Shown: positions 1-48,196 of the stretch, in pieces | Numbering within the stretch: position 1 is the first letter of the stretch | Layout: each line of letters starts with the position of its first letter | NCBI GenBank assembly: GCA_024228355.1 | Contig: JAAETN010000293.1 | Span: forward strand, 1 to 48,196 | Source of the DNA: Maribacter sp. | GTDB lineage: Bacteria > Bacteroidota > Bacteroidia > Flavobacteriales > Flavobacteriaceae | DNA length: 48,196 nt | Reading direction: 5' to 3' | The notes under the pieces: model-generated | What the model was told of the DNA's origin: nothing | Databases searched by the model: none | What the model saw: only the letters and a program-made list of their open reading frames with translations | Translations under genes and position numbers: made by a program

Positions 1-452
1 ACAACATCTACAACAAATTTACCTGGATCATTGATTCTAAAACTATAGGTCCCAAAGGCACGAATTTCAACAAGGCCAAAACGTTCATCACTTAACATAA
101 ACGGATTTTTAGTTCCCCATTTCTCATCGGTGAATAAACGAGTACTCACAAAATAAACCTCAGCTTTAAAGGGGCTATCAAAACCATACTTCCATCCTTT
201 TAAGGTAGTTAAAATTGGAAGGTTTTTGGTGTTCAAAGTGTAGGTGCCCGGAGTGAAAACATCCGCCAATTGTCCTTCATTCACAAAAACAGCAGTTTGG
301 CCTTCACGAACAATCAGTTTTGCATTATTCTTGATCTCATTCTGATATCTTTCAAATCTATGGACAATGGTGTCGTTAGAGACATCTAACCATTCGATAA
401 TGTCTATAAATTCATGACTCAGTTTGTTTTTTATCTCATCAAATAAACTCAT
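1..452 (-). CDS. SPFH-domain protein (YdjI / virion-core-like), partial
   Basis: The reading frame starts with ATG at 452 and stays open to the left edge, so about 150 N-terminal residues are visible and the C-terminus is missing. The protein begins MSLFDEIKNKLSHEF, with no signal peptide, and continues with segments such as VREGQTAVFVNEGQ and DVFTPGTYTL. These are typical of the bacterial SPFH (stomatin/prohibitin/flotillin-like) proteins related to Bacillus YdjI, which often carry a C-terminal zinc ribbon; that part lies outside the window. Members are thought to act in membrane-associated stress responses, but the exact role is unknown. It is divergent from the ribonucleotide reductase gene, with 290 bp between them. 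Confidence 0.75.
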   Translation of the reverse strand, partial: MSLFDEIKNKLSHEFIDIIEWLDVSNDTIVHRFERYQNEIKNNAKLIVREGQTAVFVNEGQLADVFTPGTYTLNTKNLPILTTLKGWKYGFDSPFKAEVYFVSTRLFTDEKWGTKNPFMLSDERFGLVEIRAFGTYSFRINDPGKFVVDV

Positions 453-742
453 TTTGTTAGTGTTTTTAATTTGTTAAAAGATAAGGAATTCTTTAAATGT
501 TCCAAAGGGGAAAACCTAATAAATTATTCGCCCAACTTCAGTTTTGATAATTACTGAACAATAATCGGGGCTGAAATTTATTTGTTAACTTTTTTTTGTT
601 GATAAATTTTTAATTTCCTGATTATCATATTGTTAACACCTTTTTCTTGTATACTTTATGACTTTTGTCATATAACGATTGTTTTCTTTTTGTATACTTT
701 TATACTTTCTTTCTAAGTACCTAATAACCATAATATTTCCAT
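453..742. promoter_or_regulatory. Divergent intergenic region with repeated GTATAC boxes upstream of the reductase gene
   Basis: This AT-rich region separates two divergent genes. Close to the reductase start it holds two copies of TTGTATACTTT (from 647 and from 690, 43 bp apart, about four helical turns). Between them lies the inverted repeat ATGAC-TTTT-GTCAT at 658-671. A third, shorter TATACTTT follows at 701-708. The arrangement suggests binding of a dimeric regulator or a double promoter. I found no cobalamin riboswitch and no obvious NrdR box. Function is inferred from position only. Confidence 0.4.
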
Positions 743-3286
743 ATGCAATTAAAAACAATGCCTCCCCAAAGAAAAACATATTCCCAAGAAGAAGCTTATC
801 AATCTAGTTTGGTCTATTTCAAGGGTGATGACCTAGCGGCACAGGTATGGATCAATAAATATGCCCTGAAGGATTCGGAGGGAAATATCTATGAGCTTAA
901 TCCTGATGATATGCATCGAAGAATTGCAAAGGAAATTAGTAGGATAGAGCAAAAATATCCCAATCCCCTAACAGAAAAAGAGGTTTTTGATCTGATTAAA
1001 AACTTCAAATACATCGTCCCCCAAGGAAGTCCAATGGCAGGGATTGGCAACCCTTATCAAATCGCATCACTCTCCAATTGTTTTGTTATAGGTAATGAAG
1101 GTGCATCAGATTCTTATGGCGGCATTATGAAAATTGACCAAGAACAGGTACAATTGATGAAACGCCGTGGTGGAGTGGGTCATGATCTTTCACACATTCG
1201 CCCAAAAGGATCACCTGTGAAAAATTCGGCATTGACCTCAACAGGACTTGTCCCTTTTATGGAGCGCTATTCCAATTCTACCCGTGAAGTGGCACAAGAT
1301 GGTCGTCGTGGTGCCCTTATGTTATCTGTCTCAATCAACCATCCTGATGCCGAGGATTTTATTGACGCCAAGATGGAGCAGGGCAAGGTAACCGGGGCCA
1401 ATGTCTCTGTTAGGATAGATGATGAGTTCATGAAATCCGTTGAAAATAAAACCCCCTATAACCAAAAATTTCCTATTCATTCAATTGACCCCAAAGTTTC
1501 AAAAAAAATCGATGCCAATAAATTATGGGATAAAATTGTACATAATGCATGGCAATCCGCGGAACCGGGAATCTTGTTCTGGGATACGATAATCAATGAA
1601 TCCGTACCTGATTGTTATGCGGATTTAGGATATAAAACCGTATCTACCAACCCTTGTGGTGAGATTCCGTTATGCCCCTATGATTCATGTAGACTATTGG
1701 CCATAAATCTTTTCTCTTATGTAGAAGAACCTTTTACAAAAAATGCCACTTTCAACTTCAACCTTTTTAAAACACATATTGCAGCTGCCCAGCGTATCAT
1801 GGACGATATCATTGATCTTGAACTGGAAAAAGTGGATGGTATTTTGGCAAAAATAAATGCGGACCCTGAATTAGAGGATACAAAAGGGGTAGAAAAACAA
1901 TTATGGCAACAAATCAAGGAAAAAGCACTAAACGGAAGAAGAACAGGCATAGGTATCACGGCTGAAGGTGATATGTTGGCCGCTTTAGGCTTGCGTTACG
2001 GAAGTGAAAATGCCAATGCGTTTTCAATCGAAGTACATAAAACAATTGCGTTGGAAGCATACCGAGCATCGGTTTATACTGCCAAAGAACGAGGGGCCTT
2101 TGAGATTTTCGATGCCGAAAGGGAAAAGGAAAATCCGTTCATCCTTCGACTAAAGGAAGCTGATGAAAAGTTATATTATGAAATGTTGGAATATGGGCGT
2201 AGAAATATCGCCTTATTAACCATTGCCCCAACAGGAACTACAAGTTTAATGACCCAAACTACCTCGGGTATAGAACCTGTCTTTTTACCAGTTTACAAAC
2301 GAAGAAGAAAAGTGAATCCCAGCGATAAGAATGTAAATGTGACTTTTGTTGACGAAGTAGGTGATTCATGGGAAGAATATGTGGTATTCCACCTAAGGTT
2401 TAAACAATGGATGGAGGCCAATGGCATCGAAACTGAAAAGAAATACAATCAAGAAGAATTGGATAAAATCGTACAACAATCCCCTTATTACAAAGCAACT
2501 TCCAATGATGTGGATTGGCTGAGTAAAGTACGGTTACAAGGTGCAGTTCAAAAATGGATAGACCACTCGATAAGTGTTACCATAAATCTACCCAATGATG
2601 TACCAGAAGAGTTAGTAGGTACCTTATATCTGGAAGCATGGAAGGCAGGTTGCAAAGGGGTAACGGTTTACCGTGATGGTTCAAGATCAGGAGTGTTGAT
2701 TGCGAATGATCCAGAAGCTGAAGAAACCTTGATTCACTTCCCTACAAAACGGCCACAGGTATTGGAAGCCGATATCGTTCGTTTTCAGAACAATAAAGAA
2801 AAATGGATTGCCTTTATTGGAATTATTGATGACCAACCTTATGAAATTTTTACAGGACTAGCCGATGACGAGGACGGTATTTTGATTCCGCGCTGGGTCG
2901 AAGAAGGTTTGATCATTAAAAACAGGGATGAAGACGGCACATCACGCTACGATTTTCAATATAAAAACAAAAGAGGTTATAAAACGACCATCGAAGGACT
3001 TTCACATAAGTTCAATCCTGAATTTTGGAATTATGCCAAATTAATTTCAAGTACGTTACGCCACGGTATGCCAATAGAAAAGGTGGTAGACCTGATAAAT
3101 AGTCTACAATTGGAAGGAGAATCTATAAGCACTTGGAAAAACGGGGTTGCTCGTGCCTTAAAACGGTTTGTAGAGGACGGCACCATGGCAAAGGGTCAAA
3201 AATGCGATAATTGTACATCTACCAATTTAATTTACCAAGAGGGATGCTTAACCTGTAAAGACTGTGGGTCTTCTAAATGCGGATAA
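743..3286 (+). CDS. nrdJ: Adenosylcobalamin-dependent (class II) ribonucleoside-diphosphate reductase
   Basis: This 847-residue protein should reduce ribonucleotides to deoxyribonucleotides using adenosylcobalamin as radical source. The glycyl-like barrel spans roughly residues 90-640. It holds the first redox cysteine (SLSNCFV, Cys113), the radical-site motif NPCGE (Cys305) and the phosphate-binding IAPTGTTS loop. Residues about 680-815 match the TSCPD domain found in B12-dependent enzymes, and the last 25 residues form a four-cysteine zinc ribbon (CDNC, CKDC) ending in SKCG, which probably shuttles electrons to the active site. No N-terminal ATP cone is evident, so overall allosteric control by dATP may be absent. 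It is a single-gene unit. A second in-frame Met at residue 6 could also be the start. Confidence 0.92.
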   Translation: MQLKTMPPQRKTYSQEEAYQSSLVYFKGDDLAAQVWINKYALKDSEGNIYELNPDDMHRRIAKEISRIEQKYPNPLTEKEVFDLIKNFKYIVPQGSPMAGIGNPYQIASLSNCFVIGNEGASDSYGGIMKIDQEQVQLMKRRGGVGHDLSHIRPKGSPVKNSALTSTGLVPFMERYSNSTREVAQDGRRGALMLSVSINHPDAEDFIDAKMEQGKVTGANVSVRIDDEFMKSVENKTPYNQKFPIHSIDPKVSKKIDANKLWDKIVHNAWQSAEPGILFWDTIINESVPDCYADLGYKTVSTNPCGEIPLCPYDSCRLLAINLFSYVEEPFTKNATFNFNLFKTHIAAAQRIMDDIIDLELEKVDGILAKINADPELEDTKGVEKQLWQQIKEKALNGRRTGIGITAEGDMLAALGLRYGSENANAFSIEVHKTIALEAYRASVYTAKERGAFEIFDAEREKENPFILRLKEADEKLYYEMLEYGRRNIALLTIAPTGTTSLMTQTTSGIEPVFLPVYKRRRKVNPSDKNVNVTFVDEVGDSWEEYVVFHLRFKQWMEANGIETEKKYNQEELDKIVQQSPYYKATSNDVDWLSKVRLQGAVQKWIDHSISVTINLPNDVPEELVGTLYLEAWKAGCKGVTVYRDGSRSGVLIANDPEAEETLIHFPTKRPQVLEADIVRFQNNKEKWIAFIGIIDDQPYEIFTGLADDEDGILIPRWVEEGLIIKNRDEDGTSRYDFQYKNKRGYKTTIEGLSHKFNPEFWNYAKLISSTLRHGMPIEKVVDLINSLQLEGESISTWKNGVARALKRFVEDGTMAKGQKCDNCTSTNLIYQEGCLTCKDCGSSKCG

Positions 3287-3387
3287 ACCAGGTATTTGAC
3301 CTAGGCCTTCTTGAATTTCACCTTAAATCTCTGGGTAAAGCTATATATTGTCTTTACTTTAGAGGTAACTAAGTACTACTTGAATTC

Positions 3388-4338
3388 ATGAAAAAAGTCT
3401 TTTGCATTGGGGAGTTGCTCATAGATTTTGTCGCCGAAAAGCAAGGCAATGACCTATCCAAAGCAGATGTTTTTACCAAAAAAGCAGGTGGCGCTCCTGC
3501 CAATGTAGCTTGTGCTATAGCAAAGTTGGGCGGACTGGGCAAATTCATTGGATGTGTCGGCATAGACCAATTTGGTTCATTTCTGTTGAGCGTATTAGAA
3601 GATAACCATGTAGATGTTAGTCTGGCACAACGTTCAAAAACATTTACTACCATTGCATTTGTGTCTATCGCGGAAAATGGCGAACGTGATTTTGTTTTTA
3701 GCCGCGGCGCTGACAAAAAATTGAAATACGATTCTAAGGTAAAAAGTTCATTCAAGGAAAATATAGTGCATTTTGGAGCTGCAACTGCCCTGCTAGGTGG
3801 CGACCTGGAGGAAGCCTATGGCAGGTACTTTTTTGATGCCCTGACACAAGATGCATTTATAAGTTTTGACCCTAATTTTCGCGGTGACCTTTGGAAAGGT
3901 GAAGAAGAAATTTTCATTAAAAAATGCATGCCCTTCGTTCAAAAAGCGCATTTGTGCAAGTTTAGTTTGGAAGAAGCCGAATTGTTATCAGGGAAGACTG
4001 ATTTGGAGGAATGTTGTGCGGTTCTACATGAAGTGGGGACCAAAGTTATAGCCATTACGTTAGGAGGTGACGGCACTTTACTCAGTACCGAGAATACGAA
4101 GCATACCATCCCTAGTATTAAAGTAAAACCTGTTGATACTACAGGCGCCGGCGATGCCTTTATTGGGTGTCTACTCTACCAAATCGCTGCGCTACATGAC
4201 CCTATGGAAATTCTTGAAAACATAGCGCTGTTAATAGATATGGTAAAAATTGCCAACAAGGCGGGTGCGATTACAACCACCAATTTTGGGGCGATACCGT
4301 CGCTGCCCACTCGGGATCAACTCCATACTCTAGGATGA
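3388..4338 (+). CDS. PfkB-family fructokinase
   Basis: This 316-residue ribokinase-fold protein probably phosphorylates fructose to fructose 6-phosphate with ATP. The first family signature (GGAPAN, residues 34-39) and the second (DTTGAGDAF, from residue 250, with catalytic base Asp256) are intact. Its stop codon overlaps the start of the amylosucrase gene in an ATGA junction, which implies translational coupling. That neighbour releases fructose from sucrose, so fructose is the most sensible substrate. Family membership is certain from the motifs; the sugar specificity is inferred from context. A weak -7 box (TACTTTAG, 3355-3362) lies 25 nt before the ATG. Confidence 0.88.
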   Translation: MKKVFCIGELLIDFVAEKQGNDLSKADVFTKKAGGAPANVACAIAKLGGLGKFIGCVGIDQFGSFLLSVLEDNHVDVSLAQRSKTFTTIAFVSIAENGERDFVFSRGADKKLKYDSKVKSSFKENIVHFGAATALLGGDLEEAYGRYFFDALTQDAFISFDPNFRGDLWKGEEEIFIKKCMPFVQKAHLCKFSLEEAELLSGKTDLEECCAVLHEVGTKVIAITLGGDGTLLSTENTKHTIPSIKVKPVDTTGAGDAFIGCLLYQIAALHDPMEILENIALLIDMVKIANKAGAITTTNFGAIPSLPTRDQLHTLG

Positions 4339-6272
4339 ATCAAGCACACCTACATCAAATTATTGCTTTAGAAAAACAAGACCCTGCCAAACCTAACGAA
4401 TTCGAAAAGTTCTTTGAACTAAGGCTATCTACCAATCTTACAATTATCAAAGACCTGTTTTTTTCGCTCTATCCTGAAGAAAGCCATACGGCAGCGTTTA
4501 AGAAATTACTACATCATCAGCTGCCGACCCTCTTCAAGGAAAGACCAGCACCCCTTAAATTGCTCGATTTAAGTCGTTCAAAACAGAGAGATTGGTACCA
4601 GTCCGAACAACTTGTGGGTATGCAATTATATGTAGACCATTTTAGTAAAGACTTAAAAGGATTGGAAAATAAGCTGGGTTATTTTGAGAAATTGGGAGTA
4701 AACTTTTTACACCTAATGCCCATTACACCAAGACCAAAGGGTGAAAATGACGGTGGCTATGCAGTAAACAGCTACCACGAGGTAGACAAGCGGTTCGGTA
4801 CAAAAGATGACCTATTAAAACTAACCGAAAAAATGCGCGATAAAAACATGTTCTTAATGTTGGATTTTGTTGCCAACCACACTTCCAACGAATTTCCTTG
4901 GGCCAAAAAGGCCATGGCCGGAGATGAAAGATATCAAGAATATTACCATATTTATTCAGACCGAACCATACCTGACGTATTTGAAAAAACACTTCCGGAA
5001 ATTTTTCCGTTGACTTCCCCTGGCAATTTTACCTTCAACCCTGAAATGCAAAAATGGGTCATGACCGTTTTTAACCAATACCAGTGGGATCTAAATTATT
5101 CAAATCCAGAGGTATTTATAGCGATGTTGGGTAATTTGTTGAAATTGGCAAATCTTGGTGTAGATGTAGTGCGCTTGGACGCCCTTGCATTTATGTGGAA
5201 AAAACTGGATACCCTCTCCCAAAACTTGCCCGGGGCCCATACATTGATTGCCTTATTCCGAATGTGCCTGCAGGTAATCGCACCTGGGGTGGTGTTTTTA
5301 GCGGAAGCCATTGTTGCCCCAAACGAAATAATCAAATATTTTGGTACGGGTCCTTTGAAAGGAAACGAATGTGAAATTGCATACAACGCTACACTTATGG
5401 CACTATTGTGGGATGCTATCGCCACAAAAAAAACAATGCTGATCTATAAAAACCTTCAAGACCTACCAAAAAAAAACGAAGAGGCTTCATGGATCAATTA
5501 TCTACGCTGTCATGACGATATAGGCCTTGGGTTTAATGATCGTTACATCAATGAAGTTGGTTGGGATGCCAAACATCATCGTAAATTTCTGTTGGACTAT
5601 TATTGTCAGAATATCGAATGGTCTCCTGCCAAAGGTGAGATGTTCATGTACAATCCTAAAACAGGTGATGGTAGGATTACTGGAAGCTGCGCTTCCCTAT
5701 TAGGATTAGAAAAAGCCCTTGAACAGAATGACGCAGCTAAAATTAACCAGGCAATCAATAAAATAATCATGATGCACGGCATCATATTGTCCTATGGTGG
5801 TATTCCCCTCATCTATGCTGGCGATGAAATAGGTGCTTTAAACGACTATTCCTACTTAAAGGATATTGACAAAAAAGAAGATAGTAGATGGGTGAACCGA
5901 CCATACCAGGATTGGGAGATTATAGCTCACCTTGATTCTAGGAAAACCTATCAGTCAAGAATTTTCTTTGGATTGCGACAGTTGATTCGTTTGCGTAAGC
6001 ATAATCCCGTATTCGCGGACAGAAATAACCTTGTTTTGTATGATGGTCATAACCCACATGTTTTCATCTATGAACGAACTTCAGACAAAAATAAAGGTGT
6101 TTTGGTGTTGTGCAACTTCTCTGAATCCCCTCAGTCAATAGCTGAAATTACCCTAGATTCCTATGGTTCAATAGCCAACACAAAAGACTTGATTTCAGGT
6201 AGGGCAATAACGTTCGTTGATGGCACGTTGGAACTAAAACCATACCAATTATTTTGGTTGTCCAAGGCCTAA
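4335..6272 (+). CDS. ams: Amylosucrase (GH13 subfamily 4)
   Basis: This 645-residue cytoplasmic enzyme matches amylosucrase in length and motifs. Amylosucrase transfers glucose from sucrose to an alpha-1,4-glucan and frees fructose. The (beta/alpha)8 barrel carries the GH13 catalytic set: nucleophile Asp282 in RLDALAF, acid/base Glu324 in FLAEAIV, and transition-state stabiliser Asp394 in RCHDDIG. These numbers are within four residues of those known for Neisseria polysaccharea amylosucrase. An alpha-helical N-terminal domain (about 1-90) and a C-terminal beta domain (about 555-645) are as in that family. There is no signal peptide. It overlaps the upstream fructokinase by 4 bp, and its 3' end overlaps the convergent minus-strand gene by 4 bp. 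A sucrose hydrolase is the main alternative. Confidence 0.88.
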   Translation: MNQAHLHQIIALEKQDPAKPNEFEKFFELRLSTNLTIIKDLFFSLYPEESHTAAFKKLLHHQLPTLFKERPAPLKLLDLSRSKQRDWYQSEQLVGMQLYVDHFSKDLKGLENKLGYFEKLGVNFLHLMPITPRPKGENDGGYAVNSYHEVDKRFGTKDDLLKLTEKMRDKNMFLMLDFVANHTSNEFPWAKKAMAGDERYQEYYHIYSDRTIPDVFEKTLPEIFPLTSPGNFTFNPEMQKWVMTVFNQYQWDLNYSNPEVFIAMLGNLLKLANLGVDVVRLDALAFMWKKLDTLSQNLPGAHTLIALFRMCLQVIAPGVVFLAEAIVAPNEIIKYFGTGPLKGNECEIAYNATLMALLWDAIATKKTMLIYKNLQDLPKKNEEASWINYLRCHDDIGLGFNDRYINEVGWDAKHHRKFLLDYYCQNIEWSPAKGEMFMYNPKTGDGRITGSCASLLGLEKALEQNDAAKINQAINKIIMMHGIILSYGGIPLIYAGDEIGALNDYSYLKDIDKKEDSRWVNRPYQDWEIIAHLDSRKTYQSRIFFGLRQLIRLRKHNPVFADRNNLVLYDGHNPHVFIYERTSDKNKGVLVLCNFSESPQSIAEITLDSYGSIANTKDLISGRAITFVDGTLELKPYQLFWLSKA

Positions 6273-7405
6273 CTATACTTCACCTTACGTAAAATCCGTA
6301 GTGATTCTTTTAGGGAATGATGCACTTCTTGATTGGTCTTTTTCAAAAGAGTCCGTGCTTTCTCCATTTGCTCCTTAGCTTCTTCAAATCCGTTCAAAAA
6401 ACAAATAAGATACGTAGCAGGTAAATGTGTAAGACCCTCTTTGTCAGTAGGCTTCAAGGCCATGTTTTTTTCCAGTTTACGCAGTATTGCATTGTTCGTA
6501 TTGAATATATGGTACAATGTCTTTTTATCATATTTGGGAGGTTCAAAAATCAATTCGCTTTGAATCTGATAGGTGCCATTATCCTCAAAAGTAATGTTCA
6601 TTTTTTCCAATGGGTAGTAATTTAATTTATTGGCCAGCCCTAAGCGTACATACTCTGTTGTTGTGAAGGTGTCATCATCGTAATCAACCGTCACCTCATC
6701 CAAAGTGGAATAAAAAAGTTTTACCTGCTCGTTGATCAGTTCAATATCAACTCTGGAGAAATAGACTTCGTCCTTTACTTTTTTGGCATTACCTGCCCAA
6801 CAAACCACAAATTGTTCTTTAAAGACCTTGTAGTTGTTTTCAAGATCTTTATGTCTGTTATTCAGAAAATCGATTACCCCATCCAGGGTCAACTCAATAT
6901 TGTTCCTGGCATGTTGCTCAATTGTTTCTACGGCCTTTGAATTAATGTCCTTCAACTCAATATCATAAGCCTTGGGCAAACTAATACTCCCCTCTCTGAA
7001 GAAGACCGAGCCTCCATAATATTTCCAGATATTCTTACGTAGGGCACATACCCTTCCGTTAGATCTAATGGTCACCAAGCCAACAACCCTACCTTCCTCC
7101 AAATGTGGAAACGGAATATTCTCATAGGCAATCAAAGGTGGATTATCAAGATAGGCATTGACTAGATTTTGAATCTTGCTGTCATCAAAAAAATCAACTC
7201 CAACAATCTTATTGTCCTCATCTTCAACTCCGACTACGATAAAAGAATGGTTTTTGGGATTGCTATTGGCAAGTGCACAAACGTGTTTCAAGAATTTTGC
7301 TTTCCCTTCTTTATGACCAATACTTATAAATCGCTTTTTGTCATAAAAGCTATTCTCGTCGTTATGGGCTAGGAGGTTTTTTACCAATAGGCGTTTATTG
7401 ATCAT
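6269..7405 (-). CDS. AlbA_2 (Schlafen-type) domain protein
   Basis: This 378-residue protein has an N-terminal AlbA_2 domain (about residues 1-140), recognised by the early E..FYDKKRFI segment, the ALANSNP turn and the [17 protein letters not shown] core. These domains occur in bacterial Schlafen-related proteins, often annotated as ATP-binding or transcriptional regulators, and some act on nucleic acid. The remaining ~230 residues are mixed alpha/beta and lysine-rich near the end, with no motif I recognise. Its start overlaps the stop of the upstream SDR gene in an ATGA junction, so the two form one operon. Its 3' end overlaps amylosucrase tail to tail. The biochemical role is unknown. Confidence 0.65.
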
Positions 7406-8157
7406 AGCTCTTTCTTGACTATTGTACTACTGGCTTGCGCCGTTGGCATAACCACTAAATCGGCAATATTAACATGATAAGGTCTGGTTACAACAAATAG
7501 AATAATATCTGCAATATCTTCGGGTCTTAAGGCTTGGAAACCCTTATAAACCTTATCGACCCTTTCAGTATCTCCCTTAAAACGCACCTGACTGAATTCA
7601 GTCTCCACCAATCCCGGGTTTACAGCCCCAACACGTATGCCATATTCATTAAGATCTATTCGCATGCCTTGATTGATGGCATCAACGGCGTATTTGCTGG
7701 CACAATACACATTGCCTTTGGGGTATACTTCCTTACCTGCAATTGAACCAATATTGATGATATGCCCTTGTCTTCTTTCAACCATAATTGTCAGCACTTC
7801 TTTTGAAACATAGAGCAATCCTTTTATATTAATATCGATCATGGCATCCCAATCATCTAGACTACCATCCTCAATGGAATCCATGCCGTGCGCATTTCCA
7901 GCATTATTGACAAGGATATCGATATTTGAAAATTCGGAAGGCAACGAACTGATTTGATTCGTAACATCTTCCTTGTTTCGAACATCAAAGTTCAAGGTAT
8001 GTATATTTGTTAGTTCCCCGAGTTCTTTTTTTAAGGTATCCAATCGGCCTTGACGTCTTCCACATAAAATCAAGTTGAATTTGTTTTCAGCGAAAAGCTG
8101 TGCTGTAGCACGGCCTATACCGCTGGTTGACCCAGTTATTAAAGCTGTTTTATCCAT
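7402..8157 (-). CDS. SDR-family NAD(P)-dependent oxidoreductase (YdfG-like)
   Basis: This 251-residue classical short-chain dehydrogenase has the cofactor-binding TGSTSGIG at residues 8-15, the structural NNAG at 84-87, Asn110, and the catalytic Ser138, Tyr151 and Lys155 (YCASK). Overall it resembles the YdfG/serine-3-dehydrogenase group, which oxidises 3-hydroxy acids or reduces aldehydes such as malonic semialdehyde. The TGR/R-rich turn after strand 2 (CGRRQGR) suggests a preference for NADP(H). It is the first gene of a two-gene minus-strand unit with the AlbA_2 gene. The substrate cannot be told from sequence. Confidence 0.85.
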
Positions 8158-8268
8158 ATTTTTAGTATCTCCTGGTTTTTAAACTTCTTTGACCATATTT
8201 CATTTAAAATGTTGTTTTTCCTTATAGAAACTTTATGGTGTTCACCTGTTATATTTAAAAAAAGAAGT

Positions 8269-8276
8269 TATGTTTG
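8269..8276 (+). promoter_or_regulatory. Candidate -7 promoter box for the Bat operon
   Basis: TATGTTTG matches the Bacteroidetes TAnnTTTG element. It lies 165 nt before the moxR start, which would leave a long leader. A closer imperfect box (TCAATTTG, 8382-8389) is an alternative. A TTCACCTG ... CAGGTG(TG)TGAA inverted repeat brackets the first box (about 8241-8290). Confidence 0.35.
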
Positions 8277-8440
8277 CCGCAGGTGTGTGAAATTAAAAAG
8301 AAATCACTTAAAAACTTCATAAAAATAGGGGCTATCGTCATTTTTTAACCAATCGTTAACAGCGATACAGTGAATAAATTTTCAATTTGCACCCCTGATA
8401 AGATCAAAACAAACCAATACCAGAAAATGTATTAGAATAT

Positions 8441-9442
8441 ATGGAAGAAAATACTACTGTTGATATTAGCGCAGTTAACGAAAAAATCGCCCAAGAAAGC
8501 GCTTTTATAGACCTCCTAATGTCAGAAATGAATAAAGTGATCGTTGGCCAAAAACACATGGTCGAAAGATTACTGATTGGTCTTTTGGGACAAGGCCATA
8601 TTCTGTTGGAAGGTGTTCCTGGACTTGCAAAAACCCTTGCAATTACTACTTTGGCCAAAGCTGTTAAAGGAAGTTTTAGTAGAATACAATTTACACCAGA
8701 CCTTTTGCCTGCCGATGTTGTAGGTACATTAATTTACAATATAAAGGAAAACGATTTTTCCATCAAGAAAGGTCCCATCTTCGCTAATTTCGTATTGGCG
8801 GATGAAATCAACAGGGCTCCAGCGAAAGTGCAATCCGCTCTTTTGGAAGCCATGCAGGAAAAACAAGTAACTATTGGTGACGAAACCTTTATTTTGGATA
8901 AACCATTCTTGGTAATGGCTACCCAAAACCCTATTGAGCAAGAGGGGACTTACCCATTGCCTGAAGCCCAGGTTGACCGTTTTATGTTGAAAACGGTTAT
9001 CGACTATCCTAAGATGAATGAGGAACAACTGATTATGCGCCAGAATCTTTTAGATGCTTTTGATGAAATTAAACCTGTAGTTTCCACCAAACAGATCTTA
9101 AGCGCCCAGAAAGCTGTTAGGGAAGTTTACATGGATGAGAAAATTGAAAAATACATTTTGGATATAGTATTCGCAACACGTTATCCTGAAAAATATAACC
9201 TAGAAGATTTAAAACCCCTGATTAGCTTTGGAGCCTCACCTCGTGGTAGTATTAATCTAGGTAATGCTGCCAAGTGTTATGCTTTTATTAAACGAAGGGG
9301 TTATGTGGTCCCGGAAGATGTAAGAGCTGTAGTACACGATGTGCTTAGGCACAGAATTGGTATTACTTATGAAGCCGAAGCAGAGAATATTACTTCTGAA
9401 GAGATCATCAACAAAATTGTTAATGAGATTGAAGTACCTTAA
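8441..9442 (+). CDS. moxR: MoxR-family AAA+ ATPase, first gene of the Bat operon
   Basis: This 333-residue AAA+ ATPase has Walker A GVPGLAKT at residues 58-65, a Walker B ending in LADEIN, a sensor-1 region (ATQNPIEQEGTYPLPEAQ) and the MoxR lid domain. MoxR ATPases act as chaperones for von Willebrand factor A (VWA) proteins such as those encoded further down this operon, by binding or activating their metal-ion sites. It is separated from the DUF58 gene by 85 bp that hold a degenerate repeat. The order moxR-DUF58-batA-batB is conserved in Bacteroidetes. Confidence 0.93.
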   Translation: MEENTTVDISAVNEKIAQESAFIDLLMSEMNKVIVGQKHMVERLLIGLLGQGHILLEGVPGLAKTLAITTLAKAVKGSFSRIQFTPDLLPADVVGTLIYNIKENDFSIKKGPIFANFVLADEINRAPAKVQSALLEAMQEKQVTIGDETFILDKPFLVMATQNPIEQEGTYPLPEAQVDRFMLKTVIDYPKMNEEQLIMRQNLLDAFDEIKPVVSTKQILSAQKAVREVYMDEKIEKYILDIVFATRYPEKYNLEDLKPLISFGASPRGSINLGNAAKCYAFIKRRGYVVPEDVRAVVHDVLRHRIGITYEAEAENITSEEIINKIVNEIEVP

Positions 9443-9527
9443 AAGGAGTAGGCAGTTTACAGTAGGCAGTAGTATTGAGCAAAATAAATTAACTGCTACT
9501 GCCAACTAATTACTACTAACTGATACG
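9443..9527. repeat. Degenerate GTAGGCAGT-type inverted repeat between moxR and the DUF58 gene
   Basis: The gap contains AGTAGGCAGT twice, followed by CTGCTACTGCCAACT and ACTACTAACTG in the opposite sense, so the whole stretch can fold into a long hairpin. The core is GGCAGTAG pairing with CTACTGCC. It looks unlike the surrounding coding DNA. The same kind of low-complexity repeat (GAGTTAAGAGTTAGG) appears at 10397-10430 in this operon. Such repeats are scattered between genes in many Bacteroidetes genomes (general experience, not checked here). Confidence 0.6.
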
Positions 9528-10394
9528 ATGGATACCAAAGAATTACTAAAGAAAGTTCGCAAGATCGAGATTAAGACACGCCGTCTTTCCGATCATATTT
9601 TTGGAGGGGAATACCATTCTACCTTCAAAGGTCGCGGTATGACATTTAGCGAGGTACGCCAGTATCAATTTGGAGACGATGTTCGTAGTATTGATTGGAA
9701 TGTAACAGCAAGATATAATGAACCTTACGTAAAGGTCTTTGAAGAGGAACGGGAACTTACCATGATGTTGATGGTAGACGTGAGTGGTTCTGAACTTTTT
9801 GGCACGACAAATCAATTCAAAAAAGGGATAATCACTGAAATATCGGCCACCTTGGCTTTTTCTGCTTTGCAGAACAATGACAAAGTCGGGCTTATATTAT
9901 TTTCTGATGAAGTGGAGCTTTTTATTCCTCCTAAAAAAGGAAAGATCCATGTTCTACGAATAATTCGAGAACTGCTCGAATTTAAACCAAAGAGCAATAA
10001 GACCAATATTGCAGAAGCCCTAAAATATCTGATCAATGTGATGAAAAAGAAAGCGATTGTCTTTGTACTCTCTGATTTCATTGCTGGGGATTATGAGCGT
10101 ACCCTGAAGATTACGGGTAACAAGCATGATGTAACTGGTATTCGGGTTTACGATGAGCGTGAGGAAAGTATTCCGAACTTGGGCATGGTACAAATGCAGG
10201 ATGCTGAAACCGGCACATTGCAGTTGATCAATACCCAATCAAAAATGGTACGAATGGCATATGGCAAACATCACAAGGAGAGTGTAAAATATTTTCAAGA
10301 GACGTTTACCAAATCTGGTTGTGGGGTTCTAAGTTGTAGGGTTGATGAGAGTTATGTAAAAAAGCTATTGGGTTATTTTAAACGAAGAGGATAA
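9528..10394 (+). CDS. DUF58 domain protein of the Bat operon
   Basis: This 288-residue cytoplasmic protein belongs to the DUF58 family, which has a VWA-like fold and nearly always follows a moxR gene. Seen here are the FKGRGMTFSEVR segment with the RSIDWNVTARYNEPYVKVFEEE signature and the degenerate metal site DVSGSELFG. It probably works with the MoxR ATPase in envelope integrity and stress tolerance. The last base of its stop codon is the first base of the next ATG (TAATG). Confidence 0.9.
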   Translation: MDTKELLKKVRKIEIKTRRLSDHIFGGEYHSTFKGRGMTFSEVRQYQFGDDVRSIDWNVTARYNEPYVKVFEEERELTMMLMVDVSGSELFGTTNQFKKGIITEISATLAFSALQNNDKVGLILFSDEVELFIPPKKGKIHVLRIIRELLEFKPKSNKTNIAEALKYLINVMKKKAIVFVLSDFIAGDYERTLKITGNKHDVTGIRVYDEREESIPNLGMVQMQDAETGTLQLINTQSKMVRMAYGKHHKESVKYFQETFTKSGCGVLSCRVDESYVKKLLGYFKRRG

Positions 10395-12055
10395 TGTGGA
10401 TTAAGAGTTACGAGTTAAGAGTTAGGCGTTATCGTGCAATAATGTTGCATTGCATTGTCCTATGCTCGTTATTCTTTTCATTTTATGGGTTTACCCAAGC
10501 TTCACCAAAAGTTTCATCAGAAGTTGATACTACCTTCATAAAGATTGGTGACCAATTGCATTTCAAAGTAATCGTTGAAGTAGATTCAACAGATATGGTC
10601 ATCTTCCCTGAAGGTCAAACTTTTTCCCCATTAGAGACTGTTGAAGCTTACGCCACTGACACTACAAGAAAAAAGGACAGGATTACCTTGTTGAAGACCT
10701 ATGCCCTAACCCAATTCGATTCTGGTTCCTATAAGCTACCAGCACAACGAATAGAAATCAATGGAAAAGGTTTTTTTACAGATTCCTTGCGGATCGATGT
10801 CGCTACAGTGCCCGTTGATACGCTTGCCCAGAAAATGTACGACATTAAACCCTTGATCCAGGTTAATAAAAGCAATTCAGGATTATGGAAAATACTGCTC
10901 CTCATTTTATGCATTTTGGCCGTTATTGCTGGGTTGATATATTGGTTCGTATTCCGTAAGAAGCCTTTGACCGATGAGGAAAAAGAAGCCTTACTGCCCC
11001 CTTATGACCGTGCACTCCTGGAATTGAAGAAGTTAGACAATTCAAAATACCTTATACAAGACGAATACAAGCAATACTATTCTGAACTAACGGATATTGT
11101 TCGTTCCTATCTTGAGGAGGATGTTAATGTTTCCGCTCTTGAAAGTACAACTGACGAATTGATTACCAAATTGGAGATGATGAAGGATGCGGGAGAACTT
11201 GAACTTGACAATGATACTATCAAACAGTTTAAAAGCATTTTACAAACAGCTGATCTAGTAAAGTTTGCCAAATCAAAACCACCGACGACTGTTGCAAAGC
11301 AAAATAGAAAAGCCGTTGAGCAAATTGTTGTAAAGACCCATGAGGCAATCCCTGAACCTACCTTGGAAGAGCTAATGGCGCAAGAGGAATATCAAGAAGA
11401 ATTGGCTCGCAAACAACAACGTAAAAAATGGCTGATTGCAGGGGTATCAGCCCTTGGCATTATATTTATTTCTGTCATAACTTTTGTAAGTTATTATGGT
11501 GCGGCCAAGGTATGGGATACCGTTACCGGACACCCAACTAAAAAACTTCTGGATAGCGAATGGGTGGCAAGTTCTTATGGTTATCCACCTATAAATTTAG
11601 AAACGCCAGAAGTATTGATCCGCCAAGAAATTAAAATCCCTGCTGACGCCAAAGCCAATATTAAAGAACTACAATCCTTTATATTCAGGGATGACAAAGC
11701 ACTCTTGACCTTGGCTACGACTTCTACAACCTTTACACAGCCTGCAGAGCCAGAATTTGAAAAGACAATTGAACAACTTTTGCAAAACTTTGAGGATAAG
11801 GGCGCCAAAAACATTATTACAAAACAAGATGAGTTCGTAACGGTTACCGGGGTTAAAGGAATAAAAACATTTGGTAGCGGAAAATTCAAAATCCCTGATT
11901 CCCAAGAATTGATAAAAGGAAAATATATGATCCTGAGTTTTGGCGGAAAAGGCTTTCAACAACAAATATTATTGACTTGGCAAGACGGTGACGACTATGC
12001 GCAGGAAATTATTGATAGAATTTTGACAACGGTTGAAGTAAAAACAGAAGTTTAA
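10394..12055 (+). CDS. Bat operon membrane protein (BatD-like N-terminal region, two TM segments)
   Basis: This 553-residue protein sits between the DUF58 gene and batA, where Bacteroidetes Bat operons encode a membrane protein of unknown function. The true start is probably the ATG at 10442 (residue 17): it opens a good signal peptide (MLHCIVLCSLFFSFYGFTQA), while the first 16 residues (including SYELRVRRY) are encoded by a degenerate repeat. After the signal comes a beta-rich periplasmic region (about 35-165), a TM helix (about 165-188, LLLILCILAVIAGLIYWFVF), a helical cytoplasmic-type region and a second TM near residues 348-370. The protein may recruit the VWA proteins to the membrane; this is inference from context. 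Confidence 0.75.
   Translation: MWIKSYELRVRRYRAIMLHCIVLCSLFFSFYGFTQASPKVSSEVDTTFIKIGDQLHFKVIVEVDSTDMVIFPEGQTFSPLETVEAYATDTTRKKDRITLLKTYALTQFDSGSYKLPAQRIEINGKGFFTDSLRIDVATVPVDTLAQKMYDIKPLIQVNKSNSGLWKILLLILCILAVIAGLIYWFVFRKKPLTDEEKEALLPPYDRALLELKKLDNSKYLIQDEYKQYYSELTDIVRSYLEEDVNVSALESTTDELITKLEMMKDAGELELDNDTIKQFKSILQTADLVKFAKSKPPTTVAKQNRKAVEQIVVKTHEAIPEPTLEELMAQEEYQEELARKQQRKKWLIAGVSALGIIFISVITFVSYYGAAKVWDTVTGHPTKKLLDSEWVASSYGYPPINLETPEVLIRQEIKIPADAKANIKELQSFIFRDDKALLTLATTSTTFTQPAEPEFEKTIEQLLQNFEDKGAKNIITKQDEFVTVTGVKGIKTFGSGKFKIPDSQELIKGKYMILSFGGKGFQQQILLTWQDGDDYAQEIIDRILTTVEVKTEV
10397..10440. repeat. GAGTTA-type degenerate repeat at the 5' end of a coding region
   Basis: Tandem GAGTTA units (AAGAGTTACGAGTTAAGAGTTAGG) occupy the first codons of the open frame that begins at 10394. 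Their composition resembles the repeat at 9443-9527 more than the neighbouring genes. If translation starts at 10394 the repeat adds 16 basic residues ahead of the signal peptide. Confidence 0.5.
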
Positions 12056-13054
12056 ATGTTAGAGAATATATCATTTGCCAATCCAGAGTACTTTTGGTTG
12101 CTATTATTGCTTCCTCTGGTGATCATATGGTATTTTTTTAAACGTAACGAACAATCAGCTTCGCTTAAAATATCAAGCTTAAAAGGATTTTCTTCAGGCA
12201 GTATCCTTCCCAAGTTAAAGCCGCTGCTAGATGTCCTACGCCTTTTGGCGTTGGCCGCTATCATTGTCGCAATGGCGAGACCACAGATTGAGGATATTTC
12301 AACTAGAACAAAAACAACCAAGGGTATTGATATTGTAATGGCCATCGATGTTTCGTCGAGTATGCTAGCAAGGGATTTGAAACCCAATCGGCTTTCGGCT
12401 TTGAAAGAAGTAGCTGCTGCCTTTATTAGAAAAAGACCCAATGATCGAATAGGACTTGTTGCCTATGCAGGTGAAGCCTTTACTAAAACGCCTATTACCA
12501 GTGATAAATCCATCGTATTGAATTCACTTCGTGAAATCACATATGGCCAGTTAAATGATGGTACCGCTATCGGAATGGGATTGGCTACTTCGGTAAACCG
12601 CCTAAAGGAAAGCAAGGCTATTAGTAAAATCATAATACTACTGACGGATGGTGTGAATAATTCAGGATTCATTGAGCCACAAACCGCTGCAGATCTCGCA
12701 GTGGAATATGGTATAAAATCATACACTATTGGACTTGGTACGAATGGAAATGCCCTTTCACCCATAGCTTATAATGCTGATGGCTCATTTAGATATGGAA
12801 TGCGTCAAGTTGAGATTGATGAAAAACTACTTCAAGAAATAGCTGATGCCACTGGTGGTAAATATTTTAGAGCGACCGACAATGAAAAATTGGAGGCAAT
12901 TTATGACGAGATCAATAAGTTGGAAAAGACGGAAATAGAGGAATTCAAATATTACAAATACGAAGAAAAATTTCGTTCATGGGTGTTACTGGCAGGAGCT
13001 TTGCTCTTATTGGAATGGCTTTTCCGCAATACCTTGTTCCGAAGTTTTATATAG
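12056..13054 (+). CDS. batA: BatA, VWA-domain aerotolerance protein
   Basis: This 332-residue membrane protein has a TM helix near residues 12-28, a second near 62-75, a periplasmic-type VWA domain (about 90-290) and a C-terminal TM helix (about 305-322). The MIDAS metal motif is complete (Asp98-x-Ser100-x-Ser102 in IDVSSSM, with TDG later). BatA was first described in the Bacteroides fragilis aerotolerance operon. It starts one base after the upstream stop codon and is 3 bp from batB. VWA proteins in these operons probably form envelope complexes assembled by MoxR. Confidence 0.92.
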   Translation: MLENISFANPEYFWLLLLLPLVIIWYFFKRNEQSASLKISSLKGFSSGSILPKLKPLLDVLRLLALAAIIVAMARPQIEDISTRTKTTKGIDIVMAIDVSSSMLARDLKPNRLSALKEVAAAFIRKRPNDRIGLVAYAGEAFTKTPITSDKSIVLNSLREITYGQLNDGTAIGMGLATSVNRLKESKAISKIIILLTDGVNNSGFIEPQTAADLAVEYGIKSYTIGLGTNGNALSPIAYNADGSFRYGMRQVEIDEKLLQEIADATGGKYFRATDNEKLEAIYDEINKLEKTEIEEFKYYKYEEKFRSWVLLAGALLLLEWLFRNTLFRSFI

Positions 13055-13057
13055 ATT

Positions 13058-14110
13058 ATGATTCAATTAGACGAAAGAATATATTTCTATCTACTGTTCA
13101 TCATTCCGGTGATAGTAGTGTGGTTCGTACTGCTCCAAATATGGAAAAAACGAACGCAGAAAAAGTTCGCTGATTTGTCTCTGTTCAAAAGATTGACCCC
13201 TAATAGATCAAGTTTCAAAGCAACATTAAAATTGATGTTCTTCCTATTGGGAATCACATTTTTGACTTTAGGCTTGGTCAATCCCAAGATTGGCACAAAA
13301 TTGGAAACCGTTAAACGAGAAGGTGTTGATATTGTTTTTGCGGTGGATGTTTCCAAAAGTATGTTGGCCGAAGACATTGCTCCGAATCGATTGGAAAAAG
13401 CGAAACGATTGGTTTCGGAAATTATCAATCAACTTGCAAGTGACCGTATCGGAATCATTGCCTATGCTGGTCAGGCATTCCCACAATTACCGATTACAAC
13501 AGATTATGGAGCTGCTAAAATGTTCTTGCAGAACATGAATACCGATATGCTCACATCACAAGGAACGGCCATAAATGAGGCTATAGAATTGGCAACGACT
13601 TATTACAATGATGAAGATCAGACGAATAGGGTTTTGTTCATAATTTCTGATGGTGAAGACCATTCTGAGGGCACCACAATGAAAGCGGTAGACAAAGCTA
13701 TCGAAGCCGGTATACAAATCTATACAATCGGAGTGGGTAAAACCAAAGGGGCTCCTATTCCTATTAAAAGGAATGGTATTGTAGAAAGCCTCAAAAAAGA
13801 TAGACAAGGAGAAGTTGTGATTACCAAGCTCAATGAAGCCGTATTGCTAGATATAGCCAATGAAGGCCATGGGGAATATATTGATGGGACAAATACTGGT
13901 GATGCCGTTGAACAAATCAAGGACATTTTGATTCAAATGGATAAGACTGAGTTTGAGGCCAAGCAATTCGCTGAGTATAAAGATCAGTTCCAGTGGTTTT
14001 TGGGAGCGGGGCTTTTATTTCTATTTTTGGATGTTTTTATATTGGACAGGAAGACCAAATGGCTCAAAAAATTGAACCTTTTCAATGAAAATAACAGAGA
14101 AGCAGCATAA
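13058..14110 (+). CDS. batB: BatB, VWA-domain aerotolerance protein
   Basis: This 350-residue paralogue of BatA has two N-terminal TM segments (about 8-28 and 57-74), a VWA domain with intact MIDAS (Asp97, Ser99, Ser101 in AVDVSKSM; SDGEDHSEG later) and a C-terminal TM helix near 316-336. It is distinguished from BatA by its gene position and by the longer loop after the third MIDAS segment. The next gene, batC, starts 1 bp after its stop codon if the signal-peptide start is used. Confidence 0.92.
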   Translation: MIQLDERIYFYLLFIIPVIVVWFVLLQIWKKRTQKKFADLSLFKRLTPNRSSFKATLKLMFFLLGITFLTLGLVNPKIGTKLETVKREGVDIVFAVDVSKSMLAEDIAPNRLEKAKRLVSEIINQLASDRIGIIAYAGQAFPQLPITTDYGAAKMFLQNMNTDMLTSQGTAINEAIELATTYYNDEDQTNRVLFIISDGEDHSEGTTMKAVDKAIEAGIQIYTIGVGKTKGAPIPIKRNGIVESLKKDRQGEVVITKLNEAVLLDIANEGHGEYIDGTNTGDAVEQIKDILIQMDKTEFEAKQFAEYKDQFQWFLGAGLLFLFLDVFILDRKTKWLKKLNLFNENNREAA

Positions 14111-14111
14111 T

Positions 14112-14960
14112 ATGAACAAGTATTTACTCTTACTGATATTCGTGGGTTTTGGCTCTTTTGCTCAAGACAAGGAAGAGCTCAAGCAGAAAGAAAAAGCATT
14201 AAATGAATCTACCAATCTTACTTGGGAGGGCAATAAATCCTTATCAGAGAATGACTTTGTTTCAGCTGAAGTAGATTATCGCAAGGCTATCTCGAAGAGT
14301 AATGATAATAATGCAGCTCCTTATAACCTAGGGAATGCCTATTACAATAAAGAAACCTATAGTGAAGCTTTTGGAAGATTTAAACAGGCGGGGGAATTGG
14401 CCAATGAAAAACCTGATAAACACAAAGCATATCACAATATGGGTAATGTGTTCATGAAACAAAAGCAATATGAAAAGGCCGTTGAGGCTTACAAAGAGGC
14501 ATTGCGGAATAATCCGAAAGATGAGGAAACCCGTTATAACCTGGCTCTAGCAAAGGAATTATTGAAAAAAGAACAGGACGAGCAAGACAAGAACGACGAC
14601 AATAAGGATAACAAAGACCAGAAAGACAAAAAGAACCAGGATCAAAAGAACGAAGGGGACAACAAGGAAGATAAGGACGAAAGTGACAAGAAAGACGAGG
14701 GCGACGAAGGGGATAAAGGCGATGAAAAGAAAGAGGATAATAAAGAAGGTGAAGGCGATAAGAAAGAAGAAGAAAAAAAACAACCTGAAAAAGGAGATAA
14801 GCCCCAAGAGCAAAAACAGCAGCCTAGACCTAATCAATTATCAAAACAGCAAATTCAAAATCTGTTAGAGGCAATGCAGAATGAGGAGAAAAAAGTACAA
14901 GAGAAAATAGATGCCAAAAAAGTCAAAGGTGCCAAAGTCAAAAATGAAAAGGACTGGTAA
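14112..14960 (+). CDS. batC: BatC, exported TPR protein with charged tail
   Basis: The start at 14112 is preferred over an in-frame ATG at 14085, because it opens directly onto a signal peptide (MNKYLLLLIFVGFGSFAQ) and does not overlap batB. The 282-residue product has three tetratricopeptide repeats (about residues 30-150). A roughly 100-residue linker follows, made almost only of Asp, Glu, Lys, Asn and Gln (about 155-245), and then a conserved C-terminal helix with the motif KQQIQNLLEAMQNEEKKVQ, ending in KDW. TPRs usually mediate protein contacts, and BatC is thought to bind the other Bat proteins. Confidence 0.88.
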   Translation: MNKYLLLLIFVGFGSFAQDKEELKQKEKALNESTNLTWEGNKSLSENDFVSAEVDYRKAISKSNDNNAAPYNLGNAYYNKETYSEAFGRFKQAGELANEKPDKHKAYHNMGNVFMKQKQYEKAVEAYKEALRNNPKDEETRYNLALAKELLKKEQDEQDKNDDNKDNKDQKDKKNQDQKNEGDNKEDKDESDKKDEGDEGDKGDEKKEDNKEGEGDKKEEEKKQPEKGDKPQEQKQQPRPNQLSKQQIQNLLEAMQNEEKKVQEKIDAKKVKGAKVKNEKDW

Positions 14961-14965
14961 TTAAA

Positions 14966-16738
14966 ATGAATATAAGATATTTCATATCGTTACTTCCAAT
15001 GTTGTTCTTAGCATTTATTATGAATGCGCAAGAAGCCATTACTTTTGATATGAAGCTGAGTAAAGAAAAGCTTGGCATCAATGAAAGGTTAAGGGTGGAA
15101 TTTACCATGAACAAAGATGGCGATGATTTCAACCCGCCAGATTTTACAGGGTTTCGAGTACTAATGGGCCCCTCTCAGGCCATAAGATCATCTTGGGTCA
15201 ATGGAGTGCGTTCGTATACCAAAACCTATTCGTATACCCTTGCCCCGACTGCTCGAGGCACATTCAATATAAAACAAGCTTCTATTGTAATTGATGGCAA
15301 AACCTACAAATCATTGGCTAGAAAGGTCGAAGTTACAGCCGCCGTGGAAAAGCCAAATGACCAAATGACTGTAGATGATTTTGCAGATGACAATTTACAT
15401 TTAGTGGCAGAAGTTTCAAAAACCGACCCTTATTTAAACGAAGAAATCAGTGTTGTTTACAAACTCTATGTAAGTCCATCTATACGTGTTTCGAATTATC
15501 GTCCTTTGGATAATCCCAAATACAATAATTTTTGGAGTCAAGATATTCCTGTGCAGCGATTGAATGCGGAAAATGGAACTTATAAAGGAAAAGCTTACCG
15601 CTATGTAATTCTAAAACGGATAATACTTTACCCCCAAAAATCCGGGGAGCTCGATATAGAGCCTCTTTCACTGGATGTGACAGTTGATGTCCCCACAAAT
15701 AAGCGCGATTTCTTTGGGGGAAGAATCTATACACAGACAAACAAGACGGTTTCTGCAGGAAAACGGACAATAAATGTCAATGTATTACCAACGGCAGGTA
15801 AACCGGCAAATTTCGGTGGCGCTGTAGGCGAATTTGATTTTACGGTTTCTACAACAAAAACAAGCCTGAATGCATCAGAATCATTGCAGGCGATAGTAGA
15901 AGTAAATGGTAAAGGCAACCTTAAGTTATTTCAGTTGCCAAAACCTGAGTTTCCTGGTTCACTTGAAGTATATGACCCTGAGCACAACGAAAATGTACGA
16001 ACCACAATGGCAGGAATGCGAGGTAAGGTAAGCGATAGCTATACTATTGTACCCTCGTTTAAGGGCAAATATCCCATGCCTAGTATTGCCTTTAGTTATT
16101 TTAATCCTAAGACAGAAAAATACAATACTATCAATTCCGGGGAGATATTAATCAATGTAATCGAAGGCCCATCCAATACTTCGATTACCTCTGGCGGAAC
16201 AAAATCAAACTCAAAACAAGCAGTGGTTACCACCGGGAATCAATTCAACTTTCTCAAATTAAAACCCAACTTAACAGCAATAAAGACTAACTATTTCTTT
16301 GGCTCCAGGTCTTTTTACCTCTGGTGGTTAACACCATTATTTTTGATTCCTATTGCCATAGTGTTCCGTAAAAAACGGGAGGCCATCGCTGACGATGTTG
16401 CAGGGAATAAAATAAAAAGAGCCAATAAGCTAGCAAGAAAATATTTGTCAGAAGCCAAAAAGACCCTAGGTAAAAAAGATGCTTTCTATGTTGCTCTGGA
16501 AAAGGCCCTGCATAATTACCTAAAGGCCAAGTTAAAAATAGAGACTTCTGAATTCAGCAAGGATAAAATAGCAACTTTATTGAATGCCAAAAAAGTTGAT
16601 GAAGCAACAAGAGATGGTTTTGTAGGCTTATTGAAGAATTGTGAAATGGCTCGCTATAGCCCGTTTTCAGATGTTCAGATGCAACAGGACTATGATAGGG
16701 CCAGTGAAGTAATCTCTTATTTGGACAAACAATTATAG
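14966..16738 (+). CDS. batD: BatD, oxygen-tolerance membrane protein
   Basis: This 590-residue protein has a signal peptide (about 1-21, ending MNAQ), a long beta-rich extracytoplasmic region built of Ig-like modules (about 22-440), one TM helix (about 447-465, LWWLTPLFLIPIAIVF) and a helical cytoplasmic tail. The family (BatD / oxygen tolerance, DUF7379-like) is recognised by the start FDMKLSKEKLGINERLRVEFT and by gene order. It begins 5 bp after batC and ends 3 bp before batE. Its role in the envelope complex is not known in detail. Confidence 0.9.
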   Translation: MNIRYFISLLPMLFLAFIMNAQEAITFDMKLSKEKLGINERLRVEFTMNKDGDDFNPPDFTGFRVLMGPSQAIRSSWVNGVRSYTKTYSYTLAPTARGTFNIKQASIVIDGKTYKSLARKVEVTAAVEKPNDQMTVDDFADDNLHLVAEVSKTDPYLNEEISVVYKLYVSPSIRVSNYRPLDNPKYNNFWSQDIPVQRLNAENGTYKGKAYRYVILKRIILYPQKSGELDIEPLSLDVTVDVPTNKRDFFGGRIYTQTNKTVSAGKRTINVNVLPTAGKPANFGGAVGEFDFTVSTTKTSLNASESLQAIVEVNGKGNLKLFQLPKPEFPGSLEVYDPEHNENVRTTMAGMRGKVSDSYTIVPSFKGKYPMPSIAFSYFNPKTEKYNTINSGEILINVIEGPSNTSITSGGTKSNSKQAVVTTGNQFNFLKLKPNLTAIKTNYFFGSRSFYLWWLTPLFLIPIAIVFRKKREAIADDVAGNKIKRANKLARKYLSEAKKTLGKKDAFYVALEKALHNYLKAKLKIETSEFSKDKIATLLNAKKVDEATRDGFVGLLKNCEMARYSPFSDVQMQQDYDRASEVISYLDKQL

Positions 16739-16741
16739 ACA

Positions 16742-17500
16742 ATGAAACAGCTACTCTATATCATTGTAATGTTAATCGCTTCCTTTGGGAACGCTCAAAA
16801 CGAGGCGCTTTTTAATAGAGCAACTGATTCCTATAATAATGGTGATTACCAAAAATCCATAGATTATTATTCTGAGATTTTGGAAAATGGCCAGCATTCC
16901 GCTGAACTTTATTTTAATTTAGGAAATGCATATTATAAATTAAATGAGATCGCTCCCAGCATTTACAATTATGAGAAGGCCCTTTTGCTCTCTCCCAATG
17001 ATTCGGACATAAAGAACAACCTTTCCTATGCCCAAAACATGACTTTGGATGCTATTGAAGTAATGCCAGAAACTGGACTGGCAAAAATCTATAAAACCAT
17101 TACTGGGGTTATGACTTTTGACCAGTGGAGTTATACAGCTGTTATGTTCATGATTCTTTTTGTATTGCTCTATATAGCTTTCTACTATTTTAAATATGCG
17201 ACAAAAAAGCGGATAGCCTTTATTGGTAGCATTGTATCGCTTTTCATTTCTGTTATCGCTGCAGTATTTGCATTTGTACAGTACAATGACTTTATAGCTG
17301 ATCAGCCAGCCATAGTGTACGATAGTGAAGTTCAAATAAAAGCCGAACCCAATAAAAGAAGTGAAGCAATTTTTGTTTTACATGAAGGAACCAAGGTAAA
17401 TGTTCTTGAAGGATTAAATGAATGGAAAAAAATAAAGATTGTTGATGGCAAAACAGGTTGGGTATCTTCTGAAAGTATTAGACTACTAAAGGATTTTTAA
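16742..17500 (+). CDS. batE: BatE, TPR protein with SH3-like domain
   Basis: This 252-residue last member of the Bat operon has a signal peptide (about 1-18, ending GNAQ), two TPRs (about 20-95), two TM helices (about 130-150 and 160-182) and a C-terminal bacterial SH3 domain (about 190-250, with VYDSEVQIKAEPNKRSEAIFVLHEGTKV). SH3b domains often bind peptidoglycan or peptides, which would place this end of the complex near the cell wall. The gene is closely packed behind batD. A new promoter box follows at 17533. Confidence 0.88.
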   Translation: MKQLLYIIVMLIASFGNAQNEALFNRATDSYNNGDYQKSIDYYSEILENGQHSAELYFNLGNAYYKLNEIAPSIYNYEKALLLSPNDSDIKNNLSYAQNMTLDAIEVMPETGLAKIYKTITGVMTFDQWSYTAVMFMILFVLLYIAFYYFKYATKKRIAFIGSIVSLFISVIAAVFAFVQYNDFIADQPAIVYDSEVQIKAEPNKRSEAIFVLHEGTKVNVLEGLNEWKKIKIVDGKTGWVSSESIRLLKDF

Positions 17501-17532
17501 TTTTCTTTAACAATATTTTAAAGTAAGTCTCC

Positions 17533-17540
17533 TATTTTTG
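17533..17540 (+). promoter_or_regulatory. -7 promoter box for the small exported protein and CO2 genes
   Basis: TATTTTTG matches TAnnTTTG and ends 23 nt before the ATG at 17564. No clear TTG lies at the usual -33 distance. It separates expression of the downstream genes from the Bat operon. Confidence 0.45.
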
Positions 17541-17563
17541 CCGAAATTCCAGTTCGGTTTACC

Positions 17564-17869
17564 ATGAAGTCCTTTTTACAAATATTACTTTCTATTTTTC
17601 TTGCAATTAACATTGTTGCTCCTTCTGTTATTTCATTGATTGATTTTGATGAAAAAATGGAATTGGTGTTGGAGCACAGTGAGGATGATAACCAAAAAGA
17701 AAATAAGGAAGCTGAAAAAGAAAGTAGTGATAAAGACACCTTTTATCATGTTTGGAGTAATTCGCTCTCATCTAAATTAATGGAAAATAATCTCACCGAT
17801 ACTTTTTATCTTCAAGGTTATTATGGCCCTTCGCTGAACATCATTCTCCCTCCTCCAGAGATAAGCTAG
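17564..17869 (+). CDS. Small exported hypothetical protein
   Basis: This 101-residue protein has a hydrophobic signal-like N-terminus (about 1-24, FLQILLSIFLAINIVAPSVI), a highly charged middle (about 30-58, rich in Glu, Lys, Asp), and a C-terminal segment ending ILPPPEIS. No cysteine lipobox is present. I recall similar short proteins of unknown function in other flavobacteria but cannot name a family. A TAnnTTTG box precedes it, which supports a real gene. Confidence 0.6.
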   Translation: MKSFLQILLSIFLAINIVAPSVISLIDFDEKMELVLEHSEDDNQKENKEAEKESSDKDTFYHVWSNSLSSKLMENNLTDTFYLQGYYGPSLNIILPPPEIS

Positions 17870-17928
17870 TATTTTAAAAAAGTGCAATTAAATATATCAT
17901 TTGAAATTTAAACACGCACAATTTAATA

Positions 17929-17948
17929 CCTTATAATCTCTTATAAGG
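17929..17948. promoter_or_regulatory. Perfect inverted repeat upstream of the carbonic anhydrase gene
   Basis: CCTTATAA-TCTC-TTATAAGG is an 8-bp perfect stem with a 4-nt loop, 35 nt before the carbonic anhydrase ATG, followed by a T-rich stretch (TTCTTTCTGTTT). It could be a weak terminator for the small upstream gene or an operator; the sequence does not decide. Confidence 0.4.
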
Positions 17949-17982
17949 ATTCTTTCTGTTTACCAATTATAAAACTATAAAA

Positions 17983-18612
17983 ATGATTAATAAAGCATTA
18001 GATAAAGCCACTCAGTCCTCTTTGACACCCAAGATTGTCTTGAATGATTTAATTAATGGCAACCAAAGATATACGCAGTCAAATATGGAGGTTAGGAATT
18101 ACGAAAGTCAGCGAAATGAAACGGTCAATGGACAATTCCCCAAGGCCGTAATACTTTCCTGTATCGACTCCAGAGTACCGATTGAAACAATATTTGATCA
18201 AGGGATCGGAGATATATTCGTGGCACGTGTGGCGGGTAATTTTGAAAATATCGATATCTTAGGAAGTTTAGAATATGCTTGTAAGGCTGCAGGAAGCAAA
18301 CTCGTTTTAGTATTAGGCCATGAATCTTGCGGAGCTGTCAAATCGGCCATTGATGGTGTTGAGCTAGGAAATATTACGTCTATGCTGGGTAATATTTTGC
18401 CAGCTGTCAAGAAAACAGCTGAGGAAGTGGATGGTGCAGTCAGCTCTTCAAATACCTCTTTTGTATCCAAAACTGTTGAGAACAATGTTGCACTCACCAT
18501 AGATCGCATTCGTGAAAAAAGCCCAATTCTAAAGGAAATGGAAGAGCGAGGAGAAATCGAAATTGTTGGAGGTGTTTATCAGCTTTCGTCTGGAAAAGTG
18601 ATTTTACTTTAA
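17983..18612 (+). CDS. can: Beta-class carbonic anhydrase
   Basis: This 209-residue enzyme interconverts CO2 and bicarbonate. The zinc ligands and catalytic dyad of the beta class are in place: Cys60-x-Asp62-x-Arg64 (CIDSR) and His113-x-x-Cys116 (GHESCGA). There is no signal peptide, so it acts in the cytoplasm. It lies 18 bp before a SulP-family transporter gene, a pairing seen in many bacteria and thought to serve bicarbonate uptake or CO2 retention. Confidence 0.93.
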   Translation: MINKALDKATQSSLTPKIVLNDLINGNQRYTQSNMEVRNYESQRNETVNGQFPKAVILSCIDSRVPIETIFDQGIGDIFVARVAGNFENIDILGSLEYACKAAGSKLVLVLGHESCGAVKSAIDGVELGNITSMLGNILPAVKKTAEEVDGAVSSSNTSFVSKTVENNVALTIDRIREKSPILKEMEERGEIEIVGGVYQLSSGKVILL

Positions 18613-18630
18613 ACCAAAACTTATTGTTGG

Positions 18631-20493
18631 ATGAAAAATTTCTTTTCAAATTTTAAAGGTGATCTTCTAGGAGGAATCACTGCAGGGATTGTTGCCCTGC
18701 CCTTAGCACTTGCGTTTGGAGTAAGTTCAGGTTTGGGGCCTAGTGCCGGACTATATGGTGCTATTTTCATTAGCTTTTTTGCAGCGCTCTTTGGTGGTAC
18801 AGATACCCAAATTTCAGGACCAACTGCTCCAATGACAGCTGTAAGTATGGTCGTCATAGCAGGTATTATAGCTATCTACGACGGTAGCGTAGAAAAAGCA
18901 TTACCTGCAATTCTGACCATTTTTTTACTTGCCGGTCTAATGCAGATTGGATTGGGATTTTTAGGAATTGGGAAGTACATTAGGTATATCCCTTATCCAG
19001 TTGTTTCAGGGTTCATGACCGCTATTGGAGTAATAATCCTAATTACGCAAGTACTACCGACCTTGGGATATTATCCTAAAGAAGATGAATCTTGGGTGGA
19101 ACCATTTATACCACAGGCCGAAGAATTGATATTGGAAAATATTCTTAAGGAAGAAGCTGGCGAAGGAATTCTGGTATTGGAAGATTTTAAAGAAACCATT
19201 TCGAGAGCAGATGAAGTAACTGAAAATACAATTTTGGAGGAGGCTAAAACCTTGGCCGCTAAAGATGCATCTGGTGTTTTGGGTGCCATTAAGGTCCTCC
19301 CTATTGCCTTAAGGAATATAAATTGGTTAGAACTTGGCCTTGCACTTGCTACCATCTTTATCATTTATGGTTTTAGACGGATTACAACCGTAGTGCCAAG
19401 CACTTTAGTGGCATTACTTTTGGTTTCAGGAGTTGCTTATGGTTTTGGGCTTGATTACAGGACGATTGAAAAAATCCCAGAAGGCTTTCCAATGCCTAAT
19501 CTTGCAATCTTTACCGAATTCCAATTCGGGGCCATCTCGCCATATATTTTTACCGCATTGACCTTGGCACTTTTGGGAGCAATTGACTCATTATTGACCT
19601 CAGTTGTTGCCGATAACATGACTAAAACCAAACATAAACCCAACAGGGAATTGATTGGACAAGGAATTGGAAACAGTATAGCCAGTATTTTTGGTGGGAT
19701 TCCAGGGGCCGGAGCTACCATTAGAACTGTTGTCAATATTAATTCTGGTGGAAAGACAAAGTTGTCGGGAATGTTTGCAGGCATATTATTGTTGATTATA
19801 CTTCTTGCTATGGGACCCATTGCATCCCAAATCCCAGCAGCGGTCTTGGCCGGCATCTTAATAACTGTTGGTATTGCCGTGATGGATTACAAGGGGCTCA
19901 AAGCTATTCCGAACCTTCCAAAAGACATCAAACTAGGTCCTTTTAATCTAAGTTCTGAAGTACTCGTAATGTTGATTGTTTTAGTGCTGTCAACAGTTTG
20001 GAACCTTGTTTATTCTGTGGGGATTGGTTTAGTAATCGCCTCATTGATGTTCATGAAAAAATTGGGTGACCTTACCGCGGAAAGATCGGATGTTAAGTCT
20101 CTGGATAAGGAAAAAACTTGGGCCGATGAAGTCGATTTTCCTCAAGAACTAAAAGAGAAAGTATTCATAAAGCACATTAAAGGGCCCTTGTTCTTCGGAA
20201 CTACAAGCGATTTTCAAGCCTTGGCCAATCAAATTCCCAATACGGCATCTTATGTAATCATTAGACTGGATCGCATGCAATATATGGATCAGTCGGGATT
20301 ATACGCGATGGAGGACGTTTTACAGGAATTGAACAAAAATGATGTTACAGTACTTTTTGTTGATCTATTAAGGCAACCCAGGTATATGATGGAACGAATC
20401 GATATTATTCCCGATTTTATACCCGAAGAGCACATTTTTGAGACCTTCAAGGAATGTGCTACTTGGATTAAACAACATGTAAATGGTAATTAA
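18631..20493 (+). CDS. SulP-family anion (probably bicarbonate) transporter with STAS domain
   Basis: This 620-residue inner-membrane transporter has the SulP signature at the start (GDLLGGITAGIVALPLALAFG), about 12-14 TM segments to residue ~475, and a C-terminal STAS domain (about 500-615, RLDRMQYMDQSGLYAMEDVL). Between TM segments, residues ~148-231 form an unusually long hydrophilic loop rich in Glu and Asp. The carbonic anhydrase upstream suggests bicarbonate, as in the BicA group; sulfate is the main alternative. A terminator follows 26 bp after the stop codon. Confidence 0.88.
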   Translation: MKNFFSNFKGDLLGGITAGIVALPLALAFGVSSGLGPSAGLYGAIFISFFAALFGGTDTQISGPTAPMTAVSMVVIAGIIAIYDGSVEKALPAILTIFLLAGLMQIGLGFLGIGKYIRYIPYPVVSGFMTAIGVIILITQVLPTLGYYPKEDESWVEPFIPQAEELILENILKEEAGEGILVLEDFKETISRADEVTENTILEEAKTLAAKDASGVLGAIKVLPIALRNINWLELGLALATIFIIYGFRRITTVVPSTLVALLLVSGVAYGFGLDYRTIEKIPEGFPMPNLAIFTEFQFGAISPYIFTALTLALLGAIDSLLTSVVADNMTKTKHKPNRELIGQGIGNSIASIFGGIPGAGATIRTVVNINSGGKTKLSGMFAGILLLIILLAMGPIASQIPAAVLAGILITVGIAVMDYKGLKAIPNLPKDIKLGPFNLSSEVLVMLIVLVLSTVWNLVYSVGIGLVIASLMFMKKLGDLTAERSDVKSLDKEKTWADEVDFPQELKEKVFIKHIKGPLFFGTTSDFQALANQIPNTASYVIIRLDRMQYMDQSGLYAMEDVLQELNKNDVTVLFVDLLRQPRYMMERIDIIPDFIPEEHIFETFKECATWIKQHVNGN

Positions 20494-20518
20494 TAATCCA
20501 AGAATTAGATGTAATAAG

Positions 20519-20549
20519 ACCGTGCTTTCGATAAAGGCACGGTTTTTAT
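20519..20549 (+). terminator. Rho-independent terminator after the SulP gene
   Basis: ACCGTGC pairs with GCACGGT across an 11-nt loop and is followed directly by TTTTT. It closes the carbonic anhydrase-SulP unit before pheS. Confidence 0.85.
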
Positions 20550-20584
20550 TGGTCAGACTTTATGTTAAACTTGCTTTAATGTTT

Positions 20585-20592
20585 TAAATTTG
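20585..20592 (+). promoter_or_regulatory. -7 promoter box for pheS
   Basis: TAAATTTG matches TAnnTTTG and ends 19 nt before the pheS ATG, just past the upstream terminator. A TTG at the usual -33 distance is not evident. Confidence 0.45.
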
Positions 20593-20611
20593 TCCCTCTT
20601 AGTTTAGTACC

Positions 20612-21631
20612 ATGATCGATAAGATAAAGGAACAAATTTCAGAAGTTGAGAATTTCACAGCTGATTCAAAGGAAGCAATCGAAACTTTTCGCATCAAGTA
20701 TTTAGGTAAAAAAGGCCTACTTAATGCGTTTTTTGCTGAATTTAAAAATGTTCCCAACGACCAGAAGAAAGAGTTTGGTCAGACTATTAATCAGCTAAAA
20801 CTACTAGCTACTGAAAAGGTTAATCTTCTGAAAGACGCAATTGAAAGCAAATCGGAAGAAACAGGCAAATATGGCGATTTAACTCGGCCAGGAGAGGCCA
20901 TGGCCCTTGGTTCAAGACATCCTATTTCAATCGTCAAAAACCAGATTATCAATATCTTTTCAAGAATAGGTTTCAATGTTTCAGAAGGACCAGAGATTGA
21001 GGACGATTGGCATAATTTTACAGCTTTGAACTTGCCTGAATACCATCCTGCCAGAGATATGCAGGATACCTTCTTTATTCAGACCGATCCTGATATTTTA
21101 TTGCGTACCCATACCTCTTCGGTTCAAGTACGTTATATGGAAAACAACAAACCGCCCATTCGGACAATTTCGCCTGGCAGGGTATATAGAAATGAGGCTA
21201 TATCAGCTCGTTCGCACTGTTTTTTCCATCAGGTGGAAGGGTTATATATTGATAAGGATGTTTCTTTTGCTGACTTAAAACAGACCTTACAATTCTTCAC
21301 CACAGAGCTTTTTGGAAAATCAAAGATCAGGCTGCGCCCTTCCTATTTTCCTTTTACCGAGCCAAGTGCAGAAGTTGATGTTTATTGGGGCTTAGAAACG
21401 GAAACAGATTATAAAATGACCAAAGGAACTGGTTGGCTAGAGATAATGGGTTGTGGCATGGTAGATCCCAATGTTCTGGAAAATTGTGGAATCGATTCTG
21501 GGGAATATTCAGGATTCGCTTTTGGAATGGGTATTGACCGTATTGCACTTCTGTTGCATCAAATTTCAGACATTCGTTTATTAAGCGAGAACGATGTGCG
21601 TTTTTTAGAGCAATTCAAAAGTACCCTTTAA
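20612..21631 (+). CDS. pheS: Phenylalanyl-tRNA synthetase alpha subunit
   Basis: This 339-residue class II synthetase subunit charges tRNA-Phe together with PheT. It has an N-terminal coiled-coil tRNA-binding arm (about 1-90), then the catalytic core with [21 protein letters not shown], motif 2 around [14 protein letters not shown] and motif 3 in [15 protein letters not shown]. The length is normal for the family. pheT is not in this window, so the two subunits are encoded apart, as is common in Bacteroidetes. Confidence 0.97.
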
Positions 21632-21640
21632 ACTGCTCTT

Positions 21641-22036
21641 TTGAAGAAAGATATTGAAATTCCTATTGTCAAAGACGTTTATATCGCGATGGTATATGAA
21701 TGGAATGACAAATTCAAAACAAACAAATGGAATGCCTATATTTTAAATGATGGAACTACACCTATAGCAATGGTTTTTGTTGTTTCAAAAGGTTTTCTTG
21801 GTGATACAAAGACTGCTACAATGAGGCATAGTATGGAAGTATTAGAGGCGAATTCCTTTCAGAAACTAGAATTTGTTCAAAGAGAGGTCCTTGATTTAAC
21901 CAATGAGTTTTACGTTACTTATTATTTGAAGGCTAAACTCTATGAAAAGCGGTTTATCTTTAAGAAAGAGTCGGTTTCAGAAGAAAATCTGACTCAAATT
22001 CCATTAATGGATAAATTGGGTATTCTTGCCGAATAG
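21641..22036 (+). CDS. Small conserved protein downstream of pheS
   Basis: This 131-residue protein starts with TTG at 21641, nine bases after the pheS stop codon; the next in-frame ATG would remove 16 residues. I chose TTG because the N-terminal MKKDIEIPIVKDVYIAMV segment resembles that of similar flavobacterial proteins I recall. The protein is a mixed alpha/beta chain with no signal peptide, no cysteine motif and no known catalytic residues. The tight spacing suggests co-transcription with pheS. Its stop codon is 3 bp from the stop of the convergent gene. Function unknown. Confidence 0.65.
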   Translation: MKKDIEIPIVKDVYIAMVYEWNDKFKTNKWNAYILNDGTTPIAMVFVVSKGFLGDTKTATMRHSMEVLEANSFQKLEFVQREVLDLTNEFYVTYYLKAKLYEKRFIFKKESVSEENLTQIPLMDKLGILAE

Positions 22037-22039
22037 CAC

Positions 22040-22534
22040 CTATCGTAGCGGAAAACCTTTAGCGGCCCACCATGGATGCATCTCTATTACCAATCTTCCT
22101 GTCTGTACCATAGGATCCAAATTGGCAAGACTATCGGCAATTTCAATTGTTGGGGTATTGTAGATGGTAATTCCTCGAATATCACCATCATCTCCAAAAG
22201 GCCCTGATATATCGGCATAGCCTTCATTATACATGCGTCCAAGATGTTCCAGATGCAAAGTTTGTAGACTGTCGGATTCCGCTTTGTTTTGTGAACGATT
22301 TGGACCTCTTTTTAGAAATGCAATAAAATATTGTTGCATGAGCATAGTGTCCTTAGTAGTTTCATCGACAAAGTCAAAAGTTTTATACCCTTTGCTTATC
22401 AACTCTTCGTTGACTTCCCGCATCGATTTTTCCTTGACCACCTCAACCACTTCAGCATTCTCTTTTTGCTCTGGTTTACAGGAAACAAACAGGGACAATA
22501 CCATTACCAAGATTATAAATTTCATTTTTTCCAT
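22040..22534 (-). CDS. YciI-like lipoprotein
   Basis: This 164-residue protein carries a lipoprotein signal (LSLFVSC, Cys at about residue 19) and then a domain resembling the YciI (YCII) family: YFIAFLKRGPNR, HLEHLGRMYNEGYADISGPFGDDGDIRGI and a C-terminal HPWW. YciI domains have a ferredoxin-like fold with a conserved His-Asp pair and are usually cytoplasmic, so a lipid-anchored form is unusual. Translation may start at 22534 or at the second ATG (22525), which overlaps the upstream stop as ATGA. Confidence 0.75.
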   Translation of the reverse strand: MEKMKFIILVMVLSLFVSCKPEQKENAEVVEVVKEKSMREVNEELISKGYKTFDFVDETTKDTMLMQQYFIAFLKRGPNRSQNKAESDSLQTLHLEHLGRMYNEGYADISGPFGDDGDIRGITIYNTPTIEIADSLANLDPMVQTGRLVIEMHPWWAAKGFPLR

Positions 22535-23001
22535 GATTTAAAAGGTTTTTTGCTGAGTAATGAATTGTAATATTTGAGTTGCCCAGTTACTTCCTCGCCG
22601 AGCCATGCGGGTTGATCAAAGACATCATATTCATTTTGTAATTCAATTTCCGCTATCACCAATCCTTCATTTTCTCTTAGGAACTCATCTACTTCAAACA
22701 CAAAGTCACCATTCGGGACTTTATACCTGGTTTTTTCAATTACGGTCTTTTCACATAATTCAAGCAAATCTATGGCCTGTTCAATATCAATCTCTCTTTC
22801 CCATTCAAACCGGGAAGTACCGGCAACATTTGATTTACCTTTTACAGTCAAATATGCCTTGTCCTCATTTATTCGTACGCGAACCGTTCTTTTGGGGTGC
22901 GTATTTAAAAACCCTTGGACAATTCTTTTTATAGAGGTTGCCTTGTTTTTGTAATCATCGGATCTAATTAAAAATTTACGCTCAATTTCTACCATTGACA
23001 T
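22522..23001 (-). CDS. CYTH-domain phosphohydrolase (tripolyphosphatase-like)
   Basis: This 159-residue protein is a single CYTH (triphosphate tunnel metalloenzyme) domain. The signature EIERK is at residues 5-9, and the alternating charged strands (RTVRVRI, AYLTVKGK, SRFEWEREI, FEVDEF, IAEIEL) that line the tunnel are all present. Short bacterial members of this type mostly hydrolyse inorganic tripolyphosphate; some relatives are class IV adenylate cyclases. It is the first gene of a two-gene minus-strand unit and overlaps the lipoprotein gene by up to 13 bp. Confidence 0.85.
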   Translation of the reverse strand: MSMVEIERKFLIRSDDYKNKATSIKRIVQGFLNTHPKRTVRVRINEDKAYLTVKGKSNVAGTSRFEWEREIDIEQAIDLLELCEKTVIEKTRYKVPNGDFVFEVDEFLRENEGLVIAEIELQNEYDVFDQPAWLGEEVTGQLKYYNSLLSKKPFKSWKK

Positions 23002-23071
23002 TGAAAACCATTTCGTTTTTATAAAATTATATAAATAGATGCTGTCTGGAGAGAATATCTAAAGGAATCGT

Positions 23072-24001
23072 CTAAAGGACAGGAAGATTGTCTTTGACGC
23101 TCTTCCAAAAATGAAGTTCAAAGAGCCTTGAACTCCCTATTATCGCAGCATCTTCCATTAGATTTGATATTTCAAAATCCAAACCTATGTTGTTTTTTTG
23201 CAATTCGCGTTTAAATGATGGCAGAAATAGATTACTTGCCTTTGATATGTTCCCTCCCATTACAATGATCTCTGGCTGAAACTTCTCAACAAAAGGAATC
23301 ATAAAATCTGCCATATTTGATCCAAACTCATCGAAAACAGTTCTTGAATGAATGTTGTTGGCTGTGGCGATTTCCTTAACTCCCTTCATCAATTCTGAAG
23401 ATAGTTGATGATACCTATCGATGCACCAACGCGTTGAAAAATAATCATCGCTTATTCCAGCTTTATATGGTTTGTCCCACAAACATCCACCTTCAGGAAC
23501 TTCCTTCGTATTTACCTGAGGTATGCCATTCTTAATAAAGGCAGAACCAAAACCTGTGCCTAAGGTAACGACGATTATCCTTTTGCATTCTTTTGCCTTG
23601 CCCTGTGTGGAAACTCCAACACCAAAAGAGGTGGCATCATTAAGAAACCTTAAATTGACTTCATTGCTATTAATATGTTTCGGTAGTTCTTCAGGGATAG
23701 AGACCTTGTAAAGATTTTCATATTTGTCATTATCACCTTTGAACATAGCAACGCCAGTTACATAATTAAAGGGTCCAGGAATCGCAATCCCGATATTCGC
23801 TGTCTTTTGCATCGAAACACTTTCAATGGTACGGTTAATGGCCATACTCCAGTTTTCGAGAACAGTGTCTTTTGATTCCTTATTGTTTACTTTGACCGAA
23901 AATGTTGTCTTGGGTAAGATTTCAAAGGTTTTTAAATTTACTGCCGCACTAACAATATGGCTTCCACCTACATCTACGCCAATGGCTGTTTCATTTCTCA
24001 T
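23072..24001 (-). CDS. ROK-family sugar kinase (candidate mannokinase or glucokinase)
   Basis: This 309-residue protein has the ROK phosphate-1 motif (GVDVGGSH, about residues 8-15), the catalytic-base segment (FLNDATSFGVG, with the ND pair) and phosphate-2 (VTLGTGFGSAFI). The usual ROK zinc site (CxCGxxGCxE) is missing, and where most members have E-x-G-H there is PEGGCLW. It is the last gene of the mannosidase operon, so mannose or glucose is the likely substrate. The phosphomannose isomerase encoded at the operon start would use mannose 6-phosphate. Specificity is inferred. Confidence 0.75.
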   Translation of the reverse strand: MRNETAIGVDVGGSHIVSAAVNLKTFEILPKTTFSVKVNNKESKDTVLENWSMAINRTIESVSMQKTANIGIAIPGPFNYVTGVAMFKGDNDKYENLYKVSIPEELPKHINSNEVNLRFLNDATSFGVGVSTQGKAKECKRIIVVTLGTGFGSAFIKNGIPQVNTKEVPEGGCLWDKPYKAGISDDYFSTRWCIDRYHQLSSELMKGVKEIATANNIHSRTVFDEFGSNMADFMIPFVEKFQPEIIVMGGNISKASNLFLPSFKRELQKNNIGLDFEISNLMEDAAIIGSSRLFELHFWKSVKDNLPVL

Positions 24002-24012
24002 TTAATTTTGAT

Positions 24013-24750
24013 TTAGAATTCTCTTTTGATCTCAATATCATATGTAAAATAATCAGTGTGGTAGTAAACAATATTGTATTCCACTGGCCTATCTCCAGGA
24101 TCACAAACTAACCGATCCCTTTTCAATATTGGCATATTCAATGGCAGTTCAAGAATTGAACTTAGTTCTTTATTAGCCTTAATTGCACTTATCCTTTCCT
24201 TTGAAGTTGCTACAATCGTATCATGGGTATTCTCAAGAAGTTCATAAAGTGGGGTTGTAAAATCTTCGTCTCCTGTTATCCCCACTCTTGGATGAAAATA
24301 GGATACTGAATACAAATACTTCGCTTCTTTTGACCCTCTGATTTTTTCCAATCGCCATAGTTCTTTGGATTTGGAAACAGCTAACGCATCATAAACTTCT
24401 TTAGGAGCAGCTACCAAGGAAATACTGACTAAATAGTTGACCACTTTAATTCCTTGTTTCCGCATTTCCTTGGTGAAACTAATCCAATGGTCAAGTCTTG
24501 TTGCTATTTTTTTGTTGACCACTTTTGTACCCACACCTTTTTTTCGTTCTATCAGGTGTTCGTTTACCAAAGTATTTACCGCCTGGCGTACTGTATTTCT
24601 GGAAACTCCCAACTTTTTTGCAAGCGTAACCTCTTTGGGTAAAAAGCTATTCCCATTTCTGTATTCATCCTCCTTAATTAATGTCCTTAGATAGGCTTCA
24701 ATCTGTGAATGCAAAGGAATAGGGCTCTTATTGTTTAATTTAAAATCCAT
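24013..24750 (-). CDS. GntR/HutC-type transcriptional regulator (UTRA domain)
   Basis: This 245-residue regulator has an N-terminal winged helix-turn-helix of the GntR family (about 1-78, with LGVSRNTVRQAVNTL and KKGVGTKV) and a C-terminal UTRA effector domain (about 95-240). UTRA domains bind small ligands, often sugar phosphates. It is encoded inside the mannosidase operon, 11 bp before the ROK gene, so it probably controls this operon. The perfect palindrome at 30307-30322 in the operon promoter region is a suitable target. Confidence 0.85.
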   Translation of the reverse strand: MDFKLNNKSPIPLHSQIEAYLRTLIKEDEYRNGNSFLPKEVTLAKKLGVSRNTVRQAVNTLVNEHLIERKKGVGTKVVNKKIATRLDHWISFTKEMRKQGIKVVNYLVSISLVAAPKEVYDALAVSKSKELWRLEKIRGSKEAKYLYSVSYFHPRVGITGDEDFTTPLYELLENTHDTIVATSKERISAIKANKELSSILELPLNMPILKRDRLVCDPGDRPVEYNIVYYHTDYFTYDIEIKREF

Positions 24751-24758
24751 TGGAAAGA

Positions 24759-26057
24759 TTAATTATTTTGGGAGTTTGCCCAATCCTCCAATTGGAGGAT
24801 CGCTGTATAAAGAACTCCTGCAGAACCTCTAAAAGTACCTGACCCCTCCGGTTTGTTATCCACAGTATACCATTCGTAAAATCCATCATTCTTAACCACT
24901 CTATCGGTCATAGGTAACAATTGATCATATGCCTCTTGAATAATCCCGTTCTTCACCAATTGTTGAATCATACGTCCTCCGAACCAAGTCCAATCCCCAC
25001 CATTTTGGTACCCGTAAGAATACATTCCTTTGTTTTCAAATGCCCAATCGGGGTAAGGCGGATACATGGTCAATCCAATAGAACCCGCTCCTGAAGCTTT
25101 TACGTTCTTTATCATCTTGTCCAGTGAGATCTTTATTTGTTCTTTGGTCAAAAGCCCGGCCTCAATGGCAACAGAGGTTCCACCATGATAATATATTTCA
25201 TTCTCATTAAAATCGTCAGGATAAGGTGATTTATCAAGGTATACATGAGGAATGAATTTTTGGTTTTCCCCATCCCATAAATATTTCATTGTATTCTGAG
25301 TAATATCATCTCGAACTTTCTGCCATTCGCCTTTCGTTTCCGGAATCAATTCAATCATATTGTCCAAGGCAATGAGCATCATGGCGTTGTCATAAATATC
25401 AACACAATAATGGGTGTCTTCGGTAATATAAACTCCCCAGGGGTGTGTATGCTGTACATCTCCCCAATCCGCAGTGGTAGCACCGTAAATCAATCCAAAT
25501 TTATCTGACCATCTTTTATCCAATAAAAACTGCATTGATTTCTCCAAACGTTCTGCTACAGTGGCATCACCTACTTTCACCTCTAAAAACCTTTTATTTC
25601 CCGTTTTCATAATGTATTTGTATACGGCCTGGACTAGTGAACTTTCATGATCGGTCTCAACTGTATTCTTATGGCCACAATAATCAGGTTCTAAATCAGA
25701 ATAAATGTATTCGTAACCTCCTTCAACAATTTCTGCCTTTTCTTTTGGGATAAATCCATCTATTATATTTCCATCTTCTCCCTGAAGTCTAAAAAAGACC
25801 AATAAATTTTCTTCTAGATCCTTGGCATCAAAGACTTCCGCTGAGAGTTCAATAAACGTATTATAATCCCGAATCCATACCTCTCCGTAACCATCCCCAG
25901 CATTAAATCCAGTTTTTACTACCGCTAAAGCTCTGTTTTTTACTTCATCAAATTGTTCATTGGCAAGGATTTTTTCGACTAATTCCCTGTCTTCTTTTTG
26001 TGTGGTACATCCCAATAGTAGGAGTCCATATACGAGAATTGCTATTTTTTTCATCAT
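24759..26057 (-). CDS. Putative six-hairpin glycosidase, lipoprotein
   Basis: This 432-residue protein has a lipoprotein signal (LLLLGC, Cys at about residue 17) and looks like an (alpha/alpha)6-barrel glycosidase. Typical segments are EVWIRDYNTFIELS, ETDHESSLVQAVYKYI, IYGATTADWGDVQ and, near the end, QNGGDWTWFGGRMI and DGFYEWY. Acidic residues in WIRD, TADWGD and FYEW are candidate catalytic sites. I could not assign a CAZy family with confidence; GH63-like (for example mannosylglycerate hydrolase) and glycogen-debranching-like enzymes are the closest in feel. It lies between the GH92 gene and the regulator, so a mannose-containing substrate is likely. Confidence 0.6.
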   Translation of the reverse strand: MMKKIAILVYGLLLLGCTTQKEDRELVEKILANEQFDEVKNRALAVVKTGFNAGDGYGEVWIRDYNTFIELSAEVFDAKDLEENLLVFFRLQGEDGNIIDGFIPKEKAEIVEGGYEYIYSDLEPDYCGHKNTVETDHESSLVQAVYKYIMKTGNKRFLEVKVGDATVAERLEKSMQFLLDKRWSDKFGLIYGATTADWGDVQHTHPWGVYITEDTHYCVDIYDNAMMLIALDNMIELIPETKGEWQKVRDDITQNTMKYLWDGENQKFIPHVYLDKSPYPDDFNENEIYYHGGTSVAIEAGLLTKEQIKISLDKMIKNVKASGAGSIGLTMYPPYPDWAFENKGMYSYGYQNGGDWTWFGGRMIQQLVKNGIIQEAYDQLLPMTDRVVKNDGFYEWYTVDNKPEGSGTFRGSAGVLYTAILQLEDWANSQNN

Positions 26058-26060
26058 ATG

Positions 26061-28466
26061 TTATTTTTCATTGGACATTGAGGGAGGCAGGGCTTCTGTG
26101 CCCCATTCCATATTGGGTTCAGGACCCAATTCAAAAACAAACGTACCTCCCTGCATTAGTTCGTTACGATACATCCAGTTTTTAGTAATCGGTTTTCCAT
26201 TTAAAGTAAGGGATTGTATATATAAATTATCCGGATGCTGGTTGTTGGTTTCAAGCACCAGTTCCCTACCTTGATAGTAAGTATCATCGAGTTGAATGGT
26301 TATCCTTTCAAACAATGGACTCCCAAATTGGAATGAAGGGTTTGCAGAGGTATGCCCCTGCACATCAAAAAGACCTAAAGATGCCATTACGAACCAAGCT
26401 CCAAGCTGTCCTTGATCCTCATCCTGCCCTATCCCATATCCATGCAATGGTTCTGTACCATAAAACTCGTTACAAATGGTGCGCACCCATTTTTGGGTAA
26501 GCCATGGCTTGCCTGAATAGTTGAACAACCATGGATTATGCAAACACGGTTGATTACCATGGTTATACAATTTTTCTACTCCCGAAAAACTGTGTATTTC
26601 TTCCGATCCACCACCGAACATGCTTTTCTGTGCGTTGTTGAACATGGTTTCCAAGCGCTCATTGAACATGGGTTTCCCAATTAAGTCAATTAGACCGGCA
26701 GGATCATGGGGTACATACCATGTGTATTGGTATGCATTACCTTCCTGAAAACCATCCCAACCCTTCATTGGGTCAAAATCCTTGATAAAAGACCCGTCTT
26801 CGAGTTTCGGTCTTATGAATTTAGTCTCTGAATCAAAAAGATTTCTGTAATAGTCTGCCTGCTTCATCAACCTTTCATAACTGGATTTGTCATTTCTGTT
26901 TTTAGCCATTTGTGCAACGGCGTAAGAGCTAAAACTATATTCCAAGGTATGCGAAGCGCCAAAATTGAAAACCCATCCGTTTGAGATTATGGTGTCCTTA
27001 TATGGGATATACCTATCCTTCACAAAATAACTTAAGTCATATTTACCGTTCCCTAAGTTGCGACCATTGTATTCCAGTTCATTCTTTAATGCAGCCTCAT
27101 ATCCTGTTTCCACATCAAAATCGCGAATCCCAACATTGTAAGCCGACGCCAATAAAAGTCCCTGAAAATTCGTTTGAACACCATTGGTGAAGACACCATT
27201 TGCCGCCCCATCATGCAGCCAGCCGGTATCTTTATAGAAATCGATATTCGATTGTATGTAGTCACTAAAATAATCCGGGTAGGCCAATGCCCAAACTTGG
27301 CTCAAATTCCAAAATCCTCCCCAAATACCGTCAGTATTGTAATGATTGTATTTTGGGTTACCTTTTTTATTTAATGCGGTGTGTCCTATTTTTCCATCGG
27401 ATAAAGGATAATCCCCATTCACATCATTTGAAAGTCCACGGCCCAACAAGGCATGATACAAACCGGTATAGAACTTTACCCTGTTTTCCTTTTTACCTCC
27501 CTCCACTAAGATTTTATTGAGCTTCTTGTTCCAAATTTCCTTGGACTCCTTTTTCACCGAATCAAAGGTCTTTCCATTGGTTTCAGTTTTTAAATTTAAA
27601 CGTGCATTGGCAATGGAGGTATGACTTAATCCTGTCTGAATTTCCAGTACGGTATCTTTCTCCATGTCAAATGTCAAGTATAACCCATTATCGGTTCCTG
27701 TGGTTTCAGATTCCCCTTCCTTCATAATTTCATCAATAAAACTTCCAGTTCCTAATGGTTCTTTACTGAGTTTTGCCACGAAATACATTTTGACCATTTT
27801 ACCAGGGTCACAAAACTTTGCATATTCGGGATTGGTCTCAATATAACCTTCTATTTCAGTTTCATTGACCATTTTAGCCTGTGCCATAATCACATCACTA
27901 CTTTCACCCTGTTTATGACCTATGTCTATCACTAAATGTGCTTCATTCGTTTTAGGGAAAGTGTATCGGTGATAGCCCACTCTTTCTGTTGAAGTCAGTT
28001 CTGCCTTTACATTATAATCATTTAAGCTCACTGAATAGTATCCTGGTTCAGCTTCTTCTTCGGCTTTATCAAATCGGGATCGATAACCACTATCGGGATC
28101 TTCCAAAGTGCCGGGTACTGTTTTTAATGGTCCAACAGTAGGCATAAAGATCAAACCACCAATTTGAAACTCGTGAAAATGACCAAATCCCTCAATGGAA
28201 GTATGCCTGTCGTCGTATCCCGTAGGTCCCCATCCACCTAGACTGTTATAGGCATTAGTGTGCGGTGCCAATTTTGCCATTCCGAATGGTCGTGCTGCAG
28301 GGGTGTAAAAGAACCATCGCCCATGTACCGAACCTATTTGGGGATCTACATATTGGGTTAGATTATTCAGAGGTTGTTGAGCTTCTTTATCATTGGTACA
28401 GCCCAGAAAAACCAAACCGATAAGACCTATTGTCACCAATTTGGGTAAAATGTTCTTTTTTAACAT
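26061..28466 (-). CDS. GH92 alpha-mannosidase, lipoprotein
   Basis: This 801-residue exo-alpha-mannosidase begins at the ATG at 28466. A longer open frame from 28520 would overlap the upstream gene by 44 bp and push the lipoprotein signal (GLIGLVFLGC) inside the protein. GH92 features are clear: the N-terminal beta domain (YVDPQIGSVHGRWFFYTPAARPFGM), the acid-bearing segment (FQEGNAYQYTWYVPHD, Glu as proposed general acid) and the base region GQDEDQGQLGAW in the barrel. GH92 enzymes are calcium-dependent, inverting, and trim alpha-1,2/1,3/1,4 mannose from N-glycans or yeast mannan. The lipobox predicts attachment to the outer membrane or periplasmic face. Confidence 0.9.
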   Translation of the reverse strand: MLKKNILPKLVTIGLIGLVFLGCTNDKEAQQPLNNLTQYVDPQIGSVHGRWFFYTPAARPFGMAKLAPHTNAYNSLGGWGPTGYDDRHTSIEGFGHFHEFQIGGLIFMPTVGPLKTVPGTLEDPDSGYRSRFDKAEEEAEPGYYSVSLNDYNVKAELTSTERVGYHRYTFPKTNEAHLVIDIGHKQGESSDVIMAQAKMVNETEIEGYIETNPEYAKFCDPGKMVKMYFVAKLSKEPLGTGSFIDEIMKEGESETTGTDNGLYLTFDMEKDTVLEIQTGLSHTSIANARLNLKTETNGKTFDSVKKESKEIWNKKLNKILVEGGKKENRVKFYTGLYHALLGRGLSNDVNGDYPLSDGKIGHTALNKKGNPKYNHYNTDGIWGGFWNLSQVWALAYPDYFSDYIQSNIDFYKDTGWLHDGAANGVFTNGVQTNFQGLLLASAYNVGIRDFDVETGYEAALKNELEYNGRNLGNGKYDLSYFVKDRYIPYKDTIISNGWVFNFGASHTLEYSFSSYAVAQMAKNRNDKSSYERLMKQADYYRNLFDSETKFIRPKLEDGSFIKDFDPMKGWDGFQEGNAYQYTWYVPHDPAGLIDLIGKPMFNERLETMFNNAQKSMFGGGSEEIHSFSGVEKLYNHGNQPCLHNPWLFNYSGKPWLTQKWVRTICNEFYGTEPLHGYGIGQDEDQGQLGAWFVMASLGLFDVQGHTSANPSFQFGSPLFERITIQLDDTYYQGRELVLETNNQHPDNLYIQSLTLNGKPITKNWMYRNELMQGGTFVFELGPEPNMEWGTEALPPSMSNEK

Positions 28467-28476
28467 GGTTAATTTT

Positions 28477-30258
28477 TTATGGTTTAATGTAACGTACTTC
28501 TTCCTTAACAAATGATACAATAACCTTTGCTTTTTCCATCCCTTTATTGATCAATGAATAATTATTTGTAGCTGCAGGGATTGCAAACGTCTCGGCAAAA
28601 TGAAAGGTCTGATTTTCGAAACCTTTGATTTGCAATTGTAATGCTTCACCCTCGACCAACATCAACACATGGCATTGATTGTTGGTATCTATGCTTATTT
28701 CATTCTGGAAATCATATCGATAAACATCGTAAAAATGATCTTGATGAGTTGGTAAATGAATCTTTTCCCAGTCCTCTCCTGAATCCTCAAGCCTTGGTTT
28801 TGAAATGAGGGTATCTTGAACCTTTTGGCCTTGTCTATCAAAATTCAGGTTTTCAAAGGCCCTATCAATATTCAATGGTCTTGGGTTGCCGTCAAGATCC
28901 AATCGTTGCCAATCGTACATTTTAAAGGTAAAAATGTATGGCGTTGCGCTGATTTCAAGCACTAAATTGTTAATACCGGAACAATGTATCGTTCCATGTG
29001 GAATTAGAAAAAGGTCGTGTTTTTTCGCGGGATGTTTTTGAACATATTTTTCTACATCCAAAATTTCCTTGGTTTCAAAACTTTGGTTTAGGGTCTTTTT
29101 AAATTCAGTAGGGTCTATGCCCTCCTGAAAACCAAGGTAAACTTCTGCGTCTTCACCAGCATCCAATATATAATAGGTTTCATCCTGGGTAAAATTTTCC
29201 CCGAACTCTTTCTTAATATAATTCGGCTTTGGATGACATTGTACCGAAAGGTTGCCTCCCTTGAAGGTGTCCAAAAAATCGAATCGAATAGGAAATTCAT
29301 CACCGAACCTCTTAGCAGCTTTACCCAAAACGTTATCTTTTTCCTGAAACATCAACATATCAAAAGATACTTCCAACAATTTGCCATCACTTTCAAATAA
29401 AAGCCCGTTTTCAGGAACGATCATTTCAAAAGACCAAGCATAGTTAGGAACTTCTTGATTTAAGTCTCTAAATCTTTCTTTCATCCATTGCCCACCCCAA
29501 ACACCAGGTTCAAACCATGGTCTTACCCTAAAAGCACTTTTGGACATTTTATTTAATCCGTTCCTTAAACTTTTACCACTCATCCAGACGGGATTTGCCG
29601 TTCTTTGCTGGTCTACTATTATTGAAATCTTAGGCAGTAAATTCTTTTTTGCCATGTTTAATACTGGCCAATCCACAAAGTAAAAATGTTTGTACATCTG
29701 CTTATGGTCTTTAGGTGTACTTAAGCCGAGATTGGTCACAGCATTGGCCCTCATACGGAATTGAAGTTCATTTTTTGGTAGATCAACATATACCAATATG
29801 CCTTCAATATTAGACTCACTTGCTCCTGTACCATAAACAATATTAATGTCAGCAGTGGCATCCAAAACCAAATTGGCAATCTTTTCAATATCAAAGAATT
29901 CTGAGAGTTCCATGTCCGCTCTATGACCAAATATCGGGTCATCCCCTCCTAAATAAGGTTCTACCAAGGCCTTGATTTCATCCTCAGGTTTCATAAAATC
30001 CGCTATATTGATAAAGCAAGGGTTTATTCCTAAATATTGAAACTCGGATTGTAGAGAATTACAAACCTCATCCCAATCAACACCAATATATCCATCTAAT
30101 ATCACAGTTGTTTCCTTACTGATTTCTTTAGCCAGGGTAGCAAACCCTACTCTGATAGCACTCTTTTCAATAGGGAATGCTGGATAGATATCGTACGATG
30201 CAACATCGGGATCATTCTTCAGAACAGGAATCAAATATTGGGAAGTTTTTCTTCGCAT
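28477..30258 (-). CDS. Mannose-6-phosphate isomerase (class I type) with extra N-terminal domain
   Basis: The ATG at 30258 is preferred over a TTG four codons earlier, giving 593 residues. The C-terminal half (about 250-590) is a class I phosphomannose isomerase cupin: VWGGQWMKERF, the zinc-site segment LSVQCHPKPNYI and the later LIPHGTIHCSG. It should interconvert mannose 6-phosphate and fructose 6-phosphate. The N-terminal ~230 residues look like an uncharacterised P-loop-kinase-like fold without a P-loop (VILDGYIGVDWDEV, INIVYGTGAS, FYFVDWPVLN). Normal family members are 300-420 residues, so this is a fused form. It is the first gene of the mannosidase operon. Confidence 0.8.
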   Translation of the reverse strand: MRRKTSQYLIPVLKNDPDVASYDIYPAFPIEKSAIRVGFATLAKEISKETTVILDGYIGVDWDEVCNSLQSEFQYLGINPCFINIADFMKPEDEIKALVEPYLGGDDPIFGHRADMELSEFFDIEKIANLVLDATADINIVYGTGASESNIEGILVYVDLPKNELQFRMRANAVTNLGLSTPKDHKQMYKHFYFVDWPVLNMAKKNLLPKISIIVDQQRTANPVWMSGKSLRNGLNKMSKSAFRVRPWFEPGVWGGQWMKERFRDLNQEVPNYAWSFEMIVPENGLLFESDGKLLEVSFDMLMFQEKDNVLGKAAKRFGDEFPIRFDFLDTFKGGNLSVQCHPKPNYIKKEFGENFTQDETYYILDAGEDAEVYLGFQEGIDPTEFKKTLNQSFETKEILDVEKYVQKHPAKKHDLFLIPHGTIHCSGINNLVLEISATPYIFTFKMYDWQRLDLDGNPRPLNIDRAFENLNFDRQGQKVQDTLISKPRLEDSGEDWEKIHLPTHQDHFYDVYRYDFQNEISIDTNNQCHVLMLVEGEALQLQIKGFENQTFHFAETFAIPAATNNYSLINKGMEKAKVIVSFVKEEVRYIKP

Positions 30259-30306
30259 TATATTGTACAAAAAGAAAGTAGCACTAAGTTACGAATTAAT
30301 ATGTTC

Positions 30307-30322
30307 ATATGTTTAAACATAT
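30307..30322. promoter_or_regulatory. Candidate GntR operator, perfect 16-bp palindrome
   Basis: ATATGTTTAAACATAT is identical on both strands. It lies 48 nt upstream of the ATG at 30258 that begins the mannosidase operon, with a further ATATGTT half-site on its left (30299-30305). GntR/HutC dimers bind palindromes of this size, and the operon encodes such a regulator at 24013-24750. Confidence 0.6.
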
Positions 30323-30356
30323 TAAACAAAACTCCTCAATTGACCTTAGTTTCCTT

Positions 30357-31028
30357 TTAATGATTTCTTGCTATACTATAAATGATATCAGATGGTATTG
30401 TAACTTGCCTATATTCGTTATTCGCCAACCAAACCATGGTCTTGGCAATGTCTTTGGGATGAATGGATTTGTACTTTTTCAAGGGTCCTGCCATAACCAA
30501 GCTTGCCACTTTCATCAATTGCTTGAAAATCAATTCCCCAATTCTTTTTTCCTCCCGTTTACCACCGATCAAGGAAGGTTGTAAAATGTGGGTTTTAGGT
30601 ATTTTAAGCTGTACTACAGCATCTTCCATTTCACCTTTTGTTCGGTTATAGAAAATCTTGCTTTTTGAATTGGCACCTAGTGCGGATATTATCACAATGG
30701 TATCGATTCCATTTTCCTTACAAAGTTCAGCAGCTTTTACAGGTATTCCAAAATCGATCTTTTTATATAATTCCTTATCGCGGGTTTTTGCTTTCGTGGT
30801 CCCTATACAACAAAATACCTCATCCGCTTTAAAATCATTTTTAAACGTATCCAAACGAACAACATCACCAAGATATTCTTCAATTTTGGGATGTACAATT
30901 CCTGAACTTGACCTAGAAAAGAGCTTAATCTTCCCATAGCGATCATCCTTCAATAAAAGTTGTAATAACAAGTTACCAGTGAGTCCGGTGGCTCCTAATA
31001 CGATTGCAGATTTCAATTGGGTGTTCAT
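30357..31028 (-). CDS. TIP30-like NAD(P)-binding reductase
   Basis: This 223-residue atypical short-chain dehydrogenase has the dinucleotide-binding GATGLTGNLL near its N-terminus (about residues 12-21), the DEVFCCIGTTKAKT segment, ISALGAN, and the active-site Tyr-x-x-x-Lys in FYNRTKGEME. This is the NmrA/TIP30 (HTATIP2)-like group, also called oxidoreductase YraR in enterobacteria; substrates are unknown. It is divergent from dinB, with only 28 bp between the two start codons. A minus-strand box (TATCTTAG, 31033-31040) lies just upstream of its ATG. Confidence 0.82.
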   Translation of the reverse strand: MNTQLKSAIVLGATGLTGNLLLQLLLKDDRYGKIKLFSRSSSGIVHPKIEEYLGDVVRLDTFKNDFKADEVFCCIGTTKAKTRDKELYKKIDFGIPVKAAELCKENGIDTIVIISALGANSKSKIFYNRTKGEMEDAVVQLKIPKTHILQPSLIGGKREEKRIGELIFKQLMKVASLVMAGPLKKYKSIHPKDIAKTMVWLANNEYRQVTIPSDIIYSIARNH

Positions 31029-31045
31029 AAATCTAAGATATAACT

Positions 31046-31053
31046 TAAATTTG
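31046..31053 (+). promoter_or_regulatory. -7 promoter box touching the dinB start
   Basis: TAAATTTG ends only 3 nt before the dinB ATG. If used, transcription would begin at or just inside the start codon and the mRNA would be nearly leaderless. A TTG lies at 31017-31019, 26 nt upstream, which is longer than usual. Confidence 0.35.
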
Positions 31054-31056
31054 TTT

Positions 31057-32157
31057 ATGCCCGATAAATCCTCTTTGCGAAAAATTATCCATATTGATAT
31101 GGATGCTTTCTACGCCTCTGTAGAAGAGCTTGATAATCCTGAATTGAGAGGTAAGCCTTTAGCTGTAGGTGGTAATGAAATAAGGGGGGTTGTTTCGGCT
31201 GCGAATTATGAGGCTCGCAAGTATGGAGTCCGTAGTGCAATGAGTGGCTATTTGGCCAAGAAAAACTGTCCTCACCTTACTTTTGTAAAACCAAGATTTG
31301 CCCGTTACAAAGAGATTTCCCAAGAAATACGCCATATATTTTATGAATATACTGACTTGGTCGAACCTCTTTCATTGGACGAAGCATATTTAGATGTCAC
31401 AATCAACAAAAAAGGCAATCCATCTGCTACTCTGATAGCCAAGGAAATTCGGCAGCGCATTTTAAAAGAAGTCGGACTAGAGGCCTCTGCCGGAATTTCG
31501 ATAAATAAATTCGTCGCAAAAGTGGCAAGTGACTTCAATAAGCCCAACGGTCAAAAAACAGTTAATCCCGAGGAAGTATTACAATTTCTGGAGGATTTGG
31601 AGATTCGAAAGTTTTATGGAGTTGGTAAGGTAACTGCTGAAAAAATGTACAAACTTGGGATTTTTACTGGTAAAGAGCTCAAAGCAAAATCAATAGACTT
31701 TCTAGAAGAGCACTTTGGCAAAAGTGGTGGGCATTATTTTAAGGTTGTCAGGGGTATTCATAATAGTGCTGTAAAACCACACCGAACCCCTAAATCTGTA
31801 GGCGCTGAACGCACCTTTAGTGAAAATCTGAGCAGTGAAGTATTTATGTTGGAACGTCTGGAACAAATCGCCACTGAACTTGAAAGACGATTGAAAAAAT
31901 CAAAATTAGCAGGCAAAACCATTACCTTAAAGATTAAATACAGCGATTTTACATTACAGACACGTAGTAAGACCTTGCCGTATTTTGTGGCGGACAAATC
32001 ACTTATTCTTGAAATTGCACAAGAGTTGCTTTATCAGGAAAAAATGGAAAATTCAGTACGATTATTAGGAATTTCCTTGGCAAATCTAAATACCAAAAAA
32101 AAGAAAACCGAGCCTAAAGAAGACTCGGTTTCTATTCAATTAAAATTTGATTTATAG
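31057..32157 (+). CDS. dinB: DNA polymerase IV (Y family)
   Basis: The start at 31057 gives 366 residues and puts the DMDAFYASVE motif (Asp14) at the usual distance from the N-terminus; the open frame upstream to 30979 lies inside the divergent gene. Catalytic acids are Asp14 and Asp108-Glu109 (SLDE). The steric gate residue is Tyr19, which blocks ribonucleotides. The thumb, the helix-hairpin-helix (FYGVGKVTAEKMYKLGI) and the little-finger domain are complete, and a lysine-rich tail lacks a clear beta-clamp motif except the terminal QLKFDL (about 361-366). It performs translesion synthesis. No LexA-type box was seen. Confidence 0.95.
   Translation: MPDKSSLRKIIHIDMDAFYASVEELDNPELRGKPLAVGGNEIRGVVSAANYEARKYGVRSAMSGYLAKKNCPHLTFVKPRFARYKEISQEIRHIFYEYTDLVEPLSLDEAYLDVTINKKGNPSATLIAKEIRQRILKEVGLEASAGISINKFVAKVASDFNKPNGQKTVNPEEVLQFLEDLEIRKFYGVGKVTAEKMYKLGIFTGKELKAKSIDFLEEHFGKSGGHYFKVVRGIHNSAVKPHRTPKSVGAERTFSENLSSEVFMLERLEQIATELERRLKKSKLAGKTITLKIKYSDFTLQTRSKTLPYFVADKSLILEIAQELLYQEKMENSVRLLGISLANLNTKKKKTEPKEDSVSIQLKFDL
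32092..32131 (-). terminator. pyk terminator embedded in the 3' end of dinB
   Basis: On the minus strand the hairpin AAACCGAG / CTCGGTTT (11-nt loop, 32105-32131) is followed by a long T tract. The T tract comes from the run of Lys codons in dinB (TACCAAAAAAAAG on the plus strand, from 32091). It lies 34 nt past the pyk stop codon. On the plus strand the hairpin is followed by TCTATTC, which is a much poorer tract. Confidence 0.65.
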
Positions 32158-32165
32158 CGGATCGA

Positions 32166-33608
32166 TCAAAAACTACAGGTCTCAATCTCCGTAACTCGTA
32201 ATGTATTTACCATTCCTTTAGCCTTAATGGGCATGGCTGCCAAACTGATCAACATATCACCTATATCCAAAAAACCTTTTTTACAGGCTATGCTGTTTAC
32301 ATCTTCGATGGTTTCATCAGTTGATACGAACTTGTCATAGTAGAATGCTTTTACACCCCAAAGCAGATTCAATTGGGTCAATATTCTTCGGTTAGATGTA
32401 AATACCAAGATATGTGCACTTGGTCTCCAAGCCGATATTTGAAATGCAGTATAACCACTATTTGTCAAGGTTGATATTGCTTTTGCCTTAATCTCATTGG
32501 CCATAGTTGCCGCGTGGTAGCAAACTGATTTGGTTATATATCTATTGGTTCTAATGTGAGGTGGTTCTTGAGGTACTCTAATCAAGTCTGAATTCTCAAC
32601 ACTTTCAAGAATACTTGACATTTTTTCAATCACCTGAACGGGATAATTCCCCACCGATGTTTCGCCCGAAAGCATAACGGCATCTGCCCCATCCATAACC
32701 GAGTTTGCAACATCATTTACTTCGGCCCTCGTAGGTGTAAGACTCGTAATCATAGTCTCCATCATTTGGGTTGCAATAATAACCGGTATTCTTGCTTTCT
32801 TTGCGCGCAAAACCAATTTCTTCTGAATCAATGGGACTTCCTGCGCTGGTATTTCAACCCCCAAATCTCCACGTGCGACCATTAGTCCGTCACAATAAGA
32901 AACAATCTTATCTATATTGTCAACTGCCTCAGGTTTTTCAATTTTGGCTATAATTGGAATCTTATGCTCGCCATGTTCCTTGATTATGTTTTGTAGATCT
33001 ATGATATCCTGGCTATATCTTACGAATGACAATGCTATCCAATCCACATGTAATGAAATGGCAAAAATAGCATCTTGGATATCTTTCTCTGTAAGGGCAG
33101 GCAACGAAATGTTAGTATTGGGCAAATTGACCCCTTTTTTTGATTTAAGCGGTCCTCCTTGAATGACTTTAGCCTTTACTTGATCTTTTTTATTGGTCGA
33201 TACAACCTCAAACATCAGTTTACCATCATCCAGCAAGATTTGTTCCCCGGGTTTTACATCCTTTGGAAATGCACCATAGTTCATATAAACCCTTTCAGAA
33301 TTTCCTTCGAAAGGCTCTCCCGTTACAAAGGTGATTTCATCTCCTGGAGCAACGACTACTTCGCCAGCCATTACTCCTACCCTTAATTTGGGACCTTGTA
33401 AATCGCCCAAAATGGCAATATTGGTCTCCAATTCATCATTGACTTCACGAATCATTTTTACACGCTCCCTAACATCTTCATAATCTGCATGTGAGAAATT
33501 AATTCTAAATACATCTACACCAGCCTTTATCATATCTATAATTACTTCCCTTTTGCTTGTAGCAGGACCTAAGGTTGCAACTATTTTCGTCTTCTTTTTA
33601 TTTGGCAT
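32166..33608 (-). CDS. pyk: Pyruvate kinase
   Basis: This 480-residue glycolytic enzyme makes pyruvate and ATP from phosphoenolpyruvate and ADP. The ATG at 33608 is chosen over a GTG one codon earlier. It has TKIVATLGPAT at the start, the substrate-binding RINFSH, the catalytic-lysine segment IPIIAKIEKPEAV, and the MVARGDLGVEIP and SGETSVGNYPV motifs. The length is standard and the C-terminal regulatory domain is present. It starts 3 bp after the IPExxxVDY gene, an arrangement that recurs in flavobacteria. Confidence 0.97.
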   Translation of the reverse strand: MPNKKKTKIVATLGPATSKREVIIDMIKAGVDVFRINFSHADYEDVRERVKMIREVNDELETNIAILGDLQGPKLRVGVMAGEVVVAPGDEITFVTGEPFEGNSERVYMNYGAFPKDVKPGEQILLDDGKLMFEVVSTNKKDQVKAKVIQGGPLKSKKGVNLPNTNISLPALTEKDIQDAIFAISLHVDWIALSFVRYSQDIIDLQNIIKEHGEHKIPIIAKIEKPEAVDNIDKIVSYCDGLMVARGDLGVEIPAQEVPLIQKKLVLRAKKARIPVIIATQMMETMITSLTPTRAEVNDVANSVMDGADAVMLSGETSVGNYPVQVIEKMSSILESVENSDLIRVPQEPPHIRTNRYITKSVCYHAATMANEIKAKAISTLTNSGYTAFQISAWRPSAHILVFTSNRRILTQLNLLWGVKAFYYDKFVSTDETIEDVNSIACKKGFLDIGDMLISLAAMPIKAKGMVNTLRVTEIETCSF

Positions 33609-33611
33609 CAC

Positions 33612-34076
33612 TTAAAAAATTAAGTTGTTTTTTGATTTTAGTTTATCAGTATCAACACTGTATGCCGTGACCATTTTCGGTATAGCTATCAATTTTTTCA
33701 AAAGCATCTCCTCATCTAGGTCATCATCATGTTCAATTTTCACAAAGTAATCAACTTCCTTATATTCTGACACCAGATGATGCTTCGCAAATGAAGGCTC
33801 ATCCTGAAAAAGACCTTCTCTTACCATACTCTCTTTCTTGGTGCTTTCGTTCGTAATCAAAATCCAATAGCGATCATTTAGGTCATCTTGCCACTCAAAA
33901 AATGGAAATGACATATTTTCCGATAATTCCAAATCCTTGGATGATCTTTTAAAAATAGACTTGATACCCTGATTTATGGCATAAACAACGGCAAAATCTT
34001 CCATACTACTATGTAATGCAATAAGGGTAAAAGAATCTTCAAAAAGATCATCGCTAATTTTGTGTACTGCTGCCAT
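33612..34076 (-). CDS. IPExxxVDY family protein
   Basis: This 154-residue protein belongs to a Bacteroidetes-only family named after a motif near its N-terminus or in the fold; here I see an FTLIALHSSMEDFAVVYAIN segment and the conserved C-terminal IPKMVTAYSVDTDKLKSKNNLIF region. There is no signal peptide. It is always or nearly always found upstream of pyruvate kinase in related genomes as I recall, so a link to Pyk expression or regulation is a reasonable guess. Its biochemical function is unknown. Confidence 0.78.
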   Translation of the reverse strand: MAAVHKISDDLFEDSFTLIALHSSMEDFAVVYAINQGIKSIFKRSSKDLELSENMSFPFFEWQDDLNDRYWILITNESTKKESMVREGLFQDEPSFAKHHLVSEYKEVDYFVKIEHDDDLDEEMLLKKLIAIPKMVTAYSVDTDKLKSKNNLIF

Positions 34077-34187
34077 ATACGGACAAAAACGTAAATATAG
34101 GGTTATTAAAGAATACTGCCTAAGCTACCAAAGTCTAAAGGAATTTTTACACAAACTATAACGTTTTAGTAGCGATTTCTATAAGAT

Positions 34188-34925
34188 TCATGCTCTGCTT
34201 ATCTTATCCTGCAATGCGAAATAGGCTCGTTTCGATGCCCTTTCCTCTGCCTTTTTTTTTGAGGTTGCCCTTGCTTTTGCAACCACAATATCGCTAATTG
34301 ATAATTTTACTGCAAAGTGCTTGAGCACATCATTTCCAGTGTCTTCGTACACATTGTAATTGAAAGTCTTTTTTTGTTTTTGGCACCATTCAATGACCAA
34401 ACTTTTATAACTGATAACCTTCCCTTCCAATTGCTCTATATCAACGTAGGGCACAATTACCCTTTCATGAATGAATTTTTCACAATACTTGTACCCCCGA
34501 TCTAAATAAATGGCACCCACCAATGCTTCAAAAACGTTCCCATGGATATTATCCCCAAAATGGGTTTTGGGAATTCTGCTTTCAACAAACTTTATCAGAT
34601 TTAAATCTTTACCCAATTCATTTAAATGTTCCCTACTTACTATTTTAGATCGCATTTTGGTGAGATACCCTTCATCACCTTCGGGCACCTCGGTGTAAAG
34701 ATATCTAGAAATAATTGTCCCCAACATGGCATCCCCTAAAAATTCAAGACGCTCATAATTCATAGGATTACCTTTCCTGTCTTTTTTATTTGCCGACCTA
34801 TGAAGAAAGGCCTTCTTGAAAATCTTCAAATTCTTGGGTTTAAATCCAAGAATATTAGTTATCCCCAAAAAAAAATCCCCATCCTGTCTGGAATGGGAAT
34901 TAAATATATTTGATGGGAAATTCAT
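34188..34925 (-). CDS. rnc: Ribonuclease III
   Basis: This 245-residue double-strand-specific endoribonuclease has the signature ERLEFLGDA at residues 58-66 (catalytic Asp65), a second acidic site near EALVGAIYLD, and a C-terminal double-stranded RNA-binding domain (about 170-240, ending KKKAEERASKRAYFAL). It matures rRNA and cuts structured or paired RNAs, so it is also a candidate processor for the small RNAs at 40954-41784. It follows fabF after 7 bp in the acpP-fabF-rnc operon. Confidence 0.96.
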   Translation of the reverse strand: MNFPSNIFNSHSRQDGDFFLGITNILGFKPKNLKIFKKAFLHRSANKKDRKGNPMNYERLEFLGDAMLGTIISRYLYTEVPEGDEGYLTKMRSKIVSREHLNELGKDLNLIKFVESRIPKTHFGDNIHGNVFEALVGAIYLDRGYKYCEKFIHERVIVPYVDIEQLEGKVISYKSLVIEWCQKQKKTFNYNVYEDTGNDVLKHFAVKLSISDIVVAKARATSKKKAEERASKRAYFALQDKISRA

Positions 34926-34932
34926 CGTTTAA

Positions 34933-36183
34933 TTAGCTGATTTTCTTGAATACTACACAGGCATTATGTCCTCCGAACCCAAAGGTATTACTCATTGCAA
35001 CATTAACCTCTCTTTTTTGAGCTTTATTTAATGTTAAATTTAGCTTTGGATCAATATTCTCATCAACTGTGGTGTGGTTTATCGTAGGTGGTACAATACC
35101 ATGCTCCATGGATAAAATAGATGCAATTGCCTCAATTGCCCCAGCAGCACCCAATAAATGCCCGGTCATTGATTTTGTTGAATTTATGTTGATGTTTGGA
35201 GCATGATCCCCGAACACCTGGCTAATCGCCTTCAACTCAGCAACATCACCAAGCGGTGTTGAAGTGCCATGCGTATTAATCGCATCTACTTCTTCAATCC
35301 CAAGACCGGCATCCTTCAGGCAATTTTCCATTACCTTAACTACGCCTATACCATCTGGATGTGGTGCTGTCATATGGTATGCATCACTTGAAAGTCCGCC
35401 ACCCAAAACTTCTGCATAGATTTTCGCACCTCTAGCCTTGGCATGTTCATATTCTTCCAAGATCAAAGCACCCGCCCCTTCGCCAAGAACAAAGCCATCT
35501 CTGGTTGCATCAAAGGGTCTTGATGCAGTTTCAGGACTATCATTTCTTTTTGAAAGTGCATGCATTGCGCCAAATCCTCCCATACCTGCTATTGTTACAG
35601 CTGCCTCACTTCCGCCAGTAACGATAATATCACAATGGCCCAAACGAATATAGTTAAGGGCATCGATCATCGCATTTGCAGAAGAAGCACAGGCAGAAAC
35701 CGTGGTATAATTTGGCCCCATAAAACCATGTTTTATGGAGATATTACCAGGTGCAATATCCGCTATCATTTTAGGTATAAAAAAAGGATTGAATCTAGGT
35801 GTACCGTCTCCTTCCGCGAAGTTCATCACTTCGTTTTGGAAAGTTTCCAAACCACCAATCCCAGCTCCCCAAATAACACCTACACGGAATTTATCGACTG
35901 CTTCTAAATCCAATTTGGAATCAAGTATGGCCTCGTCTGAAGAAACCAATGCGTATTGGGCAAAACGGTCTAATTTACGGGCTTCCTTTCTATCAAAATA
36001 ATCTGCGACATTAAAGTCCTTTAGTTCGCAGGCAAATTTGGTTTTGAACTTTTCCGTGTCATAATACGTGATAGGAGCAGAACCACTTTTGCCATGGACC
36101 AGTCCATCCCAATATTCGTCAATATTGTTACCAATTGGTGTCAACGCACCCAATCCTGTAACCACTACTCGCTTTAATTGCAT
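34933..36183 (-). CDS. fabF: Beta-ketoacyl-ACP synthase II
   Basis: This 416-residue condensing enzyme elongates acyl-ACP with malonyl-ACP in fatty acid synthesis. The catalytic triad is Cys165 (VSACASSANAM), His305 (NTHGTSTPLGD) and His342 (MTGHLLGAAGA). Length and thiolase fold are typical. It is preceded by acpP with a 104-bp gap containing a strong hairpin, and followed closely by rnc. Confidence 0.97.
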   Translation of the reverse strand: MQLKRVVVTGLGALTPIGNNIDEYWDGLVHGKSGSAPITYYDTEKFKTKFACELKDFNVADYFDRKEARKLDRFAQYALVSSDEAILDSKLDLEAVDKFRVGVIWGAGIGGLETFQNEVMNFAEGDGTPRFNPFFIPKMIADIAPGNISIKHGFMGPNYTTVSACASSANAMIDALNYIRLGHCDIIVTGGSEAAVTIAGMGGFGAMHALSKRNDSPETASRPFDATRDGFVLGEGAGALILEEYEHAKARGAKIYAEVLGGGLSSDAYHMTAPHPDGIGVVKVMENCLKDAGLGIEEVDAINTHGTSTPLGDVAELKAISQVFGDHAPNININSTKSMTGHLLGAAGAIEAIASILSMEHGIVPPTINHTTVDENIDPKLNLTLNKAQKREVNVAMSNTFGFGGHNACVVFKKIS

Positions 36184-36223
36184 TGAACCAATTTAATATT
36201 AATAAGCCTAGTGAAATTAAATA

Positions 36224-36261
36224 AAAATATCCATGCAGCATGTTTACCGCATGGATATTTT
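36224..36261 (-). terminator. Hairpin (leaky terminator or stabiliser) between acpP and fabF
   Basis: AAAATATCCATGC pairs perfectly with GCATGGATATTTT over 13 bp with a 12-nt loop; on the minus strand it is followed by TTATTTAATTTC. It lies 27 nt past the acpP stop codon. Partial termination here would give more acpP than fabF mRNA, which fits the high demand for carrier protein. Confidence 0.7.
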
Positions 36262-36287
36262 ATTAACGTATTCAAGAAATCATATGA

Positions 36288-36521
36288 TTACTTCGCTTCT
36301 TCTATATAGCTTATGGCTTGGCCAACTGTTGCGATATTTTCAGCTTGATCATCAGGGATTTGAATATCGAATTCCTTTTCGAATTCCATAATCAACTCAA
36401 CAGTATCCAATGAATCTGCCCCTAAATCGTTAGTAAAGCTAGCTTCTGCTACCACTTCGTTTTCATCAACCCCTAACTTATCAACGATGATAGCCTTTAC
36501 TCTTGATGCAATGTCTGACAT
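36288..36521 (-). CDS. acpP: Acyl carrier protein
   Basis: This 77-residue acidic protein carries fatty acyl chains on a 4'-phosphopantetheine arm attached to Ser37 in the motif [11 protein letters not shown]. The four-helix length is standard. It is the first gene of the acpP-fabF-rnc operon. A minus-strand -7 box (CAAAAATA on the plus strand, 36555-36562) lies 34 nt upstream of its ATG. Confidence 0.97.
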
Positions 36522-36554
36522 AATAATATTGTTTTTAAAAATTTAAATTGTTGG

Positions 36555-36562
36555 CAAAAATA
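36555..36562 (-). promoter_or_regulatory. -7 promoter box for acpP
   Basis: Read on the minus strand this is TATTTTTG, a match to TAnnTTTG, 34 nt before the acpP start codon. Confidence 0.45.
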
Positions 36563-36681
36563 AAAAACTTTGGTTTAATAACACCATTTGTCGTTAAAAT
36601 GTCGAGTAATTTAAGAAATTTAATCACAGGAGTGTTAATTTAGCCCAAAATAATTCTTCTTCGGTAACGCTTGTCTTTTAA

Positions 36682-37251
36682 ATGAAAAAAATTGTTCTTT
36701 TAGCCTCTGGTTCTGGATCTAATGTTGAAAACATAGTACAGTATTTTCAAGACAAGCCAAACGTTACTATAGCCATTGTGTTAACTAACAAAAGGGATGC
36801 CAAAGTTTTGAACCGATGTAATAGATTGAATATCAGTTCTTTGTGTTTCAACAAGATAGCATTTCAACAAACAGATTGCATTCTTGACATTCTAAGATGC
36901 ACTGATCCAGATCTAATTATACTTGCCGGATTTTTGTGGAAAATCCCTGAGAAAATCATTAGAGCCTTCCCGAATAAAATCATTAATATTCACCCAGCTC
37001 TTTTACCCAAATATGGGGGCAAAGGAATGTACGGGAGTAACGTTCATAAAGCTGTAAAGGAAAATGATGAAACCGAAACTGGTATAACCATTCATTATGT
37101 TAACGAGAATTATGATGAAGGTGCAATCATCCATCAAGCCAAAACCAAAATACTCCCTGATGACAATATCGATGATATTGCATCCAAAGTACACGTACTG
37201 GAATATGAGTATTTCCCTATAATAATTGAGCAATTGTTATTATCCCAATAA
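36682..37251 (+). CDS. purN: Phosphoribosylglycinamide formyltransferase
   Basis: This 189-residue enzyme transfers a formyl group from 10-formyltetrahydrofolate to GAR in purine synthesis. It has the phosphate loop ASGSGSN at the start and the catalytic residues Asn102 and His104 (NIHPALLP) and Asp145 (NYDEG). A -7-like box (TAATTTAG, 36636-36643) precedes it. Its stop codon shares one base with the rnhA start (TAATG). purF lies two genes downstream. Confidence 0.95.
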   Translation: MKKIVLLASGSGSNVENIVQYFQDKPNVTIAIVLTNKRDAKVLNRCNRLNISSLCFNKIAFQQTDCILDILRCTDPDLIILAGFLWKIPEKIIRAFPNKIINIHPALLPKYGGKGMYGSNVHKAVKENDETETGITIHYVNENYDEGAIIHQAKTKILPDDNIDDIASKVHVLEYEYFPIIIEQLLLSQ

Positions 37252-37886
37252 TGGCAAAAAAGGCAAAATTTTATGTGGTTTGGAAAGGCAAAAGGCCCGG
37301 TGTATATACTACTTGGGAAGATTGTAAAGCGGCGATATCTGGTTATAAAGGCGCACAATACAAATCGTTTGCTACTTTCGAGTTGGCCAAGAAAGCCTAT
37401 AATTCCAACTATGAGGAATACAAAGGCAAAAAGAATGCCGCTCCCAGTTTAACCCCTGAGCAATTACTGATGCTTGGTGAGCCAAACCTGCATTCAATTG
37501 CAGTTGATGCCGCTTCTAGTGGCAATCCCGGTATTATGGAATATCAAGGGGTTGATACAAAAACGAGAAAAAAACTATTCAAACAAGGTCCTTTTCCAGA
37601 AGGAACCAATAATATTGGCGAGTTTTTGGCCATAGTACATGGCCTTGCATTTTTAAAACAACACAAAAGTAATCGTATAATTTATTCAGATTCTAGAACG
37701 GCTATGAGCTGGGTGCGCAAAAAGACCTGCAATACCAAATTAGTCGAAACCAGTAAGAATAAAGAGTTGTTTGACTTAATTCGTCGTGCCGTTACATGGT
37801 TGAAAAACAATTCGTACAATACACCGATAGTAAAATGGGAAACCAAAGCTTGGGGAGAAATTCCTGCTGATTTTGGGAGAAAATAA
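37251..37886 (+). CDS. rnhA: Ribonuclease HI with N-terminal viroplasmin domain
   Basis: This 211-residue protein joins a caulimovirus viroplasmin-like RNA:DNA hybrid-binding domain (about 6-52, FYVVWKGKRPGVYTTW) to an RNase HI domain (about 80-211). The four catalytic acids are present: Asp86 (AVDAASSGNPG), Glu124 (NIGEF), Asp147 (YSDS) and Asp207 (PADF). It removes RNA from RNA-DNA hybrids. It overlaps purN by one base. Confidence 0.93.
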   Translation: MAKKAKFYVVWKGKRPGVYTTWEDCKAAISGYKGAQYKSFATFELAKKAYNSNYEEYKGKKNAAPSLTPEQLLMLGEPNLHSIAVDAASSGNPGIMEYQGVDTKTRKKLFKQGPFPEGTNNIGEFLAIVHGLAFLKQHKSNRIIYSDSRTAMSWVRKKTCNTKLVETSKNKELFDLIRRAVTWLKNNSYNTPIVKWETKAWGEIPADFGRK

Positions 37887-37948
37887 TACAGTTAACGATT
37901 TTTTGGAAGAAGAAAAGTCAAGCTATGGATTTTAGTATATCATTAATG

Positions 37949-37956
37949 TATATTTG
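37949..37956 (+). promoter_or_regulatory. -7 promoter box for the PfkB kinase gene
   Basis: TATATTTG matches TAnnTTTG and ends 18 nt before the ATG at 37975. It argues against the TTG at 37954 being the start codon, because the TTG lies inside the box. Confidence 0.55.
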
Positions 37957-37974
37957 CAGCAAAATTCTGATTTA

Positions 37975-38901
37975 ATGGGTAAATTACTGATTGTAGGTAC
38001 AGTCGCATTTGATGCTATTGAAACACCTTTTGGCAAGACTGATAAAATTCTAGGGGGGGCAGCAACATTTATTGGCCTTGCAGCTTCTCAATTTAAGGTG
38101 CAGTCAGCCATTGTTTCTGTTGTGGGTGATGATTTCCCCCAAGAATATATTGATCTACTTATAGATAAAAATATAGATACCTCATCTCTTGAAGTGGTTG
38201 AAGGCGGAAAGACCTTTTTCTGGAAGGGCAAATACCACAATGACTTAAATTCAAGGGATACCTTGGTGACGGAATTGAATACGCTTGCCGATTTTAATCC
38301 TGTAGTACCCACTAATTTCCAGGATGCAGATGTGGTCATGTTGGGAAACTTACATCCGGGCATCCAAATGAGCGTTATCAATCAAATGAAAAGAAGACCA
38401 AATTTGATCATTCTAGACACCATGAATTTTTGGATGAACAATACGTTAGACGAATTGACCCAGGTTATCAAGCATACAGATATCCTTACAATTAATGATG
38501 AAGAGGCCAGGCAATTGACAAATGAATATTCTTTGGTAAAAGCCGCAGAGCAAATCCATAAAATGGGCCCTAAATATGTGGTAATCAAAAAAGGGGAACA
38601 TGGTGCTCTATTATTCAATGAAGAGGATGTATTCTTTGCACCCGCATTACCATTAGAAGAGGTTTTTGACCCTACTGGTGCTGGAGATACATTTGCCGGT
38701 GGTTTTGCCGGGTATTTATCAGCAACGGGAAACACATCGTTTAACAATATAAAAAATGCAGTAATACATGGTTCTAACTTAGCGTCATTTTGTGTTGAAC
38801 GTTTTGGAACCGAAAGGATGATCAACTTGAACAAGGATGAAGTAAATAAAAGATTGCATCAATTTAAGGCCTTGACCCAGTTTGACATTGAATTACAGTA
38901 A
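37975..38901 (+). CDS. PfkB-family carbohydrate or nucleoside kinase
   Basis: This 308-residue kinase starts at 37975 (MGKLLIVGTVAFDAI). It has the N-terminal glycine pair (ILGGAATFIGLAA) and the ATP-binding catalytic motif DPTGAGDTFAGG near the C-terminus. The neighbours purN, rnhA and purF suggest a nucleoside or ribose substrate (adenosine kinase- or ribokinase-like), but I cannot tell which. A terminator separates it from purF. It is distinct from the fructokinase at 3388-4338. Confidence 0.8.
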   Translation: MGKLLIVGTVAFDAIETPFGKTDKILGGAATFIGLAASQFKVQSAIVSVVGDDFPQEYIDLLIDKNIDTSSLEVVEGGKTFFWKGKYHNDLNSRDTLVTELNTLADFNPVVPTNFQDADVVMLGNLHPGIQMSVINQMKRRPNLIILDTMNFWMNNTLDELTQVIKHTDILTINDEEARQLTNEYSLVKAAEQIHKMGPKYVVIKKGEHGALLFNEEDVFFAPALPLEEVFDPTGAGDTFAGGFAGYLSATGNTSFNNIKNAVIHGSNLASFCVERFGTERMINLNKDEVNKRLHQFKALTQFDIELQ

Positions 38902-38907
38902 TGATAC

Positions 38908-38935
38908 GCCCTGACTAAAAAACCAGGGCTTTTTT
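38908..38935 (+). terminator. Terminator between the PfkB kinase gene and purF
   Basis: GCCCTG pairs with CAGGGC across a 10-nt A-rich loop and is followed by six T residues. It ends 14 nt before the purF start, so purF needs its own promoter inside this short gap or readthrough. Confidence 0.8.
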
Positions 38936-38949
38936 AATACATTTAATCA

Positions 38950-40848
38950 ATGAGCGACGCGATTAAACATGAATGTGGAATTTCAGTGATACGTTTACTT
39001 AAACCGCTGGATTTTTATAAGAAGAAATACGGCACAGCATTTTATGGGGTGAACAAAATGTACCTTATGATGGAAAAGCAGCACAATCGTGGTCAGGATG
39101 GTGCGGGTTTCGCAAGTATCAAATTAGATATGAACCCTGGAGAACGTTATATGAGCAGGGTGCGCTCAGTACAGAAGCAACCCATACAGGATATTTTTGA
39201 CCAAATCAATGAACGCATCAATACCGCCTTTGTTGAACATCCGGAATATAAAGATAATGTTGCTGCCCAGAAAAAAAACATTCCTTATATAGGTGAAGTT
39301 CTTTTAGGCCATGTTCGTTATGGAACTTTCGGGAAGAACAGTATAGAAAATGTACACCCTTTTTTAAGACAAAATAATTGGATGCACCGTAACTTGATCG
39401 TTGCGGGTAACTTTAATATGACCAATGTACTAGAGCTTTTTGATAATCTAGTGCAACTAGGACAGCACCCTAAAGAAATGGCAGACACGGTCACCGTTAT
39501 GGAAAAGATCGGTCATTTTTTAGATGATGCTGTAGCTAAATTATATAAACAAATTAAAAGGGAGGGTTATAACAAATTAGAGACTTCACCTTTGATAGCT
39601 GAGCGATTGAATTTGAAGAAAATTCTAAAAAGAGCTGCAAAAAATTTTGATGGTGGTTACACAATGGCCGGAATGTTGGGCCATGGGGATGCCTTCGTGC
39701 TGAGAGATCCTTCAGGAATAAGGCCTGCATACTACTACAGTGATGATGAAATTGTAGTTGTAGCTTCAGAAAGACCGGCAATTCAAACTGTGTTCAATGT
39801 TCCTTTTAATGAAGTAAAAGAGCTAGACCCTGGAAGTGCCATTATAATAAAGAAAGATGGGAGTTCATCGTTACAGGAAGTTTTGGCCCCTAAAGAAAGG
39901 AAAGCCTGTTCTTTCGAGCGAATCTATTTTTCAAGGGGAAGTGATAAAGAAATTTATCAAGAACGCAAGGAATTGGGCAAGCTTCTTTTTCCACAAATTT
40001 TGGATGCTATTGATCACAATATCAAAAAAACCGTTTTTTCCTATATACCGAATACTGCAGAGACCTCATTCTTTGGGTTGGTAAAAGAGGTCCAGAATTA
40101 TTTGAACAAAAAGAAGGAAGAGCAAATATTAACAATAGGTTCAAAAATTACACAAGAAGAATTACACGATATATTGGCTGTTAGACCTAGAATCGAAAAG
40201 GTGGCCATAAAAGATGCCAAACTTAGGACCTTTATCACCCAAGATAGCAGTAGGGACGATTTAGTAGCCCATGTTTATGATATTTCATATGGTTCCGTTG
40301 AACTAGATGATAACCTGGTAATCATTGATGATAGTATTGTACGAGGTACAACACTAAAGAAAAGTATCCTTGGAATTTTAGATCGGCTATCACCTAAGAA
40401 AATCATTGTAGTTTCTTCAGCTCCTCAAATTAGATACCCTGATTGCTATGGAATAGATATGGCTAAATTGGAAGATTTTGTAGCCTTTAAGGCTGCTTTG
40501 GCTCTACATAAAGACCGTAATACCATGGATGAAGTTGAAAAGATCTATCAAAAATGTGTGGAACAGGTAAACTCCCATGACGCAGATGTTATCAACTATG
40601 TCAAAGATTTCTATGCACCCTTTACAGCGAATCAAATTTCAGATAAAATAGGTGAGTTGCTAAGTCCACATGATATTAAGGCCGAAGTCAAAATAATTTA
40701 CCAAACTATCGAAAGTCTTCACGAGGCCTGTCCAAAAAATTTAGGTGACTGGTATTTTACTGGAAACTACCCTACTCCAGGGGGTAATAGGGTAGTGAAT
40801 AGAGCATTTATCAACTTTTTCGAAGGAAAGAACGAAAGGGCCTATTAA
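38950..40848 (+). CDS. purF: Amidophosphoribosyltransferase (long form)
   Basis: This 632-residue enzyme starts purine synthesis by making phosphoribosylamine from PRPP and glutamine. The N-terminal class II glutamine amidotransferase has its nucleophile at Cys9 (HECGIS), implying removal of an 8-residue propeptide. The PRPP-binding loop is VIIDDSIVRGTT (457-468). Common PurF proteins have about 470-505 residues; the extra length here is spread over insertions (about 40-75 and 355-420) and a C-terminal extension (about 560-632). I know this long form from other Bacteroidetes. A 15-bp hairpin follows 9 bp after the stop codon. Confidence 0.93.
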   Translation: MSDAIKHECGISVIRLLKPLDFYKKKYGTAFYGVNKMYLMMEKQHNRGQDGAGFASIKLDMNPGERYMSRVRSVQKQPIQDIFDQINERINTAFVEHPEYKDNVAAQKKNIPYIGEVLLGHVRYGTFGKNSIENVHPFLRQNNWMHRNLIVAGNFNMTNVLELFDNLVQLGQHPKEMADTVTVMEKIGHFLDDAVAKLYKQIKREGYNKLETSPLIAERLNLKKILKRAAKNFDGGYTMAGMLGHGDAFVLRDPSGIRPAYYYSDDEIVVVASERPAIQTVFNVPFNEVKELDPGSAIIIKKDGSSSLQEVLAPKERKACSFERIYFSRGSDKEIYQERKELGKLLFPQILDAIDHNIKKTVFSYIPNTAETSFFGLVKEVQNYLNKKKEEQILTIGSKITQEELHDILAVRPRIEKVAIKDAKLRTFITQDSSRDDLVAHVYDISYGSVELDDNLVIIDDSIVRGTTLKKSILGILDRLSPKKIIVVSSAPQIRYPDCYGIDMAKLEDFVAFKAALALHKDRNTMDEVEKIYQKCVEQVNSHDADVINYVKDFYAPFTANQISDKIGELLSPHDIKAEVKIIYQTIESLHEACPKNLGDWYFTGNYPTPGGNRVVNRAFINFFEGKNERAY

Positions 40849-40856
40849 TCTACTTC

Positions 40857-40890
40857 TCGATGAATTGCACATTATTGTGCATTTCATCGA
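40857..40890. terminator. Long hairpin after purF
   Basis: TCGATGAA-T-TGCACA pairs with TGTGCA-T-TTCATCGA around the loop TTAT: 14 base pairs with one T-T mismatch. No T tract follows at once. A second, overlapping hairpin (CGATAA with TTATCG, about 40888-40909) is followed by TGTTTTT, so the two are mutually exclusive. Confidence 0.6.
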
Positions 40891-40940
40891 TAATATCCGC
40901 ATTTTATCGTGTTTTTAGCCTGTTTGGAAGCATGCCCACC

Positions 40941-40948
40941 TACATTAG
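40941..40948 (+). promoter_or_regulatory. -7 box of small-RNA copy 1
   Basis: TACATTAG, a TTAG variant of TAnnTTTG, ends exactly 5 nt before the conserved CCATAGC start of the element. TTG occurs at 40924-40926. Confidence 0.55.
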
Positions 40949-40953
40949 AGTCG

Positions 40954-41024
40954 CCATAGCATAAGTAGGTTAAGTTCATGGTAAGATTTGGGGCAAAAAA
41001 GGTGGAGACTTCTCCACCTTTTTT
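40954..41024 (+). ncRNA. Candidate small RNA, copy 1
   Basis: 71 nt. The 5' half is CCATAGCATAAGTAGG followed by TTAAGTTCATGG and TAAGATTTGGGG. The 3' half is a terminator hairpin GGTGGAG-ACTT-CTCCACC flanked by six A on the left and six T on the right. The 5' half can form a CCAT/ATGG closing stem. Copies 1-4 align without gaps up to the terminator, apart from one or two bases before the stem. Confidence 0.72.
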
Positions 41025-41197
41025 ATTTGCTGTAACCCAATTTTGGATAAAATAAATTGCTAATTAATCACGAATAATCAGTCCTATACCAACTTTCATC
41101 GGAATCCCATAATTCTTGAACTCCGATTTTCCAATTACACTTTAACCAAATATATGGGTTTTAATCTAAAACCTTTTTTCTCTTTTGATTAATACTC

Positions 41198-41205
41198 TAT
41201 GTTTG
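41198..41205 (+). promoter_or_regulatory. -7 box of small-RNA copy 2
   Basis: TATGTTTG, a full TAnnTTTG match, ends 5 nt before CCATAGC of the element. A T tract (41174-41179) occupies the -33 region. Confidence 0.65.
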
Positions 41206-41210
41206 GAGGA

Positions 41211-41280
41211 CCATAGCATAAGTAGGTTAAGTTCATGGTAAGATTTGGGGAAAAAGGTGGGGCATTGCTCCACCTTTTTT
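41211..41280 (+). ncRNA. Candidate small RNA, copy 2
   Basis: 70 nt. The 5' half is identical to copy 1. The terminator stem is GGTGGGGC-ATT-GCTCCACC (8 bp with one G-T wobble), preceded by AAAAA and followed by TTTTTT. The loop differs from copy 1 but the stem is kept. Confidence 0.75.
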
Positions 41281-41497
41281 AATATGGGGAAAATAAATTG
41301 CGAATTCAAATTCGAAAATTGAACCTGTCGCTATTTTTTTTCGGAATTCCTTTACTCTAAATGACAGCCTTCAAATATTCTTTTCAATTCCTCTTATCTC
41401 TTCTTACAACAATTGTAATACTAAACGGGACAAAGCGCATTTCAACCATAGATCAGGACGTTTATCTAAAACCTTTTTTTGAGGTGGTTGTATGGTT

Positions 41498-41505
41498 TAT
41501 TTTTG
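41498..41505 (+). promoter_or_regulatory. -7 box of small-RNA copy 3
   Basis: TATTTTTG, a full TAnnTTTG match, ends 5 nt before CCATAGC. TTG at 41479-41481 lies 16 nt upstream of the box, close to the expected -33 spacing. Confidence 0.65.
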
Positions 41506-41510
41506 GAGGA

Positions 41511-41581
41511 CCATAGCATAAGTAGGTTAAGTTCATGGTAAGATTTGGGGAAAAAAGGTAGAGCATTGCTCTACCTTTTTT
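41511..41581 (+). ncRNA. Candidate small RNA, copy 3
   Basis: 71 nt. The 5' half is identical to copies 1 and 2. The terminator stem is GGTAGAGC-ATT-GCTCTACC, perfect over 8 bp. Compared with copy 2 a G-C pair has become A-T on both sides of the stem, and the G-T wobble has become A-T, so pairing is conserved while sequence changes. Confidence 0.75.
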
Positions 41582-41701
41582 ATTTACCAATCCATGAATT
41601 TAACAAAGTAAACCTCACTTTTTGTGCTCTTAATCCATATAATCACTGCTCCAAAAACCTAAAATTTGTTAAAATTTCTTTTTTATTTCCCACAATACCA
41701 G

Positions 41702-41709
41702 TAATTTAG
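41702..41709 (+). promoter_or_regulatory. -7 box of small-RNA copy 4
   Basis: TAATTTAG, a TTAG variant of TAnnTTTG, ends 5 nt before CCATAGC, the same spacing as in the other three copies. A T run lies at 41678-41684. Confidence 0.55.
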
Positions 41710-41714
41710 TCTTG

Positions 41715-41784
41715 CCATAGCATAAGTAGGTTAAGTTTATGGTAAGATTTGGGACGAAAAGGGTGGAGGCTTCTCCGCCCTTTT
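41715..41784 (+). ncRNA. Candidate small RNA, copy 4
   Basis: 70 nt. One change in the 5' half (GTTTATGG for GTTCATGG) allows CCATA to pair with TATGG, one more base pair than in the other copies. The terminator is GGGTGGAG-GCTT-CTCCGCCC, with AAAA before and TTTT after. It is the most diverged copy and lies next to the sodA terminator. Confidence 0.72.
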
Positions 41785-41799
41785 CTATTTCAACACACA

Positions 41800-41835
41800 A
41801 AAAACCCGTTAAAGGCGAGCCTTTAACGGGTTTTT
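41800..41835. terminator. Bidirectional terminator between the small-RNA array and sodA
   Basis: AAAAACCCGTTAAAGGC pairs perfectly with GCCTTTAACGGGTTTTT around a GA centre, giving a stem of about 16 bp with A and T tracts on the two sides. It can stop transcription from both directions and lies 21 nt past the sodA stop codon. Confidence 0.9.
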
Positions 41836-41856
41836 ACATAGATACTTCTTACTTAT

Positions 41857-42465
41857 TTACTTATTCGCTATATAATTTTCTGCTACTTTATTCCAATTGA
41901 TCAAATTAAAAAATGCTTTTACATAATCCGGTCTTCTATTTTGATAGTTTAAATAATATGCATGTTCCCAAACATCGAGCCCTAGGATAGGATGTCCCCC
42001 ACACCCAACATTAGGCATTATTGAATTGTCCTGGTTTGGTGTAGAACAAACCTCTACCTTACCCCCTTTATGAACGCAAAGCCAAGCCCACCCAGAACCA
42101 AATCGAGTACCTGCGGCACCGCTGAATTTTTCCTTAAATGCATCAAATGAACCAAAAGCATCATTTATGGCATTTGCCAATTCACCTGAAGGTTCTCCTC
42201 CTCCATTTGGTGACATAACTTCCCAAAATAATGCATGGTTGTAAAAACCTCCACCGTTATTTCTGACAGCTCCGTTGTCCATATCCAAATTTGTTAAAAT
42301 ATCTTCGATGGATTTATTCTCCAAATCCGTTCCAGAAATCGCAGCATTCAGATTATTCGTATATCCATTATGATGTTTTGAATGGTGAATCTCCATGGTT
42401 CTAGCATCAATAGATGGTTCCAATGCATCATATGCATAGGGTAATTTAGGTAATTCAAAAGCCAT
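41857..42465 (-). CDS. sodA: Superoxide dismutase (Mn/Fe family)
   Basis: The ATG at 42465 is preferred to an open frame from 42501, because [17 protein letters not shown] is the standard family N-terminus. The 202-residue enzyme converts superoxide to oxygen and hydrogen peroxide. Metal ligands are seen as His27 (MEIHHSKHH), the His of FYNHALFWE, and the Asp and His of [13 protein letters not shown]. Mn versus Fe use cannot be decided by eye. No signal peptide, so cytoplasmic. A minus-strand -7 box lies at 42499-42506. Fits with the Bat operon in an oxygen-exposed organism. Confidence 0.95.
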
Positions 42466-42498
42466 AATTGTAATTTTTATGTTAGAAAAAATGTTCTT

Positions 42499-42506
42499 CA
42501 AATTTA
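42499..42506 (-). promoter_or_regulatory. -7 promoter box for sodA
   Basis: On the minus strand this reads TAAATTTG, a match to TAnnTTTG, 33 nt before the sodA start codon. The box lies upstream of the short open frame extension, which supports the ATG at 42465 as start. Confidence 0.5.
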
Positions 42507-42582
42507 CATTTTTTGGCAGACATATTCAGATAATAATTTGTTAAGAACAAATTAAGATTATGTAATTTGCAGATAAAAATAA

Positions 42583-45500
42583 GTGTCAGGTCACCCCTTC
42601 AAAATATACAATGCATCCGCAGGCTCTGGCAAGACCCATGCCCTTACCAAGGAATACCTGAAAATAGTACTTTCAAGGCCAGGTTCTTTTAGTCAAATAC
42701 TGGCTATCACATTCACCAATAAGGCAGTCAATGAGATGAAAGAGCGGATTTTAAATAGTCTTCACGATTTTTCTAGTGTCAATACCATTGAAGGTGCCTC
42801 CGTATTATTTGTTGACCTAATGAGTGAGTTGGATGTTGACCTGAAAACACTGAATCAAAAGGCAAAAAGAACATTGAAAGAAATTTTGCATAACTACGGG
42901 TTCTTTGACATTTCAACCATAGATAAATTTACACATAGACTCATAAGGACATTTGCCAAAGACCTTAAAATTGCACAAAATTTTGAAGTTGTTCTTGATA
43001 CCGACCTTTTATTGAATGAAGCAATCGACAATTTATTGGAAAAAGTAGGCCAAGAAAAAAGATTGACCAAAGTCTTGATGGATTTTGCCCTAGAAAAAAT
43101 TAATGAGGATAAAAGCTGGGATGTTTCCTTTGACTTGAATAAAATCGGAAAGTTGCTTTTTAATGAAACAAATACTGAGCATTTAAAACTAATCAGGGAC
43201 AAGAATCTCATTGATTTTGAAAATTTAAAAAAGGTAATCACCGAACATATTAAGGACTACAAACATGAATTGATCGAAAATGCCTCAAAAGCCCTATTGT
43301 TAATTCAGGAAAATGGCCTTGTGACTACCGATTTCAAATCGGGGTTTTTTCCTAAATTCATGATGAAGATAGAGAGCGGAAATATTGGATTGGATTTTGG
43401 CGCTGGCTGGAAACAAAATATTGAAACAGAAACTTTTTACACAAAATCCTGTCCTGAAGATGTAAAGGCAAAATTAGATGGCCTACATCCTCAGTTTGTC
43501 AATATTTTCAACAAAATAAAAGATGTTTTTCACCAGTTACAATTCTTAATCAATATTTACAAGAACCTAGTGCCGCTTACCGTTTTGAATGCCATACAAA
43601 AAGAGGTCAAAAAAATCCAAGAGGAAAGAGGGCAACTATCAATTTCGGAATTCAATACTATAATTTCAAACGAAATAAGGAACCAACCTGCACCATTTAT
43701 CTATGAACGCTTAGGAGAGAAATATCGTCATTACTTCATAGATGAATTTCAGGATACCTCAGAATTACAATGGAACAACCTTGTTCCATTAATAGGAAAT
43801 GCCTTAGAGGGTGAAGATAACCAAGGGAACCTTGGCTCCCTGTTTCTGGTTGGCGACGCCAAACAAGCCATTTATCGATGGCGCGGAGGCAAGGCCGAAC
43901 AATTCTTGAGTTTAATCAACGAAAACACCAATCCTTTCGTGATTTCGCCAAAGACCTTGGACCTCCCCTCAAATTACAGGAGTCATGAAGAAATTATAAA
44001 ATTCAATAATGACTTTTTTACTATAACGAGTCCACTTCTGAACAACGAATTATACAATGATCTTTTTGAAAAAGGTAATCAGCAAAGATTCAACGCTAAA
44101 GAGGGAGGACTTGTTCAGCTTACATTTTTGGAATCCGTAGAAGATCAGGATTTGAATTTGCTTTACGCAGAAGAAGTTTTACATACGATCCTAGCTGTTC
44201 TGGAAGAAGGACACTCGTATAATGACATAGCCATTCTGGTGCGCGACAATAAACATGGGGTTATACTTGCCGATTTCTTATCCGAAAAAGATGTCCCCGT
44301 TATTTCACCCGACTCTTTGTTGATCGCGAATAATAAAAAAGTTCAATTTTTAATTGATCTTTTGCACTATAGCAATCATAAAGATGATTTGGAAGCCAGT
44401 TATAATTTGCTGTACTTTTTATCTGGTGATCATGAAAACAAACATGCTTTTTTAAGTTCCCATTTAAAGGATTTGGAAAATTTTTTAAAAGAGGCTTACG
44501 GTTTCGACATATCATACCTTAATCAAAAGTCGGTTTTCGATGGCTTAGAGTTGGCTATCAAGCATTTTGACTTGATAGATGGTTCTGATGCCTATCTGAC
44601 TTTCCTGTTGGACATTGTTCTTGAGGTTGAACAAAAAGAAGGTACGAGTGTACATGCATTTTTATCCTATTGGGAAAAGAAAAAGGATAAACACAGTATT
44701 GCCGCTCCGGATAATATGAATGCGATTAAGATTATGAGTATTCATAAATCCAAGGGATTGGAATTCCCAATTGTTATTTTCCCTTATGCCAATTCAAACA
44801 TCTATAAAGAAATTGACCCAAAATTGTGGATACCAGTAGACAATTCACAGTTTAACGAATTCAAGGAGGTTTTAATCAGTAAGAAAAAGGAGATTGTTGA
44901 TTACAATGAAACAGCTGCGACGTCTTTTGAGGAGGAGCAATGTAAATTGGAACTCGATGCCTTCAATATACTATATGTGGCTTTGACCAGGGCAGAAAGA
45001 GCCTTGTACATAATTACACAAAAAGACAGCGCCTCCTTTAAATCAGATAGAAAAACCCATTATTCAGATGTGTTCATTTATTATTTGAAAGAAAAAGGTC
45101 TTTGGAACGATTCAAATCTTATCTATACTTTTGGCGCTTTGAATCCCAATAATTCAATTCGAAACGATAAGGTCTTTGAGAAAGATATTCCATATGAATA
45201 CACTAATAAAGGAAGTCCCAATTTCAGTATAATGACGAAAGCGGGAATACTTTGGGATACCGAACAAGAAGCAGCGCTGTCAAAAGGCAATCTCATACAT
45301 CATATAATGGGGCTTATTGATACTAAAGATGATATTGACCCGGTTTTTATTGACTTAGAGCAAAAAGGCCTGATCAATACTTCGGAAGTCGATGGCCTTA
45401 AGGCCAAAATAGTACAGGTAGTTGATCATAATAATCTTAAAAAATACTTTTCCAAAGAGGTCGTAATCAAAAATGAAAAAGAGATCATTACAGGGAAAGG

Positions 45501-45696
45501 AGAAATTTTACGACCTGATCGTATTGTAATAGACGGAAATAGGGCAACTTTGATTGATTATAAAACAGGAAAGAAAAACAACGCCTATATAAAACAGTTA
45601 AATTCCTATGCGCATGCATTGGAAACTATGGGATATGAAATTGAAAATAAGATCATAACCTATATTAATAATGACATAAAAATCGAATACGTTTAA
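42583..45696 (+). CDS. AddA/RecB-like helicase-nuclease
   Basis: This 1037-residue protein combines a UvrD-type superfamily 1 helicase with a C-terminal PD-(D/E)XK nuclease, as in AddA or RecB subunits that process DNA ends for recombination. Walker A is NASAGSGKT (10-18); others are LAITFTNKAVNEM, the DEXX-box DEFQDTSE, GDAKQAIYRWRGG, the late helicase motif IKIMSIHKSKGLEFP and ALTRAERALYI. The nuclease core is near the end (RPDRIVIDGNRATLIDYKTG). The start codon is GTG at 42583; no ATG precedes it in frame and the Walker A position is then normal. The partner subunit is not in the window. Confidence 0.9.
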   Translation: MSGHPFKIYNASAGSGKTHALTKEYLKIVLSRPGSFSQILAITFTNKAVNEMKERILNSLHDFSSVNTIEGASVLFVDLMSELDVDLKTLNQKAKRTLKEILHNYGFFDISTIDKFTHRLIRTFAKDLKIAQNFEVVLDTDLLLNEAIDNLLEKVGQEKRLTKVLMDFALEKINEDKSWDVSFDLNKIGKLLFNETNTEHLKLIRDKNLIDFENLKKVITEHIKDYKHELIENASKALLLIQENGLVTTDFKSGFFPKFMMKIESGNIGLDFGAGWKQNIETETFYTKSCPEDVKAKLDGLHPQFVNIFNKIKDVFHQLQFLINIYKNLVPLTVLNAIQKEVKKIQEERGQLSISEFNTIISNEIRNQPAPFIYERLGEKYRHYFIDEFQDTSELQWNNLVPLIGNALEGEDNQGNLGSLFLVGDAKQAIYRWRGGKAEQFLSLINENTNPFVISPKTLDLPSNYRSHEEIIKFNNDFFTITSPLLNNELYNDLFEKGNQQRFNAKEGGLVQLTFLESVEDQDLNLLYAEEVLHTILAVLEEGHSYNDIAILVRDNKHGVILADFLSEKDVPVISPDSLLIANNKKVQFLIDLLHYSNHKDDLEASYNLLYFLSGDHENKHAFLSSHLKDLENFLKEAYGFDISYLNQKSVFDGLELAIKHFDLIDGSDAYLTFLLDIVLEVEQKEGTSVHAFLSYWEKKKDKHSIAAPDNMNAIKIMSIHKSKGLEFPIVIFPYANSNIYKEIDPKLWIPVDNSQFNEFKEVLISKKKEIVDYNETAATSFEEEQCKLELDAFNILYVALTRAERALYIITQKDSASFKSDRKTHYSDVFIYYLKEKGLWNDSNLIYTFGALNPNNSIRNDKVFEKDIPYEYTNKGSPNFSIMTKAGILWDTEQEAALSKGNLIHHIMGLIDTKDDIDPVFIDLEQKGLINTSEVDGLKAKIVQVVDHNNLKKYFSKEVVIKNEKEIITGKGEILRPDRIVIDGNRATLIDYKTGKKNNAYIKQLNSYAHALETMGYEIENKIITYINNDIKIEYV

Positions 45697-45708
45697 ATAC
45701 CATATAAT

Positions 45709-46902
45709 ATGTACGGAAAAATCAAGGAATATTTGGCCAAAGAGATAGACTCGATCAAAAATGATGGTCTTTACAAACAAGAACGCATAATAACATCCCC
45801 ACAAGATGCTGTAATAGAAATATCAACTGGGGAGGAAGTAATAAACTTCTGTGCCAATAATTATTTGGGGCTTTCCTCACACCCAGAAGTAATTCAAGCA
45901 GCAAAGGACACCATGGACACCCATGGATTTGGAATGTCTTCAGTACGTTTCATCTGTGGTACCCAAGACATCCATAAAGAACTTGAACAAAAAATTGCAG
46001 CATTTTATGGCACTGAAGACACCATATTATATGCTGCTGCCTTCGATGCCAATGGCGGAGTTTTCGAACCGTTGTTGGGCCCTGAGGATGCGATTATCTC
46101 AGATTCATTGAACCATGCATCAATAATTGATGGTGTTCGTCTTTGCAAGGCAAAGCGTTATCGGTATGCCAATAGTAATATGGCAGACTTGGAAAAACAA
46201 TTGATTCAGGCCCAAAAAGACCAAGCTCGTTTCAAGATCATAGTTACCGATGGTGTTTTTTCCATGGATGGTTTATTGGCCCCTTTGGATAAAATTTGTG
46301 ACCTGTCGGACAAATATGACGCAATGGTAATGGTTGATGAGTGTCATGCTGCAGGGTTCATTGGAAAACATGGAAAAGGCACAGTTGAAGAAAAAGGTGT
46401 TATGGGTCGTGTTGATATTATTACCGGTACGTTGGGGAAGGCGTTAGGTGGCGCAATGGGTGGTTATACTACAGGGAAAAAAGAGATTATTGAAATACTT
46501 AGACAACGCTCAAGACCTTATTTATTTTCAAACTCATTGGCTCCGGCCATAGTTGGGGCTTCAATTAAGGTCTTTGATATGTTGGGCAATGATACGTCGC
46601 TAAGGGACAAGCTTCAGTTTAATACAGATTATTTTAAGGAAAGAATGAAAGACGCTGGGTTTGATATTATAGATGGTGATTCGGCAATTGTTCCCGTAAT
46701 GTTGTACGATGCAAAATTATCACAGCAAATGGCCAATTTATTATTGGAGAGAGGTATCTACGTAATAGGATTTTTCTTTCCGGTTGTACCCAAAGATATG
46801 GCCCGAATACGTGTTCAACTTTCTGCTGCGCATGAAATTGAACATTTGAACAAAGCAGTCAATGCATTCATTGAAGTAGGCCAATTATTAAAAATCGTTT
46901 AA
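45709..46902 (+). CDS. kbl: Glycine C-acetyltransferase (2-amino-3-ketobutyrate CoA ligase)
   Basis: This 397-residue PLP enzyme of the alpha-oxoamine synthase family cleaves 2-amino-3-ketobutyrate with CoA to glycine and acetyl-CoA in threonine breakdown. PLP binds Lys244 in [32 protein letters not shown] and [17 protein letters not shown] support Kbl rather than KAS/BioF relatives, with which it shares the fold. It lies 12 bp after the helicase-nuclease gene. A threonine dehydrogenase gene is not in view. Confidence 0.92.
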
Positions 46903-46951
46903 ATGCAGTATTTGTCCCATGAAATACGTTAAAAAAAATGGGAATATGATT

Positions 46952-46981
46952 TTGTTAATAATATTTAACAACTTACATTTG
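46952..46981 (+). promoter_or_regulatory. Complete flavobacterial promoter for the OmpA gene
   Basis: TTG (46952-46954), a 19-nt spacer and TACATTTG (46974-46981) match the Bacteroidetes consensus TTG-N19-TAnnTTTG in both parts and spacing. The expected transcription start is about 46988, giving a leader of about 28 nt that is rich in A and T. Confidence 0.75.
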
Positions 46982-47015
46982 CAGCTAATAAACACTTAAA
47001 CTTAAAATTTTGAAC

Positions 47016-48196
47016 ATGAAACATCTTAGCAAATTATTGGTTGTTGCTCTACTTGTCGTAGGTTTTAACAACATACAAGCGCAAGACGAGAATAACCCTT
47101 GGCAAGTTAGTTTTGGGGTAAATGCCATTGACGTATATCCTACAGGCGATGTAAGTTCATTTGGTAATGAATTCTTTAATGCGAATGACCACTGGAACAT
47201 TCTTCCTTCTATTTCATACGTTGCTGTATCTAAGTCAGTAGGTGATGGTTTCTCTGTTGGTGCTAGAGGTTCTTTAAACAAAATTGACAAATGGGGAGAT
47301 ACTAGGGTTGATGATCTTTCTCATTATGCCGTTGACGGTACAATCAAGTATAATTTCTTGAAAAACACAGTTATTGATCCTTTCTTGGAAATAGGTGGTG
47401 GTTACACTTGGATTGATGAAATTGGAGCTGGTACGGTTAACGGAGGTATTGGTATAAATTTCTGGTTTTCAGAAAATATGGGTCTAACCTTACAAAGCCA
47501 GTATAAGCATGCATTTGAGGATTACGGTGCTGAGCACATGCAACATTTAGCTGGTATTGCTATTAAATTTGGTGGTACTGACACCGATGGTGATGGTATA
47601 TATGACAAAGATGATGCTTGTCCAGAAGTTGCTGGTCTAGAAGCTTTCAACGGCTGTCCTGATGCTGATGGTGATGGAATCGAAGATAGTAAAGATAGCT
47701 GTCCTAATGCTGCAGGTTCTAAAGAAATGAACGGTTGTCCTGATGCTGACGGTGACGGTGTTGCCGATAAAGATGATGCATGTCCAAGCGAAGCTGGTTT
47801 ACCTGCTCTTGCTGGTTGCCCAGATGCTGACGGTGACGGTGTTGCTGATAAAGATGATGAATGTCCAAACGAAGCTGGTCCTGCCGAAAACAAAGGATGC
47901 CCATGGCCAGATAAAGATGGTGATGGTGTTCTTGACAAAGATGATCAATGTCCTGACGTTGCCGGTACTGTTGCAAACAACGGTTGCCCTGAAGTAACTG
48001 AAGAAGTTCAAAAACAATTGAACGATTATGCAAGAACTATCTTATTCGACACAGGTAAATCTTCCATCAAAGCTGAGTCTACTACAGTAATGGTTGATAT
48101 TATTCAAATCTTGAATGAATATCCAAATGCTAAGTTTACTGTTGAAGGACATACTGATAGCGTTGGTAGTGCTAAGTTAAACCAAACATTGTCTGA
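47016..48196 (+). CDS. OmpA-family outer membrane protein with thrombospondin type 3 repeats, partial
   Basis: The frame starts with ATG at 47016 and stays open to the right edge (393 codons plus 2 bases). A signal peptide (about 1-22, ending NIQAQ) is followed by a beta-barrel-type region (about 25-185). Next come five calcium-binding thrombospondin type 3 repeats (about 189-325, pattern DxDGDGxxDxxDxCP), and then the start of an OmpA peptidoglycan-binding domain ([28 protein letters not shown]) cut by the edge. Such proteins are among the most abundant outer-membrane proteins of flavobacteria, in keeping with the strong promoter. The missing part should be about 50-70 residues. Confidence 0.93.

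Follow-up and report, generated by a model that had tools for sequence, protein, structure and literature searches.

A probable array of four sibling small-RNA genes between purF and sod in a Maribacter genome, with a candidate T9SS-sorting-domain target in related species

In a Maribacter sp., a purF-like gene and a gene for superoxide dismutase (sod) that converges on it are separated by a region with four direct repeats of about 71 nt each, and the locus raises the question of whether these repeats are genes for a regulatory RNA and, if so, on which mRNA that RNA acts. The window analysed here is a stretch of 48,196 nucleotides (assembly GCA_024228355.1, contig JAAETN010000293.1), and its relevant features are collected in Table 1. 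The reading that we favour, with a probability of roughly 0.6, is that the four repeats are sibling genes, each encoding a trans-acting small RNA (sRNA) of ~71 nt, the 5' half of which pairs at the start of the mRNA of a T9SS gene and most likely represses it. A sequence-only reading of the locus had placed four copies here, each with a near-invariant 5' half and a hairpin flanked by A and T at its end, and these points were borne out: CCATAG begins at 40954, 41211, 41511 and 41715 (spacings 257, 300 and 204), positions 2-40 of the trimmed alignment are identical across the four copies except for one C/T, and every copy closes with an A/T-flanked terminator hairpin whose sequence differs from that of its siblings while the complementarity is kept. 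The fold z-scores of the four copies range from -3.6 to -4.5, and for none of them did any of 200 shuffles fold as well. The spacers, which the same reading took to be diverged, are not wholly so, since the segments 41138-41255 and 41438-41555, upstream sequence common to copies 2 and 3, are 81% alike; this likeness suggests that copies 2 and 3 were probably duplicated together with their promoter. At the far end of the window, 47522-48033 holds low-complexity overlapping minus-strand ORFs, which may be antisense to the gene of a secreted protein with repeats that continues past the window.

Table 1. Features of the array and its surroundings (positions in the window)
Feature	Position	Strand	Basis
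purF-like amidotransferase gene, usual upstream neighbour	38950..40848	+	Pfam glutamine amidotransferase domains; the name purF is our reading
-7 box TACATTAG, copy 1	40941..40948	+	read from sequence
sRNA copy 1, C-type, closest to purF	40953..41025	+	101.1 bits, model-building sequence
Terminator hairpin, copy 1	40995..41024	+	inverted repeat and fold; stem covariation across other copies
TCTAAAA box, possible activator site, copy 2	41165..41171	+	read from sequence
-7 box TATGTTTG, copy 2	41198..41205	+	read from sequence
sRNA copy 2	41210..41281	+	96.3 bits, model-building sequence
Terminator hairpin, copy 2	41251..41280	+	inverted repeat and fold
TCTAAAA box, copy 3	41465..41471	+	read from sequence
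-7 box TATTTTTG, copy 3	41498..41505	+	read from sequence
sRNA copy 3	41510..41582	+	94.5 bits, model-building sequence
Terminator hairpin, copy 3	41551..41581	+	inverted repeat and fold
-7 box TAATTTAG, copy 4	41702..41709	+	read from sequence
sRNA copy 4, U-type, closest to sod	41714..41787	+	95.2 bits, model-building sequence
Terminator hairpin, copy 4	41756..41786	+	fold and covariance-model match
17-bp perfect inverted repeat, probable sod terminator	41800..41835	.	distinct from the copy 4 terminator
Fe/Mn superoxide dismutase gene (sod), usual convergent neighbour	41857..42501	-	

Judging from these elements, transcription of each copy would start at a housekeeping-type promoter and stop at an intrinsic terminator, both belonging to that copy. 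The boxes TACATTAG, TATGTTTG, TATTTTTG and TAATTTAG all end 5 nt before CCATAG, as had been claimed. Of 340 unique upstream regions, all 340 have TAnnTT at -16 to -4, while a control window gives only 28 of 340; the longer form TAnnTT(T/A)G occurs in 279 of the 340. Among 212 profiled copies, which were picked by the exact core, the base preceding CC is A or G, so that transcription probably starts at this purine (40953, 41210, 41510 and 41714), one base earlier than the first base of CCATAG at which the sequence-only reading had put the starts. Further upstream, TCTAA is present at -52 to -36 (around -46) in 95 of the 340 regions, compared with 15, 8 and 5 of 340 in three control windows. A TCTAAAA box some 46 nt upstream of the sRNA, which is an activator-like distance, is seen at many loci.

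The structure of the RNA was assessed in an alignment (A3) of the best 150 of 221 matches, comprising 102 distinct rows fitted to the model. Seven of the 10 pairs of the terminator stem vary on both sides, and none of 500 shuffles attains the covariation score of the whole structure, in an alignment that leans towards the structure because it was fitted to the model; selection acts on pairing in the terminator stem. In the 5' stem 0 of 11 pairs vary on both sides, so that its fold is predicted from energy alone. The 5' half is conserved along its whole length and includes, in the predicted fold, a free G-rich segment; in more distant genera most of the insertions are found within the 5' loop, with CCA and ATGG kept. 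The diverged terminators would merely end the transcript, and the working part would be the invariant 5' half.

A covariance model built from the four window copies was used, together with a sequence search, to follow the element in other genomes. The source genome has four copies, all at this one locus and none elsewhere. Within the family, 204 of 249 sampled Flavobacteriaceae genomes match the model at E<=0.01. The E-value is about 1e-6 or better in 200 of these, and the four weak ones (G010, G015, G151 and G199, E 7e-4 to 5e-3) may be chance; matches number from 1 to 7 per genome, with a single match in many genomes. A class-wide sample gave matches in 16 of 395 genomes, 10 of them inside Flavobacteriaceae and the other six at 28-32 bits, approximately the chance level at that threshold. 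When 38 genomes were searched again with looser filters, the five that had been matchless were still negative. An exact 21-mer was found in at least 117 stretches of named genomes, labelled, among the matches listed, Maribacter, Zobellia, Arenibacter, Cellulophaga, Robiginitalea, Flagellimonas, Aquimarina, Kordia, Dokdonia and others; its invariance in these stretches follows from their having been selected by that 21-mer. The recognition pattern found a copy in 117 named stretches (among the matches listed) and in 33 of 35 divergent ones.

The genomic place of the element is likewise recurrent. Where more than 1200 nt of room was available, purF precedes the array in the same orientation in 80 of 86 named (among the matches listed) and 28 of 30 divergent stretches, and the median gap between the two is ~110 nt among the matches listed; where the room exceeded 1500 nt, sod follows downstream in the opposite orientation in 81 of 93 named (among the matches listed) and 19 of 23 divergent stretches. 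The exceptions to this synteny are real in part. One (L060) is a stray pattern match. Among Arenibacter stretches two (L048 and L077) have copies with sod and without purF, and three (L135, L143 and L150) have copies with purF and without sod, from which the array looks split, as if by rearrangement between copies; two copies lie far apart on one contig in G007, G014 and G134, and copies lie on separate contigs in G005, G006 and G120. The 101 stretches with at least two same-strand copies are most often laid out as CCU (32), CCCU (19), CU (16) or CC (14). The U-type copy is thus usually last, the CC layout excepted, which makes the last copy look like a positional orthologue and the middle ones like those that multiply.

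Taken together, the promoter box and terminator of each copy, the varying copy number, the usual synteny and the family-wide conservation are what would be expected of the multi-copy small-RNA family that had been proposed from the letters of the window. A possible identity with Flavo-1 (RF01705), a multi-copy flavobacterial RNA motif, did not survive. The Rfam covariance models gave 0 matches at gathering thresholds in the window; at E<=10 over 40850-41860 they returned 49 rows, all under their gathering scores, and Flavo-1 is absent from these too, which rules out membership. Directly after an sRNA copy in Arenibacter sp. 6A1 there is a Flavo-1 match (L098:4128-4206, minus strand) of 37.5 bits, under the gathering score of 42. 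Membership of FopS (RF04319) was also rejected (copy 1 reaches 19.8 bits where gathering requires 56, and the source genome has no match over the cut-off), as were STnc40, sraA and the other weak Rfam matches, all below gathering and most of them lying on the terminator hairpin. A transposon end or a degraded gene, the readings that would have spoken against an RNA, do not describe the element: a repeat or transposon end is ruled out by the lack of copies elsewhere in the source genome, the copies keep the usual place beside purF, and a short protein is contradicted by an ATG frame that is unlike among the four copies and by a 2-nt difference, GTAAGATTT against GTAGATTT, that shifts the frame between genera. 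In the titles and abstract openings of open-licence papers no description of this RNA was found.

On which mRNA such an RNA would act was approached by a pairing screen in a relative with a complete genome (G032), in which 60 stretches covering 1.2 of 3.87 Mb supplied 1006 start regions. Their duplexes have a mean energy of -17.9, which is only slightly, by about 1.9 sd, below the -17.0 (sd 0.5) of 40 shuffles. The top start region is that of a secreted-protein gene other than susC (107 aa, -34.2), and this energy is non-significant alone, 16 of 120 shuffled sRNAs being at least as strong on the same 1006 start regions. It is the conservation of the pairing across orthologues, not the screen energy, that carries the target case. 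The leader TTGATCCCAAATCAAT of the gene for this ~107-aa protein contains the complement of GAUUUGGG in the sRNA. The orthologues are the 12 best protein matches (L296-L307, 47-81% identity) in 40 relatives, the screen gene of G032 among them; 10 of the 12 come from the window's genus and one each from G001 and G011, so that they are not independent, and weaker protein matches, mostly other T9SS sorting domains, were left out. Exact TTGATCCCAAATCAAT is present in 11 of the 12. Their duplexes with the sRNA range from -28.2 to -39.5 kcal/mol (mean -34.2), compared with -14.2 to -18.7 kcal/mol (mean -16.2) for 11 neighbouring paralogues, the controls numbering 11 because the paralogue of L296 failed the length and motif rule, and 0 of 500 shuffled sRNAs attain the orthologue mean (z -8.2). 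When internal folds are allowed for, cofold binding averages -22.9 kcal/mol in the orthologues against -6.8 kcal/mol in the paralogues. Conserved antisense pairing with an mRNA encoded elsewhere in the genome was therewith found for one gene, across its 12 best protein matches and in relatives only.

The coding sequence behind the leader bears on the same point. In a set of 30 unique sequences, the 12 orthologues and 18 more found by motif, TAC is used for the tyrosines at codons 3-7 in 29 of 30, compared with 224 of 659 codons (34%) in long open frames of the same loci, and TAC is the codon that pairs better with the sRNA. A TATCTTTA-like box ends ~11 nt ahead of the CCC in the target leader, which probably puts the start of the mRNA at the block. 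Residues 37-106 of the 107-aa protein form a T9SS type A sorting domain (PF18962, TIGR04183), and its start is, in our reading, signal-peptide-like. The leader also forms an inverted repeat (TTGAT-CCCAA-ATCAA) and may have some other role.

The leader pattern TGATCCCAAATCAN{2,12}ATG occurs at 32 places in 30 of 249 genomes, the reversed pattern at four places in three genomes. Of the 32 places, 21, in 21 of the 249 genomes, belong to this same gene, whose product has 105-108 aa; a gene for a 185-aa secreted protein accounts for two, in two genera, and a gene for a 252-aa secreted protein for one, neither of the latter proteins having a family match. These 185-aa and 252-aa genes have CUACU near the start, and their cofold binding is -15.2, -15.1 and -25.8. 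The remaining eight places (L408, L411, L414, L425, L431, L432, L434 and L438), which are without a convincing secreted-protein start, were not counted; L425 and L432 have no ORF. The last of them, L438, the second place in G190 (C1, near 1248101), resembles an imperfect antisense copy of the sRNA 5' half (TCCCAAATCATGCCATGAGTGACTG..), with a duplex of -38.1 and no gene start, which suggests a decayed opposite-strand copy or a sponge-like RNA. All 21 genomes with the gene and its leader have at least three sRNA matches, as have 73 of the 249 genomes, and this link of copy number to the target is confounded by descent. Homologues L308, L310 and L311 are without such a leader. By protein and leader searches the main target has no clear orthologue in the source assembly (807 contigs), where CCCAAATC likewise precedes no convincing start of a gene; a target in the window's own organism is presumed from its relatives.

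Other routes to targets were less productive. CCCAAA-type words near the starts of secreted-protein genes are not enriched (224 against 777 genes, by crude gene calls and an equally crude signal-peptide rule of our own), and the seed complement shows no excess near the starts of 1001 genes. The loop seed AACTTAACCTACTTA, with up to two mismatches, was set aside after giving 15 and 12 matches in two genomes against 79 and 73 for the reversed control, sRNA copies included; the 18 matches outside the array take no consistent position at gene starts, and the sites common to both genomes are one within a coding region (L283, L284) and one before a lipoprotein gene (L289, L290). This last site, AAATTAACCAACTTA, is two mismatches off the complement of the sRNA loop, is kept in the two genomes, and lies ~72 nt before the lipoprotein gene, which we read as peptidyl-prolyl isomerase-like. 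The neighbouring genes were rejected as targets, their energies being unremarkable (purF -17.1, sod -18.2 and uvrD -12.0 kcal/mol). A second candidate is a secreted protein of 85 aa that has CCCAA(A/G)TC close to the start of its gene; its duplexes range from -18.1 to -32.4 in the 11 members of the window's genus, and it is not relied on because many paralogues retain AAGTC-ATG without the CCC. A source-genome member of this ~85-aa family (L381, G000:C671:3906-4055) has a CCCCAAGTC leader touching the ATG, and may be a weaker target.

The mechanism that we propose is as follows. In carrier species the clearest target would be the mRNA of the ~107-aa secreted protein, of which the T9SS type A sorting domain makes up nearly the whole. 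Within the sRNA, the segment GAUUUGGG (approximately nt 33-40) is predicted to pair with CCCAAAUC in the short target leader, while the block AAGUAGGU, together in some species with a further part of the 5' end, would pair with CUACUU-like codons right after the AUG. The AUG would thus be held between two helices and the ribosome blocked; from this clamp on both sides, translation is most likely repressed. Several copies would increase the sRNA dose.

An alternative, unlikely though deserving serious weight, is that the sibling sRNA family is genuine and has its main targets or a protein partner elsewhere, the T9SS pairing being a side branch of one clade or a coincidence. The sRNA is found in 204 of 249 genomes and the exact leader in only 30, which leaves most sRNA carriers without a known target; the source genome is without a clear one, and the entire 5' half is conserved, seemingly more than one target needs. 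Against coincidence, the pairing is kept in the 12 best protein matches at a level that no shuffled sRNA equals, and three unrelated genes have the leader in common. Far less probable is that the RNA is a titrator whose repeated copies sequester an RNA-binding protein or another sRNA, in the manner of multi-copy protein-sponging RNAs. The presence of several copies that are nearly identical, share an invariant 5' half and have a G-rich segment left free agrees with this, and a 5' stem invariant without covariation fits a protein that reads sequence; however, many genomes have a single match, the antisense complementarity to translation starts is conserved, and RRM_1, the domain of the FopS partner, was not found in the source genome (PF00076, 0 of 1 at E<=0.001, with Synechococcus elongatus and Bacteroides ihuae positive as controls), so that an RbpB-like helper is not evident. 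That the copies are repeated DNA or cis elements giving no free RNA (purF 3' end processing, attenuators or repetitive extragenic palindromes) agrees with their usual position beside purF on the same strand but is scarcely credible, given a promoter box at a fixed distance in all 340 upstream regions, the pairing selection on the terminator stem, the lack of copies elsewhere in the source genome and the copies away from purF in some genomes.

Should the sRNA repress the T9SS gene as we favour, a broader picture can be put forward tentatively, as possible rather than probable: one ancestral sRNA locus, inherited beside purF through Flavobacteriaceae, would be a dosage-tuned controller of secreted T9SS proteins, whose core link in the multi-copy clade would be the stand-alone sorting-domain protein, with its leader fixed as an sRNA landing site (CCCAA loop and codon-level clamp over the AUG), an RNA switch of surface content working without the Bacteroides RRM helper. 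Flavobacteriaceae include important degraders of algal polysaccharide, and post-transcriptional control is little charted in them. The present analysis offers a defined RNA family in about four fifths of the sampled genomes, with a usual address and a concrete candidate target, and the family would be a good candidate for a new Rfam entry. If the proposal is true, an sRNA would be linked to T9SS cargo, and antisense control would be possible without a Shine-Dalgarno sequence.

Among known systems, LhrC, the Neisseria sibling sRNAs and Qrr likewise exist as several near-identical copies with common targets; their hosts are unrelated, and the likeness drawn here is one of kind. Closer in descent are the Rfp RNAs of Flavobacterium psychrophilum, from the same bacterial family as the window, of which Rfp18 alters the mRNA levels of metalloproteases (excerpts of PMC9723704). 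As described there, Rfp18 pairs via a third stem-loop, whereas the RNA studied here is predicted to have two; the RNA may already have been recorded in F. psychrophilum, as an Rfp under another name. GibS of Bacteroides thetaiotaomicron is, in the excerpted account of PMC7366714, an intergenic sRNA that pairs near start codons without a Shine-Dalgarno sequence, and it differs in its 145 nt, its mainly single-stranded 5' part and its PM2 promoter type. Both GibS and FopS are described as acting at start codons in Bacteroidota (PMC7366714, PMC11697453, in part). FopS (RF04319), from the same species, shares with the present RNA the features of multi-copy short Bacteroidota sRNAs with a conserved 5' end and housekeeping-type promoters (excerpts of PMC11697453), the last being found here at the level of the consensus box, TAnnTT in 340 of 340. 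According to the same excerpts, FopS has 12-15 copies per genome at many loci, against four in tandem at one locus here, and its partner RbpB has an RRM-1 domain, of which the source genome has no match. FopS pairs, in that account, at the translation starts of envelope-protein mRNAs, with the SusC porin as its target (PMC11697453, in part). Pairing at a translation start is predicted for the array described here as well, with a small T9SS-sorting-domain protein in place of a SusC porin.
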